From Candidatus Woesearchaeota archaeon CG10_big_fil_rev_8_21_14_0_10_37_12 (GTDB taxonomy: Archaea; Nanobdellota; Nanobdellia; Woesearchaeales; ARS49), in NCBI GenBank assembly GCA_002762795.1, contig PCYA01000016.1, forward strand, positions 1 through 55,464: a DNA stretch of 55,464 nt, written 5' to 3'. Positions 1 to 55,464 of this stretch are shown here, piece after piece. Both the position numbers and the translations under genes were made by a program. The stretch's first letter is position 1, and the number at the start of each line of letters is the position of its first letter. The notes beneath the pieces are model-generated. The model did not search any database. It saw only the letters and a list, made by a program, of their open reading frames with translations, and was not told the origin of the DNA.

Positions 1-51
1 AGAGAGAACTTTAGAAAAACGCAACGAAGTGGAGTTTTTCAAAGTTCTCTA
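1..51. repeat. 51-bp hairpin-forming inverted repeat, left copy
   Basis: These 51 bases reappear without mismatch as the reverse complement at 8674-8724. Each copy is itself a near-palindrome: arms AGAGAACTTT and AAAGTTCTCT, extended by GAAAAAC/GTTTTTC with one unpaired A, around a 13-nt loop. The match may continue left beyond the window. It could be a terminator hairpin family or the ends of a mobile segment; nothing in the sequence decides between these. Confidence 0.85.
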
Positions 52-161
52 AAACAAGCCAGTAAAGCAAGCACTACATTACATAAAGCATGTATGGAAA
101 AAGCTTTATTAAACATCATATTTATATACGTTTAATAGAAGTATAACAAAGAGGTTGAGAG

Positions 162-2162
162 GTGACACGATTTTTTGTATTAGGAAACGGAAACATGCTC
201 GTGTGCATGGATGAACACGCACAAATACGAGACTTCTATTACCCACATGTTGGGCAGGAAAATCACGTCCAAGGAGAAACGCACCGCTTTGGAATTTGGA
301 TCGATGGCAATTTTTCATGGTTCTCAGATAATCAGTGGAAAAAAGAAATTAGTTATAAAAAAGAAAACTTGACTACAAATATTACTGCTAAGCATACTGA
401 CTTGCCGATTAGTTTAACCATTAACGATGCAGTACACCATAAAAAAAATATTTATTTGCGCAAGGTTGTTGTCTCGAATAAAAGTTCTGATACAAAAAAT
501 GTTCGCTTATTCTTTCATCAAACCTTTCGTATTTCTGGGGGAACAATTGGGGATACTGTTTTTTATGATCCAAAAAATAAAGCAGTCATCAGTTATAAAG
601 GAAAGCGCTACTTTTTTATGAATGCGCAAACAGGGAAAAACGGTATTGCTGATTATGCTGTTGGGCTTGCCGGTGAGTACGGAAAACAAGGAACGTTTAT
701 TGATGCAGAAGATGGTGTGTTGAGCAAAAACGCAATAGATCATGGTTTGGTTGATTCAACAATAGCTTTGCATATGAAGCTCAAGCCAAAATCGCAAAAA
801 ACAAGCTATTACTGGATTGTTGTTGGAGAAAAATTTAGCGAGGTGTGTGAGCTTAACGCGTTTGTAAAACAAACAACACCGCAAAAAATAATGCAGGAAA
901 CAGATACTTATTGGAAAAGTTGGGTGAATACAACACAATTCACGTTTATGGGCTTGCCTGAAGAAGTTAAGGATTTGTTTAAACGCTCTTTACTCATTAT
1001 TAGAACACAAACGGATAATTGCGGGGCGATTATTGCAGCGAATGATTCTGACATGCTGAAGTTTAAGAAAGACACGTATAGTTATATGTGGCCACGGGAC
1101 GGAACCCTGATATCAAGAGCTCTTGACAGAGCAGGATATAAAGATATAACTGAACGCTTTTTCAAATTTTGCAATGCAGTGATTACTCCAAACGGATATT
1201 TGCTTCATAAATATCGCCCAGACAAGTCTGTTGGAAGTAGTTGGCACCCTTGGGTAAAAAACGGAAAAGCACAACTGCCAATTCAGGAAGATGAAACCGC
1301 TCTTGTTCTATATGCGCTTTGGAAACATTACTTAAGTCACAAAGATAAAAAGTTCATTAAAGAATTGCATGAATCGTTCATTAGAAAAGCAGCAGATTTT
1401 CTTGTATCATACAGAGATGCTAAAACAAAACTTCCTCGAGAAAGTTATGATTTGTGGGAAGAAAAAAGAGGTATTCATACGTTTACGTGTGCTACTGTGT
1501 ATGCAGGGCTTATGGCAGCAGCACAATTTGAATCACTTTTTGGAAATAAAACACGCAAACAAAAATATGAACGAGCAGCACATGAAATAAAGCAGGCAAT
1601 TCTCAAATATTTGTATGACTCACAAGAAAAACGATTTATCAAAGGAATTTACTATGATGATCAGAACAAACTTCAAAAAGACAAAACAATAGACTTCAGC
1701 ACTGCATTTTCCATATTTGAATTCAAAATCTTACCCGTCACTGATGAGCGAGTAACAACTACTGTTGAAATAACTAGACAAAAACTCGCATGCAACACGC
1801 CCGTAGGGGGTTATGCACGATACGAAGGGGACCAGTATTACCGCATTAGCAACGAAACGCCGGGCAATCCATGGTTTATTACAACAATTTGGCTTGCAGA
1901 TTATTATATTACAAAAGCGCAATTTAAAAAAGATTTTGCACCTGCAATTGAATTGCTTTCCTGGGTTGCAAATCACGCCTTATCTACTGGCGTGCTTGCA
2001 GAACAGCTTAACCCGTACAATGGAGAACCATTATCTGTTGCACCTTTAACATGGAGTCATGCTGCGTTTGTTATTGCCGTACTCAAATACCTTGAAAGGC
2101 TGGATGAACTGGGAATTTGTACAAAAGTGTGCAACCCTCAAAAAATACTTAGGGAAGTGTAA
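162..2162 (+). CDS. GH15 family glucoamylase-like glycoside hydrolase
   Basis: 666 aa, the full length of an archaeal GH15 enzyme (an N-terminal beta-sandwich of about 270 aa, then an alpha/alpha barrel). GH15 enzymes release glucose from the non-reducing ends of alpha-glucans. The barrel signature MWPRDG is near residue 309, the acid-side QEDET near 375 and the base-side AEQLNP near 613, so both catalytic glutamates appear present. There is no signal peptide, so it should act in the cytoplasm. The start is GTG at 162 with a GAGGT ribosome site at 151-155 and a TATA box (TTTATATAC) at 121-129. The next gene begins 3 nt after its stop, which makes it the first gene of a glucan operon. Trehalase or dextranase activity within GH15 cannot be excluded. 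Confidence 0.9.
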   Translation: MTRFFVLGNGNMLVCMDEHAQIRDFYYPHVGQENHVQGETHRFGIWIDGNFSWFSDNQWKKEISYKKENLTTNITAKHTDLPISLTINDAVHHKKNIYLRKVVVSNKSSDTKNVRLFFHQTFRISGGTIGDTVFYDPKNKAVISYKGKRYFFMNAQTGKNGIADYAVGLAGEYGKQGTFIDAEDGVLSKNAIDHGLVDSTIALHMKLKPKSQKTSYYWIVVGEKFSEVCELNAFVKQTTPQKIMQETDTYWKSWVNTTQFTFMGLPEEVKDLFKRSLLIIRTQTDNCGAIIAANDSDMLKFKKDTYSYMWPRDGTLISRALDRAGYKDITERFFKFCNAVITPNGYLLHKYRPDKSVGSSWHPWVKNGKAQLPIQEDETALVLYALWKHYLSHKDKKFIKELHESFIRKAADFLVSYRDAKTKLPRESYDLWEEKRGIHTFTCATVYAGLMAAAQFESLFGNKTRKQKYERAAHEIKQAILKYLYDSQEKRFIKGIYYDDQNKLQKDKTIDFSTAFSIFEFKILPVTDERVTTTVEITRQKLACNTPVGGYARYEGDQYYRISNETPGNPWFITTIWLADYYITKAQFKKDFAPAIELLSWVANHALSTGVLAEQLNPYNGEPLSVAPLTWSHAAFVIAVLKYLERLDELGICTKVCNPQKILREV

Positions 2163-2165
2163 GAA

Positions 2166-3335
2166 ATGAATGTGTTAATGTTTGGTTGGGAATTTCCACC
2201 CAATAACAGCGGAGGCTTGGGAACTGCCTGTCAAGGACTCACTAAAGCGCTCTCAAAACAAAACACAAACATTATTTTTGTGCTTCCAAAAGAAAAACCT
2301 CCAAACACAGAACATTGCATTTTTGTGAGTACGAACACAAACGTTAATGTGCGTTATCTTGATTCTCCACTCTTGCCTTACATAACATCAAAAGGATATG
2401 AGAAATTACGAAAACAAAACACATCGTATGGAACAACACTTTTTGAAGAAGTGCATCGTTACGCTGAGCTTGCAAAACAAATTGCAGAAAACAACAAGTA
2501 CGAGGTTATCCATGCACATGACTGGTTAACATATCTTGCGGGTATCAATGCAAAAAAGGTAAGTAACAAACCATTAATAGTGCACGTTCACGCAACTGAA
2601 TATGATCGGACTGGAGGCAACGGTATTAATGAACAGGTTTATGAAATAGAAAAACAAGGCATGGAAGAGGCAGACAAGGTTATTGCTGTTAGTGAATACA
2701 CAAAAAATATTGTTGTTTCTAAGTACGGAATAGTTTCTGACAAAATAGTTGTTGTTCATAACGGAACAGAAATGGAACAGCATCAAATTAACAAAACAAC
2801 TGAAAAATTGGTGTTGTCGCTTGGCAGACTTACACTTCAAAAAGGAGTAGATTATTTTATTTACGCGGCAAAACGCGTATTAGACTTGAGAAATGATGTA
2901 ACATTTATTGTTGCCGGCTCAGGAGACATGGAACACGCACTTATTGAAAAAGCAGCAGAGTTAGGAATTGCGCACAAGGTTTTGTTTGCAGGATTTTTAA
3001 GAGGGCAACAAATTACTGAGATGTATTCTCGTGCAAGCGTGTACGTCATGCCGAGTGTTTCAGAACCGTTTGGCATTGTAGCATTAGAAGCGATCAAGCA
3101 CCATACGCCTGTTATTATTTCAAAGCAGTCAGGAGTTTCAGAACTTCTTAACCACTGTCTTACAGTTGATTTTTGGGATGTTGACGAGCTTGCGAACAAA
3201 ATTGTTGCAGTACTTGATTACTCTGTACTCGCAGAGGAGCTTCGTAAAAACAGCGTAGAAGAATCAAAACAATACACTTGGGAACCTGCGGCAAAAAAGT
3301 GTCTTGCTCTTTATCAAGAGGTAAGATCATGGTAA
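2166..3335 (+). CDS. GT4-type glycosyltransferase, glycogen-synthase-like
   Basis: 389 aa GT-B fold enzyme. The N-terminus (WEFPPNNSGGLGTACQGL) has the Lys/Gly-Gly-Leu type acceptor loop of starch/glycogen-synthase-like proteins. The C-terminal half has GRLTLQKG near residue 220 and the nucleotide-sugar EPFGIVALE motif (E-x7-E) near 300. It probably transfers glucose from an NDP-sugar onto an alpha-glucan. It sits between a GH15 and a GH57 enzyme in one operon, which supports a glycogen role. The donor and product are inferred. A trehalose-type or cell-surface glycan role is the alternative. Confidence 0.85.
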   Translation: MNVLMFGWEFPPNNSGGLGTACQGLTKALSKQNTNIIFVLPKEKPPNTEHCIFVSTNTNVNVRYLDSPLLPYITSKGYEKLRKQNTSYGTTLFEEVHRYAELAKQIAENNKYEVIHAHDWLTYLAGINAKKVSNKPLIVHVHATEYDRTGGNGINEQVYEIEKQGMEEADKVIAVSEYTKNIVVSKYGIVSDKIVVVHNGTEMEQHQINKTTEKLVLSLGRLTLQKGVDYFIYAAKRVLDLRNDVTFIVAGSGDMEHALIEKAAELGIAHKVLFAGFLRGQQITEMYSRASVYVMPSVSEPFGIVALEAIKHHTPVIISKQSGVSELLNHCLTVDFWDVDELANKIVAVLDYSVLAEELRKNSVEESKQYTWEPAAKKCLALYQEVRSW

Positions 3336-4546
3336 GTGTATGTTTTTATTTTCAGGTTCATCAACCAAAAAGACTTCAAAAATATTCGGTTTTTGATATA
3401 GGAACAAATAAATCATATTTTGATGATACAAAAAACAAAACAGTACTTGAGAAGGTAGCGCAAAAATGTTACCTTCCGGCGAATAGATTGTTGTTGCAAC
3501 TTCTTAAGAAGTATCCTGAGTTTAAAGTAAGTTATAGCTTCTCGGGAATTGTCTTGGAACAGTTTGAACAATATGCTCCGGACGTTCTGCAAACATTCCA
3601 GGAACTGGCAGACACCGGACAAGTAGAAATTCTTGGAGAAACGCATCATCACTCGCTTGCATTTTTGTACTCGAAAAAAGAGTTTAAAGAGCAAATAAGC
3701 TTGCATGATAAAAAAATAAAAAAAGTGTTTAATCAGTCACCGAAAGTTTTTAGAAATACAGAGCTCATTTACAACAACGAATTAGCAAAATTAGTTGAGA
3801 AGATGGGATACAAAGGCGTTCTTGCAGAAGGAGCAGATCATATTCTTGACTGGCGCTCGCCAAATTTTGTTTATACGCCAAAAAATAGTAAAATAAAATT
3901 GTTGCTTAAAAATTACAAGTTATCAGATGATATCGCGTTCAGATTCTCGAGTCAATACTGGACAGAACACCCGCTTCAAGCTCCCAAGTTTGCACAATGG
4001 ATAAACGCCATTAATGGAAATGGAACAAACGTTAATTTGTTTATGGATTATGAAACATTTGGAGAGCATCAATGGCAAAGCACAGGCATATTTAACTTTC
4101 TTGAACACTTGCCGTCAGAAATACTAAAACATCTTGACAATAATTTCAAAACGCCTAGTGAACTTACAAAACTCAGACCCGTAGCAGAGTTAGATGTTCC
4201 GCACGTTATTTCTTGGGCGGATGTTGAAAGGGATACGAGTGCGTGGCTTGGCAACGACATGCAAAGATCAGCAATACAAAAATTGTACGAGATAGAGCAA
4301 CAAGTAAAATCATCAAAAAGTGAATCTTTGATTAACACGTGGAGGAAATTGCAAACATCAGACCACTTTTATTACATGTGCACGAAATGGTTTAATGACG
4401 GCGATGTTCACAAATATTTTAACCCATATGATAGTCCGTATGAAGCATTTATAACCTATATGAATGTTTTCAATGATTTTACCAAAAAACTCAAAGAGGT
4501 GAGCACATGGCAAAGAAAAAAACAAAAACTAACAGTAAACGTGTAA
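3329..4546 (+). CDS. GH57 family alpha-amylase-like glycoside hydrolase
   Basis: 405 aa. The GH57 conserved regions are visible: HQP at residues 11-13, GETHHHS near 102, RNTELIY near 142 (containing the putative nucleophile Glu) and MDYETFGEHQW near 239 (the acid Asp). These enzymes cleave or rearrange alpha-1,4/1,6-glucans. The ATG at 3329 was chosen because the family starts just before the HQP strand and a GAGGT site precedes it; the open frame extends further upstream only inside the previous gene. It overlaps the GT4 stop by 7 nt and the next gene by 40 nt, so translation is probably coupled. Whether it is an amylase or a branching enzyme is open. Confidence 0.88.
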   Translation: MVSVCFYFQVHQPKRLQKYSVFDIGTNKSYFDDTKNKTVLEKVAQKCYLPANRLLLQLLKKYPEFKVSYSFSGIVLEQFEQYAPDVLQTFQELADTGQVEILGETHHHSLAFLYSKKEFKEQISLHDKKIKKVFNQSPKVFRNTELIYNNELAKLVEKMGYKGVLAEGADHILDWRSPNFVYTPKNSKIKLLLKNYKLSDDIAFRFSSQYWTEHPLQAPKFAQWINAINGNGTNVNLFMDYETFGEHQWQSTGIFNFLEHLPSEILKHLDNNFKTPSELTKLRPVAELDVPHVISWADVERDTSAWLGNDMQRSAIQKLYEIEQQVKSSKSESLINTWRKLQTSDHFYYMCTKWFNDGDVHKYFNPYDSPYEAFITYMNVFNDFTKKLKEVSTWQRKKQKLTVNV

Positions 4547-4866
4547 ATAAAGTTGCTGTAAGAAAAATAAATGTAAAAAAACAAACAAAGGAAAAATCTT
4601 CTTTTTTGCAGAATGTCGTTCCAGAGAATTGCTTTTGGTGCAGGGACGGGCAAATACTAAAAAACCTGTCTGAGCTTTCACGAGCGCTTAAAAAAATGAG
4701 CGATGAAACGTTTAAACATCACGTAAATAAAGAAAAAAATGACTTCGCGACATGGATTGATGAAATAGTAGAAGATCATCAACTGGTAAATAAATTAAGA
4801 AAACACAATACTAAATCAGCAATGCAGTCAGCAATACGTTCAAGAATAGAAAATTTAAAAAAATAA
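4507..4866 (+). CDS. DUF5752 family protein
   Basis: 119 aa, small and basic, with a Lys/Arg-rich N-terminus (residues 1-30) followed by a compact helical domain that contains ENCFWCRDG near 39-47 and a LxxLxxAL stretch. It matches the DUF5752 pattern I associate with archaeal glycan clusters; its function is unknown. It starts inside the end of the GH57 gene and is followed 17 nt later by the ROK kinase, so it belongs to the same operon. A regulatory or scaffolding role in glucan metabolism would be a guess from context only. Confidence 0.7.
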   Translation: MAKKKTKTNSKRVNKVAVRKINVKKQTKEKSSFLQNVVPENCFWCRDGQILKNLSELSRALKKMSDETFKHHVNKEKNDFATWIDEIVEDHQLVNKLRKHNTKSAMQSAIRSRIENLKK

Positions 4867-4883
4867 CAAAAAGGACAAAATAC

Positions 4884-5810
4884 ATGAAATATGCTATTGC
4901 AATAGATCTTGGTGCAACAAACATGCGTGTTGCATTAGGAAATGAAAAAGGAAAGATTTTGGTAAAGCTTAAAGAAAGAACTGTGCAGAAAGGAGATAAG
5001 CATTCTGTTGCATGTCAAATGTTACGCATGATAGCATCAATTACCGAAAAGCACACAGTTTCTATCGCTGGTGTTGGCATTGCTTCTCTTGGACCTTTAG
5101 ACCTTAAGAAAAAAGCCATTGTTCACCCAGCAAATCTTTCGTACAATATTATTGATTTAAAACCGCTTAAAAAAACAGGAAGGAAAATTTTTTTGCTTCA
5201 CGAAACAAGTGCGGCAGTGCTTGGAGAAAAAACATTCGGAGCAGGGAAAAAACTTGTCAATGTTGTGTACGTAACGCTTTCAAGTGGCATAGGAACAGGT
5301 GCAATTGTAGACGGCAATCTTTTGTCAGGAATTGATGGAAATGCAGGAGAACTTGGGCACATGAACATTGATACGCATTACAATTTCCTTTGTAGCTGCA
5401 AAAAAGGCAGAGGACATTGGGAAGCGTATGCTTCTGGAAAAAACATGGGCAGGTTCTTTAAACACTGGCTTAAAGAAAACAACATCAACAAGCCTTCTTT
5501 TAAGGCAGAGTCAAAAACCATCTTTAACGCGGCAAAAAACGGTAATAAAACAGCATTAAAATTTCTTAATGATGTGGGAAAATTGAATGCAAAAGCACTT
5601 TCTAACATTATCGTTGCTTACTCACCTGAACTTATCACGTTAGGAGGATCAGAAGCGCTCTATCACAGCAAACTTATCTTAGAACCAATAAAAAAGTATG
5701 TTGACACGTTTCTTAAAAAACCCAAAATTATGATTACGCCACTTGGTGAAGATGTTGTTTTGCTTGGAGTGCTTGCAGCAGTTTTTTCACAAAAAGGAAG
5801 CAGACTATAG
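4884..5810 (+). CDS. ROK family sugar kinase, probable glucokinase
   Basis: 308 aa. The N-terminal phosphate motif DLGATNMRVALG (residues 8-19) and the sugar-binding/zinc region (GHMNID, then CSCKKGRGHWEAYASG near 172-187) are those of ROK kinases. The third zinc-motif Cys of bacterial ROK proteins is His here (GHWEAY), a form I believe occurs in other archaeal members. It probably phosphorylates glucose released by the GH15/GH57 enzymes and closes the operon. A short A/T-rich gap and convergent LOG gene follow. Fructokinase or N-acetylmannosamine kinase activity is possible from sequence alone. Confidence 0.85.
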   Translation: MKYAIAIDLGATNMRVALGNEKGKILVKLKERTVQKGDKHSVACQMLRMIASITEKHTVSIAGVGIASLGPLDLKKKAIVHPANLSYNIIDLKPLKKTGRKIFLLHETSAAVLGEKTFGAGKKLVNVVYVTLSSGIGTGAIVDGNLLSGIDGNAGELGHMNIDTHYNFLCSCKKGRGHWEAYASGKNMGRFFKHWLKENNINKPSFKAESKTIFNAAKNGNKTALKFLNDVGKLNAKALSNIIVAYSPELITLGGSEALYHSKLILEPIKKYVDTFLKKPKIMITPLGEDVVLLGVLAAVFSQKGSRL

Positions 5811-5846
5811 CTACGTTGAACCTAAATGAAAAAAGAATAAAGAATG

Positions 5847-6482
5847 TTAATTTTTGTATTTTTCAAAATTCCTGCACGGGTGCGCTCCGCTTTCAAAATC
5901 TTCTTTGACGCGTTTTATGATTGTTATTGCGTCTTTGCACGTTTTTGCAGTGAAGATGCTGTTAAAGTCTGTTTTATTCATGAGTTTTTTTCTAAGCGGT
6001 TCTTTTTTCAACCAAGTTAATAATCCTGGCCACATGTTTCCAAGCAGGATGATTGGTGTGTCGCAGAGTTGTTTGACTTGCACGAGCTGCCATGTGTAGA
6101 AAAATTCGAGAAGTGTTCCAACACCTCCGGGTGCTACAATAACCACATCTGCCAAGTTCATAAACGTGTCAAGCCGTTTAGAGAAACGATGAAATTGTTT
6201 TTTGAGGTCAAGATGATACGCAAAGTGTTGTTCGTGTGGTAAGTGAATTGCTAAGCCGATTGATTTCGCGTTTCTTTTTCGTGCAGAGTGATGTCCTCTG
6301 CTTGCTGCATCCATCAGTCCAGGACCGCCTCCGGTAACAATGTCTATGTTTTCTTTTGCAAGTTCTTTTGATAATGCTTTTACAATTTTGTACCATTTAT
6401 CGCCACGTTTAATTCTGGCACTACCAAAAATTGCAACTCTGAAATGTTTTTTAAGTCCTTTTTTCACTTTCTTCTGTTTCAT
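5847..6482 (-). CDS. LOG family protein (nucleoside monophosphate phosphoribohydrolase-like)
   Basis: 211 aa Rossmann-like protein with GGGPGLMDAA near residue 50 and PGGVGTLLEFF near 115, the two LOG/TIGR00730 signatures that bind the nucleotide and catalyse N-glycosidic cleavage of nucleoside 5'-monophosphates. LOG enzymes are often misnamed lysine decarboxylases. The N-terminus is Lys-rich. It lies head-to-tail with the CARF-HTH gene (11 nt gap), so the two may be cotranscribed. The substrate in archaea is not known; nucleotide salvage or signal breakdown is an inference. Confidence 0.88.
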   Translation of the reverse strand: MKQKKVKKGLKKHFRVAIFGSARIKRGDKWYKIVKALSKELAKENIDIVTGGGPGLMDAASRGHHSARKRNAKSIGLAIHLPHEQHFAYHLDLKKQFHRFSKRLDTFMNLADVVIVAPGGVGTLLEFFYTWQLVQVKQLCDTPIILLGNMWPGLLTWLKKEPLRKKLMNKTDFNSIFTAKTCKDAITIIKRVKEDFESGAHPCRNFEKYKN

Positions 6483-6493
6483 ACAATCACCGA

Positions 6494-7126
6494 TTACACG
6501 TATCCTTTTAGTAACAGATCTCCGAGCATGCTTAATGATATTGCAGTTCTTCCTCCTTGTTCTGATATTTCAACAAGCCCTAATTCTATGAGTCCTTCGC
6601 TTTTTAGATTTCCGTTAATGTGGTATGACATTAATGGCAGGCTCATGCGCACGCGTTTTGCTAGCTCGTCTAGGCTTCTGCAACAGGTTTTGTCCTTTGC
6701 AAGAACGTTTAATATTTTCATTTTTTTGTCAGAAATGAGTTTGTAATAAGAGAATTTCAGTATGGGAAGGAGCATTGATTCGTTTCCTTGAACAGAGAAC
6801 GCTCGCAAACCATTAACAAATGCTGCGCTGGTTGCTGCGCAGGTTGTCATTTTGTCTCCTGTTGCGGTGTTGATGATGATTTCTTTGTTGTTGAAGAGTT
6901 TTGCAATTTTGCTTATCTTAGCGAACATGTCTTCCCAAATGTTGCCTTCTATTTTTTCAATGGTTACTCCTATTTTAAATCGTTCAAGATCTTTTTTTGC
7001 TTTTATTGCAGCATCTAGTTTTTTTGGCGGTGCTAACAATATGACTTGTTTTGTTGGGAAGTCACGGATGCCTACAAAAAGCGCGTCAATATCATCTCCT
7101 ACTGGAGCAATCATTATGTATGCCAT
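6494..7126 (-). CDS. CARF-like domain plus winged-helix transcriptional regulator
   Basis: 210 aa. The N-terminal half is a Rossmann-like ligand domain (MAYIMIAPVGDD; a Gly/Thr loop NTATGDK near 95). The C-terminal 70 aa form an ArsR/MarR-type winged helix with ending SEQGGRTAISLS. It resembles the HFX_2341/DUF6293 group that pairs a CARF-like sensor with HTH. The ATG at 7126 is chosen: a TATA box (GTTTAAATAC on the minus strand, 7175-7166) sits about 44 nt upstream and AGGTAGG lies in the short leader; the longer frame to 7219 would overlap the promoter. CARF domains bind cyclic oligonucleotides or nucleotides; the ligand here is unknown. Confidence 0.72.
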   Translation of the reverse strand: MAYIMIAPVGDDIDALFVGIRDFPTKQVILLAPPKKLDAAIKAKKDLERFKIGVTIEKIEGNIWEDMFAKISKIAKLFNNKEIIINTATGDKMTTCAATSAAFVNGLRAFSVQGNESMLLPILKFSYYKLISDKKMKILNVLAKDKTCCRSLDELAKRVRMSLPLMSYHINGNLKSEGLIELGLVEISEQGGRTAISLSMLGDLLLKGYV

Positions 7127-7215
7127 GCGTTTAAACCTACCTGTATAATTTTTACTGAGGGCAGAGTATTTAAACATGTTGTTTAAGTTTTCAATACATG
7201 TTTGAGCCATGGTGT

Positions 7216-8625
7216 TCACCCGAATCTAAAAATGAATTGTAGAATTTTCTTGATGCGAGGCGAAAGTTTTTTCTCATAAAATTTGCCAGCCACTTGTTGG
7301 TTCATACTTGACAAGGTAGGATATGTGTGAATTGTGTTGAAAATATCTGTTATTTTCAGTTTTTTGCGCATTGCAAGAACAAATTCAGGAAGTAATTCTC
7401 CTGCACGAGCGCCAATTATGTGTGCGCCGAGAAGCTTGCCCTTCTTATCAACAACAAGTTTTGTAAATCCTGTTGTTTGATTTTCTGCTTGTGCTCGGTC
7501 AACGTCTTTGAATGATAGTTTGAGGATGTCGTGCTCAATGTTTTTTTCTTTTGCTTCTTGTTCTGTTATGCCAACACGTGCAACTTCAGGATCTGTGAAT
7601 GTTGTCCATGGAATGACTGAGTAATCTGCTTTTTTAGGAAATTTAAACAATGTGTTAATGAGAATGATTCCTGCCTCGTATGATGCAACATGAGTGAACT
7701 GGTACCCTCCTGTAACATCTCCTGCAGCGTAAATGTGTTTAACGCGTGTTTGCAATTTTTCGTTAACAACAATTCCTTTTTTTGTTGTTTCAACACCAAT
7801 ACCTTCAAGGTTTAATCCTTGCATGTTTGGTGTTCTGCCTGTTGAAAGCAGGATTTCATCTCCTGATAAAAAATATTTTTTGTTTTTTATTTTGTAATGG
7901 ACAATTTTTTTATTGTTTTTCTTTTCAAATTTCACTAAATCCATATTTTTAATCACTCTGATGCCTTCTTTTTCAAATGCGTTTTCTAATTCGAGAGAAA
8001 CGTCAGTATCCTCTTTAGAAATCAAGCCAGACCGTGCAAATACAGTTACATTAGATCCAAGTCTGGAAAACGCTTGTGCCATTTCTGCTCCGATTGGCCC
8101 GCCGCCAATGACGAGAAATTCTTTTGGAAAAGTTTTATTCGTAAACAAGGTTTCATTTGTTAAATAACCTGTTTTTTCCAGTCCGGGAATAGGCAATGTT
8201 GCCGGACTTGATCCTGTTGAAATAACAAAATTTTTGGCTTTAAGCTCTTTTTTATCAACAAACAGGGTTTGTTTGTCTTTAAATTGCGCATTTCCAAAAA
8301 ATACATGAACGCCTAATTTTTTGAATCGTTCCGGGCTGTCATGCGGCTCTATTTTTTTAATAACATGCTGCACGTAATCAATAACGTTTGAAAAGGTGTG
8401 TTGTGCGCTGTTTTTCTTAAAGCCATATGCATCAGCAGTATTAATTGTGTGTGCAACTTCTGCGGCGCGAATAAGCGCTTTGCTTGGAACGCAACCAGTC
8501 CACAAGCATTCCCCACCAAGCTTATGTTTTTCTACAAGTGCAACTTTTGCGCCAAGCTTCGTAGCACCTGCTGCTATTGTTAACCCTGCAGACCCTCCTC
8601 CGATAATAACTAAATCGTATTTCAT
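7216..8625 (-). CDS. FAD-dependent pyridine nucleotide-disulfide oxidoreductase (dihydrolipoamide dehydrogenase/mercuric-reductase-like)
   Basis: 469 aa. Domains in order: FAD-binding GGGSAG near residue 9; redox-active disulfide GGECLWTGCVPSK with Cys near 41 and 46; NAD(P)-binding GGGPIGAEM near 173; second FAD motif AAGDVTGG near 300; dimerisation domain with the catalytic His in HTYPTLSS near 433. The usual Glu after that His motif is Ser. There is no lipoyl-dehydrogenase complex nearby, so the partner substrate is unclear. The ATG at 8625 is preceded by a TATA box (TTTAAATAC) at about 8648-8656, giving a leaderless transcript; an upstream extension of the frame would run through the 51-bp repeat and is rejected. 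Confidence 0.88.
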   Translation of the reverse strand: MKYDLVIIGGGSAGLTIAAGATKLGAKVALVEKHKLGGECLWTGCVPSKALIRAAEVAHTINTADAYGFKKNSAQHTFSNVIDYVQHVIKKIEPHDSPERFKKLGVHVFFGNAQFKDKQTLFVDKKELKAKNFVISTGSSPATLPIPGLEKTGYLTNETLFTNKTFPKEFLVIGGGPIGAEMAQAFSRLGSNVTVFARSGLISKEDTDVSLELENAFEKEGIRVIKNMDLVKFEKKNNKKIVHYKIKNKKYFLSGDEILLSTGRTPNMQGLNLEGIGVETTKKGIVVNEKLQTRVKHIYAAGDVTGGYQFTHVASYEAGIILINTLFKFPKKADYSVIPWTTFTDPEVARVGITEQEAKEKNIEHDILKLSFKDVDRAQAENQTTGFTKLVVDKKGKLLGAHIIGARAGELLPEFVLAMRKKLKITDIFNTIHTYPTLSSMNQQVAGKFYEKKLSPRIKKILQFIFRFG

Positions 8626-8673
8626 GCGAGTAAAAAGACAAGGTATGTATTTAAATTTGTTCTTTAATACCTG

Positions 8674-8724
8674 TAGAGAACTTTGAAAAACTCCACTTCG
8701 TTGCGTTTTTCTAAAGTTCTCTCT
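8674..8724. repeat. 51-bp hairpin-forming inverted repeat, right copy
   Basis: Exact reverse complement of positions 1-51, lying between the oxidoreductase promoter and the next plus-strand gene. The identity stops sharply at 8673 (G against the expected T). A further small hairpin (AAAGTC/GACTTT) lies about 25 nt downstream at 8739-8758. Confidence 0.85.
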
Positions 8725-8864
8725 TTTGAAAATGGCAAAATAAAGTCCGCAAGCAGACTTTTGCAAAGTTCCCTGTATCTTCTGGAGCGAGTGGAGTGGG
8801 CAAGCAGGTGGTTAAACAACATCTTTAAAAATGCACCATTTAGAGAGATATTTGTGAAGGTAAA

Positions 8865-9542
8865 ATGGCTGGAAACCAGTGTAGTGATGAGAATTGTGTG
8901 CTATTTTTTATGAAACACCCAACTCCCGGAAAAGTTAAAACGAGACTCGCGGAAGGTTATGGAGGCCAAAAAAGTGCAGAAGTTTATGCGTGTTTTTTGC
9001 GTGATCTCTCAAGGATGTTGAGAACTGTTGATGCGCAAACGCGTGTGTGTTATGCTCCTTCTGACAAAGAAGCATGTGTTCGTAAGCTTCTCGGTAATCA
9101 GCATTCATACGAGTTAGCAGAAGGTGGTGACTTGGGAGTGATTCTTAATAGCGCGTTTCAAAATGCGTTAAGGGATCATGAGCGCGTTATTGTTATTGGA
9201 AGTGATATTCCTGATTTAGGTAAAGAAACTATTGACGGTGCGTTAGATGCCTTGCGAGAGTATGATGCGGTGATTGGTCCGACAACTGATGGAGGGTATT
9301 ATCTGCTTGGCTTTACGCGAGAAGGGTTCACTTCAGAGGCGTTCCGAAGCATTACTTGGAGTCACGATGTTGTGTATAGCCAAACATTGAATAGGCTTTC
9401 GGATAAGCGCGTTTTTGAGCTTGAAAAGCGTAGCGATATTGATACGCTTGATGATTTGCGTGCGTTTAAGGCGCGCTCAAATGGCTCAGAGTTAGAAAGT
9501 GCAGTATACGTGCGTAACGATAAGTCATTGAAAATTGATTGA
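8865..9542 (+). CDS. TIGR04282-type nucleotidyl/glycosyltransferase (DUF2064), copy 1
   Basis: 225 aa GT-A-like Rossmann protein. Diagnostic segments are MKHPTPGKVKTRLA near the N-terminus, VIGSDIPDL (metal-binding Asp), VIGPTTDGGYYLLGF and SDIDTLDDL at the end. The family name links it to arsenosugar biosynthesis in bacteria, but no arsenic genes occur here. It stands alone, while a second copy (12191-12877) is coupled to a TIGR04283 enzyme. The N-terminus is about 11 aa longer than copy 2. Its codon use seems more G-rich than its neighbours. A TATA-like TTTAAAAA at 8822-8829 and GGTAA just before the ATG support the start. The real substrate is unknown. Confidence 0.8.
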   Translation: MAGNQCSDENCVLFFMKHPTPGKVKTRLAEGYGGQKSAEVYACFLRDLSRMLRTVDAQTRVCYAPSDKEACVRKLLGNQHSYELAEGGDLGVILNSAFQNALRDHERVIVIGSDIPDLGKETIDGALDALREYDAVIGPTTDGGYYLLGFTREGFTSEAFRSITWSHDVVYSQTLNRLSDKRVFELEKRSDIDTLDDLRAFKARSNGSELESAVYVRNDKSLKID

Positions 9543-10130
9543 AAACAATTTTTTCTTGCACGTGCAATAATTGCCGAGCTGAAAAACTGCAAGTTCAGAT
9601 GCGCCAAAACGAGTCTTGGATGGACGTTGGTTTAATTCTCCAAAACCCAGCGTGATATGTGGATAAAATAATGACTGGTTTTCATAATGTTTTCCATAAT
9701 TTTTAATCCAATGAAGTGTGATTTCTTTAACATTTGCAGGTTCAAACAACATACCAATCTCAACATCATAACTGAAATAAACCCACAGAGCTTTCATAAT
9801 AAGTTCATGTAATTGTTGTAGATTTTTTGTGTTTTTAATGACGAGTTCGGACACTTTTTCTCCAGTTGGGATAATTTTAACATTTAATTTTTCAATAGTC
9901 AGATCAAAAGGAGAAAATGCTTTCGCAACGTGTTTCATTGCTTTTTTTATTTCGCATAGTTTAGTTTTATCAACACAACCCATGGCTAAAGAAATGTGTG
10001 GCAAACAACCTGTTTCATCTAATTTCAGTTTTTCTCCAAACTGATTTACTAAAGTTTTATTCATGGAAATGGCATTGTTTGTCATCTCTGCAGATGGTAG
10101 CAAAACAACATCAATGGCGATTTTTGTCAT
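9525..10130 (-). CDS. 2H phosphoesterase superfamily protein (2'-5' RNA ligase/cyclic phosphodiesterase-like)
   Basis: 201 aa with the two catalytic H-x-T/S motifs of the 2H superfamily: PHISLAMG near residue 39 and PHITLGFG near 160, about 120 aa apart. Members hydrolyse 2',3'-cyclic phosphates or make and break 2'-5' bonds in RNA. This one is close in length to ThpR-like proteins, but motif context differs and I would not name it thpR. The start at 10130 is supported by a TATA box (TTTTATATAC, about 10160-10151) 26 nt upstream, i.e. leaderless. Its 3' end overlaps the convergent gene by 18 nt. Confidence 0.78.
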   Translation of the reverse strand: MTKIAIDVVLLPSAEMTNNAISMNKTLVNQFGEKLKLDETGCLPHISLAMGCVDKTKLCEIKKAMKHVAKAFSPFDLTIEKLNVKIIPTGEKVSELVIKNTKNLQQLHELIMKALWVYFSYDVEIGMLFEPANVKEITLHWIKNYGKHYENQSLFYPHITLGFGELNQRPSKTRFGASELAVFQLGNYCTCKKKLFSINFQ

Positions 10131-10277
10131 AAGATAATTATAGATTGCTTGTATATAAAAGTGCGCGGTTAAAATGTGCAACTATTAAACGTGCACTTGA
10201 ATCACTCAGCACAAATAATATATGATATATCAATTTGAATCCTCATTACATATGAACCATTTTTTGGAGGTGTGAAT

Positions 10278-10706
10278 ATGAAAAAAACAATTGCATTGAT
10301 GTTGTTCTTGTTGCTTGTAGGTATTGTAGTAGCAGAAGAATACATTTCGCCTGTCAATGATGCGCCAGGAGGGCAGTATGTTCTTGAAAAGCAGACAGCA
10401 ACAAGAGAGCTTTTCAGAGGAAAAACCGCACTTGAGGTTGAACAAGAGTTTTACGGGGATTTACTCGCACAAACAGGAAGGCGTGTTGAGCTCGGTTCTG
10501 TGCCACGTGTGAAACAGACTGGTAAGTTTTATAGATCGCCAACAGGTTTAGTTGTGGGCGCACTTGGAGAACATTTTGCTGTTGAGAACGCAAGAAGCAT
10601 TGAAGAGGTCGAATCTCGAGCTACACTAGCGTTTAGAACAGATGCTACGGATAACAGGCAAACACCGTATATGCGGTCAGTGTTTAGAAAAAACAGTTGG
10701 AATTAA
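10278..10706 (+). CDS. small secreted protein of unknown function
   Basis: 142 aa. A clear signal peptide (KKT, then a hydrophobic run ALMLFLLLVGIVVA) ends near residue 21 before EEYISPVND. The mature part has no Cys and no further membrane segment; it is mixed alpha/beta in character with FRGKTALEVEQEFY and SPTGLVVGALGEHF. I recognise no family. The start at 10278 is set by a strong GGAGGT site at 10266-10271; an in-frame GTG two codons upstream is too close to it. A poly-T tract follows the stop. It is probably monocistronic. Confidence 0.75.
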   Translation: MKKTIALMLFLLLVGIVVAEEYISPVNDAPGGQYVLEKQTATRELFRGKTALEVEQEFYGDLLAQTGRRVELGSVPRVKQTGKFYRSPTGLVVGALGEHFAVENARSIEEVESRATLAFRTDATDNRQTPYMRSVFRKNSWN

Positions 10707-10722
10707 TTTTTTCTTTTTTTTT
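10705..10722 (+). terminator. poly-T transcription terminator
   Basis: An 18-nt tract of T with a single C interruption directly after the stop of the secreted protein gene. Archaeal RNA polymerase terminates at such T-runs without needing a hairpin. Confidence 0.5.
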
Positions 10723-10726
10723 GGAC

Positions 10727-11416
10727 TCATGTATTGTTTTGCCCCATTTTTGATCGTTTGTACCAAGTCGTTCCTGCAATAAGTACTGCAAATAAGACAA
10801 GTGGGATGAGCACTTCAACACTCAGTAAATTTGTAAGTTGGAATCCGTCTGCAAGGATTTTTTCTCCAATTATTGCGAATAAGTATGTGTAGATAAACGT
10901 GCCTGGGATCATACCAAGCAAGGTTGCAAAAAAGTAATCTTTGAATTTTATCTTTGTGAGACCTGATGCGTAATTAATTCCAATAAAAGGAAATATAGGT
11001 ATTAGGCGTAATAATAGTATGACAGCAAAGCCATTCTTTTCTACTTTTTTTTCAAACTCATTTAACCGTTCACCCATAAGGCTTTTTACGAAATCTCTTC
11101 CAAGGTATTGTGCTACAAAAAACGCTAAGCTTGCACCAATTGTTGCACCAAGCAGGTTGACGAGAGTTCCAAACCACGTGCCAAACAAAATTGCGCCAAC
11201 AAATGTAAGAATCGTTCCAGGAACAGAAACTAATGTTCCGAGTGCGTACACAACAATAAAAATGAGAAAACTCAAAGTTCCAAAACTCAATACGAAATCG
11301 TGAATAAATTCTTGGGTAAGCGTTTCAGACAGAGGAGAAAACTTGAAAATGTACACTGTCAAACTGAGCAAGGCAATAAGTAAAATAAACTTAAACAAGT
11401 GCTTTGCGCGTTTCAT
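10727..11416 (-). CDS. TVP38/TMEM64 (SNARE-associated/DedA-like) membrane protein
   Basis: 229 aa with about six hydrophobic segments. The family core is clear: SVPGTILTFVGAILFG, then LLGATIGASLAFFVAQYLGR and the C-terminal GLTKIKFKDYFFATLLG. TVP38/VTT-domain proteins are integral membrane proteins implicated in lipid scrambling or membrane maintenance; no substrate can be read from sequence. It is convergent with the small secreted protein gene, separated by the T-run. Confidence 0.85.
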   Translation of the reverse strand: MKRAKHLFKFILLIALLSLTVYIFKFSPLSETLTQEFIHDFVLSFGTLSFLIFIVVYALGTLVSVPGTILTFVGAILFGTWFGTLVNLLGATIGASLAFFVAQYLGRDFVKSLMGERLNEFEKKVEKNGFAVILLLRLIPIFPFIGINYASGLTKIKFKDYFFATLLGMIPGTFIYTYLFAIIGEKILADGFQLTNLLSVEVLIPLVLFAVLIAGTTWYKRSKMGQNNT

Positions 11417-11504
11417 ACCTGTTGATGAGTTGTGTTAGCTTAAATGTCTTTCTTAACAGGTTAAACCAATTATTTAAATAAGTTTACTGAAGCAAAAAAA
11501 GATC

Positions 11505-12194
11505 ATGCGAGTCTCAATAATAATGCCTGTTATTAATGAAGCAGACATAATTGAAAAAACATTGCAAACAGTAAAAAAACAAAAACCCTACGAAATAATT
11601 GTTGTGGACGGAGGAAGTACAGACAACACAGTTGAAATTGCCAGAAAATATGCAAAAGTCATATTACATGACAAATCTGAAAAATGCTGGCGGTCTGTGC
11701 TTATGAACAAAGGCGCAAAAAAAGCAACAGGAGAAATATTATTATTTTTGCATGCAGATACTGAATTGCCAAAACACGCAATAAAAGAAATTCAAAACGT
11801 GTTAAAAGAAGAGAAGTATCAAGGCGGTGGGTTTTCATTGCATATTAATTCAAAAAATCTTTGGCTTGGAATCATTGCAAAAACAACTTCTCTTCGTTCA
11901 TCCATAACAAAAATACCACGAGGAGACCAAGCACAATTTGTAAAAAACAGTTTGTTTCAAAAAATAGGCTGTTATAAAGAAATTCCAATCATGGAAGATA
12001 TTGATTTGATGAAAAAAATACGTAAACAAAAAAAGAAAATAAAAATAATGAAGCACTGTGTAAAAACATCTGCAAGACGTTGGGAAAAAGAAGGAATAAT
12101 GTATTGTACGTTACGAAATTGGCTTCTTGTTATTTTCTACGTATTTAGTGCATCACCCGAATGGCTTGTTAAACTTTATCAGAGGAATAAATGA
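11505..12194 (+). CDS. TIGR04283-type family 2 glycosyltransferase
   Basis: 229 aa GT-A enzyme. It has the N-terminal MPVINEADIIEKTLQ, the sugar-nucleotide motif VVDGGSTDNT near 35-44 and HADTELP (DxD equivalent) near 87, then PRGDQAQFVK and MEDIDL typical of TIGR04283. A TATA box (TATTTAAATA, 11471-11480) lies about 28 nt before the ATG, so the mRNA is leaderless. Its stop overlaps the next gene's ATG by 4 nt, an arrangement widely seen for TIGR04283-TIGR04282 pairs. The arsenosugar label comes from bacterial clusters; here a lipid or surface glycan product is equally possible. Confidence 0.82.
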   Translation: MRVSIIMPVINEADIIEKTLQTVKKQKPYEIIVVDGGSTDNTVEIARKYAKVILHDKSEKCWRSVLMNKGAKKATGEILLFLHADTELPKHAIKEIQNVLKEEKYQGGGFSLHINSKNLWLGIIAKTTSLRSSITKIPRGDQAQFVKNSLFQKIGCYKEIPIMEDIDLMKKIRKQKKKIKIMKHCVKTSARRWEKEGIMYCTLRNWLLVIFYVFSASPEWLVKLYQRNK

Positions 12195-12877
12195 AACAGT
12201 GTATTTTGTTTTATGTGAAATACCCAAAGAAAGGGTATGTGAAGACGAGACTAGCAAAGAACTTTGGAGAGGAAGAAACACTAAAACTGTATCGTTGCTT
12301 TGTAGAAGATATGATGCTAACACTTGAGCACGTTCAATCAGACATACGTATTTGTTTTACTCCGGAAGACAAAAAAAAAGCGTTTCAAAAATGGCTTGGA
12401 AATCACCATTCATTTTTTGTTCAAAAAGGCAAAGATCTTGGAGAGCGTTTGAAAAATAGTTTTATTGAAGCATTCAATGCCAAATACGATCGTGTTATTG
12501 TGTTGGGAAGTGATAGTCCTGACCTTCCAGCAGAAATGGTTACTGAAGCATTTGAGAAGCTTGAAACGCATGATGTTGTAATTGGTCCAGCAGAAGACGG
12601 CGGATATTATTTGCTCGGCTTCAAAAAAGAACAATTCACGCATGGCGTGTTTGATAATATTTCATGGAGTACGAAAAAAGTATTTCAGGAAACAATAAAT
12701 AAATTAAAAAGAAAAAACGTATGTGTGCTTCCAACATGGACTGATATAGATACTCTTGATGACCTCAAAAAACTCGTTGAAAGAAACCAAAAAACAAAGT
12801 TCAGCAAGTCAAAAACAATGCAATATGCTTCAAAAATCATAAAAAAGATGTACTATGGTGATTTTTTCGGGCTTTAG
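12191..12877 (+). CDS. TIGR04282-type nucleotidyl/glycosyltransferase (DUF2064), copy 2
   Basis: 228 aa, clearly paralogous to the protein at 8865-9542: shared KTRLAKNFGEEE, VLGSDSPDLP, VIGPAEDGGYYLLGF and TDIDTLDDL. The ATG overlaps the TIGR04283 stop (ATGA), so the two are translationally coupled and probably act in one pathway. It has a 25-aa Lys-rich C-terminal tail not present in copy 1. Substrate unknown. Confidence 0.82.
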   Translation: MKQCILFYVKYPKKGYVKTRLAKNFGEEETLKLYRCFVEDMMLTLEHVQSDIRICFTPEDKKKAFQKWLGNHHSFFVQKGKDLGERLKNSFIEAFNAKYDRVIVLGSDSPDLPAEMVTEAFEKLETHDVVIGPAEDGGYYLLGFKKEQFTHGVFDNISWSTKKVFQETINKLKRKNVCVLPTWTDIDTLDDLKKLVERNQKTKFSKSKTMQYASKIIKKMYYGDFFGL

Positions 12878-12902
12878 ATCCAGATTGAAACCAATAGGTG
12901 CG

Positions 12903-13565
12903 TTAAGATATGTGTGATCCTTTTTTCTTGAATGCGTTCCAGTCGTCTAAGAATTTTTTTAATCCACTGTCTGTTAATGGATGGTGGAATAGCTTTTCAA
13001 AAACAGCGTAAGGCATAGTGCATATATCTGCCCCTATTAATGCTGCTTGTTTTACGTGCTCTGAACTCCTTGTGCTTGCAAAGAGAATTTTTGTTTTAAA
13101 ATTGTAATTGTTGTATATTTGTCTTATCTCATGAACCATATCTATGCCTGTTTGCCCTATGTCATCTAGGCGACCGACAAAAGGGCTGACACACCAAGCT
13201 CCTGCTTTTGCTGCAAGCAATGCTTGATTTGGGCTGAAGCATAATGTTACGTTAACTTTTATTCCTTGTTTACTTAGTTGTTTTACTGCTTTTATTCCTT
13301 CAGGAATGAGTGGAATTTTGACCACCACGTTTTTGCCAAGTTTGACGAGTTGTTTTGCTTCTTTAATCATTCCCTCAGTGTTTGTGTTTACAACTTCTGC
13401 ACTGACAGGCCCGTTTACGATCTTACAAATAACTTTGATTGTTTGGTGAAAGTCTTTGCCTTCTTTTGCAATCAAGCTAGGATTGGTTGTTACACCGTCC
13501 AGTACACCGAATGCTGCTGCGCGTTCAACCTCTTTTACGCTTCCTGTGTCAAGAAAAATTTGCAT
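12903..13565 (-). CDS. transaldolase-like fructose-6-phosphate aldolase
   Basis: 220 aa, the usual length of the FSA/small transaldolase group. Motifs: MQIFLDTGSVKEV start, GVTTNPSLIAKEG near 24-36, Schiff-base Lys in VVVKIPLIPEG near 84, CFSPNQA, SPFVGRLDDIG near 128-138, and the C-terminal MPYAVFEKLFHHPLTDSGL. The enzyme makes or splits fructose-6-phosphate or transfers dihydroxyacetone; sequence does not separate aldolase from transaldolase. A TATA box (ATTTATAAAA, about 13595-13586) lies 26 nt upstream, so it is leaderless. It could supply erythrose-4-phosphate or ribose units in an organism with a reduced pentose pathway (inference). Confidence 0.88.
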   Translation of the reverse strand: MQIFLDTGSVKEVERAAAFGVLDGVTTNPSLIAKEGKDFHQTIKVICKIVNGPVSAEVVNTNTEGMIKEAKQLVKLGKNVVVKIPLIPEGIKAVKQLSKQGIKVNVTLCFSPNQALLAAKAGAWCVSPFVGRLDDIGQTGIDMVHEIRQIYNNYNFKTKILFASTRSSEHVKQAALIGADICTMPYAVFEKLFHHPLTDSGLKKFLDDWNAFKKKGSHIS

Positions 13566-13645
13566 GTACTTTTATGAGTTTGTGTTTTTTATAAATCTTT
13601 TTGTTAAAGATCACATTTTTAAAAGCAAAACGTATTCTGTGTGTG

Positions 13646-14650
13646 ATGAAAACACGTACAAGCATGATTGTTGTAGGAATTTTCTTTTTACTTGTGATTG
13701 GAATTACTGTTTATTTCAACAAGCCAAAAGTTTCTGGAGACTTGCCTGAGTTCTTTGATGATGCTGTTCAAGCAGATGAAAAACAAAAAGTGCCAAAAGA
13801 TCATGCTTATCCAAAAATTAACGAAGCATTGTTTGACTTTATCAACGAAAATAAAGTATCAGGGGGCGTTCCAAAGGATGGAATTCCTGCAATAGACAAC
13901 CCCAAATATGTCTCAGCACAGAAAGCAGAACAAAAAAGTTATGTTAAAGATGATGAAATCGTATTTGGTATCGCATACAAAGATAAAACACTTGCATTCC
14001 CACAAGATATTATGTACTGGCATGAAATTGCAAACGAAGAAGTTAATGGTGAAAAAATATCAGTAACGTATTGTCCGCTTACGGGAAGTGTTATTGGGTA
14101 CAAAGGTAAGAATTTGGGAGTGAGCGGTGTATTGTATAACAGCAATTTGGTCTTGTATGACAGAGAAACAAATAGCGAAATACCGCAAATATTGGGCGTT
14201 GGCGTTACTGGTGATTTGCGAGGAACGTATCTTGAACAGTTTCCTGTGATTGTCACAGACTGGAAACATTGGAAAACACAGCATCCAGACACGCGAGTTT
14301 TATCACTGGAAACTGGACATAATAGAAATTATGATCGCAATCCTTACCCGGGATATGATGACTTATTGCGAGTATGGTTTCCGCTTGCAGCCAAAAGTGA
14401 TAAATTCAAAACAAAAGACTGGGTGTTTGGCATTAAGAATAATGGTGAATTCCTTGCAGTGCCAAAAGAACAATTCAAAACAGTACAAAAAGATAAAATC
14501 ATTCTTGGTGGCGACGAAATTAAATTAGAATATGACTCAACATTCCAAACCATGCGAGCGTACAACGAAAATGAAGAAATACCTGCAATACAAATGTACT
14601 GGTTTGCGTGGTATGCGTATTATCCTGAAACTCGCGTGTGGAAACAATAG
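13646..14650 (+). CDS. DUF3179 domain-containing membrane-anchored protein
   Basis: 334 aa. An N-terminal signal anchor (SMIVVGIFFLLVIGITVYF) is followed by the DUF3179 domain: VTYCPLTGSVIGY, GVSGVLYNSNLVLYD, and QILGVGVTGDLRGTYLE, in the usual order. The start ATG at 13646 is placed by a TTTTAAAAG box at 13617-13625, giving a leaderless transcript. DUF3179 has no assigned activity; its single conserved Cys in YCPLTG is retained. It is convergent with the copper/redox operon, so both may contribute extracytoplasmic redox functions (inference only). Confidence 0.85.
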   Translation: MKTRTSMIVVGIFFLLVIGITVYFNKPKVSGDLPEFFDDAVQADEKQKVPKDHAYPKINEALFDFINENKVSGGVPKDGIPAIDNPKYVSAQKAEQKSYVKDDEIVFGIAYKDKTLAFPQDIMYWHEIANEEVNGEKISVTYCPLTGSVIGYKGKNLGVSGVLYNSNLVLYDRETNSEIPQILGVGVTGDLRGTYLEQFPVIVTDWKHWKTQHPDTRVLSLETGHNRNYDRNPYPGYDDLLRVWFPLAAKSDKFKTKDWVFGIKNNGEFLAVPKEQFKTVQKDKIILGGDEIKLEYDSTFQTMRAYNENEEIPAIQMYWFAWYAYYPETRVWKQ

Positions 14651-14679
14651 TTTAGAGAGGTATGATGCTTTCTAAACTA
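14648..14679. terminator. hairpin between convergent genes
   Basis: Perfect 9-bp arms TAGTTTAGA (14648-14656) and TCTAAACTA (14671-14679) begin at the DUF3179 stop codon. A/T-rich tracts follow on both sides (14684-14715), so it may end transcription in both directions. Confidence 0.5.
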
Positions 14680-14724
14680 CGGTTAATAAAAAAGTGTCTT
14701 TTTGTTAACTTGAGTTAAAAATTT

Positions 14725-15108
14725 TTATTCCACTGTGATCTTTCCTTTCATTTCTCGATGTCCTGGTCCGCAGGGTACGTTGCATTTGTATTCGAATGTT
14801 CCTGTTTTGTCAGCAACAAATTCAACAGTTTCTTCTTGTCCCGGGCTTATTGGTCCTGTTTCTATATCAAATTCAGGGAGTTTAAGCCCGTGTATTCCTT
14901 CACTGCTGGTTACTTTGATTCTTACAGTGTCTCCTTTGTTAATAACAACATTTTCTTGAGTGAATGCCCAGTTATGTGCATCTATTGTTAATTCTTTTAT
15001 TTCGCCAGTTTTATCTACTGTTTCTTTTACAACATTTCCTGTTGCTCCATTGCACGCAGCTAAAAATAAAAGTCCAAAAATGGCAAATGTTATTGTTCTT
15101 TTTTTCAT
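14725..15108 (-). CDS. CuA-type cupredoxin lipoprotein (COX2-like copper domain)
   Basis: 127 aa. A lipobox-like LAAC puts the lipid-modified Cys at residue 19. The C-terminus carries C109-NVP-C113-GPG-H117-RE-M120, exactly the C-x3-C-x3-H-x2-M pattern of binuclear CuA centres in cytochrome oxidase subunit II and N2O reductase, with the first His ligand in EGIHGLKL. It is therefore likely an anchored electron carrier. No oxidase subunit I gene is present; the adjacent multicopper oxidase is the obvious partner. Last gene of the copper operon. Confidence 0.85.
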   Translation of the reverse strand: MKKRTITFAIFGLLFLAACNGATGNVVKETVDKTGEIKELTIDAHNWAFTQENVVINKGDTVRIKVTSSEGIHGLKLPEFDIETGPISPGQEETVEFVADKTGTFEYKCNVPCGPGHREMKGKITVE

Positions 15109-15124
15109 TTTTTAATCCTCCATT

Positions 15125-16678
15125 TTATTCAACAACCAGACTAGTCATCATTCCGCTTTCTAAGTGTTCTGCTATGTGGCAGTGAAGCATCCATTCGCCA
15201 GGATTGGTGACGTCAACAAGAATATCAACTGTTTTGCCGACCGGAACAAGTACTGTGTCTTTCCACACAAAATTTTCAGTTGGCACACCATCAACTGAGA
15301 GCACCAAGAATCTTTGTCCGTGCAGGTGTATTGGGTGTTGCATTGGGTGCATGCTTTTTGGATCATTAAATAGTCTGATTTTGATTTTTTCTCCAATTTT
15401 AGCGTGCATTTTGAAGTCCATGTTTTTTTGTTCAGATGTGTGATCTTTAAGAATCCATGTGAGTGTACTGCTGTCGAACATTTCGTTCATCAATGGCATT
15501 GTGTCCTCCCATTCGATACCATCTTGTGGGTGTTCAGCTTCATGCATCATGTCCATGTTCATGCTTGGCATGTCTATTGTCAGATCAATCTGATAATCAA
15601 CTGGGTTGTCAAAGTAGGCTTTGAACATGGCAACGTCCTCACGTACCTTTTTGTTTTCTCTGAGCGTGTTAAATTCTGTTGAGAAATCTTTTTCTTTTTT
15701 TGTTTCTTTAACTTTGACTGTTCCAAGCGTGTATGTTTTTTCTGGTGTTAAATGTTGTATTGGGTATTCTCCCGGGTTTTCAAAATAAACTTCCAATATG
15801 TATCTTTCTGCTGGTGCAATTAAAACGCTTTCAACAAATGTTTCTTGTTCGTATTTGCTCATGTCTCCTGCAATAAGTTTCATTTTTGCATTGCCAAAGT
15901 TGATGTTGAACGGGCGAACATTTGCCACGGTTGTTATGTAAAATCGTAAAACAGACCCTTGATCAACCTCTAAAGCGTATTCTGTTTCTCCATTTACGAG
16001 CATGACGTTTCCGAATCGGCCCATTATTGCAAACTTTGCGTGTTCTTTTCCGAATGGTATAATGTTGTTATCTTGAATAAATATGTCGTCTAGAACAAGA
16101 AGTTCTTCTTTGTTAACAGGGCTGTAATAATCTGTTTGTAACGATTCTACAATCATATTTCCTGCCAGTCCTGAGTCTTGTTGTATGTCTTCTCTCACGT
16201 GTGGGTGGTACCAGTAAATTCCTTCATCTGGAAAATACAAATTGTATTGATAACTTTCACCTGGTTTTATTGGTTCCTGGCTAACTCCTGGAACACCGTC
16301 ATCTTTGATGTTGTGCCGCAGTCCGTGCCAGTGAATGGTTGTGTTCTGATCTATGTTGTTCCGGAAATTAATTGTTATTGTTGATCCTTTTTTTGCGCGC
16401 AGTGCAACGCCTGGTATTTGTCCGTTGTACCCGTACATTTTGTACTGCTTGCCGTTTATTTCCTTAACTACAATATCTGCGTTTAAGCTGAAAACAGATC
16501 CGTCTTTTAAGTCAACAATTGTTGATTCTTTTGCTTGAAAAAGTTCTGTTATGTCGTGTTTTTCTCCCGGTAGAAAAGTATCGTTTTCTGTTTGTTTTTC
16601 TTTTTTTAAATTTGACAATAGCAGCGCTAAAACTATTATGATTGAAATTCCAATAATGATTTTTGTTTGTTTTTTCAT
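15125..16678 (-). CDS. multicopper oxidase (laccase/CueO-like)
   Basis: 517 aa three-domain multicopper oxidase with an N-terminal hydrophobic anchor (IIIGISIIIVLALLLSNL). All ligand motifs are present: TIHWHG near 111-116, YWYHPH near 155, HPMQHPIHLHG near 444-454 and H499-C500-H501 with H505 and axial M510 for the type 1 site. A Met/His-rich insert (MPSMNMDMMHEAEH, roughly residues 376-390) resembles the cuprous-ion region of CueO/CopA enzymes. It should oxidise Cu(I) or organic substrates outside the cell and reduce O2 to water. It sits between CcdA and CuA genes in one operon. A nitrite reductase is unlikely given three domains and the C-terminal HCH motif. Confidence 0.92.
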   Translation of the reverse strand: MKKQTKIIIGISIIIVLALLLSNLKKEKQTENDTFLPGEKHDITELFQAKESTIVDLKDGSVFSLNADIVVKEINGKQYKMYGYNGQIPGVALRAKKGSTITINFRNNIDQNTTIHWHGLRHNIKDDGVPGVSQEPIKPGESYQYNLYFPDEGIYWYHPHVREDIQQDSGLAGNMIVESLQTDYYSPVNKEELLVLDDIFIQDNNIIPFGKEHAKFAIMGRFGNVMLVNGETEYALEVDQGSVLRFYITTVANVRPFNINFGNAKMKLIAGDMSKYEQETFVESVLIAPAERYILEVYFENPGEYPIQHLTPEKTYTLGTVKVKETKKEKDFSTEFNTLRENKKVREDVAMFKAYFDNPVDYQIDLTIDMPSMNMDMMHEAEHPQDGIEWEDTMPLMNEMFDSSTLTWILKDHTSEQKNMDFKMHAKIGEKIKIRLFNDPKSMHPMQHPIHLHGQRFLVLSVDGVPTENFVWKDTVLVPVGKTVDILVDVTNPGEWMLHCHIAEHLESGMMTSLVVE

Positions 16679-16681
16679 GTT

Positions 16682-17446
16682 TTACTTTGAGTTAATTAAA
16701 CTTGCAAGTTTGTCTTCCAGATCGAATATGAATTCTGTTATTCCTGGAAACGTGTTTGTGAGTGCATATGGCACATTAAAGATAAACAAAAGCCCCAAGG
16801 ATATAAACAATATGCCGCTGAGTATGTTTGTGCTGTGCACATAAAAGCTTTTTTTGCCAAGTTTAAGTTCAAATAATTTTCCGTGCAGGATGCACCATAT
16901 TTTTCCGTCGCGTGGAAGTTTGTCAAGCCATACTGAGAATAGTATGAGTGGAAATACTAAGCCGAGAGAATAAATAAATAATAACAATCCTCCTGTGAAC
17001 ATTGTTTTTGTGTTTGCTGCAAGAATGAGCATGAATCCAAGAACTGGTCCGATGCAGCCAGACCATGTTAATCCAAATGCGCCGCCAAAAAGGTATGCTC
17101 CAAGTTTTGTGCGTTTTCTTTGTTGAGTTATTGGTTTGGTTAATTTGAAGTTTTTTCCTGTGATGCTGAGAATTCCAAATAAAATAAGCAAAAATCCGAA
17201 GACATAAACTAGTTCTTGTTTGTAAGATAGTATGAATTTGCCGATCGTTCCTGCTGCCACTCCTAATAATGTGTATATGGTTGCGAGTCCAAAGCCGAAA
17301 AATAAGGTGTTTGTTGTTACTTTTTTGTGTTCTGATGTTCCTGCGTATGCAATGTATGCTGGCAATACTGGAAGTGTGCATGGTGCGAGGAAAGTAAAAA
17401 TTCCTGCAATGAATGCCACCAGTATGTAAAGTAATGTTTCCATCAT
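16682..17446 (-). CDS. CcdA/DsbD-like transmembrane thiol-disulfide transporter
   Basis: 254 aa with about six membrane segments. It has the two family cysteines: FLAPCTLPVLPAY near residue 23 and WSGCIGPVLGFM near 131, which pass electrons from cytoplasmic thioredoxin to extracytoplasmic thiols. The ATG at 17446 lies 4 nt after the preceding stop; the longer frame begins with TTG inside that gene. In this operon it likely keeps copper-site cysteines of the cupredoxins reduced for metal loading, as CcdA does for haem or CuA assembly elsewhere. Confidence 0.85.
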   Translation of the reverse strand: MMETLLYILVAFIAGIFTFLAPCTLPVLPAYIAYAGTSEHKKVTTNTLFFGFGLATIYTLLGVAAGTIGKFILSYKQELVYVFGFLLILFGILSITGKNFKLTKPITQQRKRTKLGAYLFGGAFGLTWSGCIGPVLGFMLILAANTKTMFTGGLLLFIYSLGLVFPLILFSVWLDKLPRDGKIWCILHGKLFELKLGKKSFYVHSTNILSGILFISLGLLFIFNVPYALTNTFPGITEFIFDLEDKLASLINSK

Positions 17447-17450
17447 TTGT

Positions 17451-17816
17451 TTATGCAACTATTAGTTTTCCTTTGAACATTCCCATACTGCAGGTGATAT
17501 CAAATGTTCCTTTTTTTGTTGGCGTGAACTGATATTCTTTGTTTTTTGCAAAGTTTGCGTTGATGCCAAGTTCTGGTTGAACAAGGTATTTTGCACAGCC
17601 TTGCAGACTTCCACCATCTTTGAGGGTTACGGGTTTGTTTACCTCAACATTGATTTCTTTTGGTGTGTAGCCTGACTTGTCTAAGCCGATTTCTATGATT
17701 TGTGCATCTTGGTTGTTGCTTGGAGCATTATTTGCATTTATATTTGTGTTTGTGCACGCTGCTGCCAAAAATAAAAACAGGTACACAAAAACCAATAATG
17801 TTGTTCTTCTCATCAT
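17451..17816 (-). CDS. cupredoxin-domain lipoprotein
   Basis: 121 aa. A short signal peptide ends in LAAAC (lipid Cys about 19), followed by an Asn-rich linker and a cupredoxin-like beta domain with GYTPKEINVEVNKPVTLKDG, then GCAKYLV and FDITCSMGMFKGKL. Candidate copper ligands are C (GCAKYL), C (ITCSMGM) and Met. This resembles the EfeO/Cupredoxin_1 group more than plastocyanin. First gene of the operon. The ATG at 17816 is about 27 nt downstream of the TATA centre (TTAAATATAAAA, 17848-17837), so it is leaderless; GGAAGGTGAT abuts the ATG. Confidence 0.75.
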   Translation of the reverse strand: MMRRTTLLVFVYLFLFLAAACTNTNINANNAPSNNQDAQIIEIGLDKSGYTPKEINVEVNKPVTLKDGGSLQGCAKYLVQPELGINANFAKNKEYQFTPTKKGTFDITCSMGMFKGKLIVA

Positions 17817-17835
17817 ATCACCTTCCAGTTCATAA

Positions 17836-17878
17836 GTTTTATATTTAAGTTTCAATAGTTGAAACCATATTTAAATGG
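17836..17878. promoter_or_regulatory. divergent leaderless promoters sharing a palindromic operator
   Basis: The perfect palindrome GTTTCAATAGTTGAAAC occupies 17849-17865. On its left is the minus-strand TATA box of the copper operon (17837-17848), and on its right the plus-strand TATA box TATTTAAAT (17868-17876) of the regulator. The two TATA centres are 14-15 bp from the operator centre on each side and 26-27 bp from their start codons. A protein bound here would touch both promoters. The obvious ligand is the adjacent winged-helix regulator. Confidence 0.75.
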
Positions 17879-17897
17879 TTGTGAAACAATGAAAACG

Positions 17898-18389
17898 ATG
17901 AACAATTTAGTTGTAAAGTATAAAAGTTTTGGCTTTATTGTACTTACTTTGCTTTTCGTTTTTATGACTCTAGTTTCTATTCTTACGTATGTGAGCAGAA
18001 ATGTAACCAGTTCAAATAAAATAGTGCAGTTTGCTATTCAGCAGCATTTGTGGATTATGATTTCTGTTATTTTTGTTTCTGTGGGTTTTGGTTTCTTTTG
18101 GGCAAGCATGTTATACAAAGAACTTGAAACTAAGAGCAAGGTAACGAGAAGCATGCGTGATGTTGTATTTCTTTTCTTGAATGATGATGAGCGAAAAATT
18201 ATTGATTTTTTGATATCGAGTAATGGGCAGACAACGCAGGCAGAACTTGCACGTTTGCAGGGCATGAATAAAGTAAAAGTGCACAGAGCAGTACAAAAGA
18301 TGGAAGAAAAAAACATATTGTCTGTGGAAGCGCACGGTAAAGTGAGGAAAATACTGATGAAAGAAAATTTGATTGACGCGCTCAGTTAG
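17898..18389 (+). CDS. membrane-anchored winged-helix transcriptional regulator
   Basis: 163 aa. Two N-terminal membrane helices (FGFIVLTLLFVFMTLVSILT and LWIMISVIFVSVGFGFFW) are separated by a short external loop of about 20 aa. The C-terminal 75 aa form a MarR/DUF7343-like winged helix (IIDFLISSNGQTTQAELARL, MNKVKVHRAVQKMEEK). A start at ATG 17898 fits the TATA spacing; an ATG at 17889 or TTG at 17859 would lie inside the promoter. It diverges from the copper operon across a palindrome and probably controls it and itself, sensing a membrane or periplasmic redox/metal signal. The signal is not readable from sequence. Confidence 0.75.
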   Translation: MNNLVVKYKSFGFIVLTLLFVFMTLVSILTYVSRNVTSSNKIVQFAIQQHLWIMISVIFVSVGFGFFWASMLYKELETKSKVTRSMRDVVFLFLNDDERKIIDFLISSNGQTTQAELARLQGMNKVKVHRAVQKMEEKNILSVEAHGKVRKILMKENLIDALS

Positions 18390-19507
18390 AAATTCGCATT
18401 TTTTCCAATCGCTTCTGAAATGTTTTTGTAACTATCTTTTTCGAGCAATTTCACAAGTCCTTGATTGATTTCGCTGATAACTTGCGGTCCTTCGAAAATC
18501 ATTCCTGTGATTAATTGTAGTAATGATGCTCCTGATTTGATCATTTTGTATGCTTCTTGTGCTGTTGATATTCCTCCGCAGCCAATAATAATGTATTGTC
18601 CTTTGGTTTTTTCATACAAGTATTTTACTTGATTTAATGCTTTTTTTTGTACTATTTTTCCGCTGATTCCTCCTTGTTCTGGCACATTTTTTTCTTTGAT
18701 TTGTTTTGTTCGTTTTTTTGTTAGGTTTGAACAAATAAATCCTGTAATGGTGTGTTTTTGTGCAACGGTTATTATTGCGTCTAATTCTTTTGTTGTTAAA
18801 TCAGGAGATAATTTCAAAAAGTTTGGTTTGGTTGTTTTTATGTTATTTATTTCAGTTAGAAGAAGATTGAGTTTGTGTGCATCAGTAAACGGTTGTCCTC
18901 CAAAAGCGTTTGGACAACTGATATTTATTGTATTGTATGCGCCAATGTCTGAGAATTGTTTGTATGCTTTGACATAGTCAGCTATTCCTTGTTGTGTGTC
19001 AACAGTTTTTGCGCAGTTGGTTTTTGCTATGTTTGTTCCGATTGGTATTTCAAATTTTTTGCCCGAGAGTTTTTTGGCTATTTTTTCGCAACCGTCATTT
19101 TTCAAGCCATAATTAATAACGAGTGCTTTTGATTTTTTTAACCGCCATAATCTTGGTTTTGGATTTCCTGTGCAGGGCTCTCCTGTTATTGATCCTATTT
19201 CTGCGTGACCAAAGCCTATTGCGGGAAGAATATTTGTTAGTTGTGCGTTTTTATCAAATCCGCCAGCTAACCCGACTGGATTTGAAAAAGTAATTCCGAA
19301 AAGGTTTTGTTCAAGTTTTTTGTTTTTGTAATGTAACAAAAATGCAACAAAGGTTCTTGTTAGTTTATAAGCTCCGAGAAAGCTACCTATTTTTATTGCC
19401 ATATCGTGTGTTTTTTCTGGATCTTTGAGAAAAAGGAGGGGTTTGATTGCATAAGTATAACTTGTTCGAGATATTGCATTTCTTAATGTAATGAGTGATT
19501 CTTTCAC
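18386..19507 (-). CDS. pyrD: dihydroorotate dehydrogenase, class 2-like
   Basis: 373 aa, with the class 2 N-terminal extension (DPEKTHDMAIKIGSFLG) used for membrane/quinone contact. FMN barrel motifs follow: NPVGLAGGFDKNAQL, GSITGEPCTGNPKPR, VINYGLKNDG, NISCPNAFGGQPF, PEQGGISG, and IGCGGIS. The catalytic base position in NIS-C-P is Cys as in class 1 enzymes, not the Ser of classical class 2. It oxidises dihydroorotate in pyrimidine synthesis. GTG start at 19507. No other pyr genes lie nearby. Its stop overlaps that of the convergent regulator by 4 nt. Confidence 0.88.
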   Translation of the reverse strand: MKESLITLRNAISRTSYTYAIKPLLFLKDPEKTHDMAIKIGSFLGAYKLTRTFVAFLLHYKNKKLEQNLFGITFSNPVGLAGGFDKNAQLTNILPAIGFGHAEIGSITGEPCTGNPKPRLWRLKKSKALVINYGLKNDGCEKIAKKLSGKKFEIPIGTNIAKTNCAKTVDTQQGIADYVKAYKQFSDIGAYNTINISCPNAFGGQPFTDAHKLNLLLTEINNIKTTKPNFLKLSPDLTTKELDAIITVAQKHTITGFICSNLTKKRTKQIKEKNVPEQGGISGKIVQKKALNQVKYLYEKTKGQYIIIGCGGISTAQEAYKMIKSGASLLQLITGMIFEGPQVISEINQGLVKLLEKDSYKNISEAIGKNANF

Positions 19508-19534
19508 ATGAAAAAATATCAGTATGTGCTTTAT

Positions 19535-22500
19535 TTATTTTGTGATTAACTGATCTATCTGTTGATCTATTAACTCTCCTTCAACTATGCGAAGAGAATT
19601 TATGTAAGGGTCTAGTAATCCTGATTCAAAGTGGTCTAATTTGTGTCGTGGGGCTAATGCTCGTAATACATCTCTTGCTGTAGTTATGCCTAAACTTGGC
19701 ACGAGTTTTACTCCGCTTCTGATAAGTATTCCATCAAGAACGATGTCTGCAGCAGTTTGTGCATAACCAGCAATTTTTTCTCTTTGATGATAATCTTCTT
19801 GATAAGTTTCTAGCCCTTTGCGCAAGGCAGTCGTCATTTGTAATGCAGCGTGTCTGTCAGCATCATACAAGTCTCGGATTCTTTGCATGCTTCCTCTCAG
19901 CCCGTTAGCAAGTTTTGTCGCATACCAATCTTCGCGTTTGTCTTTGCGCATCCAATAGTCTTCCAAGATGTGACTGGGCATTGATAATGCTCTGGGTGTA
20001 TCTCGCCATACGGGTATAGGATTAGTTTGCGGACCAGTTATTATGTTGTCATCTTCCATGGGAGCATCAGACAGGTGATAATCACGCCGCTTTAGCAAAT
20101 CAACAGTTTGAGATAATACAGGATCATTTACTGCTGGCGTGGTTTGTTCTCCGAGTAATTCATAACCAACACGTATTCTTTCATCAGTTATCTTTCTGAA
20201 TTTTCTACGCAACCCACTATTTGGAACAAAGTCAAGATTTCCCGTAAAGTTTTGTGCAACGGCAATTCCGAACTTAGCACGTTTTGATAAATTATCTGTT
20301 GCAATACCGACCAGTGCATCTAAGCCAAGATTTTTAAGAGTGTCTTGCAACAAGCTTGGATCAGCAGTAGTTTCTGTTCCAAACATTTTAGAAAGCTGTG
20401 CCTCCGTGCGTTTTAATTCGTCATATTGTGCTTGAGGAGTCATCGATTCAAGCTGCTCTCTCCACAAATCTTCTTGTTTCTTTTGCGTCTGAGCAAGTGC
20501 AATGTCCTTAATAAGTGCAACTTGCGTTTCAGGCCCGAATGAAAAATAGTCATATATTTGTTGAACAAGATCATCTCTTTGTTTTTGCAAATCAATCCAA
20601 AGAGTATCTGGCGTTGATAGTGCTGGTTCAACCTTGACTGTTTTTGGTGTTTCTAGTTCAGCGTTAGGTTCTTCACGCCTGTTTTCTTCACTTTGGTTAA
20701 AGTTAATAATGATTGGTGGCAGAATGGGGGCAAGATCTGGTCTTCCTACTTCTGCAAGATAAACGGGTTGGTCGCCTACTTGTACATATGCTCCTCTGTC
20801 TCGGTCGTATCCTGCTCCGAATGAGATTCCATTAACATCAATATTTCCTTTAACATCTGTAAGGTTTCCTGCTGAATCAATAGTTCCTCCTACAAAAATA
20901 GTAAAGTCATCTTTTGAAGAGTGATCAACTGCTGGAAGATCAAGTTGTACTCCTGCACCAATTCTATCAAGATCAACTTTAATTTGTTCTGTTTGCAATA
21001 TTTTTCTGTGTTCCGGAGTTCTAGTTGCATAGCTTGTCTCGTGTATTGTTTTTGCAACAAGCCATGCTAATTCTTCAGTACTGTTTTTGAATCTTGTTCT
21101 TTCTTGTACAGGTGCTCCGTTTGCAGTTTTTTGTTTTATCTCCTGATAAAGCTCAACAGCTCGTTCTGCTATTTCTTTAGAATGTGCTTGATCGTGCTCT
21201 GTTACTGCGTTCATGACTGCTGCTAAGCTTAATAACGCGTTTACGTTTTCTTTGGGTGTTATGCCTTTTTCAGCAACTATGTCATTGGCAGCAAGATTGT
21301 ATTGTTCGAGAATTTTTTTGTCTGCTGTTACCATCGCTCTTAGTGCATGAGGAATTTCTGAAGTGTATACCATTTGAATTGTTTTAACAGTATCTTGAGA
21401 TTTCCAAGCAAACTCATATATTTGAGCGTACGTACTGCAATCTTCGTTTACAGAGCATGCTAAGAGAGTTGATTCAAGTTCTCCTGAGTAACATTTGCGA
21501 GCAAACCATTCTATGTCGCTTACTGCCCATTTGGTTGCGTCTTCGTCTATTACTAGTTCTTCTAAGCGTTGGTGTAACTTTCTTCTGTCTTCCTTTAAAT
21601 CTTTGATTTTTCTGTTGTGTCTTTTTACGCCTTGTAAAAGTTCAAAGCCTTGAGATTCATTAGGGTCTTGTTTGTCGCCAGTAACAAGATATGCTACTGC
21701 TCTAAATGCTAGTGTTATTCCATCTCCGATATAACTCAAAAATCTTTTGTTTCTTTGATCGCCTATTGCATCTTCTATTCCGCGAAGATTTGCATCAATG
21801 TACGCTCTTCCTTGTAATATTCTGACTGCTTCGTTTAACGCATATGTGATGTCTTGGCTCTTTTCTCTGAATTTATCTTCTGTTAAAACACCAGTTAAGT
21901 AAACAGGTTTTCCATCAATAAGAGCTGTTTTTCTTCCGTCAAGATTTGCTTGTACGAATGCTCCTAAGATTTCTTGTTCTGTTGTTGGCAATACTCCTTC
22001 GAGATAACGAGCAATAACTGATGCTCTGTCTTGAGGCTGCATTTTTGCTTGTTCAGAAGAGTCAAAACCTGCCACACGGCTTTCTATGTTTTGAGTAAAG
22101 GGTTCTCCCCCAGCTTTTCCCCATTGTTCAGCAGCTCTTAATTTGTTTAAATAACCATCAAGAATGTTATTAAATTGTTGTTCACGTCTTTTATTCCGTT
22201 TATCAGTAGATTCTGTTGTCCCCTTTGTTGCAAAAGCAGTTCTCATTAGTTGCTCAAAAGTTCTTCCATCTTCATACGTTTTTCCTGCGCGCAAATCAAT
22301 AGATGCTTTTCTGACAAGGCCGAACAGATTTGACGGCGAATTTTTGTAACCAAGCTCCTCTAATTTAGCTGCAGATAATACTATGCCTGTTGTCTCAAAG
22401 AAGTCAGGATGCGTGTCGAGAAGTATGCGGAGCGCAGGAGTTAATGGATGATAGCGGGTTATTCTATCTTCTTTAGAAACCGGTTCAAGAATCATAGCTA

Positions 22501-25500
22501 CTCTTTGAGGAACTTCTTCATCACCTTGTCCACGAATATCAATCACGTCTCTTGGCAAATCTCTTCTCACTTCCCAAAAACCATGTGCGTTGGGAACTTT
22601 ACTTTCAATATCAAGACCTCCGCCTTTAATTGTTCGCGTAAATTCTGGCTGCATGCCGAGCTTGCCAATTGACATGCCAGTCTCACGGACTATTATTGTT
22701 TCCACTAACTCAGGTTTTCCATTTTGGTCATTAGCTATAGTAAAAGTTGATTTTATTCTTACATCTGTGTCATGAGGTAGTTCAATCTCTTGGTTTTCAT
22801 ATAATACATAATTAATTTCATGAGATCCTGGACAATCCATATCTTTTGCAAGTTCATCAATATGTCCAAAAATGCCAAGGATTCTTCCATGCTTTTTGAC
22901 ACATTTTGTGCCACAATTATATGTGCTGGTTTTACGTACTGGCGCACTTTCAACTGCTTTTTTTCTTTTCGCTTCGACAAACTCTATGGCCTTTGCACTA
23001 CCACTTTCTCCTTTACAAACTTCATACAACTTATCTGCCCATTCAAGTGCTCGCATTTCTTGTGCTATGTCTCTGATGAAAATGTCAAAAGTGGTGAAGT
23101 CTTTGTGGTATATTGCGCTTCCAACAAGTCTGGTGTCTTTATATCTTGGTACTGCTATTCCTAATGCGTCCGCTCCTAAACTTACAAGCTTTTCTTCAAT
23201 TGTGCTTCCTGCAATTTTTCCATCAATTAGTGTTGAGCGTGGAACGATGAATGGAACATCAAGACGTGCTGTTCTGTCGTATTGGTCAGCAACTTCTACG
23301 ATTGCAGTACCTTCTATGATTTCATCTGTTGCGGGAGATGAATAATGAATGTTTATTCTGCTCACGCGCAGGTCTGAACTTCCTGTTTCGCTAACAAGAC
23401 GTTCAAGTTTTTGTTTTTCTTGATCTGCATCGTAATCAGTAAGAGGTGCAAAGGTAACGTTTGCAGCGATTCCATACAATCTCTCAGTATTTATTGTTCT
23501 AAACAATTGTTCTGCTAACAACACGCGATCAGTAACAGTTTTTTCAGGCAGGTCTTGGCTTCCGTGCACACTTGCATATCGTATGATGTCTCCAAAATTT
23601 GTTCCTTTAGTCGAATTGCTTTCTACGTTAAAATATGGTGAACGAGAGAATTGCCAAACTCCTTTTCTGAAAAGATCAGAAACCAGTCCAGAATAGGTGA
23701 TAGATATTTTTGGTTGTGTAAGTTCTTCTAATTTATCTATTTCAAATTCGCGTCTTAAATTGTCAAGTGATGCTTGCAGGACATTTGCTGCGCTTTCTCT
23801 GACTTGTTTTCCTGATTTGTCTTTTTCTTCATATAACGAACGAGCAGCGTAGTGTAATACGCGCATTATTTCGTGCAGTATTGTTGTGCGTGCCGTTTCT
23901 TGTTCTGCAGTTAGTTTTTTGCATTGGTCCGTCCAGTTCGCAATATCTTCAAGTTTTTCTTCAAATGGCTTGTTAGGGTCTATGTTTAAATCTGTTGTAA
24001 GTCCGGGTGTTAAGGGGTCTCGTGCAGAATCTATTGCTTTGTATTTTTCGCGCGCTTGTTCTTTTTCTTCAGCAAGATATACTTGATTGAGCACTTCTGG
24101 AGGAATTGCTTTCAATAAATTACTTGCAAGCTCTACTTCGTAGAGGGCTCGGATTTGTATGGTCGTAAGTGCTTCTAATTGTTGTTCAGCACCTGCTGGT
24201 TTTTGCATTGTTGCCAGTTTCACTTCTGTTGACGCGCTTGTTGGTAAAGTCAAATCTCTTACTACTAACGCTGTTCCGTGTTTTAATGCTGCAATTTGTT
24301 TGAGTGCTGTAACTTGTGTTAATGTTGAGCGTCCTTCAGATACAATTTTTCTTAAATAGGCAATATATTCTCTGGCCTTTTCTTTTTCTTCCGCTGTAAT
24401 TTTTTCAGGGTCTCTGACTATGTCTTCCAACTGTATTGTTGTGATTGGTTTAATTTCATCTCTTTCTTGAAAACTAATGTCTAACTCTTCAAATGTTTTT
24501 GCTGTTGGATGTTGATTTTCAAGATCAGGATAAACGCGAGGGTTTGCAACTCGGTATGGCCAGGCACGAATACCGGCGTTTGCATCTTTTTCATAAGTCA
24601 TTGCATATTGTGTATGCAACAATCGTTCTCCTTTTTTTAGTCGTACAGCTCTTCCTTTGCTATCAATTAAGATGCCGTCTGATAGAGTTTCTGGCAAGTC
24701 ATTGCTTGAAAGGTCTTTTTGGTAATGAACGTGTATTAAGCCCGTATCATCAACATCAAAACTAAACTGTCTTTCGAGTCCGAGTCTTAGGCGACCGTTT
24801 GTTATATTATCTTTGGTTATATCTGTTAAATTAAAAGCGTACATGTACGTGACGGCGATTTGTTCTGCTTGTTGTGGGTCAACAGTTACGACTAAGTCAT
24901 CGAGTGGAGTTGATGTTTTGCTTGTTAAATATTTTTTGCGTACTTGAGTGGTTGGTATTTTTAACGTTTCTGCATCAAGACGTTCACCAACACGCTTTCT
25001 TAATGAATCTAAAGAAAAATTTTGGAGTTGCATTTCTGAAAGGTCAACGCGTGTTACAAATGTTGCTTTGCCTGCTTTTGTTTCAATAATTTGTTTGTGA
25101 TAGTACGCAATTATTCTGTCAGGCTTGCCTGTTTGAGGCACAGGATGCTCATATGATGATGAATATGTTTCATTTTCGCCAAATACTCGCACAGTGTAAT
25201 TTCTTTCGTTATCTGTAAAAACAAACAGGCCTTGATTGTATCCTATGTCATTGAGCGCGTTGTTAGCAAATTCACTTACACGAACAGTCTCTTTGTCGGT
25301 TTCTTTTGGAACATTGGAAAAAATTTGTGCTTCTAATTTTCCGAGTATTCTGTTTGGTGTGCGTTCGATGGCGGTGTTTAATGCGTCTAAAGAATTTCCT
25401 CGCGTATCAAATTCAACCCAGTCAGTATTTTCATAGCGCACGCGTACGTGATTTAGTGTTTCGTTTTTAATGAGATCAGCTATACTGAACTCTGTTGTTA

Positions 25501-25600
25501 TGGGTTGGGGTGCATCCTCTCTTGTTATATCATCTGCACTTATTTGAGATGCAAGAATTGCTGGCGCGATCGCAACTGTTGCAAGGTTTTTCCAAGCCAT
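19535..25600 (-). CDS. giant secreted protein of unknown function, 2021 aa
   Basis: A signal peptide (WKNLATVAIAPAILASQISA) ends near residue 22, followed by DDITREDAPQPI, closely matching the mature N-terminus of the upstream gene product. The rest is soluble, charged, predicted largely helical with beta patches, with no C-terminal anchor. Two Cys/His-rich patches (about residues 862-925 including NCGTKCVKKHG and DCPGSHE; and about 1368-1390) could bind metal or form disulfides. A Gly-rich beta segment near 1600-1660 (GGTIDSAGNLTDVKG) precedes a long helical region. HEIMRVLHY near 575 is not a HExxH zincin. ATG at 25600 is preceded by GAGTGAT. I recognise no family; it is the second gene of a two-gene operon. 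Confidence 0.85.
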   Translation of the reverse strand: MAWKNLATVAIAPAILASQISADDITREDAPQPITTEFSIADLIKNETLNHVRVRYENTDWVEFDTRGNSLDALNTAIERTPNRILGKLEAQIFSNVPKETDKETVRVSEFANNALNDIGYNQGLFVFTDNERNYTVRVFGENETYSSSYEHPVPQTGKPDRIIAYYHKQIIETKAGKATFVTRVDLSEMQLQNFSLDSLRKRVGERLDAETLKIPTTQVRKKYLTSKTSTPLDDLVVTVDPQQAEQIAVTYMYAFNLTDITKDNITNGRLRLGLERQFSFDVDDTGLIHVHYQKDLSSNDLPETLSDGILIDSKGRAVRLKKGERLLHTQYAMTYEKDANAGIRAWPYRVANPRVYPDLENQHPTAKTFEELDISFQERDEIKPITTIQLEDIVRDPEKITAEEKEKAREYIAYLRKIVSEGRSTLTQVTALKQIAALKHGTALVVRDLTLPTSASTEVKLATMQKPAGAEQQLEALTTIQIRALYEVELASNLLKAIPPEVLNQVYLAEEKEQAREKYKAIDSARDPLTPGLTTDLNIDPNKPFEEKLEDIANWTDQCKKLTAEQETARTTILHEIMRVLHYAARSLYEEKDKSGKQVRESAANVLQASLDNLRREFEIDKLEELTQPKISITYSGLVSDLFRKGVWQFSRSPYFNVESNSTKGTNFGDIIRYASVHGSQDLPEKTVTDRVLLAEQLFRTINTERLYGIAANVTFAPLTDYDADQEKQKLERLVSETGSSDLRVSRINIHYSSPATDEIIEGTAIVEVADQYDRTARLDVPFIVPRSTLIDGKIAGSTIEEKLVSLGADALGIAVPRYKDTRLVGSAIYHKDFTTFDIFIRDIAQEMRALEWADKLYEVCKGESGSAKAIEFVEAKRKKAVESAPVRKTSTYNCGTKCVKKHGRILGIFGHIDELAKDMDCPGSHEINYVLYENQEIELPHDTDVRIKSTFTIANDQNGKPELVETIIVRETGMSIGKLGMQPEFTRTIKGGGLDIESKVPNAHGFWEVRRDLPRDVIDIRGQGDEEVPQRVAMILEPVSKEDRITRYHPLTPALRILLDTHPDFFETTGIVLSAAKLEELGYKNSPSNLFGLVRKASIDLRAGKTYEDGRTFEQLMRTAFATKGTTESTDKRNKRREQQFNNILDGYLNKLRAAEQWGKAGGEPFTQNIESRVAGFDSSEQAKMQPQDRASVIARYLEGVLPTTEQEILGAFVQANLDGRKTALIDGKPVYLTGVLTEDKFREKSQDITYALNEAVRILQGRAYIDANLRGIEDAIGDQRNKRFLSYIGDGITLAFRAVAYLVTGDKQDPNESQGFELLQGVKRHNRKIKDLKEDRRKLHQRLEELVIDEDATKWAVSDIEWFARKCYSGELESTLLACSVNEDCSTYAQIYEFAWKSQDTVKTIQMVYTSEIPHALRAMVTADKKILEQYNLAANDIVAEKGITPKENVNALLSLAAVMNAVTEHDQAHSKEIAERAVELYQEIKQKTANGAPVQERTRFKNSTEELAWLVAKTIHETSYATRTPEHRKILQTEQIKVDLDRIGAGVQLDLPAVDHSSKDDFTIFVGGTIDSAGNLTDVKGNIDVNGISFGAGYDRDRGAYVQVGDQPVYLAEVGRPDLAPILPPIIINFNQSEENRREEPNAELETPKTVKVEPALSTPDTLWIDLQKQRDDLVQQIYDYFSFGPETQVALIKDIALAQTQKKQEDLWREQLESMTPQAQYDELKRTEAQLSKMFGTETTADPSLLQDTLKNLGLDALVGIATDNLSKRAKFGIAVAQNFTGNLDFVPNSGLRRKFRKITDERIRVGYELLGEQTTPAVNDPVLSQTVDLLKRRDYHLSDAPMEDDNIITGPQTNPIPVWRDTPRALSMPSHILEDYWMRKDKREDWYATKLANGLRGSMQRIRDLYDADRHAALQMTTALRKGLETYQEDYHQREKIAGYAQTAADIVLDGILIRSGVKLVPSLGITTARDVLRALAPRHKLDHFESGLLDPYINSLRIVEGELIDQQIDQLITK

Positions 25601-25641
25601 AAAATCACTCTATTTTGTTAGTAGAAAAATGTTTTGATTAA

Positions 25642-26550
25642 TTAATTATTCATCGTAGTTTTTTTAGCTTGTTCTAAGAATCTTCTGTAGGCTGTTTCTA
25701 GTTTTGTTTTTTGTTCTGGTGTCCACTGTGTTGAGTTTTCTGGATATTTTGTTGATCCTATGAGTTTGTCTTTTCCCGGCTCATCTGCTGTTAGCCCGTT
25801 GAGTCTATCGTCAAGTAGTGTGATGTATCCTCCGTTTTTTCTTGGCCACATTACTGTTATCGTGTCTTCTGATCCAATAGTGTTGTTTGTTCCTTGTACT
25901 CCTTTGTCATAATATCTTACAGTATATATTGTTCCGTTTGCGTCTATTTGTTTGAGGTACACTTTTACTGTTGTTCCATCATTTCTTTTTATGTCATCAA
26001 CTTTATCAGCGTGATCTTTTAAATATTGCGCGATTGTTCTAACTTCTGGCGCAGTTGGTTCTGGTCTGGTTGTTAATGCTTCTTTGATTTTTTTCAAAAG
26101 TGAGCAGTAATGAGCTTGTACATTGTTATTATTCAGTACGTTTACAGGTACAGATGCAAAATAATCGTGCCCAATAGGCTGTTTGTTGGAGTCAAAAAAT
26201 CCATCTAGTCCTTTGTCTTTGTAGTAATTTGTTGAGTCAGCTCTGTGTATTTCTATGCGGAGAACATCTTTTTTTCCAGGTCCTTCAGGTGAAACATCCA
26301 CGTAATTCATTGTGATTTTTTCTCCTTCAAGGATGATGTTTACTATGTAGCTTCTTACGCTTGGAACAGGGCGCATGTTCAGTTCTTCATCGTAGTTTTT
26401 TCTTGTCCAATTTGCAATAAATAAAGCATCTTCTAATGAATGCGATTGATTTATTTGTTCTGGTGCTTCTTCTCTTTCAATGTCATCTGCAGTAGCAGCA
26501 TTCACTGCGCTGCATATCGCAACTGTTGTTAAGCCTAATTTTCTCTCCAT
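25642..26550 (-). CDS. secreted protein with N-terminal motif shared with the giant neighbour
   Basis: 302 aa. The signal peptide ends after VNAATA and the mature chain begins DDIEREEAPEQI, matching the neighbour's DDITREDAPQPI at the same place. The body is mixed alpha/beta with repeated pairs of short strands (TVKVYLKQIDANGTIYTVRYY, split by Gly/Asn turns) and a Lys-rich C-terminus. No known family. A TATA box (TTTTATAAAC, 26580-26571) lies about 26 nt before ATG 26550, so the operon is leaderless. The 41-nt gap to the giant gene suggests cotranscription and a shared export or assembly route. Confidence 0.8.
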   Translation of the reverse strand: MERKLGLTTVAICSAVNAATADDIEREEAPEQINQSHSLEDALFIANWTRKNYDEELNMRPVPSVRSYIVNIILEGEKITMNYVDVSPEGPGKKDVLRIEIHRADSTNYYKDKGLDGFFDSNKQPIGHDYFASVPVNVLNNNNVQAHYCSLLKKIKEALTTRPEPTAPEVRTIAQYLKDHADKVDDIKRNDGTTVKVYLKQIDANGTIYTVRYYDKGVQGTNNTIGSEDTITVMWPRKNGGYITLLDDRLNGLTADEPGKDKLIGSTKYPENSTQWTPEQKTKLETAYRRFLEQAKKTTMNN

Positions 26551-26650
26551 AAACAAATAATTTTTGTAAGATGTTTATAAAACTTCCTTTGTTTTACTAC
26601 TTATAAGTGTAAATGATTTTCCTTGTTTTAAACGCTTTAAAAAGGCAAGC

Positions 26651-26660
26651 TTTATATACC
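26651..26660 (+). promoter_or_regulatory. strong TATA box upstream of tRNA-Lys/RNAP operon
   Basis: CTTTATATAC preceded by A/G-rich DNA resembles a BRE-TATA promoter. Initiation would be near 26680, leaving about 120 nt of unexplained leader before the tRNA. A weaker A/T-rich box (TCAATAAT, about 26773) could start the tRNA directly. No other obvious promoter lies between the tRNA and rpoH. Confidence 0.5.
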
Positions 26661-26799
26661 CCCTCTTTTCCCAAATTGCTTATCATCACAGGTTAGTGCG
26701 CAACATGGGTTTGAAGACATCATTTTTCTACACATTTACAGGGATATCCTACAGAGCATACTTTTATTCATCATCAATAATATCAAATAACATATTCAC

Positions 26800-26906
26800 G
26801 GGCCGGTAGCTCAACCTGGCTAGAGCATCTGGCTTTTACTGCTGGATGAAACCAGAGGGTTGCGGGTTCAAATTCACAAACGTGATTGAAAGTCCCGTCC
26901 GGCCCG
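26800..26906 (+). tRNA. tRNA-Lys(UUU) with two introns
   Basis: Acceptor GGGCCGG (26800-26806) pairs with CCGGCCC (26899-26905); discriminator G at 26906; CCA not encoded. D arm GCTC/GAGC, anticodon stem TCTGG/CCAGA, T stem GCGGG/CCCGT. Intron 1 (26839-26850, 12 nt) follows position 37; intron 2 (26873-26892, 20 nt) lies in the T loop between 59 and 60. Removing both gives a 75-nt tRNA with anticodon loop CTTTTAA and T loop TTCAAAT. Around intron 2 the arms TTCA/TGAA are flanked by 3-nt bulges AAT and AGT with an inner TCAC/GTGA stem, a good bulge-helix-bulge. The intron 1 structure is relaxed, so its edges may shift by one or two bases. Confidence 0.9.
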
Positions 26907-26924
26907 TTATGGTAATGAACTAAA

Positions 26925-27164
26925 ATGGCAAAAACTTTTGATGTGACAAAACACGTGCTTGTTCCAAAGCACACAAAACTTTCAGAAAAAGAGCGCACAG
27001 AGCTATTTGAAAAATATGTGATTGAGTTGCAAAACTTGCCTCGTATTGCAAAAAACGATCCTGTAATTCAAAGCTTGGATGTTAAAGAAGGAGATATTGT
27101 TAAAATATCAAGAAAGAGCGCAACTGCAGGTGAAACAGTGTTTTACAGGAGGGTGTCTGCGTGA
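26925..27164 (+). CDS. rpoH: DNA-directed RNA polymerase subunit H
   Basis: 79 aa, typical length of archaeal RpoH (RPB5 C-terminal domain homologue). HVLVPKHTKLSEKE and LPRIAKNDPVIQSL are diagnostic. It assembles into the RNAP jaw. Only 18 nt separate it from the tRNA-Lys 3' end, and its stop overlaps the GTG of rpoB2. It opens the polymerase operon. Confidence 0.97.
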   Translation: MAKTFDVTKHVLVPKHTKLSEKERTELFEKYVIELQNLPRIAKNDPVIQSLDVKEGDIVKISRKSATAGETVFYRRVSA

Positions 27165-28639
27165 CTGTTGCAAAGGTTTTAATCAAAAAGTTTTTTGAAG
27201 AGCATAATTTTGTAAATTCCAATATTGAAAGTTTTAATCATTTTGTTGAGCATGAATTGAATATTATTCTGGAAGAAAACAAGCTTGTTGAGCCAACGAT
27301 TATTCCGCCAAATGTTGAATCTTTTAAGATTCGCTTGGACAAAATTTGGGTGACAAAGCCTGAGATTACTGAAGCTGATGGAAGTAAAAGGCCAATTTAT
27401 CCTGCTGAAGCAAGATTGAGAAAACTTAGCTATGCAGCCCCTATATATATTGAGGTTTCTGCGCATGTGAATGATGTGCAAAGAGAAAGTTTCACTACAC
27501 AAATTGGTAATTTGCCAATTATGCTGCACAGCAAATATTGTCATTTGAGCAAATTGTCAAGAGAAGATTTGATTGAGAAAGGTGAAGATCCTGACGAGCC
27601 AGGCGGGTATTTTTTGATTAATGGAACTGAGCGTGTGCTTGTTAATACTGAGGATCTTGGTGCAAACAAGTTTTTGGTGAGTTCTGAGTCAACAGGTGTT
27701 TCAAAACATACTGGAAAATTATTCAGTGAACATGCTTCCTACAAAATTCCTCACACGATTGAGCGGATGAAGGACGGAATCTATTATTTGAGTTTTACAA
27801 GAGTTAAGCGTGTTCCTTTGATTCTTGTTGTAAAAGCTCTTGGTTTGAAAGATGAGGAGATTATGCAGGCTGTGAGTGATGAGCAGCTTGATGAAGTGAT
27901 GATTAATTTGTATGAGTTTGTTGATGTGAAAGATGTTGAAGAGGCAATGGATCGTGTTGCAAAAGCATCAGGTATCACGCAAACAAGAGAAATTCGTCTT
28001 GAAAGAATTAATGAGTTGCTTGATAAATATTTGCTTCCTCACATTGGTTTGAAAGATCAAGATAGAATTTGGAAAGCGCACAATTTGTGTAAGATGTTAA
28101 AGAAATATGTTGCAGTTGAGCGAGGCAATGCTCCGGTTGACGATAAAGATCATTACATGAACAAGCGTATTAAAATGTCTGGTGACTTGCTTGCTGATTT
28201 GTTTAGGATGAATTTGAAAGTATTGATTGGAGACCTATTGTACAATTTCCAGCGCATTGTGAAACGCGGCAAGTTTCCGAGCATTAAAGTTATTATAAGA
28301 GATAAATTGTTGACGAGCAGGATTTATAGTGCGATGGCAACTGGCAACTGGGTTGGTGGCAGGAAAGGAGTTTCACAGCGTATTCAGCGTTTGAATTTCC
28401 TGAATACTTTGTCTCATTTACAGCGTGTTGTTTCTCCTTTGAATTCTAGTCAGGAAAATTTTGAAGCAAGAGAATTGCATGCTACTCATCTTGGTCGCTT
28501 GTGTCCGTGTGAAACTCCAGAGGGTACAAATATAGGTTTGCGAAAAAATTTTAGCATGCTCGCAACAGTAAGCAAAGATACAAGTGCAGAAAAAATGTTG
28601 AAGCATTTGAACGAGATTGGTTTGAGGGTTGCGAAATGA
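27161..28639 (+). CDS. rpoB2: DNA-directed RNA polymerase subunit B''
   Basis: 492 aa, the N-terminal part of the split beta-like subunit (protrusion, lobe and fork). Signatures include GGYFLINGTERVLV and HLGRLCPCETPEGTNIGLRKN near the C-terminus. Starts with GTG overlapping the rpoH stop and ends in an ATGA overlap with rpoB1. A split B is known in many euryarchaea and in nanoarchaeal genomes. Confidence 0.97.
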   Translation: MTVAKVLIKKFFEEHNFVNSNIESFNHFVEHELNIILEENKLVEPTIIPPNVESFKIRLDKIWVTKPEITEADGSKRPIYPAEARLRKLSYAAPIYIEVSAHVNDVQRESFTTQIGNLPIMLHSKYCHLSKLSREDLIEKGEDPDEPGGYFLINGTERVLVNTEDLGANKFLVSSESTGVSKHTGKLFSEHASYKIPHTIERMKDGIYYLSFTRVKRVPLILVVKALGLKDEEIMQAVSDEQLDEVMINLYEFVDVKDVEEAMDRVAKASGITQTREIRLERINELLDKYLLPHIGLKDQDRIWKAHNLCKMLKKYVAVERGNAPVDDKDHYMNKRIKMSGDLLADLFRMNLKVLIGDLLYNFQRIVKRGKFPSIKVIIRDKLLTSRIYSAMATGNWVGGRKGVSQRIQRLNFLNTLSHLQRVVSPLNSSQENFEARELHATHLGRLCPCETPEGTNIGLRKNFSMLATVSKDTSAEKMLKHLNEIGLRVAK

Positions 28640-30438
28640 GTGAAGTATATTTGAATGGTGTTTTTGCTGGAACTGTGGATACTGGCAGTTCTTTTACTGA
28701 CAAACTGCGTCAGGATAGGCGTGCAGGTTTGTTGTCTGGTGAAATGAATGTTTTCTTTGATCAAAACATGGATCAAGTTTATGTTGAAACAAGACGTGGG
28801 AGATGCAGAAGGCCTCTTATTGTTGTGACTAACGGCATGCCTGCCTTGACTGATAAGCATGTGAAGCAATTACAAAAAGGTGAATCGTCATGGTCTGATT
28901 TGATTAATCAGGGTGTTGTTGAATTTCTTGATGCTGGTGAAGAAGAGAATGCATTGATTGCTTTTTCAGATGAAGAATTAACTCCTGAACATACTCATTT
29001 AGAAATTTCTCCTATTGCAATGTTGGGAGTTGTTACAAGTTTGATTCCTTATGGCGATTTTATTCAGTCTGCGCGTTTGATCATTGGTAGCAGAAATTTG
29101 AAGCAGTCTATTGGTTTGTATGCTGCAAATTATCCTGTTCGTATGGATATGGATGTAAGTTTGTTGCATTATCCTCAAAAACCTTTGGTTACTACTGAAA
29201 TGCATGATTTGTCTGAGTATAATGCACACCCGAGTGGTCAGAATATTGTTGTTGCAATTATGTGTTACAAAGGTTACAATATGGAAGATGCAGTTATCAT
29301 TAACAAAGGTTCGATTGAAAGAGGATTTGGCAGAAGCACGTATTTCCGTCCTGCGGTCTCTTCAGAGCTCAGATATTCTGGTGGTCTGATGGACACAATT
29401 GGTATTCCTGATAAAGATGTTAAAGGTTACAAAACAGAAGATGATTATCGTTTGTTGGAAGATGATGGTATTGTGTATACTGAAGCAAAAGTAGGAGAAG
29501 AGGATGTTGTTATTGGTAAAACTTCTCCTCCTCGTTTCTTGTCTAATCTTGAAGAGTACAGTCTTGCATCAAATATACGCAGGGAAAGTTCTGTTTCGCT
29601 GCGTCATGGTGAAGAGGGAGTTGTTGATTTTGTTGTGTTAACTGAAAATGAAGAAGGTAACAAGCTTATACAAGTGCGTTTGAGAGACCAAAGAATTCCT
29701 GAAGTTGGTGATAAGTTTGTTTCGCGTCACGGACAAAAAGGTGTTGTTGGTATTATTGTTCCAGAGGCAAACATGCCGTTCACATCAAAGGGTGTGATTC
29801 CTGATTTGTTGTTTACTCCTCATGGTATAACATCTCGTATGACTGTTTCACATATGATTGAGTTGATTGCAGGGAAAACTTGTGCGTTGTCAGGCAGATA
29901 TGTTGACGGCACAACTTTTAGTGGAGAGCCTGAGGAAGCAATTCGTAAAGAGTTGTGCGAGTTAGGTTTTAATGAAAAAGGAACAGAAACTTTGTATAAT
30001 GGTATGACTGGTGAGCAGTTTGATGTGAGAATTTTTGTTGGCAACATGTATTATTTGAAATTAAAGCACATGGTTGCGAATAAGATTCATAGTAGAGCAA
30101 GAGGTCCTATTCAGTTGTTAACTCGGCAGCCTACTGAAGGTCGTGCAAAAGAAGGCGGTTTAAGATTAGGAGAGATGGAAAAAGACACTTTTGTTGCACA
30201 TGGTGCAAGCTTATTATTGAAGGAACGTTTTGATTCTGACAGAACAATTGTTCCAGTGTGCGAAGGTTGTGGTATTTTAGCAATCCATGACGCGTTTAAG
30301 GACAAACGTTATTGTCCTATTTGCGGTGAGAATGTTGAGATTAGTGATATTGAGTTAAGTTATGCGTTTAAGTTGATACTTGATGAGTTCAAGAGTTTGG
30401 GTATTTATCCAAGGCTTATATTGAAGAGTAAATATTAA
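28636..30438 (+). CDS. rpoB1: DNA-directed RNA polymerase subunit B'
   Basis: 600 aa, the C-terminal half of the beta-like subunit. It carries YNMEDAVIINK, GDKFVSRHGQKGVVG (hybrid-binding) and a zinc site CEGCG...CPICG near the C-terminus. Translationally coupled to rpoB2 by a 4-nt overlap. Complete. Confidence 0.97.
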   Translation: MSEVYLNGVFAGTVDTGSSFTDKLRQDRRAGLLSGEMNVFFDQNMDQVYVETRRGRCRRPLIVVTNGMPALTDKHVKQLQKGESSWSDLINQGVVEFLDAGEEENALIAFSDEELTPEHTHLEISPIAMLGVVTSLIPYGDFIQSARLIIGSRNLKQSIGLYAANYPVRMDMDVSLLHYPQKPLVTTEMHDLSEYNAHPSGQNIVVAIMCYKGYNMEDAVIINKGSIERGFGRSTYFRPAVSSELRYSGGLMDTIGIPDKDVKGYKTEDDYRLLEDDGIVYTEAKVGEEDVVIGKTSPPRFLSNLEEYSLASNIRRESSVSLRHGEEGVVDFVVLTENEEGNKLIQVRLRDQRIPEVGDKFVSRHGQKGVVGIIVPEANMPFTSKGVIPDLLFTPHGITSRMTVSHMIELIAGKTCALSGRYVDGTTFSGEPEEAIRKELCELGFNEKGTETLYNGMTGEQFDVRIFVGNMYYLKLKHMVANKIHSRARGPIQLLTRQPTEGRAKEGGLRLGEMEKDTFVAHGASLLLKERFDSDRTIVPVCEGCGILAIHDAFKDKRYCPICGENVEISDIELSYAFKLILDEFKSLGIYPRLILKSKY

Positions 30439-30454
30439 CGAATATGGAGTAATT

Positions 30455-33127
30455 ATGGCAAAGAAAAACGAAGCAGTTGAGGAAAAAACAGCTGAAGGAG
30501 TGCAGGAAGTAGTAGAAAGAACTGTTGATAAAGAACAGTTTTCACGTGAGCGTATGGAATCAATGACTCACTACGTCTACAAGCAGGTTTCTAGTGTGGT
30601 GTTTGGTGTTCTTTCTCCGAAGATGATTAAGAAGATGGCTTCTGCTAAAATTGTTACTCCTGAATTGTATGATAAAGAGGGTTATCCTGTAGATGGGGGC
30701 TTAATGGATGTTCGTTTGGGTGTTATTGATCCTGGTTTGCGTTGTAAAACATGTGGTGCAAAATTAAAAGAGTGTATTGGTCATTTTGGTTACATTGAAC
30801 TTGCGCGTCCTGTTGTTCATGTGAAATTTGTTTCGGTTATTCTTGATTTGTTGCGTGCAACTTGTCCTGAAACTGGCAGATTGTTAATCGCTCCTGAAAA
30901 GTTGGCAAAAGCAAAAGGACATTTGGATAAAATAGAGGAAGAAGAAGGTCAGGCAGAGCGTCGTAAAGCAGTTAAAGCACTTGTTGCGCAGTCATGTAGA
31001 GGTGGCAAGAATCCGTTTACAGGCAATAAGTTGGAAAAAGTTTCTATTGAGAAGCCAACAGGTTTTGTTGAAGGTGACAGAAGATTGTCTCCTATTGAAG
31101 TGCGTGCAAGACTAGAAAAAATTCCAGATGAAGATTTGGAAATTTTTGGTTTGAATCCAAATACGGCTCGTCCCGAATGGATGATTTTAACAGTGCTTCC
31201 AATTCCTCCGGTTACAGTAAGACCTTCTATTACTTTGGAGAGTGGTGAGCGTTCTGAAGATGATTTGACTCATAAACTTGGTGATATTGTTCGTATTAAT
31301 CAGCGTTTGTTTGAAAATATTAATGCTGGTGCTCCTGAAATTATTATTGAAGACTTATGGGATTTGTTGCAGTATCATGTAACAACTTTTTTTGATAATG
31401 ATGTTGCACAATTGCCTCCTGCGAGACACAGGTCTGGTCAGCCATTAAAGACGATTTCTGAGCGTATCAAAAGTAAGGAAGGTCGTATCAGGCATAATTT
31501 GGCAGGTAAGCGTACTAATTTCTGTGCGCGTACTGTTATTTCGCCTGATCCTTATTTGGCGCTTGATGAAGTTGGTGTTCCAAAAATTATTGCGATGAAG
31601 TTGAGTGTTCCGGAAACAGTGAATGATTGGAACATGGAATATTTGAAAAAATTTGTACAGAGAGGACCGCAAGAATATCCTGGAGCAAATTATGTTGTTC
31701 GCCCTGATGGTAAGAAAAAGAGAATTACTGAGGAAACAAAAGAAGCAGCGCTTGAAGAATTACAGCCTGGTTATGTTGTTGAACGTCATTTGATGGACGG
31801 TGATATTGCAATTTTCAATAGGCAGCCGTCTTTGCACAGAATGAGCATGATGTGCCACAGAGTGAGGGTGTTGCCGGGAAGAACATTGCGTTTGAATCCA
31901 GCAGTATGTAATCCTTACAATGCAGATTTTGACGGTGATGAGATGAACTTGCATATTCCTCAGACAGAGGAATCCCGTGCAGAAGCAGAGATTTTAATGC
32001 AGGTACAAACTCAGCTTATCTCTCCAAGATATGGTTTGTCTGTTATTGGTTGTATTCATGATGCGATTACTGGTAATTATTTGTTGTCAAAGAAAGATGA
32101 TTTGACGCCGCAACAGGCAATGTTGTTGCTTGCCGCTGTTGGTATTACTGATTTGTTAAAGGTTGCAGGCAAGAAAAAAATATCTGGTAAAGAAGTGTTT
32201 AGTATGTTGCTTCCTGAAGATTTTAATTATAAAGGAGTTTCGCGTTCTGGTGATCCTGTTGTGATTAAAGATGGTAAATTGATTGAAGGTACTGTTGATA
32301 CAAAAGCCATAGGGGGAGAAGGAGAAGGTCGTTTGTTGAGATTGTTGCACAAGCAATATGGTCCTGCAAGAACAATCAAGATTTTGCATCAGATTGCAAA
32401 TCTTGGTATTGAGTATTTGATGTTGTCTGGTTTCACAACTGGCATTGCAGATGAAGATTTGCCAAAAGAAGCAACAAATCAGATTGATGATTTGCTTCAT
32501 AAGGCAGAAGAGGATGTTGCATTGCTGATCAAACAGTTCAAAGAAGGAAGCTTGGAAGCATTCCCGGGACGTTCTGTTGCAGAAACTTTGGAAATGAAAA
32601 TTTTGGAGCGTTTGAACAAAGCGCGTAATGAATGTGGCAAAGTTATCAGGCAGTTTATCACTGATAAAAACAATGCAGCAGTCATGATGTTCTCTGGTTC
32701 AAGAGGTAGTATTACTTCTCTTATTCAGATGAGTGCTTGTGTTGGTCAGCAGGCATTGCGTGGCAAGCGCATTGATAAAGGATATTCTGGAAGAACTTTG
32801 AGTTGTTTCAAAAAAGGCGATTTGAGTCCTGAATCAAGAGGATTTATTTTGAATAGTTTGAAGAAAGGAATTAATCCAAAAGAGTTTTTCTTTTTCGCAA
32901 TGACTGGTAGGGATTCACTTATGGATACTGCTTTGAGAACGCCAAAATCGGGTTACTTGTATCGCAGATTGGCAAATGCATTACAGGATTTGAAAGTTGA
33001 ATATGATGGTACTGTTCGTGATGCATCTGGCAGAATTATTCAGTTTGCATATGGAGAAGATGGTGTTGATGTTTCACGATCTGAGAATGGGAAGATTGAT
33101 GTAAAAAGAATTGTGGAGTTGGAATAA
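30455..33127 (+). CDS. rpoA1: DNA-directed RNA polymerase subunit A'
   Basis: 890 aa. Zinc motif CKTCGAKLKECIGHFGYIEL near residues 92-111; catalytic NADFDGDEMN near 490 with three metal-binding Asp; bridge-helix region GYLYRRLANALQDL near the C-terminus. An acidic/basic extension of about 40 aa (KKNEAVEEKTAEGVQEVVE) precedes the usual start of the clamp and is not typical of A' subunits. No intein is present by length. Its end overlaps no gene; rpoA2 starts 1 nt later. Confidence 0.97.
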   Translation: MAKKNEAVEEKTAEGVQEVVERTVDKEQFSRERMESMTHYVYKQVSSVVFGVLSPKMIKKMASAKIVTPELYDKEGYPVDGGLMDVRLGVIDPGLRCKTCGAKLKECIGHFGYIELARPVVHVKFVSVILDLLRATCPETGRLLIAPEKLAKAKGHLDKIEEEEGQAERRKAVKALVAQSCRGGKNPFTGNKLEKVSIEKPTGFVEGDRRLSPIEVRARLEKIPDEDLEIFGLNPNTARPEWMILTVLPIPPVTVRPSITLESGERSEDDLTHKLGDIVRINQRLFENINAGAPEIIIEDLWDLLQYHVTTFFDNDVAQLPPARHRSGQPLKTISERIKSKEGRIRHNLAGKRTNFCARTVISPDPYLALDEVGVPKIIAMKLSVPETVNDWNMEYLKKFVQRGPQEYPGANYVVRPDGKKKRITEETKEAALEELQPGYVVERHLMDGDIAIFNRQPSLHRMSMMCHRVRVLPGRTLRLNPAVCNPYNADFDGDEMNLHIPQTEESRAEAEILMQVQTQLISPRYGLSVIGCIHDAITGNYLLSKKDDLTPQQAMLLLAAVGITDLLKVAGKKKISGKEVFSMLLPEDFNYKGVSRSGDPVVIKDGKLIEGTVDTKAIGGEGEGRLLRLLHKQYGPARTIKILHQIANLGIEYLMLSGFTTGIADEDLPKEATNQIDDLLHKAEEDVALLIKQFKEGSLEAFPGRSVAETLEMKILERLNKARNECGKVIRQFITDKNNAAVMMFSGSRGSITSLIQMSACVGQQALRGKRIDKGYSGRTLSCFKKGDLSPESRGFILNSLKKGINPKEFFFFAMTGRDSLMDTALRTPKSGYLYRRLANALQDLKVEYDGTVRDASGRIIQFAYGEDGVDVSRSENGKIDVKRIVELE

Positions 33128-33128
33128 A

Positions 33129-34259
33129 ATGGTGCATAAAGATCTTGCAGAATTTGAAGATAAGCTTCCATTGAAGTTGCTTCAGGAAATTGAAGAGCTT
33201 GCTCCTGCAGCAAAACTTAAGAAAATTGCAAAAAAAGTTTTGGAAGAGTATGAAGCTGCAAAGATTGATGCAGGTGAAGCTGTTGGTTTAGTTAGTGCAG
33301 AAAGTATTGGCGAGCCAGGCACACAGATGACTTTGAATACATTCCACTTTGCAGGTGTTGCAGAGATGAATGTTACGATGGGTTTGCCTCGTATTATTGA
33401 AATTTTGGACGGCAGAAAATCTATTAAAACTCCGAACATGGAAATTTATTTGAAATCACCGTACAATAAAGGCAAGGATATTCGTGAAATTGCTTTGCGT
33501 GTTAAGGAAACTAGTTTGGGAGATGTTGCAAAAGAATTCTCTTTAAATATTGGTGATTTGACAATTGATGTTGTTCTCGATGAAGCAACTGTTAAGCTTG
33601 TTGATGCAACTTTTGATGAGATTGCAAAGGCAGTTGAAAAAGGTTTGACGGGTGTTTCTGTTAAACGTTCAGGTAATGTGTTAACGTTGAAGTTAAAAGA
33701 AAAAGATGAAACAAAAGGTTTGAATGAATTATATAGGGTTAAGGAAAGGGCGAAAGATGTGTATGTGAAAGGTGTTAAGGGAGTTACGCAGGTTCTTCCA
33801 GTGAAACGTCAGGAAGAATTTATTATTATCACTGCAGGAAGTAATTTGAAAAAGGTTTTTGAGCTTGATTTTGTTGATACTGATAGAACAGTAACGAATG
33901 ATATTCATGAAATTCGTGATTTGTTTGGTATTGAGGCAGCACGACAGGCAATTATTGATGAATTGTTTAAAGTGATTGAAACGCAAGGGTTGAACGTTGA
34001 TATTCGTCATATTATGTTGGTTGCTGATACGATGACTGCTGGTGGTGAAATTAAAGGCATTACGCGTTATGGTGTTGTTAGCGAGAAGGCATCTGTGTTG
34101 GCAAGAGCTTCTTTTGAAACACCGATTAAGCATGTTATTAATGCTTCTTTGAAAGGAGAAGTTGACAAATTAAACAGTGTTGTTGAGAATGTTATGTTGA
34201 ATCAGACAGGTCCGCTCGGAACAGGTTTGCCAAGACTTGTGGCAAAGAGGGAGGAGTAA
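33129..34259 (+). CDS. rpoA2: DNA-directed RNA polymerase subunit A''
   Basis: 376 aa, the C-terminal part of the beta'-like subunit. It has AESIGEPGTQMTLNTFHFAGV (trigger-loop region) and the C-terminal MVADTMTAGGEIKGITRYG-like segment. The ATG at 33129 follows rpoA1 directly; the frame extends upstream only into rpoA1. No intein. Confidence 0.96.
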   Translation: MVHKDLAEFEDKLPLKLLQEIEELAPAAKLKKIAKKVLEEYEAAKIDAGEAVGLVSAESIGEPGTQMTLNTFHFAGVAEMNVTMGLPRIIEILDGRKSIKTPNMEIYLKSPYNKGKDIREIALRVKETSLGDVAKEFSLNIGDLTIDVVLDEATVKLVDATFDEIAKAVEKGLTGVSVKRSGNVLTLKLKEKDETKGLNELYRVKERAKDVYVKGVKGVTQVLPVKRQEEFIIITAGSNLKKVFELDFVDTDRTVTNDIHEIRDLFGIEAARQAIIDELFKVIETQGLNVDIRHIMLVADTMTAGGEIKGITRYGVVSEKASVLARASFETPIKHVINASLKGEVDKLNSVVENVMLNQTGPLGTGLPRLVAKREE

Positions 34260-34538
34260 ATGGCAAAAGGTTTTACAGATGTTGGTGAGGAATTAAAGCA
34301 TTTGTTAGTTTCAGGAAAGCTTGTGCTTGGTACGGAAAAAGCAGTGAGTTTGCTTCGCCAGGGAAAACTTAAAAAAATATTTTTGGCTTCAAATTGTGCT
34401 GAGGATGTTAAGAAGGGTGTTTATGCGTTGTGTGAATTGCAAAAAGTTGAGTGTGTTGATCTTTTTGAATCCAATGAAGATATTGGAGCAAAATGCAAGA
34501 AGCCATTTGCAATTTCTGTTATTGGCGTGACTGCATGA
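34260..34538 (+). CDS. rpl30e: ribosomal protein L30e
   Basis: 92 aa L7Ae/L30e-fold protein (LLVSGKLVLGTEKAVSLLRQ and IFLASNCAEDVKKGV). Position between rpoA2 and NusA is the conserved archaeal order. It abuts the rpoA2 stop with no gap. It binds kinked RNA in the large subunit. Confidence 0.92.
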   Translation: MAKGFTDVGEELKHLLVSGKLVLGTEKAVSLLRQGKLKKIFLASNCAEDVKKGVYALCELQKVECVDLFESNEDIGAKCKKPFAISVIGVTA

Positions 34539-34948
34539 AATTTGTTCTTGATACAAATGCAATGCAAACTATTTCATTATTTGAGAAATTAACGCGTGCT
34601 GATGTGAAAGATTGTGTTTTGCTTCCTGATCAGGTTATTTTTGTTGTGCAGGAAGGGGAAATTGGCAAGGCTATTGGAAAAGGTGGCCAGAATGTTCGTG
34701 ATCTTGAGAGGAGATTGAAGAAAAAAATAAGGATTGTGGAGTTTAAGTCAGATCTCTTGGAATTTGTGAAAAAAGTGGTTGCCCCTTTGGAACTTGCAGA
34801 TATATCTCTTGACGGTGATGCTGTTATTTTGTCGGCGAAAGATTTAAAAACCCGTGGTTTGCTGATAGGACGTGGAGCATCAAATTTGCGTGCATTTGAG
34901 AGCATTGTTAAAAGATACTTTCCAATTAAGGAGTTAAAAGTGATATAA
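34535..34948 (+). CDS. nusA: NusA-like transcription factor (two KH domains)
   Basis: 137 aa, the short archaeal form lacking the bacterial N-terminal and S1 domains. KH signatures: [18 protein letters not shown] near residue 45 and [17 protein letters not shown] near 112. The ATG at 34535 overlaps the L30e stop (ATGA); a longer frame to 34493 lies inside L30e. Likely binds RNA during elongation or termination. Confidence 0.93.
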
Positions 34949-34949
34949 A

Positions 34950-35387
34950 ATGGGAAACAAACCATCTGGATTGAATACAGCAAAGGCGTTGAAGCGCCGT
35001 CGTCATAAAGGTAAATGGATGAGTAAAGATTATGTTTCGCGTGTTCTTAATTTGAAATCAAAATCAGATCCGTTGGAGGGTGCGTCTCAGGCAAAGGGAA
35101 TTGTTCTCGAGAAAGTTCAGAAAGAGGCAAAGCAGCCAAACTCTGCAATGCGTAAATGTTGTCGTGTTCAGTTAATTAAGAATGGCAGACAAGTTACTGC
35201 GTTTATGCCGAGAGATGGTGCACAGAAATTAATCGATGAGCATGATGAAGTATTGATTGAATCAATTGGTGGTACGCAGGGCAAGTCTAAAGGGGATCTT
35301 CCTGGTGTTCGTTGGCAGGTTATCAAAGTTAACAATCAAAGTTTGGATGCATTATTGAAGAAGAAACTTGAGAAGGCAAGAAAATGA
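34950..35387 (+). CDS. rps12: ribosomal protein S12
   Basis: 145 aa archaeal uS12. [20 protein letters not shown] and the decoding-centre loop region are present, with the basic C-terminus. It starts 1 nt after the NusA stop and overlaps rps7 by 4 nt. Confidence 0.96.
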
Positions 35388-35980
35388 GCATATTAACTTT
35401 TAATAGATGGAGCGTTGGGGATGTTTCTGTTGAAGATTCTGGATTGCAGCGTTATATTTCTCTTGAGCCTCGTTTTGTTCCAAAAACAGGAGCAAGATAT
35501 GCAGGCAAGCGTTTTCATAAATCAAGAACGTTTATTGTTGAACGATTAATTAACAAAATTTCTATTACTGGTCACAAAAGTAAAAAGCATTTCAAGAGTT
35601 CTGGTCATATGACTGGCAAGAGTACAATTGCGTATAATGCAGTTCGTACTGCCTTTGAGATTATTGAAAAAAAATTGAATGAGAATCCAATTAAAGTTTT
35701 GGTTAGAGCAATTGAGAATGCTGCTCCTCGCGAAGAAATTGTTGCAATTGAATATGGTGGTGCAAGATATCCTAAAGCGGTTGATTGTGCACCTCAAAGA
35801 AGAGTTGATATTGCATTGCGTTATTTCTGTCAGGGAGCATATGATAAATGTTTCAAAAAGAAAAAAGCACTTGCAAGTGCATTAGCAGATGAACTTATTG
35901 GCGCGTTTAATCTTGATGGCAAAACAATGGCAATTGTCAAAAAGCTTGAAATCGAAAGACAAGCTGATGCGAGCAGGTAA
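35384..35980 (+). CDS. rps7: ribosomal protein S7
   Basis: 198 aa archaeal uS7 with [40 protein letters not shown] and [20 protein letters not shown]. It ends the polymerase/ribosomal operon here; the usual next genes (EF-2, EF-1A, S10) are missing from this locus. A T-rich tract follows at 35989-36000. Confidence 0.96.
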
Positions 35981-36002
35981 GTGAATTACTTTTTGTTTTT
36001 AG

Positions 36003-36212
36003 AAAAAATTTCTTAATGTTCTTTCGGAAAATCGACTGTTGGTAGTTCGCCTTCTGGAAGGGCGAACGCCAAATGAATTTTATATTTACAAAGATTATGT
36101 GTTGATTGTTATTGCATTAAAAAAACCAATCGCTATAAATATCAAAAACAAAGAAACAGTAAATGCTTTTAATCAGTTTTTTGAAACAATGTGGAAGCTT
36201 GCTAAAAGATAA
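36003..36212 (+). pseudogene. C-terminal remnant of a TrmB-like regulator
   Basis: About 69 codons are open without a start codon of normal context: the frame reads NEFYIYKDYVLIVIALKKPI then NKETVNAFNQFFETMWKLAK and a stop at 36210. The ending resembles the C-terminal sugar/effector domain of archaeal TrmB-type helix-turn-helix regulators. A TAG at 36000 closes the frame upstream and no HTH domain is present. A hairpin (GTTCGCC/GGCGAAC, 36045-36067) interrupts it. I read this as a decayed fragment. Confidence 0.5.
36045..36067. other. GC-rich hairpin downstream of rps7
   Basis: Arms GTTCGCCTTC and GAAGGGCGAAC pair with one bulged G around a 2-nt turn. It is 65 nt after the rps7 stop and may shape the 3' end of the operon mRNA, or be a repeat remnant. 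Confidence 0.4.
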
Positions 36213-36215
36213 TTG

Positions 36216-36926
36216 TTAAGCGACTTTCCTCTGTCGAACTTTATTGCTTTCATAGTCAACGTCAAATGTTCTGTCTCTGAATGGTTCAAGTATTGCGTTT
36301 TCTGGTCCAAAACTTACGGTGTCTGCATCTTTCAGAGTGTTTCGTTTGTGGTATGGGACTCTGACGTGAATGGCTACACCATCTCTGGCTAATCGTCGTG
36401 CAGTTTCTTGTTCTAAGAAGTGTCCTTTGTACCCGCCCATTCTTCCAAGATATTCATCAAGAGTTGCTCCGTTCGTTAAACCAGGGTATGTTGCTTGATA
36501 TGTTTCCCAGTCAAGTTGTGGTGTGAGTAATCTTCCAATTGGTTCGTCTTGTTCAGCTAAACGTAAGATTTGTTTTGCAGTGCTTCTTTGATCTCCGGGG
36601 ATAAGTCCTATGCACATATCAAGTGTTGGAAGAGCATCAGCGTTACCATAATCTGCTCTGCAAACAAAGTCAATTCCTCTGGTGTCAAAAACGTCCCATG
36701 GTGTTGGTTCTGGCTGATACGCAATAACTGCGACGTATACATTTACGCCTTTTCCAGAAAGTTCTCTCCGAAGTTTTGTGCTTGCATCGCGTGCTTGACC
36801 AAATTTATAATGTCCAGGAACTCTTCTGTCTCCGTTTGTTACTTCTGCTACAACGCAAAAACCAGAGCGGATGATGTCGTCATGTATGCCGTCAGAAATG
36901 TTATGTCTTTGTTGCTTTCGACCCAT
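36216..36926 (-). CDS. Arg-rich orphan protein of unknown function
   Basis: 236 aa soluble protein with no signal peptide. Recognisable points: GFCVVAEVTNGDRRVPGHYKFG near 22-43, GIDFVCRADYGNADA near 87, GRMGGYKGHFLEQETARRLARDG near 165-187 and VPYHKRNTLKDADTV. The first half looks like a small alpha/beta domain and the second helical. No family recognised. It is unusually rich in Arg, Asp and Gly for this AT-rich genome. A TATA box (GTTTATATATC, 36960-36950) lies 28 nt before the ATG, so it has a genuine leaderless promoter and is likely expressed. Confidence 0.75.
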   Translation of the reverse strand: MGRKQQRHNISDGIHDDIIRSGFCVVAEVTNGDRRVPGHYKFGQARDASTKLRRELSGKGVNVYVAVIAYQPEPTPWDVFDTRGIDFVCRADYGNADALPTLDMCIGLIPGDQRSTAKQILRLAEQDEPIGRLLTPQLDWETYQATYPGLTNGATLDEYLGRMGGYKGHFLEQETARRLARDGVAIHVRVPYHKRNTLKDADTVSFGPENAILEPFRDRTFDVDYESNKVRQRKVA

Positions 36927-37008
36927 CTAGAGTTCTAATAGAGTGAAAATGATATATAAACATTCGTGAGGAGAGGTCAGTGATGAAATTGATTTTTTTT
37001 TAGTTCGG

Positions 37009-39051
37009 TCAATAACTGCATTCTTCGCATTTACCGCCGGAGTATTCAGAAGGAACACTAACAATCCCTTTTTGTAGTATTTGTTCTTTTTTGCTTGTGT
37101 ATCTATATATAGTTATTCCTTTGCATTTTAACTTATGAGCCAGCAAGTATGCTTTTTTTATATCATCAATAGTGGCATTTTCTGGCAGGTTGATGGTTTT
37201 GCTGACAGCGTTATCACAATATTTCTGGAAAACAGCCTGCATTTTTACATGCCAGTCTGGTTTTATTTCGTGTGCTGTTTTGAATATTTTTTGTATGTCT
37301 TTTGGAACTTCTTTTAGTCCTTGGACGCTTCCTGTTTTTGCTATTTTTGTCATAATATCAACGCTGTAGAATCCATGTGCACGTGCTATTTCCTCGAATG
37401 TTTTGTTTATTTCAAGTAATTGTGTGTTTTGGAATGTGCGTGCATAGCTTATTGCAAATAATGGTTCTATTCCTGATGTTGCGTTTGCTATGATTGATAT
37501 GGTTCCTGTTGGTGCGATTGTTGTTACTGTTGCGTTTCGTGTTGGTTGTTTCCATGTACTTTTTGCAATGTTTGGGAAGCTTCCGCGTTCTTCTGCTAAT
37601 TTGTTGCTTTCTTTTCGTGCTTCTTCGTTAATGAATTTCATGAGTTTTTCTGCAAACTGCAGTGCTTTATCTGAATCATAAGGCAGGTTTAGTTTAATTA
37701 GTAATTCTGCAAAACCCATAATTCCTAATCCTATTCTTCTGTTTGCTTTGGTGATTTCTTCTATTTTTTGATCGGGATATTTGTTTACATCTATGACGTT
37801 ATCCAGGAAGTGTATTGCTGTGTGTATTATTTTTTTGAATTTGTCCCAGTCAAATTTGTTTTGTTTAAGCATGTGTGCTAAGTTGATGCTTCCTAGGTTG
37901 CAGCTTTCGTATGGGTGTAGTGGTTGTTCGCCGCATGGGTTTGTGCTGTCGATAAGTCCTATGTGGTTTGTGGGGTTTGTTTTGTTTATTTCATCTATAA
38001 AGATGATTCCTGGGTCGCCTGTTTTCCATGCGTTTTCTGCGATTATGTCAAAGACTGTTGAAGCATTTACTTGGTTTGTTTTTTTGTTTGTTCGAGGATT
38101 AACAAGATGGTATTGTTGGTTTTTTAATACAGCTTGCATAAATTGTTCTGTTACTGCTATGGATAAATTAAAGTTAACAAAGTTTCCTGTTCGTTTTGCA
38201 ACGATGAATTTTAGAATATCGGGGTGCGTGCAGTGCAGTATGCCCATGTTTGCTCCTCTTCTTTTGCTTCCTTGTTTGATAATGTCTGTTGTTGTGTCAA
38301 AGATGCGCATGAAGCTTACTGGACCAGAAGCAGCCCCTTTAGTGCTTTTAACAAGATCTCCTTGTGGTCTGATTTGTGAGAATGAAAATCCTGTTCCTCC
38401 GCCGCTTTGTTGTATTATGGCTGCTAATTTTATGCTGTCAAATATTTCATCAAGTGAGTCGCCGACAGGCAGGACAAAGCACGCGCTTAATTGTCCAAGG
38501 TCTGTTCCTGCGTTCATTAGTGTTGGTGTGTTTGGCAGAAAGTCAAGGTTGCTGAGAATGTTGAAAAATTCTTCTTCTGTTTTTTTGAGAGCGCCTTTTT
38601 TGTACAAGCTGTCTGCTTGTGCGATTGCTTTTGCAACGCGTCTGAATAAGCGGATAGGGGTTTCTGTTATATTTCCGTTTTCATCTCGAAGCAAGTATCT
38701 TGATTTGAGGACTGCGATGGAGTTTTGACTTAGATGAAGTTCGTCTCGTATGCCGAGTGTTGTTCTGAATTCAATGATGTGTTTTTCTTTTTTGTGTTGC
38801 TGGTATTTTTTGCTGGCTTCTTTTGCAAAGTTGTCTAGGTTTTCTTTTATAATGTCGTGAATGTATTGTGTTGTTGGTGTTATTGTTGTGAATTGTTTTT
38901 CAAGATCAGAAAAAATTTTTTGCAGAATTTTTGCAGTGTTTATTTTTTTCCCAGTAGTTTTTATGGCTTGTTCAATGCTTGCTTTTATTTTTTCTTCTTT
39001 AAATGGTTCAAGCGAGCCGTCTCGCTTTTGAATGTATGGTATTTTGGTCAT
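37009..39051 (-). CDS. adenosylcobalamin-dependent (class II) ribonucleoside-diphosphate reductase
   Basis: 680 aa. An N-terminal ATP-cone (QKRDGSLEPFKEEKIKASIE) regulates activity. The barrel contains LSACFVLPVGDSLDEIF, QQSGGGTGFSFSQIRP, NPCGEQPLHPYESCNLGSIN (catalytic Cys, Glu and Cys) and PTGTISIIANATSGIEP. The C-terminal tail ends CEECSY, the exchangeable thiol pair. It reduces ribonucleotides to deoxyribonucleotides using B12. No intein or separate small subunit. AAGGGGGG precedes the ATG. Cobalamin must be made elsewhere or scavenged, likely from a host in a DPANN archaeon (inference). Confidence 0.93.
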   Translation of the reverse strand: MTKIPYIQKRDGSLEPFKEEKIKASIEQAIKTTGKKINTAKILQKIFSDLEKQFTTITPTTQYIHDIIKENLDNFAKEASKKYQQHKKEKHIIEFRTTLGIRDELHLSQNSIAVLKSRYLLRDENGNITETPIRLFRRVAKAIAQADSLYKKGALKKTEEEFFNILSNLDFLPNTPTLMNAGTDLGQLSACFVLPVGDSLDEIFDSIKLAAIIQQSGGGTGFSFSQIRPQGDLVKSTKGAASGPVSFMRIFDTTTDIIKQGSKRRGANMGILHCTHPDILKFIVAKRTGNFVNFNLSIAVTEQFMQAVLKNQQYHLVNPRTNKKTNQVNASTVFDIIAENAWKTGDPGIIFIDEINKTNPTNHIGLIDSTNPCGEQPLHPYESCNLGSINLAHMLKQNKFDWDKFKKIIHTAIHFLDNVIDVNKYPDQKIEEITKANRRIGLGIMGFAELLIKLNLPYDSDKALQFAEKLMKFINEEARKESNKLAEERGSFPNIAKSTWKQPTRNATVTTIAPTGTISIIANATSGIEPLFAISYARTFQNTQLLEINKTFEEIARAHGFYSVDIMTKIAKTGSVQGLKEVPKDIQKIFKTAHEIKPDWHVKMQAVFQKYCDNAVSKTINLPENATIDDIKKAYLLAHKLKCKGITIYRYTSKKEQILQKGIVSVPSEYSGGKCEECSY

Positions 39052-39170
39052 TAACCCCCCTTTAATTGAGTGTTTTGTTGTTTATATACTATTTAAACTT
39101 TTACACGAAAATAATTATTTTTAATATGGAAAAGATTTATTTTATATATTCGTTTGTTCAGCAAAAGTGT

Positions 39171-39914
39171 ATGCCGACAGTTTTAGTAGGAATAGTAACA
39201 TCAAAAGCAGACGAGTATTGCTTAGATGAATTTCTTGCTTGCTTGCGTGCTCAATCAGCTAAAGGGGATGTGTTATTTGTTGTGAATCACGGTCAGGATG
39301 TGTATGCAAAATTGATTGAGTCAAAAACATTGAATGATGAAACTATTTCAGTTGTTGTTGATCCAAAACCAGCCGGTGAGAAAATTGATAAAATTCTGAA
39401 CGGCAGGAATTATTTGCGTAATTATGCGCTGGAAAAAGGGCATGATTATTTGTTTATGGTTGATAGTGATGTCTTGCTTCCTCAACAGGCACTTCTTTGG
39501 CTTGTCGCATTAAAAGAAGATGTGGTTACAGGTGTTTATTTGAATAATTTTTACATTGATGGCAAAAATACAATTGCTCCAGTATTGTTTAAAGATTTGG
39601 GAAAAGGTGAATGTCAGCTGTATACATATGAAGGAGCTGCGGTTAATCAATTGCTTGAGATTGGTGCAGCGGGTTTTGGTTGCACACTTATTTCAAAAAG
39701 AGTGCTTCAAGAAGTTCCGTTTAGAAAAATAGGTCATTCTGGAGAAGATATGGCTTTTTACGTTGATGCGCGTGCAAAAGGTTTCAAAACAGTTGCAAAC
39801 ACATTTGTAAAGTGCGTGCATCGCCCATATCCTGCTGATGATCCAAGAGCAAGATTGTTTGAATGGCGAACAAATGTTGAAAATATTGATATTGATTTGG
39901 AAATCAAGGATTAA
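39171..39914 (+). CDS. GT2-like glycosyltransferase (GT-A fold)
   Basis: 247 aa. VLVGIVTSKADEYCLDEFL start, NGRNYLRNYALEKGHDYLFM and the DxD-like metal motif VDSDVLLP near 96-103, then GAAGFGCTLISKRVL and GEDMAFYVDARAKGFK typical of GT-A acceptor loops. The ATG at 39171 is set by a TATA box (TTTTATATATT, about 39140-39150) 26 nt upstream; earlier in-frame ATGs fall in the promoter. No membrane segment. The acceptor is unknown; it may act on surface glycans. Confidence 0.78.
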   Translation: MPTVLVGIVTSKADEYCLDEFLACLRAQSAKGDVLFVVNHGQDVYAKLIESKTLNDETISVVVDPKPAGEKIDKILNGRNYLRNYALEKGHDYLFMVDSDVLLPQQALLWLVALKEDVVTGVYLNNFYIDGKNTIAPVLFKDLGKGECQLYTYEGAAVNQLLEIGAAGFGCTLISKRVLQEVPFRKIGHSGEDMAFYVDARAKGFKTVANTFVKCVHRPYPADDPRARLFEWRTNVENIDIDLEIKD

Positions 39915-40273
39915 ATTTCTATTTCTTTCCAGACAGTTTCTTTTGCGCTGAAAAATTTTCTTGTAAACTCAACAGCTTCTTCTGGAATAAAAGGTTTGCA
40001 CGTGTAACAATCAACAGTAAATAACGGAGGGTTTGTTGGATAACTGTAGAAATGTGCTCCAGAGGTTTTCCAATGAATCCAACCTCCATATCCATCCTCG
40101 TGTGCAGTGTATGCGACTGGATCTGAAAGTACAGTCATTTTAACAACTTTTGAAAGTTCAACTAAATATTTCTTGATATCTTCAGGCTCAACAATTTTTT
40201 CTGTAGTTCCTTCAATAATTATTCTTTTCCGTATTAGTTTTGGCGCTAAGTTTTTCCACACTAGTTTTTCCAC
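39911..40273 (-). CDS. SpeD-like (S-adenosylmethionine decarboxylase family) protein
   Basis: 120 aa, the usual length of single-domain prokaryotic AdoMetDC proenzymes. The core TSGAHFYSYP, then FTVDCYTCKPF and PEEAVEFTRKFF aligns to the SpeD self-cleavage region: the pyruvoyl-forming Ser (TS) and the catalytic Cys (YTC) are retained. The residue normally His next to the cleavage site is Tyr (HFYSYP). It may therefore be a divergent or altered-substrate pyruvoyl decarboxylase. Starts with GTG at 40273. It overlaps the convergent GT2-like gene by 4 nt. No other polyamine genes are close. Confidence 0.5.
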   Translation of the reverse strand: MEKLVWKNLAPKLIRKRIIIEGTTEKIVEPEDIKKYLVELSKVVKMTVLSDPVAYTAHEDGYGGWIHWKTSGAHFYSYPTNPPLFTVDCYTCKPFIPEEAVEFTRKFFSAKETVWKEIEI

Positions 40274-40371
40274 ATTATTGTACTAAATGAATAATTAAGA
40301 AAATAAAACTTTGCTTTAAAATTTAAGCTTTTTAGCAAAAATTTATAAATAAATTGGTATTAAACTAAAAA

Positions 40372-41310
40372 ATGGACAAACTGGATTGGAAAATTTTGGA
40401 AGTGATTGATTGGGATGCGAGGTTGCCGATAAATCAAATTGCCAAAAAAGTCAAATCAAATAAGGATGTTGTTGCTTATAGAATTAAAAAACTACAAGAT
40501 GCAAAAATAATCAAAAGATATTTTCCTGTGTTGGATATGTTCAAGCTTGGCTATCATACGCTGCGTTTATATCTTGATTTAGAAGAGTTGGATGAAAAAG
40601 AAGAACAAAAAATAGTAGATTTTCTTGATAGAGAGCTTAATTTAGGTATTATATTTAGAATGGATTATCCTTACCGGTATGGTTTCGTTATTTGGCTTAA
40701 ATCAATTTACGACATGGAAAAAATTATTTTGAAAGTTAAAAGAAATCTCGGATCAACGCTCATTAAATATCAGCACACTATTTTTTCAACATTTCGCCAA
40801 TATCCTAAAGATTATTTGTTCAACAAAAAATATCACGACAAACAATTGAGTTTGGAACCAACAGAAGAAGAACATTATGATGATCAAGATTTTCTCATCT
40901 TGAAAGAGCTGGCAGAGAATGCAAGATGTTCTACAGTGCAAATTTCACAAAAATTGAAAATTCCGCAAACAACTGTTTCTAATAAGATCAAAGCACTTGA
41001 GAAAAAAAAGTTTATTTTAGGGTATCGTGCAGATATAGATTTTATCAAATTGGGTTTTACGAATTATTTTCTTGAAATTTATCTTGATACTAATGATAAT
41101 CTGAATGAAATAGAATCTTGGGCTGATGCACATCCAAATGTTGTTTGGCTGCAAAAAATTATCGGAACTTGTGATATTGAGATTGAAGTAGAAGTGAAGG
41201 GCAGGGAAGAATTGGAGAAGTTATTGAACGAGTTACGGCACAAATTCAAAAACATCCGTAAAATAATTTTCTGGTCGCAAGAATATAAGAAACTGACTTT
41301 TTTGCCCTGA
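40372..41310 (+). CDS. tandem Lrp/AsnC-type transcriptional regulator
   Basis: 312 aa with two HTH-plus-sensor units. Unit 1: DWKILEVIDWDARLPINQIA with HTH through residue 45; unit 2: DFLILKELAENARCSTVQIS near 176 and a C-terminal RAM-like domain (IIGTCDIEIEVEVKG). Such fused dimers are common in archaea. A TATA box (ATTTATAAATA, 40340-40350) lies about 26 nt before the ATG, so it is leaderless. The last 23 codons are duplicated 853 bp downstream; the first 50 nt of that duplication are identical and the last eight codons are all recoded. This marks an insertion at its 3' end. Confidence 0.85.
   Translation: MDKLDWKILEVIDWDARLPINQIAKKVKSNKDVVAYRIKKLQDAKIIKRYFPVLDMFKLGYHTLRLYLDLEELDEKEEQKIVDFLDRELNLGIIFRMDYPYRYGFVIWLKSIYDMEKIILKVKRNLGSTLIKYQHTIFSTFRQYPKDYLFNKKYHDKQLSLEPTEEEHYDDQDFLILKELAENARCSTVQISQKLKIPQTTVSNKIKALEKKKFILGYRADIDFIKLGFTNYFLEIYLDTNDNLNEIESWADAHPNVVWLQKIIGTCDIEIEVEVKGREELEKLLNELRHKFKNIRKIIFWSQEYKKLTFLP
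41242..41291 (+). repeat. 50-bp direct repeat at 3' end of Lrp-type gene, upstream copy
   Basis: Identical to 42095-42144. It encodes KFKNIRKIIFWSQEYKK in both copies. Beyond it, 41292-41310 reads KLTFLP-stop with different wobble bases from the downstream copy. The pair flanks the toxin-antitoxin genes. Confidence 0.97.
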
Positions 41311-41391
41311 ACTTGATCACTCAACTATTCAATAACCATCTCGTTTGCATAATCAATGATTCATCATACTAAAAACCAAAAAGCTTATTAA

Positions 41392-41404
41392 TAAGATAAT
41401 CTTA
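41392..41404. promoter_or_regulatory. candidate autoregulatory operator of the toxin-antitoxin pair
   Basis: The perfect palindrome TAAGATAATCTTA ends 10 nt before the antitoxin ATG and overlaps the expected TATA/initiation region (a TTATTAATAAG stretch precedes it). AbrB-type antitoxins commonly bind such symmetric A/T-rich sites. Confidence 0.5.
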
Positions 41405-41413
41405 TCAGCAAGT

Positions 41414-41689
41414 ATGAATTCGGAGACAGTTGAAGTAACAAGTATGAGTTCTCGAGGGCAGATTGTGATACCTCACGGGGTGAGAGAAAAAATGCATTTA
41501 GTTGAGGGAGAAAAGTTTGTCGTAATGGGCTCGGGAGATACTATTCTGTTAAAGAAAATTCACGCTCCTCCTAAAGAACAATTTGAACGATTGTTACGCG
41601 AAACAAGAAAGCATGTTAAAGAATCAGGCATAACGCCTCAAGATGTTGAAGATGCAATAAAAAGAGTGCGTGCTCGAAAGAAAAAATGA
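41414..41689 (+). CDS. AbrB/SpoVT-type antitoxin (VapB-like)
   Basis: 91 aa. The N-terminal 45 aa are an AbrB swapped-hairpin DNA-binding domain (VTSMSSRGQIVIPHGVREKM, LVEGEKFVVMGSGDTILLKK). The C-terminal half is a basic helix that would wrap the toxin. The stop overlaps the toxin ATG by 4 nt. A palindromic site precedes it. Typical antitoxin of a PIN toxin module. Confidence 0.85.
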   Translation: MNSETVEVTSMSSRGQIVIPHGVREKMHLVEGEKFVVMGSGDTILLKKIHAPPKEQFERLLRETRKHVKESGITPQDVEDAIKRVRARKKK

Positions 41690-42096
41690 TACGGGTTGTT
41701 CTCGATACAAATATTTTTATCAGTGGTATATTCTGGCCCGGAAATTATTGCGCTCAAATTATTGACGCATGGAAAGAAGGCAAATTTGAAACAGTAACTT
41801 CTGAGGAAATAGTAAAAGAGCTTGTGGAAACTCTATTTGAGTTTAAAATTAAACTTACAGAAGAAAAAATCTCTGCTTGGGAAAAAGAAATTCTTGAACG
41901 CTCATTAATTGTTGCACCAATAAACAAGTTGGACTTAGTCAAAGATGATCCAGATGATAACAAATTCTTTGAAGCAGCAATCGCGGCAAACGCACAGTAC
42001 ATTGTCAGTCAAGACAAGCACCATTTGCGCATAGGTGAATTTAAAGGAATCAAAGTTCTTACACCAGAAGAGTTTCTCACAATATTTGAGAAATAA
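41686..42096 (+). CDS. PIN-domain ribonuclease toxin (VapC-like, TIGR00305 type)
   Basis: 136 aa PIN fold. Acidic residues: D7 in VVLDTNIFISG, the Glu of SEEIVKEL near 43, D in VKDDPDDNKFFEAA near 86-90 and D in IVSQDKHHL near 106, a complete quartet for metal binding. Expected to cleave RNA when freed from the antitoxin. Its last codons run into the duplicated Lrp-gene tail: its stop lies at the start of the 50-bp repeat. So the toxin gene end and the insertion boundary almost coincide. Confidence 0.88.
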   Translation: MIRVVLDTNIFISGIFWPGNYCAQIIDAWKEGKFETVTSEEIVKELVETLFEFKIKLTEEKISAWEKEILERSLIVAPINKLDLVKDDPDDNKFFEAAIAANAQYIVSQDKHHLRIGEFKGIKVLTPEEFLTIFEK

Positions 42097-42144
42097 ATTC
42101 AAAAACATCCGTAAAATAATTTTCTGGTCGCAAGAATATAAGAA
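42095..42144 (+). repeat. 50-bp direct repeat, downstream copy of Lrp-gene 3' end
   Basis: Identical to 41242-41291. The following 19 nt (42145-42163) also encode KLTFLP-stop, but each codon differs from the upstream copy in its third (or first) base, including TAA against TGA. The 42144/42145 border is the recombination edge. It has no start codon and is a non-functional gene tail. Confidence 0.97.
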
Positions 42145-42159
42145 GCTCACGTTCCTTCC

Positions 42160-44217
42160 TTAACTGGTAATTTTACTTTCTCCATCAACCTTATGCACTC
42201 GAATTATTTGATCTGCAAAACTTTCTATTTTTTGTTCGTGACTTACAACTACTATCTGATTCAAAGGCAGTTGTGCTAAAACATCTCGCATTTTATCTAA
42301 TTGCTCTGAGCTAAATCCGTCTGTTGGTTCATCAAGAACAATCAAGTCTTTTGTTTGTATTCCGCTAATTAAAGAATTTATTGTCTTATTCAAAGCAAGC
42401 CTGTATGCTAATGCACAGGCTGTTTTTTCTCCTCCGCTTAAGTGTTCAACTTCGAGATCATATCCGTTTTGTTGTATTGTTGGCGTGAATGTGTCATTGA
42501 GTTTCGCGCTTAGAACATCTTCAACCAGCATTGAAAACCATTCTTGAAATACTGCGTTAAATTCGTGGTGTATTGTTGTCATGACGTGTTTCTCGATAAT
42601 GTCCATGAGTGGTGTGAAGTAATCTGTTATCCATTGGTGTACGTGTTGTGTTCTTTGCAGTGTTTTCTTCGCGTTTTCTTTTTTGGTTATTTCTTGTTCT
42701 AATTTAACAATTTGTTGTTGAATTAATTGTGTTTTCTGAAGAGTGTTAGAATATGTTATGCTGAGTGATCTTTCTTGTTGTTGTAATTCTTGTTGTTCTT
42801 TTCTTAATAAATCATATCCTGCAGTGATTTCCTGAATGGGTTTTAATTGGCGTTCAAGGTGTTGTATGGTTTCTTGTGCAGTATTTATTTCATGGCTTGT
42901 TGTTGTTTGCTGTGTTTCAATTTGTGTTTTTCTTTGTTGTAATTGTTGAGCATGTTTTATTTTAACATTTGCTATGGCTATTTCTTTTTCTTTTGTTTGT
43001 ACTTCTTGTAGTGCAGTTTTGTGTTCGGTAAGAAGTTGTTCTATTTGTAGCATTTGTTGGGCGTTATATTGTAATCCTTTTTCAACTGCAATAATTTTTT
43101 GTTGTTCTTCGTTTATGATGCTGTGTTTGTGGTCATCTGCAACAGGTTGCAGGCAAGTTGGACAGTTTGAGAGTGTTGTTATTTTTTGACTTAATGTCGC
43201 TGATTGTTTTTTGAGTGTTTCTAGCTCAGCAAGTTTAGTGTTTGTTTTTCTGATTTGTTTTTCTTTCTCAATGATTTGTTGTTGTAGTTCTTCTTTTTTC
43301 TTGATGATTATGCTTGATTCAAGTTGGTTTGGTAGGTTTTGCTGTGCTTCTGAAACTTGTTTTGTTATTGTTAGCAGATCTTCTGTTAGTTGTTTGTGTT
43401 GTTGTTCTTTTTGTTGCAGTTGTGTTTTTGTGATGTGGAGTGTTCTTGTGAATTTCTCTGTTTCTTTTTGTTGCAGTTCTATTGTTTGTACTTGTTCTGT
43501 TGTTGTTTTGAGTTTATTCTGAATTTGTTCCAGTTGAGGTTTAATCAAGGTGTTTTGTTTTTGTGTTTCCTGGTACTCTTTCATAATTTCTTGGTGTTGT
43601 TTTTTCTTTTCTTCCAGATCTGAAATTACTAAATCAAATGCACGTTTCCTTTCCCGTAATGCTTTTGCATAATTGCTTGCATTTTGGCTGATTCTTTCGT
43701 ATTTGTCAATGTTGAATACTTTGCGTAATATTGCTATTCTGTCTTCTTTGCTTTCCTGCAGGATTCTTTTCATTTCCTCTTGTGGGGTGTACACAGTATA
43801 TCTATAAACAAAGTTTTTGCTTTTGGTTAATAGTTCTGCAGGGTAACCAAGTAACTCAAGAATTTTGCTTTTGAGTTCTGTTGCAGTTGCAGCTTGTTTA
43901 ACTTCATTTATTATCAAATATCCTGCATCTTGTTCAACGCTGTTTTTTGTGCGTTTTAATGTTCTGCTTATTGTTATGGTGTCTTTACTTACATTGAATG
44001 TGAGTTCTACGCTTCCTTCTTGTGATCCATTTCGCAGTAAGGCATTACCTGAAAGCTCACCTCTCAATAATCCAAATAATGCAAATTCGACTGCGAAAAG
44101 TATTGTGCTTTTTCCAGATCCAATATCTCCAGAAAGCAAAACTAATCCTGATGGGAAATCTATTTCGGCAGTTCTATATGTTCTAATGTTTCTTAGTTTT
44201 AATTTAACGAGTTGCAT
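42160..44217 (-). CDS. Rad50-like SMC-family ATPase
   Basis: 685 aa. Walker A GDIGSGKST near residue 32-40; a long Gln/Glu/Lys coiled coil of about 150-560 aa folded at a zinc hook CPTCLQPV; ABC signature LSGGEKTACALAYRLAL and Walker B LIVLDEPTDGFSSEQL near the C-terminus; D-loop intact. It is about 200 aa shorter than usual Rad50 because the coils are short. ATG at 44217 follows AAGGGTGGAA; TATA at 44263-44254 (CTTTATAACC). No Mre11 gene is adjacent, so the nuclease partner is elsewhere or absent; a Rad50-type DNA repair role is inferred. Confidence 0.88.
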   Translation of the reverse strand: MQLVKLKLRNIRTYRTAEIDFPSGLVLLSGDIGSGKSTILFAVEFALFGLLRGELSGNALLRNGSQEGSVELTFNVSKDTITISRTLKRTKNSVEQDAGYLIINEVKQAATATELKSKILELLGYPAELLTKSKNFVYRYTVYTPQEEMKRILQESKEDRIAILRKVFNIDKYERISQNASNYAKALRERKRAFDLVISDLEEKKKQHQEIMKEYQETQKQNTLIKPQLEQIQNKLKTTTEQVQTIELQQKETEKFTRTLHITKTQLQQKEQQHKQLTEDLLTITKQVSEAQQNLPNQLESSIIIKKKEELQQQIIEKEKQIRKTNTKLAELETLKKQSATLSQKITTLSNCPTCLQPVADDHKHSIINEEQQKIIAVEKGLQYNAQQMLQIEQLLTEHKTALQEVQTKEKEIAIANVKIKHAQQLQQRKTQIETQQTTTSHEINTAQETIQHLERQLKPIQEITAGYDLLRKEQQELQQQERSLSITYSNTLQKTQLIQQQIVKLEQEITKKENAKKTLQRTQHVHQWITDYFTPLMDIIEKHVMTTIHHEFNAVFQEWFSMLVEDVLSAKLNDTFTPTIQQNGYDLEVEHLSGGEKTACALAYRLALNKTINSLISGIQTKDLIVLDEPTDGFSSEQLDKMRDVLAQLPLNQIVVVSHEQKIESFADQIIRVHKVDGESKITS

Positions 44218-44332
44218 TTCCACCCTTTTGTTAAAGTTGTTATTTTTCTGGAGGGTTATAAAGATTGTTCTGTTTGAGAAACAATTACAAATCGTCAAAA
44301 ATTCACTACTTTTGAATAACAAAAAGCAAACC

Positions 44333-44342
44333 TTTATAAAGA
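44333..44342 (+). promoter_or_regulatory. TATA box of the DEAD-box helicase gene
   Basis: CTTTATAAAG fits an archaeal TATA box. Initiation would be near 44360, about 130 nt before the helicase ATG, unlike the leaderless genes around it. Confidence 0.5.
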
Positions 44343-44359
44343 GGTGTTTGCTTTTATGT

Positions 44360-44491
44360 TTCAGAGATGGAAAGGTAGGCAAAATATGTTTTTGCTTTGT
44401 TTTCGGAGAAACCTTCTTCTGTTATGAAGCCGGGTTTCATGGAATATCTTTCTGTCCAGAAAGGATGGGATTGAACCCGGAGTAATATAAA
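44360..44491 (+). promoter_or_regulatory. structured 5' leader of DEAD-box helicase mRNA
   Basis: About 130 nt between promoter and start codon. Stem-loops: GCAAAA/TTTTGC around 44379-44394, and a long one at 44430-44480 with outer arms CCGGGTTTCA and TTGAACCCGG (one bulge) and inner arms CTTTCT/AGAAAG with loop GTCC. It ends 11 nt before the ATG, near the ribosome site, and could affect helicase translation. It is not a recognised riboswitch class. Confidence 0.5.
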
Positions 44492-45697
44492 ATGAAATTT
44501 GAAGAATTAAATTTAAATTCAGAGCTATTGAAAGCTCTAAAAATATTGAAATATGATGATCCTACTGAAGTGCAGGAAAAAGCAATTCCTTTGGCGCTTT
44601 CAGGAAAAGATGTTATTGTTAGAAGTAAAACAGGTTCTGGAAAAACGTTTGCGTTTGCTTTGCCAATTATTAATATGTTGTCTCAGCAAAAACAATTGCA
44701 GGCGATCATTCTTGCACCTACAAGAGAGCTTGCGCAGCAGATCGATAGTGAAGTAAGAAAGCTTGATAGGGCTACAAAAACTATTTTGTTGTATGGCGGT
44801 GTAAGTATTAGTCCGCAAATTAGTGCGCTTGATCGGGGTGCTCATATTGTTATTGCAACGCCTGGAAGGTTGCTTGATCATATTGAGCGCAAAACTATTG
44901 ATTTGTCAGCAGTTCGTTTTGTGGTGTTGGATGAAGCAGATAGAATGTTGGATATGGGTTTTATTGATGATGTTGAGCGTATTCTTGCAAAAACTCCAAA
45001 ATCTAGGCAAACTATGTTATTCTCTGCGACAATGCCTGAGCAGATTTGTCAGCTTTCACAAAGATACATGAATAATCCAGAGCAGTTGATGTTGCAGCAG
45101 GATGAAATAACTGTTAAGCAAATTAGACAGCAAGTGTTTGGTGTTGATAGAAAGCAAAAACTGTCAGTTCTTACAAAAATTTTGCGTGATCGTGCTGCAA
45201 AAAAAACTATTGTTTTTGTGAACACAAAAGATTGGGCAAAGAGTTTGTCTGATATTTTGTATCGTAAAGGTTTTAGATCTACTAGCATTCATTCTGGTTT
45301 GTCTCAGAGCAGGCGTAATGTGGTAATTCATGATTTTAATGCAGGGAAATATACTATTCTTGTTGCTACAGATGTTGCAGCAAGAGGGTTGCATATTGAG
45401 GGCGTTACTCATGTTGTGAATTATGATATTCCTAGAAATCCTAAGGATTATGTGCATAGAATTGGCAGAACTGGTAGAGCTGGCAAGGAAGGTGATGCTG
45501 TTACTTTTGTAACGCAGGTTGATCAGCATTTGTTGAGGGCAGTTGAAGATGAGATTCAGATGCGTTTGGAAGTTCAGGATTTAGCTGGTTTGTCTGCTGC
45601 TCCAATTGAATCGCCTATGAAGATGCATCATCCTGTTGAACAAATTAAGGTGCATACGCACAGTGATTCTTCAGGTGATGATTGGGGTTTGGATTAA
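44492..45697 (+). CDS. DEAD-box ATP-dependent RNA helicase
   Basis: 401 aa, minimal two-RecA-domain form. Motifs: Q-motif (TEVQEKAIPL), I SKTGSGKT near 50-57, Ia APTRELAQQ, II VLDEADRMLD near 150, III SATMP, V TDVAARGLH, VI HRIGRTGRAG near 326-335. A short acidic/His tail (VHTHSDSSGDDWGLD) follows. Remodels RNA; archaeal members often act in rRNA processing or cold response. Its last 8 codons are duplicated 171 bp downstream. Confidence 0.95.
   Translation: MKFEELNLNSELLKALKILKYDDPTEVQEKAIPLALSGKDVIVRSKTGSGKTFAFALPIINMLSQQKQLQAIILAPTRELAQQIDSEVRKLDRATKTILLYGGVSISPQISALDRGAHIVIATPGRLLDHIERKTIDLSAVRFVVLDEADRMLDMGFIDDVERILAKTPKSRQTMLFSATMPEQICQLSQRYMNNPEQLMLQQDEITVKQIRQQVFGVDRKQKLSVLTKILRDRAAKKTIVFVNTKDWAKSLSDILYRKGFRSTSIHSGLSQSRRNVVIHDFNAGKYTILVATDVAARGLHIEGVTHVVNYDIPRNPKDYVHRIGRTGRAGKEGDAVTFVTQVDQHLLRAVEDEIQMRLEVQDLAGLSAAPIESPMKMHHPVEQIKVHTHSDSSGDDWGLD
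45675..45697. repeat. 23-bp direct repeat, copy at end of DEAD-box gene
   Basis: Positions 45675-45697 are identical to 45846-45868 (both contain the codons for DDWGLD and the stop TAA). Together they flank 148 bp of noncoding DNA. They look like the footprint of an insertion at a gene 3' end. Confidence 0.9.
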
Positions 45698-45845
45698 CTT
45701 TTTTGGTTTGCACATTTTTTGGCAACTCGTCGCGAGATTGTGAGCAGTTGCGAAGTGTTTATTTATATCCGAAAGGATTTATGATTTCCTGAGCAACTGC
45801 GAACAACGAGCGATTTAGATCAAACTTTTCCAAAAAGTTTGCTGT
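45698..45845. other. 148-bp noncoding segment between direct repeats
   Basis: No open frame of note. It contains GCAGTTGC (about 45746) opposite GCAACTGC (about 45804) as possible 8-bp arms, a small ATCCGAAAGGAT hairpin near 45768 and an AAACTTTT/AAAAAGTTT hairpin near 45823-45841. It may be a small nonautonomous element or a solo remnant. No transposase is near. Confidence 0.5.
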
Positions 45846-45868
45846 GTGATGATTGGGGTTTGGATTAA
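45846..45868. repeat. 23-bp direct repeat, downstream copy
   Basis: Second copy of the DEAD-box gene terminus, ending in TAA and a T-run. It lies just downstream of the sigma factor gene stop region (convergent), so the insertion is bounded on this side. Confidence 0.9.
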
Positions 45869-45878
45869 TTTTTTTAAG

Positions 45879-46418
45879 TTAAGCAGCAGTTCCATAAACA
45901 AAAGTGCGTAATGTTGGGTCGTTTGCTACTATTCTCCTTAGTCGGTGAATTGTTGATTTTACTGTTCCTTCTTTGAGCCCGAATCTTTCTGCCGCAGCAG
46001 CATAAGTTATTTCTTCACCCTCAATTGCAAGAAGAAGTTGTGCATTTACTGTTCCAACCTTTGCTGAGAGTCTTGGAACTAGTTGGCCACATAAGTCTTT
46101 CCTTTCAAGAAGTCCATAAGGGGTATCATGTTTGTCTGGAATAACGGTGTCTAAGTTATCTTCAAATGTTAGGCCGCCTCTGTCATTTCTTCTGCCGTTT
46201 TGTCTGCATCGGTCAAAGTGGGTTGTTAGAACAGCGCGTTTAACATATGCGCTTAATCCCCTATTTAATTCAGGGTTTGTGGTTAGTACTTTTAGCATTG
46301 CGTCTTGTACGAGGTCATCTCTTTCATGACTGGTATAACCAAGTCTACGTGCAGTTCTTAGTGCAACAGGATATGCTCCGACTAGAGCGCTTCCTAAATC
46401 AGTTTGTTCGTCACTCAT
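45879..46418 (-). CDS. sigma-70 family (ECF-like) sigma factor homologue in an archaeon
   Basis: 179 aa, the length and layout of ECF sigma factors. Region 2 includes RRLGYTSHERDDLVQDAMLK near 24-43 and LSAYVKRAVLTTHFDRCRQN near 55-74. Region 4 ends in TYAAAAERFGLKEGTVKSTI near 138-157 and HRLRRIV, a classic sigma4 helix-turn-helix. Archaeal RNA polymerase uses TBP/TFB, so a sigma factor is out of place. A TATA box (CATTAATAAAG, about 46450-46440) lies 26 nt before the ATG, giving an archaeal leaderless promoter and implying long residence. It may act as a DNA-binding regulator. Contamination is unlikely because the archaeal promoter and neighbours are continuous. Confidence 0.85.
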   Translation of the reverse strand: MSDEQTDLGSALVGAYPVALRTARRLGYTSHERDDLVQDAMLKVLTTNPELNRGLSAYVKRAVLTTHFDRCRQNGRRNDRGGLTFEDNLDTVIPDKHDTPYGLLERKDLCGQLVPRLSAKVGTVNAQLLLAIEGEEITYAAAAERFGLKEGTVKSTIHRLRRIVANDPTLRTFVYGTAA

Positions 46419-46475
46419 TTTGATGAGTTAATAACTGAGCTTTATTAATGTTTTTTAACCATTTTCAGAATTATA

Positions 46476-46561
46476 GCAGAGGCAGTATATTATTAATAAT
46501 ATTTGGCCTCTGCGATATTCGGAAAACCTAACTAAATAATATTAAAAACTTAGGTTTTCCG
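46476..46561. other. two tandem long hairpins
   Basis: Hairpin 1: arms GCAGAGGC (46476-46483) and GCCTCTGC (46506-46513) enclosing the palindrome ATATTATTAATAATAT. Hairpin 2: perfect 12-bp arms CGGAAAACCTAA (46520-46531) and TTAGGTTTTCCG (46550-46561) around an 18-nt A/T loop. They lie upstream of the sigma gene and upstream of the small ORF. Role unknown. Confidence 0.8.
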
Positions 46562-46647
46562 TTATAATATCTATTTTGCAAGCTATATTTCTTCCTTGTA
46601 GTGATATTTAAAAAGGCTTGTCTTTAACTATGTATGGAGGGGTTTGA

Positions 46648-46728
46648 GTGAAGAATGAATTAACTGTTGCGATTATAATTGTAATTTGCGCAGTTCTTGC
46701 TGTTGCTGTGCGTGCTATGGTTTGGTAG
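46648..46728 (+). CDS. 26-aa single-span membrane peptide
   Basis: GTG start; sequence begins MKNELT and contains an uninterrupted hydrophobic helix (VAIIIVICAVLAVAV) before RAMVW. A strong GGAGGGG site at 46636-46642 sits 5 nt before the start, and a TATA-like ATATTTAAAA at about 46604-46613 about 30 nt upstream of the leader. The ribosome site, single TM and clean stop argue for a real small protein. No homologue recognised. Confidence 0.5.
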   Translation: MKNELTVAIIIVICAVLAVAVRAMVW

Positions 46729-46785
46729 TATGTTCTCACGAATTTTTCTTTTTTTGGGTTTTTTATTTCTTCATTGGGTCTAATA

Positions 46786-46961
46786 CAAGGAAAAGCCCTG
46801 CTTTTCCTGTACAGAAAATCTCAAGATTTTCTTGTACCCCGCAGCTCTGCTGCGATATGATTTTTCCCGATGAAGTTTAAAAATACAAAGAAAATTCGAG
46901 GAATTTTCTTGTACACAAAAATCTTTGATTTTTGTTGTACCCCAGAGCTCTGCTCCGGGGT
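46786..46961. repeat. array of four palindromic units joined by GTAC
   Basis: Unit 1: AGGAAAAG/CTTTTCCT (46788-46808). Unit 2: AGAAAATC/GATTTTCT (46813-46832), then TTGTACCCC and a GCAGC-TCT-GCTGC hairpin. Unit 3: AGAAAATTC/GAATTTTCT (46889-46909). Unit 4: ACAAAAATC/GATTTTTGT (46915-46935), then TGTACCCC and a GAGC-TCT-GCTC hairpin with flanking TACCCC/GGGGTA. Units 2 and 4 are thus two copies of a double-hairpin composite. The array ends a few bases before the giant surface gene's stop, so it may be its terminator region. The 57-nt stretch before it (46729-46785) is T-rich with no feature. Confidence 0.75.
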
Positions 46962-46965
46962 ATTT

Positions 46966-49900
46966 TTATTTGCTGCTTTTGTTACGTTTTGATTTTATTG
47001 TTTTGTTAAATGTTTTTGCATTGAATGTTTTGCTAAGTTCTTGTAGACGATCTTTTTTCAGTTTGGTGTTTTCGCGCATTAATGTTAGTTCTTTTTCTAA
47101 ATCGCCGAAATTTGTGATGTCTTTAAGTTGATTTTGTAGTTTTTTCTTGCGAAGTTTTGTTTGGATTTTTTGGATTAAATTGGTTCTTTCTTTCTTATTG
47201 CTTTCAGGCTTTGCAATTAGTTTGTTATCTAGTTTGTCAAAGTTTGTAATGTCATCTATTTGTTTTTTGAATGTTTTTCTTGACAGTTTGGTTTTGATTT
47301 TTTGGAGGAAGCTATCTTTCGTTTTGAGTGTGTGCAAGTGATTTTCGTTAGCTCGTTCTCTTGTTTTTTGATATGCTTTGCTGATGAGGCTGTCTTTTTT
47401 AATTTCATGAGTGTGTTTTTGTCTTCCTATGGTGCTCACTAGAGTTATTGCTGCAAGCATTAATGCAGCAAGAAGGACATATGCGGTTGTTGATGGTTCT
47501 ATGTTTATTGTTGGTGATTCTTTTGTGGGTTCTTGTTGTTCTTTTTTTGGTTCTGAAATATCTGTTGTTATTGTTTCCTGAATGGATTCATCTGGTTGTG
47601 TTGCTTGCACTGTTTCTGGCTGGTTTTGTTCAGGTCTGACTTGTGTTATTGAGGGTAGTTGTGTTTGTTGTGTTATTTGTTGTACAGTTGGTGCTGGAAC
47701 AAAGCTTCTGCTTCCGCTGCCACCGCCTTGTGCTGTTGGTGTGGGTGTTGGTGCAGGGGTTGTTACAGTTACAGTGGTGTTTGCGGAAGTGTTCGTGCTG
47801 AAATTAGTTATTCCATCAGTGTAGGTTACATTCACAATGTTTGTAAGCACTCCAGCACTGGAATTTATTTGTAATGTTATGTTGATTTCTGTGCTGTTGT
47901 CGGGAATAATGCTTCCTAAATTCCATGTTGTGTTTGTCGCATTTTCTGGGCTTGCGTTTACAAATGTGGTGTTTTCTGGGAAACTTTCGTTGAGTGTAAC
48001 ATTTTGTGCAGTTCCATTGCCTATGTTTGTTATTGTTATTGTATATAAAATGAAACTTCCGTTTTCTACAGAACTCTGGTTTCCTTCTTTTGTAACAGTC
48101 AAGTTTGGAACTCCTGGAGTCTCGTTGCTGCTGTAATTGGTGAAATGACTTACGTTAAATACGAAAGTGCTGCCGTTGTAACTTATTTCTGTGCAGTTGG
48201 TGTTGTCGCATACTTCAAATGTTCCAGTGCTATCAAAGTCTACGATTGCTTGAGGGTCTGTAAAGTTGAGGTTGTGTAGTGTGATGATTGCGGTTTGGTT
48301 GAAGAAGCTTAAATTGGTAGAGTTGAGGAATGCGTTGTTGTTGGTGATGTTTAGGTGTTCTTGTGTGATGTTGGTGTTTGCTGGTATGGTGGCGTTGTTG
48401 AGTATGTTGATGCTTCCGTTGTTTGTTGTGAATGTTGTGTTGGTGAGGTTGTTTCCTGTGCTTGTTGTGTCTATGAATATCCAAGTATTTAATGTGATGA
48501 TTGTGTTGTTGTAAAAGGTGTTGTTAATTGTGCTGTTTTGAAGTGTTATTGTTGCTGTTGTTGTGTTGCTTGTGTTGAATGTGTTGTTGGTGAATGTGTT
48601 GTTTGTTGCGTTGGATTGCATTAGCAGAGCAGATGTGTTGCTTGTGATGTTGTTATGTTGGACAGTGGAATCGTTAGTTCCTTCTCCAATGAAGAGTGTG
48701 TTGATGTTGCTGCTGGTAAGTGTGTTGTATTGGATTGTGTTTTGAGTGCTTCCTGTGATTGTTATGGTGCGTGTTTGAGTGTCTGTTGTTGTGATTGTGT
48801 TGTTTGTGATTGTGTTATTGTTGGAGTTGTTTGTGAGGGATATTGTTGAAGTGTTTGTTCCTCCTGAGGCGGTGATGGTGTTGTTGTTTATGGTGCTGTT
48901 TTGCATTCCTGTTGCGTTTATTGCGATGGTGAAATTGCTGATGTTTGCGAAGTTTCTGATTGTAATATTGTTGTGACTGTCTGTGTTGTTGATGGCCATT
49001 CCGCTGGTGTTTCCTGTTAGGTTAAAGCCTGCTCCGTCTAATATTATGTTGCTTGTGTTAATGGTGAAGCAGGTTCCGTTGCTTTGGATGTTTTGTGTTA
49101 GTGTTATGTCGTTGCTTACAATTCCGCATTGGCTTCCGTTTGCGAGTGTTTGTGTGGTGTTTTCTCCTGTTGAGTAGTTGGTGAATTGTGTGACGTTGAA
49201 GGTGTAGGTGTCTGCGTCTGTTATTTCTGTGCAAATGCTTGAGCTGCACACGCTTCCGTTTCTGTATGGTGTTCTGTCTGTGAGTCCGAGGCTGTCAGTG
49301 TTGTGTAGTGTGATGATTGCGCTTTGATTGAAGAATGTTAGGTTTGTGCTGTTGAGGAATGCGTTGTTGGTGGTGATGTTGAGTTGGTTTTGTGTGATGT
49401 TGGTGTTTGTTGGTATTGTTGCGTTGTTTAGTATGTTGATGCTTCCGTTGTTGTTTTGGAATGTTGTGTTTGTGAAGTTGTTGCCTGTGCTTGTGGTGTC
49501 TGTGGTGATCCATGTGTTTAGTGTTGTTAGTGTGTTGTTGCTTATGGTGTTGTTTTGTGATGTTGTTATTTGTATTGTGGGGTTTGTGTTGTGTGTTGTG
49601 TTTATGTTGTTTTGTGTGATTGTGTTGTGGTGGGAGTTTGTGTTGATGTCGGTTGTTGTTGTGTTGGTGGTTGTTAGGTTGTTGTTTGTTATTGTGTTGT
49701 TTTCTGATTGGAATATGTTTATTGCGTTTGCGTTTTGTGTGTTTATGTTGTTTTGTGTGATTGTTGTTGTGTTGGTTCCTGTGAAGAGTAGTATTCCTAT
49801 TGAGTTTTCAGTGTTGTTGATTGTGTTTTGTGTGATGTTGTTGTTGGTGCTGGTTGTGAGTAGTATTGCTGCTGTTTGTCCTGCTCCTGTTGGTATGTTG

Positions 49901-52900
49901 AGTGTGAATGTATTGTTGTTTATGGTGCTGTTGTCCATTTCTGTTGCATTAATGCCGATACTGAAATTGCTGATGTTTTGGAAATTTCTTATGGTTATGT
50001 TGTTGTGACTGCCGGTGTTGTTGATGGCCATTCCGCTGTTGTTTCCTGTGAGGTTGTATCCTGCTCCGTCTAAGATTATGTTGCTTGTGTTGATGGTGAA
50101 GCATGTGTCGTTTGTTTGGAGGTTTGCTGTTAGTGTGTAGCTGTCGTTTAGTATTCCGCATCCTGCTCCCATGCTGTAATTTGTGAATTGTGTGACTTCG
50201 AAGATGTATGTGTTGCTTTCTTGTATTTCTGTGCAGATAGCGTTTGAACAAGGCGTTCCATCGCGGTAGGGGTGTTTGTTGCTTATTGCTAGACTGCTTT
50301 CTACGTTGTTGAGGGTGATTCGTGCGGTTTGGTTGAAGAATGTTAAATTGGTGCTGTTCAAAAATGCGTTGTTTAGTGTGATGTTGAGGTTATCTTGATC
50401 AACTGTTATGGTTGTAGAAATTGTTGCGTTGTTTAGTATGTTGATACTTCCGTTGTTTGTTGTGAATGTTGTGTTGGTGAAATTGTTGTGTGTGGCGCCA
50501 ACTGTTTCTATCCAGTCACCGCTTAGCGTTTGCAGTGTGTTGTTAATGAAGCTGTTGTTGTGTGCAGTTATTATTTGTATTGCAGCACCAGCTGTAGCCT
50601 GGAAAGAGTTACGAGTGAATACGTTTTCATTTCCTTCAATGAGAGTTTGTGTTTGACTTAGAATGGTGTTATTATCTATGGTGTTATTTTCTCCGCTGGC
50701 AAGGTGTATTGCTTCTTCAGTACCGCTTGTGATTATGTTATTCAGTATTTGGGAGTTATTGCCGGTTATTTGCAAGCCAATTCCTGTTGTGCTGTTTATT
50801 GTATTGTTGTTGAGGGTGTTGTTGTTTGACACTCCTGCGATTTGTACAGTTATTTGTGTTGTGTTAATGGTGCTGTTTGTAATAGTGTTGTTAAATGAGT
50901 TTTGAAGGATGATTCCTTGGGTTGAATTTGCAATGGTGTTGTTTTGGATGGTGCTGTTTTGCATTCCTGTTGCGTTTATTGCGATGGTGTAGTTGGTGAT
51001 GTTTTGGAAGTTTTGTATTGTTATGTTGCTGAAGCTGTTGTTGTTAAGTATTGCTGATCCGGTGTTGTTTCCTGTGAGGTTGTATCCTGCTCCGTCTAAG
51101 ATTATGTTGTTTGCGTTGATGGTGAAGCATGTTCCGTTGCTTTGGATGTTTGTTGTGAGGTTGATGTTGTTGTTTACAAGTCCGCATTGCGTGCTGTTTG
51201 CGGTTGGTGTGGTGCTATTTTCTCCTGCTGAGTAGTTGGTGAATTGGGTAACATTAAAAACGTAAGTGTTGGCGTCTGTTATTTCTGTGCAGATGTCTGT
51301 TGAACATTGTGTTCCGTTTCTGTATGGTGCTCTGTCTGTTAGGCTTAAACTGTCTGTGTTGTGTAGTGTGATGATTGCGCTTTGATTAAAGAATGTTAAA
51401 TTTGTACTGTTAAGGAATGCGTTGTTGGTGGTGATGTTTAGGTGTGTTTGGTTGATTGTTGTGCTTGCTGGTATTGTTGCGTTTTGTAGGATGTTTATGC
51501 TTCCGTTGTTGTTTGTGAATGTGGTGTTTGTGAGGTTGTTTCCTGTGCTTGTGCTGTCTGTTGTTATCCATGTGGTTGATTCGATGAGTGTGTTGTTGTT
51601 GAATGTGTTGTTGGTTGCGGTGTTTGTGAGTGTTATTGCTGTTGTTGTGGTGTTGATGGTGTTGTTGTTTATGGTGTTGTTGTTTGCTGTTTCTTCTAAG
51701 GTTATTCCGTTGGTTCCTGTGATGGTGTTGTGTTCTATGAGTGTGTGGTTTGTTCCTGTTCCGATGAATATTGCTTCTGTGTTTGTGCTGGTGATTGTGT
51801 TTTGTGTGATTGTGTTGTGGGTGCTTCCTGAGGATAGGCTGATTGGTGTTGTTTCGCTGTCGTTTCCTGTGATGGTGTTTTGTGTGATGGTGTTGTTTGT
51901 TCCGTTTCCTAGGTCTATTGTTGCTAGGTCTGTTCCTCCTCCTGCGTTGATGGTGTTGTTTTGGATGGTGCTGTTTTGCATTCCTGATGTTTCTATTCCT
52001 GCTGTGAAGTTGGTGATGTTTTGGAAGTTTCTTATGGTTATGTTGTCCAATCCGTTAGTGTTGTTTATTGCGAAGCCGCTTCCGTTTCCTGTGATGTTAA
52101 AGCCTGCTCCGTCTAATATTATGTTGTTTGCGTTGATGGTGAAGCATGTGTCGTTTGTTTGGAGGTTTGCTGTTAGTGTATAACTTGCATTTAGTATTCC
52201 GCATCCTGCTCCCATGCTGTAGTTTGTGAATTGTGTCACGTCGAAAATATATGTGTTGGCTTCTTGTATTTCTGTGCAAATGCTTGAACTACAATGGCTT
52301 CCGTCTCTGTAGGGGTGTTTGTTGCTTATTGCTAGACTGCTTTCTACGTTGTTGAGGGTGATTCGTGCGGTTTGGTTGAGGAATGTTAAATTGGTGCTGT
52401 TCAAAAATGCGTTGTTTAGTGTGATGTTTAGTTGGTTTTGTGTGATGTTGGTATTATCGGGTAAAGTGAAATTGCTTAGAATGTTTATGTTGCCGTTTGT
52501 TGTTTGGAATGTAATGTTAGTAAAGTTGTTGCTGCTTGCGGCAGTATCGCCGAGCACCCAGATGCTTAATGTTTCGAAAGTATTGTTGGTGAAGTTATTG
52601 CCGCTTGAGCTGCTTAAAAGAGAAATGCTTGTTGTTCCATTAATTGTGTTGTTGGTGATGTTGTTGTTATTTGCAGAAGTGGAGAATTGAATTCCCGTGT
52701 TGCTTGTTGAGTGGATGTTGTTTTGAGTTATTGTAGATTGAGTAGCTCCGTTAAGGTTAATGGAAATGCTTGATGTTGTGAAATTATTGTTTGAAATAAA
52801 GGTGTTTTCTACAGCTGATAGAATGCCGCTGCTTGAGTTGAATTGATTGTTAGTAATGTTGTTGTTATTAGAGCTTGATTGCAGAGATATAGAACCATCA

Positions 52901-55464
52901 CCTAGGAAGATGTTGTTGTTGATTCTGTTGTTATCTGATGTGGAAAGAAGGTTGATTGAATTAGCACTTCCATTGATTGTATTATTCTCAATAAGATTGT
53001 TTTCGCTTGCGGAGAATCGAATCCCTGTGGTGAAGTTAGATATTGATCTTATGTCTTGTATGGTGGTGCCGTCAAAGCCTGTATTGTTAATAGCAACTCC
53101 GCTTCCGTTTCCTGTGATGTTAAATCCTGATCCGTTTAGTATGATGTTGTTTGCGGCTATGGTGAAACAATCTCCGTTTGCGTTGATGTTTGTTGTGAGG
53201 TTAAGATTTGCATCTACCATGCCGCATCTGCTTCCGTTTGCAGTGTTGTTTTCTCCTACTGAATAATTAGTGAATTGTGTGACGTTGAAAATATATGCCT
53301 CTGCGTCTGTGAGTTCTGTGCAGATGCTTGTGCTGCATTGTGTTCCGTCTCGGTAGGGTGTTCTGTCTGTCAAGCTTAGCGAGCCAGTGTTTTGTAGAGT
53401 GATTCGTGCACTTTGGTTGAAGAATGTTAAGTTTGTGCTGTTGAGGAATGCGTTGTTGAATGTGATATTTAATTCAAATACAGTGATATTTGTTCCATTT
53501 GGTATGGTCGCGTTTCCTATTATGTTGATGCTTCCGTTTTGTGTTTGAAATGTGGTGTTTGTGAATGTGATGTCTTGATATGTTCCTCCATTTAGTGAAC
53601 TCAACCAGCTTTCGTTTGTCTGGAAGGTATTATTGGTGAAGTTATGGTGTGAACTTTCTTGACTAAGTTCGATCAGTATGGGGATTGTTCCGTTTGTTGT
53701 GTTCAGGATGTTGTTTATGAATAAGCTGGTGTTTGTGTTGGTGATTGCTACAGCTATTGTTGATCCTGTTAGGTTGTTGTTTGTGAATGTGGTGTTTTGT
53801 ACGTTGTTAGTAATTACTATGGCATCACTTTGAAGACTGATGAATGTGTTGTTGGTGAAAGTGTTGTTGTTTCCTGTTTCTCCGAGAAAGAGTGAGAATG
53901 ATGTTGTTGAGTTTGCAGTGTTTCCAGTTATGGTGTTGTTGTATAAATTACTGTCAAGACTCAAAGAAGTATCATTGGGAGTTGTAATTGTATTATTTGT
54001 GATGTTGGTGTTATTAACACTCGATAACTCGATTCCTGTTTCAGTGTTTGCAGTGACTGTGTTGTTTATGATTTGAAGGTTTTGATCGTTGAGTGTTCTT
54101 ATGCCTATGTTTGATGAAGTAGTAATTGTGTTGTCTTGGATGGTTGTTGTGCTTGGTCCGTTTATTTCTATTCCGTTTCCGCTTGAGGCTGTGATGGTGT
54201 TGTTTATGATGGTGTTAGTTTGAGCGTCGTTTATGATGTTTATTGCAGGGTTTGTTGAAGTTGTTAGGCTGTTGTTTTGAATTCGGTTGTTTGATGAGCT
54301 AGATATGTTGATTGCTCCTGAATTTTGGTTTTGCAGTAGGTTGTTTGTAATGTTATTGTTGTTGCTGTTACTTAATAATGTGATTGATTGTTCTGTTGAG
54401 TTGCCAAATGTGTTGTTTGTAATTAAACTGTTTTCCATTCCTGTTGCGTTTATGATGGTTGTAAAGTTGGTGATGTTTTGGAAGCTTCTGATGATTATGT
54501 TGTCAAATCCTCCTGTGTTATTTATTGCCATGCCGCTTCCGTTTCCTGTGATGTTATATCCATTTCCGTCAAGGATGATGTTGTTTGCGTTTATTGTGAA
54601 GCAGGTTCCTTCGCTGGTTAAGTTTTCTGTGAGTGTGGTGTCTGTTGTTAACGTGTCTCCGCAAGCGAGTGGAGCTACACTATCGTTGCTGCTATAATTA
54701 GTGAAGTGGGTAACATTGTAGATGAATATGTTGTTTGCAAAGCTGATTTCTGTGCAGTTTGTTGCATCGCAAACTTCGAATGTTCCATCGTCGTCAAAAT
54801 CAACTAGTGGTTGCGGGTCTGTGGCAGTTATGCCGTTAAGTTTGATTTGTCCTGATGTGTTAAATAAACTCAAGTTTGTTGAGTTCAAGTATGCTCCGTT
54901 TGCAGTGATGTTGAGGTTTGCAGGTGTTATTTGTGTGCTGCTGTTAATGATGACAAATGAGTGTATTCTGATGTAGCCGTTTGTTGTTTGAAATGTGGTG
55001 TTTGTGAAGTTTTGTCCGTCGCTGCTGCTTTCAACGTTTATCCAGTAATCGCTTGGATCGTTGATGGTGTTGTTAAAGAATTGGTTGTTTGCGCTGGCAA
55101 GGTGGATTGTTCCCTGGCTGTTTGATCCGTTGCTGGTTAGGTTGTTGTTTATAATGAGATTTTGCGTTGCGCTGTTTTGGATGTTGAGTGCTGCGTTTGT
55201 ATCTGATTGTATTGTGTTGTTTCTTAAAGTGTTATTGCGCGCATCGTTTTCTATTTGAATAGCGTTGTTGCCAGTGGTTATTATTGTGTTGTTTTCAATA
55301 ATAGAATCATTGGTGGTTCCAAAGTTTATTGCTAGCCCGGATGCGTTAAAAAAATTGTTTGTGATGTTAATGTTTACAACACTATTTAGACCGAAGGTGC
55401 CGCCATTGCCTATGAGTGTGTTCTGGTCAATCAAACTGTTGTTCATATTTGTAAAACTTGAAGT
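46966..55464 (-). CDS. giant modular beta-helix surface protein, 5' end outside window
   Basis: The frame stays open to the right edge (continuing TSSFTNM upstream of the ATG at 55446), so the N-terminus is missing; at least 2832 aa are visible. It contains right-handed beta-helix (NosD/PbH1-like) repeats rich in Asn, Thr and Ile, with very many N-x-S/T glycosylation sequons. After them comes a DUF11-type Ig-like domain (PNLTVTKEGNQSSVENGSF, about residues 2445-2557 counted from 55446), a Pro/Gln-rich linker, a TM helix (AYVLLAALMLAAITLVSTIG near 2655) and a basic cytoplasmic tail of about 150 aa. It is probably a glycosylated cell-surface stalk or adhesin anchored in the membrane. Confidence 0.88.
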   Translation of the reverse strand, partial: TSSFTNMNNSLIDQNTLIGNGGTFGLNSVVNINITNNFFNASGLAINFGTTNDSIIENNTIITTGNNAIQIENDARNNTLRNNTIQSDTNAALNIQNSATQNLIINNNLTSNGSNSQGTIHLASANNQFFNNTINDPSDYWINVESSSDGQNFTNTTFQTTNGYIRIHSFVIINSSTQITPANLNITANGAYLNSTNLSLFNTSGQIKLNGITATDPQPLVDFDDDGTFEVCDATNCTEISFANNIFIYNVTHFTNYSSNDSVAPLACGDTLTTDTTLTENLTSEGTCFTINANNIILDGNGYNITGNGSGMAINNTGGFDNIIIRSFQNITNFTTIINATGMENSLITNNTFGNSTEQSITLLSNSNNNNITNNLLQNQNSGAINISSSSNNRIQNNSLTTSTNPAINIINDAQTNTIINNTITASSGNGIEINGPSTTTIQDNTITTSSNIGIRTLNDQNLQIINNTVTANTETGIELSSVNNTNITNNTITTPNDTSLSLDSNLYNNTITGNTANSTTSFSLFLGETGNNNTFTNNTFISLQSDAIVITNNVQNTTFTNNNLTGSTIAVAITNTNTSLFINNILNTTNGTIPILIELSQESSHHNFTNNTFQTNESWLSSLNGGTYQDITFTNTTFQTQNGSINIIGNATIPNGTNITVFELNITFNNAFLNSTNLTFFNQSARITLQNTGSLSLTDRTPYRDGTQCSTSICTELTDAEAYIFNVTQFTNYSVGENNTANGSRCGMVDANLNLTTNINANGDCFTIAANNIILNGSGFNITGNGSGVAINNTGFDGTTIQDIRSISNFTTGIRFSASENNLIENNTINGSANSINLLSTSDNNRINNNIFLGDGSISLQSSSNNNNITNNQFNSSSGILSAVENTFISNNNFTTSSISINLNGATQSTITQNNIHSTSNTGIQFSTSANNNNITNNTINGTTSISLLSSSSGNNFTNNTFETLSIWVLGDTAASSNNFTNITFQTTNGNINILSNFTLPDNTNITQNQLNITLNNAFLNSTNLTFLNQTARITLNNVESSLAISNKHPYRDGSHCSSSICTEIQEANTYIFDVTQFTNYSMGAGCGILNASYTLTANLQTNDTCFTINANNIILDGAGFNITGNGSGFAINNTNGLDNITIRNFQNITNFTAGIETSGMQNSTIQNNTINAGGGTDLATIDLGNGTNNTITQNTITGNDSETTPISLSSGSTHNTITQNTITSTNTEAIFIGTGTNHTLIEHNTITGTNGITLEETANNNTINNNTINTTTTAITLTNTATNNTFNNNTLIESTTWITTDSTSTGNNLTNTTFTNNNGSINILQNATIPASTTINQTHLNITTNNAFLNSTNLTFFNQSAIITLHNTDSLSLTDRAPYRNGTQCSTDICTEITDANTYVFNVTQFTNYSAGENSTTPTANSTQCGLVNNNINLTTNIQSNGTCFTINANNIILDGAGYNLTGNNTGSAILNNNSFSNITIQNFQNITNYTIAINATGMQNSTIQNNTIANSTQGIILQNSFNNTITNSTINTTQITVQIAGVSNNNTLNNNTINSTTGIGLQITGNNSQILNNIITSGTEEAIHLASGENNTIDNNTILSQTQTLIEGNENVFTRNSFQATAGAAIQIITAHNNSFINNTLQTLSGDWIETVGATHNNFTNTTFTTNNGSINILNNATISTTITVDQDNLNITLNNAFLNSTNLTFFNQTARITLNNVESSLAISNKHPYRDGTPCSNAICTEIQESNTYIFEVTQFTNYSMGAGCGILNDSYTLTANLQTNDTCFTINTSNIILDGAGYNLTGNNSGMAINNTGSHNNITIRNFQNISNFSIGINATEMDNSTINNNTFTLNIPTGAGQTAAILLTTSTNNNITQNTINNTENSIGILLFTGTNTTTITQNNINTQNANAINIFQSENNTITNNNLTTTNTTTTDINTNSHHNTITQNNINTTHNTNPTIQITTSQNNTISNNTLTTLNTWITTDTTSTGNNFTNTTFQNNNGSINILNNATIPTNTNITQNQLNITTNNAFLNSTNLTFFNQSAIITLHNTDSLGLTDRTPYRNGSVCSSSICTEITDADTYTFNVTQFTNYSTGENTTQTLANGSQCGIVSNDITLTQNIQSNGTCFTINTSNIILDGAGFNLTGNTSGMAINNTDSHNNITIRNFANISNFTIAINATGMQNSTINNNTITASGGTNTSTISLTNNSNNNTITNNTITTTDTQTRTITITGSTQNTIQYNTLTSSNINTLFIGEGTNDSTVQHNNITSNTSALLMQSNATNNTFTNNTFNTSNTTTATITLQNSTINNTFYNNTIITLNTWIFIDTTSTGNNLTNTTFTTNNGSINILNNATIPANTNITQEHLNITNNNAFLNSTNLSFFNQTAIITLHNLNFTDPQAIVDFDSTGTFEVCDNTNCTEISYNGSTFVFNVSHFTNYSSNETPGVPNLTVTKEGNQSSVENGSFILYTITITNIGNGTAQNVTLNESFPENTTFVNASPENATNTTWNLGSIIPDNSTEINITLQINSSAGVLTNIVNVTYTDGITNFSTNTSANTTVTVTTPAPTPTPTAQGGGSGSRSFVPAPTVQQITQQTQLPSITQVRPEQNQPETVQATQPDESIQETITTDISEPKKEQQEPTKESPTINIEPSTTAYVLLAALMLAAITLVSTIGRQKHTHEIKKDSLISKAYQKTRERANENHLHTLKTKDSFLQKIKTKLSRKTFKKQIDDITNFDKLDNKLIAKPESNKKERTNLIQKIQTKLRKKKLQNQLKDITNFGDLEKELTLMRENTKLKKDRLQELSKTFNAKTFNKTIKSKRNKSSK
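48120..49128 (-). repeat. beta-helix module 6 of surface protein
   Basis: Begins CGIVSNDITL and has NIILDGAGFNLTGN near its start. It ends with a different type of cap (DFDSTGTFEVCDNTNCTEIS, then HFTNYSSN), the same type as the N-terminal partial module. It directly precedes the DUF11 domain. Confidence 0.85.
49129..50160 (-). repeat. beta-helix module 5 of surface protein
   Basis: Begins CGILNDSYTLTANLQTNDTC and has NIILDGAGYNLTGN. It ends in cap type A (SLGLTDRTPYRNG, then CSSSICTE and TQFTNYS). 344 codons. Its DNA near 50267-50385 belongs to module 4 cap and matches module 2 cap DNA. Confidence 0.85.
50161..51186 (-). repeat. beta-helix module 4 of surface protein
   Basis: Begins CGLVNNNINLTTNIQSNGTC. 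It ends in cap type B (SSLAISNKHPYRDG, then ICTEIQES and TQFTNYSMGAG). 342 codons. A 119-bp stretch (50267-50385) matches 52310-52428 with one mismatch. Confidence 0.85.
51187..52203 (-). repeat. beta-helix module 3 of surface protein
   Basis: Begins CGILNASYTLTANLQTNDTC, almost the same as module 5. It ends in cap type A (SLSLTDRAPYRNG). 339 codons. Confidence 0.85.
52204..53226 (-). repeat. beta-helix module 2 of surface protein
   Basis: Begins CGMVDANLNLTTNINANGDC. It ends in cap type B (SSLAISNKHPYRDGSHC), nearly the same as module 4. 341 codons. Confidence 0.85.
53227..54663 (-). repeat. beta-helix module 1 of surface protein, enlarged
   Basis: Begins CGDTLTTDTTLTENLTSEGTC. It ends in cap type A (SLSLTDRTPYRDG). 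At 479 codons it is about 140 codons longer than the other modules through extra beta-helix coils. Upstream (54664 to the edge) lies a partial module with the C-type cap (DFDDDGTFEVCDATNCTEIS). Confidence 0.8.

Follow-up and report, generated by a model that had tools for sequence, protein, structure and literature searches.

A gene in the genome of Candidatus Woesearchaeota archaeon CG10_big_fil_rev_8_21_14_0_10_37_12 encodes a genuine bacterial-style sigma protein of the two-domain ECF type, as domain searches, fold comparison and profile matching confirm. It is a native chromosomal gene of the archaeon, and it belongs to a set of sigma genes found in many genomes of the same order. The stretch of DNA analysed here, contig PCYA01000016.1 over 55,464 nucleotides, is referred to below as the window; its features are collected in Table 1.

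The gene is present where the initial annotation had placed it, on the minus strand, which had been left unstated there. Sigma-2 and sigma-4 signatures had been recognised by eye, and the Pfam search puts both domains above their cut-offs (24 bits for Sigma70_r2 and 25.7 bits for Sigma70_r4_2) in the expected order, region 2 followed by a C-terminal region 4. Regions 1.1, 1.2 and sigma-3 were not found in the protein (no match to PF00140 or PF04539), and there is no PF00382 match to TFIIB cyclin-like repeats and hence no TFB domain. Because the NCBIfam model sigma70-ECF (TIGR02937) gives 38.9 bits at E = 6.4e-10, about 4 bits short of its naming cut-off of 42.9, the protein is a divergent ECF member. 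Structure prediction, proposed earlier as a check, was carried out on the sigma protein alone. The AlphaFold model, built with 22 archaeal homologues, has two helical domains in an ECF-like arrangement and a mean pLDDT of 84. All of the best 20 fold matches in the PDB are sigma-factor chains, nearly all of ECF type, with whole-chain TM values that are low on account of the flexible linker. Against solved ECF sigma factors, a profile built from the protein and these homologues, 23 archaeal ECF sequences in all, gives E = 7e-45.

Table 1. Features of the window that bear on the sigma gene and its surroundings
Feature	Position	Strand	Remarks
ECF-type sigma protein gene	45879..46418	(-)	ATG at 46418, stop at 45879; 179 aa
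Sigma region 2 domain, aa 16-77	46188..46373	(-)	PF04542 (Sigma70_r2), 28.6 bits, E=1.3e-6
DAED-like RNAP-docking motif, here ERDD, aa 32-35	46314..46325	(-)	region 2.2
Sigma region 4 helix-turn-helix domain, aa 127-162	45933..46040	(-)	PF08281 (Sigma70_r4_2), 27.4 bits, E=2.6e-6
TATA box ATTAATAAAG	46440..46449	(-)	-31 to -22 from ATG; genome-trained motif
Palindrome, GC arms and AT centre	46472..46517		54-99 nt upstream of sigma ATG
Second palindrome, perfect 12-bp arms, 18-nt loop	46520..46561
Convergent DEAD-box RNA helicase	44492..45697	(+)	orthologues adjoin or neighbour sigma genes in other genera
Direct repeat, copy 1	45675..45704	(+)	3' end of helicase gene
Direct repeat, copy 2	45846..45875	(+)	97% identical to copy 1; directly past sigma stop codon
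Archaeal RNAP subunit A' (Rpo1N)	30455..33127	(+)	carries the clamp coiled coil compared
MazE-like and PIN-domain pair	41414-42096
Large repetitive surface-type protein, ~2,826 aa	46966-55446		adjoins sigma gene

The setting is archaeal throughout. The genome (1.35 Mb in 19 contigs) is 99% complete with 0.71% contamination. The window itself encodes a split archaeal RpoB as well as subunit A', single genes for TFB and TBP lie on contigs C10 and C14, and a search of the genome for bacterial RpoB found none. The GC3 of the sigma gene is 0.24, that of the genome 0.30 ± 0.05, and the codon usage of the gene falls inside the genome range. Genus g14 has an orthologue about 71% identical to the convergent DEAD-box helicase. 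There, in genome G013, it likewise faces an ECF sigma gene; in G023 the sigma gene is one gene away. In genus g3 a full-length sigma-70 type gene lies 48 bp downstream of the helicase on the same strand (G017) or about 2 kb from it (G002). Sigma genes are next to or near this helicase in genera g1, g14 and g3. Since the two nearest matches to the sigma protein within the order are only about 25% identical to it, its orthology to the copies in relatives rests on shared position.

The assemblies concerned are of the metagenome type and in many contigs, and the initial annotation had named a bacterial contig misjoined at this point as the case that would overturn it. That explanation is scarcely credible: synteny is conserved in another archaeal genus, the flanks in the window are archaeal, contamination is as low as noted above, codon usage is near that of the genome, and the cell has no detectable bacterial RpoB. 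Sigma genes also occur in G035, a genome in a single contig, and in G071, on a contig of 1.0 Mb. Among the 242 genomes of the order that were sampled, each at least 85% complete, bacterial RpoB scored above the cut-off in one (G215), which is not sigma-positive. That RpoB gene (G215:C1:2062-4635) lies near the start of its contig and is probably itself contamination.

The window copy is one of three sigma genes in its genome, the other two being on contig C19. Sigma region 2 was detected in 100 of the 242 genomes of the order (41%) and in 128 of 370 in a sample of the phylum, and was absent from four archaeal control genomes. The protein is therefore not the singular oddity for which it was first taken, the more so as Woesearchaeota cases are already in print. 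Extraction from the order yielded about two dozen sigma genes that are short and ECF-like. An ECF sigma gene on contig G309:C16 (L070 8149-8736) lies between archaeal RNAP genes and a gene resembling histidyl-tRNA synthetase. Very long sigma proteins were also seen, of 690 residues (L071 9055-11127) and 904 residues (L135 2683-5397), with the sigma domains C-terminal; the N-terminal part of the 904-residue protein gives weak matches to a helix-turn-helix and to homing-endonuclease repeats.

The sigma proteins diverge far faster than the products of neighbouring genes. Between G013 and G023 the sigma proteins are 32% identical and the helicases 81%; for G002 and G017 the values are 43% for sigma and 91% for a neighbour, and for G181 and G182 they are 46% for sigma and 79% for an overlapping methyltransferase-like gene. 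Such divergence fits an accessory factor rather than a housekeeping sigma.

The patchy distribution over the order and the low identity among copies might also be explained if these genes travelled as passengers on mobile elements or viruses, or had come from bacteria repeatedly and recently, with no settled role. The 30-bp direct repeat at the junction of the sigma and helicase genes, which suggests a local duplication, an insertion or a past rearrangement, can be read in the same way. This explanation is distinctly unlikely, however, in view of the same locus across genera, the archaeal promoters of the sigma genes and the results for viruses and plasmids: there is no close relative in the viral contigs of IMG/VR, and only one weak phage match and seven weak plasmid matches were obtained. 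An origin in a virus or plasmid was set aside on these results. Elsewhere in the window, overlapping open reading frames on the other strand at the MazE-like/PIN locus share a peptide, hinting at a direct repeat that flanks the pair.

An archaeal promoter had been proposed for the sigma gene, and this part of the initial annotation holds. A TATA motif was trained on 169 upstream regions of the sigma-bearing genome; across them the motif ATTTATAAAC has a sharp maximum at -31 from the ATG, where leaderless archaeal promoters should have it. The box of the sigma gene begins exactly at this modal position and scores above 57% of the genome's genes. Taken singly the signal is modest: when the upstream region is shuffled, P is 0.036 for the modal positions and 0.12 for a wider range. 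A motif trained earlier on 25 genes of the window had given too much noise, with 66% of shuffles scoring equally well. With the same genome-trained motif a TATA box at P < 0.05 is found in 16 of 29 archaeal sigma genes of the order, where 1.5 are expected. Transcription of the sigma gene itself is most likely carried out by TBP, TFB and the archaeal RNAP from a leaderless TATA promoter.

Further upstream are the two palindromes of Table 1. They belong to a class of 34-50 nt in which arms of 12 bp enclose an AT-rich loop. Members are frequently paired in tandem and for the most part intergenic; the arm sequences vary while the architecture recurs. Other pairs occur at L071 8937-8979 and 8983-9024 and at L209 19429-19471 and 19478-19520. 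About 40 such palindromes are present in 318 kb, and in a subset 14 were counted in the real sequence and 0-3 in shuffles. An Rfam search of the sigma locus gave no significant match. The two sigma genes on C19 (L071 ~11127 and ~12827; G000) each carry an exact AATTTAAAGTTTGTTTTT just upstream of the start codon, and in the 318 kb examined the 15-nt core of this element occurs exactly only at these two genes. The shared element suggests that the two genes may be under common control.

Region 2.2 of sigma factors is known for docking on RNAP and region 4.2 for reading the -35 element. These are the two most conserved segments among the 23 archaeal ECF proteins, with means of 2.11 and 2.15 bits per column, as against 1.4-1.7 for the other domain segments. 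All 23 have the final acid of the DAED motif, and 18 the acid preceding it. In bacteria this motif, part of region 2.2, makes its docking contact with basic clamp helices of beta prime (PMC8103513). Because region 2.2 is conserved and the last acid invariant, the archaeal sequences argue for continued contact with an RNAP.

The archaeal clamp does not offer an obvious counterpart. The clamp coiled coil of the sigma-bearing genome's RNAP has 3 basic and 8 acidic residues (net -5), while that of E. coli has 9 and 8 (+1). At R275, R293, E295 and A302 of E. coli beta prime, which we take to be positions of sigma contact and whose residues were confirmed against the E. coli gene, the sigma-bearing genome has I, E, L and H. 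Signs that the clamp has adapted to sigma were sought in 27 genomes; the coiled coil hardly varies, whether the genome is sigma-positive or sigma-negative, with 3 basic and 8 acidic residues in 26 of them and 4 and 7 in G044. The basic face on which DAED docks in bacteria is missing from the clamp coiled coil of the sigma-bearing genome's RNAP. Since the coiled coil is acidic and alike in sigma-positive and sigma-negative genomes, docking on it is something we only infer. Taken together, the retained docking motif and the acidic clamp appear to need a new assumption, be it another mode of docking, another polymerase or another reason for retention of the motif.

It is possible, although doubtful, that the protein is a regulator that binds DNA only, with the sigma-4 helix-turn-helix on DNA, region 2 kept as a structural domain that has lost contact with any RNAP, and the whole controlling TATA promoters as any repressor or activator does. 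The want of bacterial docking residues in the archaeal clamp and the rapid divergence agree with this, as does the loss in the window copy of W58 and N65 of the ECF pattern in region 2.3-2.4, which are Y58 and T65 here; the W and the N are each kept in 17 of the 23 archaeal ECF proteins. The conservation of the docking helix, equal to that of the DNA-reading helix, and the invariant last acid stand against it. Rather unlikely is sigma-dependent initiation on the archaeal RNAP beside TBP and TFB, in which ECF-type proteins would dock on the clamp in a new way and direct the polymerase to TATA-less promoters. The initial annotation had also considered, as the target, a polymerase of bacterial type belonging to a host, a virus or a plasmid. 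This part of it gains no support from the searches, which found no close viral or plasmid relative, but the mismatch between the docking motif and the cell's own clamp leaves room for it. A sigma protein whose target was the RNAP of an associated bacterial cell would account for a DAED-like motif kept in a cell that has an acidic clamp and no bacterial RpoB, and for fast divergence, but no export signal is evident by eye in the N-terminus (MSDEQTDLG...), and such a role seems very unlikely.

A paired anti-sigma gene is frequent for ECF sigma factors, though not universal. No anti-sigma domain was detected in the five neighbours scanned on the side of the gene away from the large surface-type gene. 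In two relatives a small two-repeat protein is encoded 13-15 bp upstream of a sigma gene, and in a third it is divergent from another sigma gene, 85 bp apart. The protein has 113-116 residues (L058 5165-5506, L025 1080-1430, L201 4859-5203) and was absent when searched for in the sigma-bearing genome. It was considered as an anti-sigma factor and rejected, since its predicted four-helix bundle resembles S23/Avd proteins and no known anti-sigma.

The reading preferred here, at about even confidence, is that an ECF sigma factor has been turned into an accessory regulator of transcription, native to the archaeon and quick to evolve, that contacts the archaeal RNAP. This reading starts from what is established, namely a sigma fold in an archaeal setting, with an archaeal promoter, a retained docking motif, fast divergence and no bacterial RpoB. 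The helix-turn-helix of region 4 would read a short DNA motif, region 2 would touch the archaeal RNAP on the clamp coiled coil or close to it, and the protein would bias the transcription of a small set of genes. An acquired sigma-like protein repurposed as a DNA- or RNAP-binding regulator had been suggested from the start. That suggestion fits what was found; the binding of DNA and of RNAP, and the target genes, we infer.

Complete sigma factors were reportedly described in archaea by Rinke and co-workers in 2013. That Woesearchaeota carry sigma-70 genes is known since 2021, when Castelle et al. (PMC8204110, fam00359) found them in DPANN, mainly in this group, and left the mechanism unclear. 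The hosts in that study also encode TBP and TFB, no anti-sigma was found, and mis-binning was excluded. The window's protein is likewise encoded in an archaeon with archaeal RNAP, TBP and TFB; unlike the proteins of that study, named sigma-70 only, it is of ECF type. New here are the ECF-type members, the archaeal promoters, the lack of a bacterial polymerase, the mismatch at the clamp, the fast divergence and the synteny. Measured against bacterial ECF sigma factors (sigma-70 group 4; M. tuberculosis SigE, PDB 9m9d; E. coli RpoE, 1or7), the protein shares sigma-2 and sigma-4 without region 1.2 or sigma-3, a DAED-like motif and the fold. It differs in belonging to a cell in which just one RNAP was detected, an archaeal one whose clamp coiled coil is acidic, in its archaeal TATA promoter, in the replacement of W58 and N65, and in having no recognised anti-sigma among the neighbours scanned. 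Initiation factors of the archaeal kind, TFB and TFE, operate in the same cell type. TFB and sigma have been argued to be distant homologues (PMC8131849); unlike TFB, the window's protein has no TFB domain, and the genome's TFB is encoded separately.

Sigma factors, which steer the RNA polymerase of bacteria to its genes, define bacterial transcription, and TBP and TFB define that of archaea. A large archaeal group that keeps sigma genes stably, reads them from archaeal promoters and lacks a bacterial polymerase offers a natural test of whether the two initiation systems can mix. Because the conserved docking motif and the acidic clamp are mismatched, the prediction is that either the archaeal RNAP has a novel mode of binding sigma or the target of the protein lies elsewhere.
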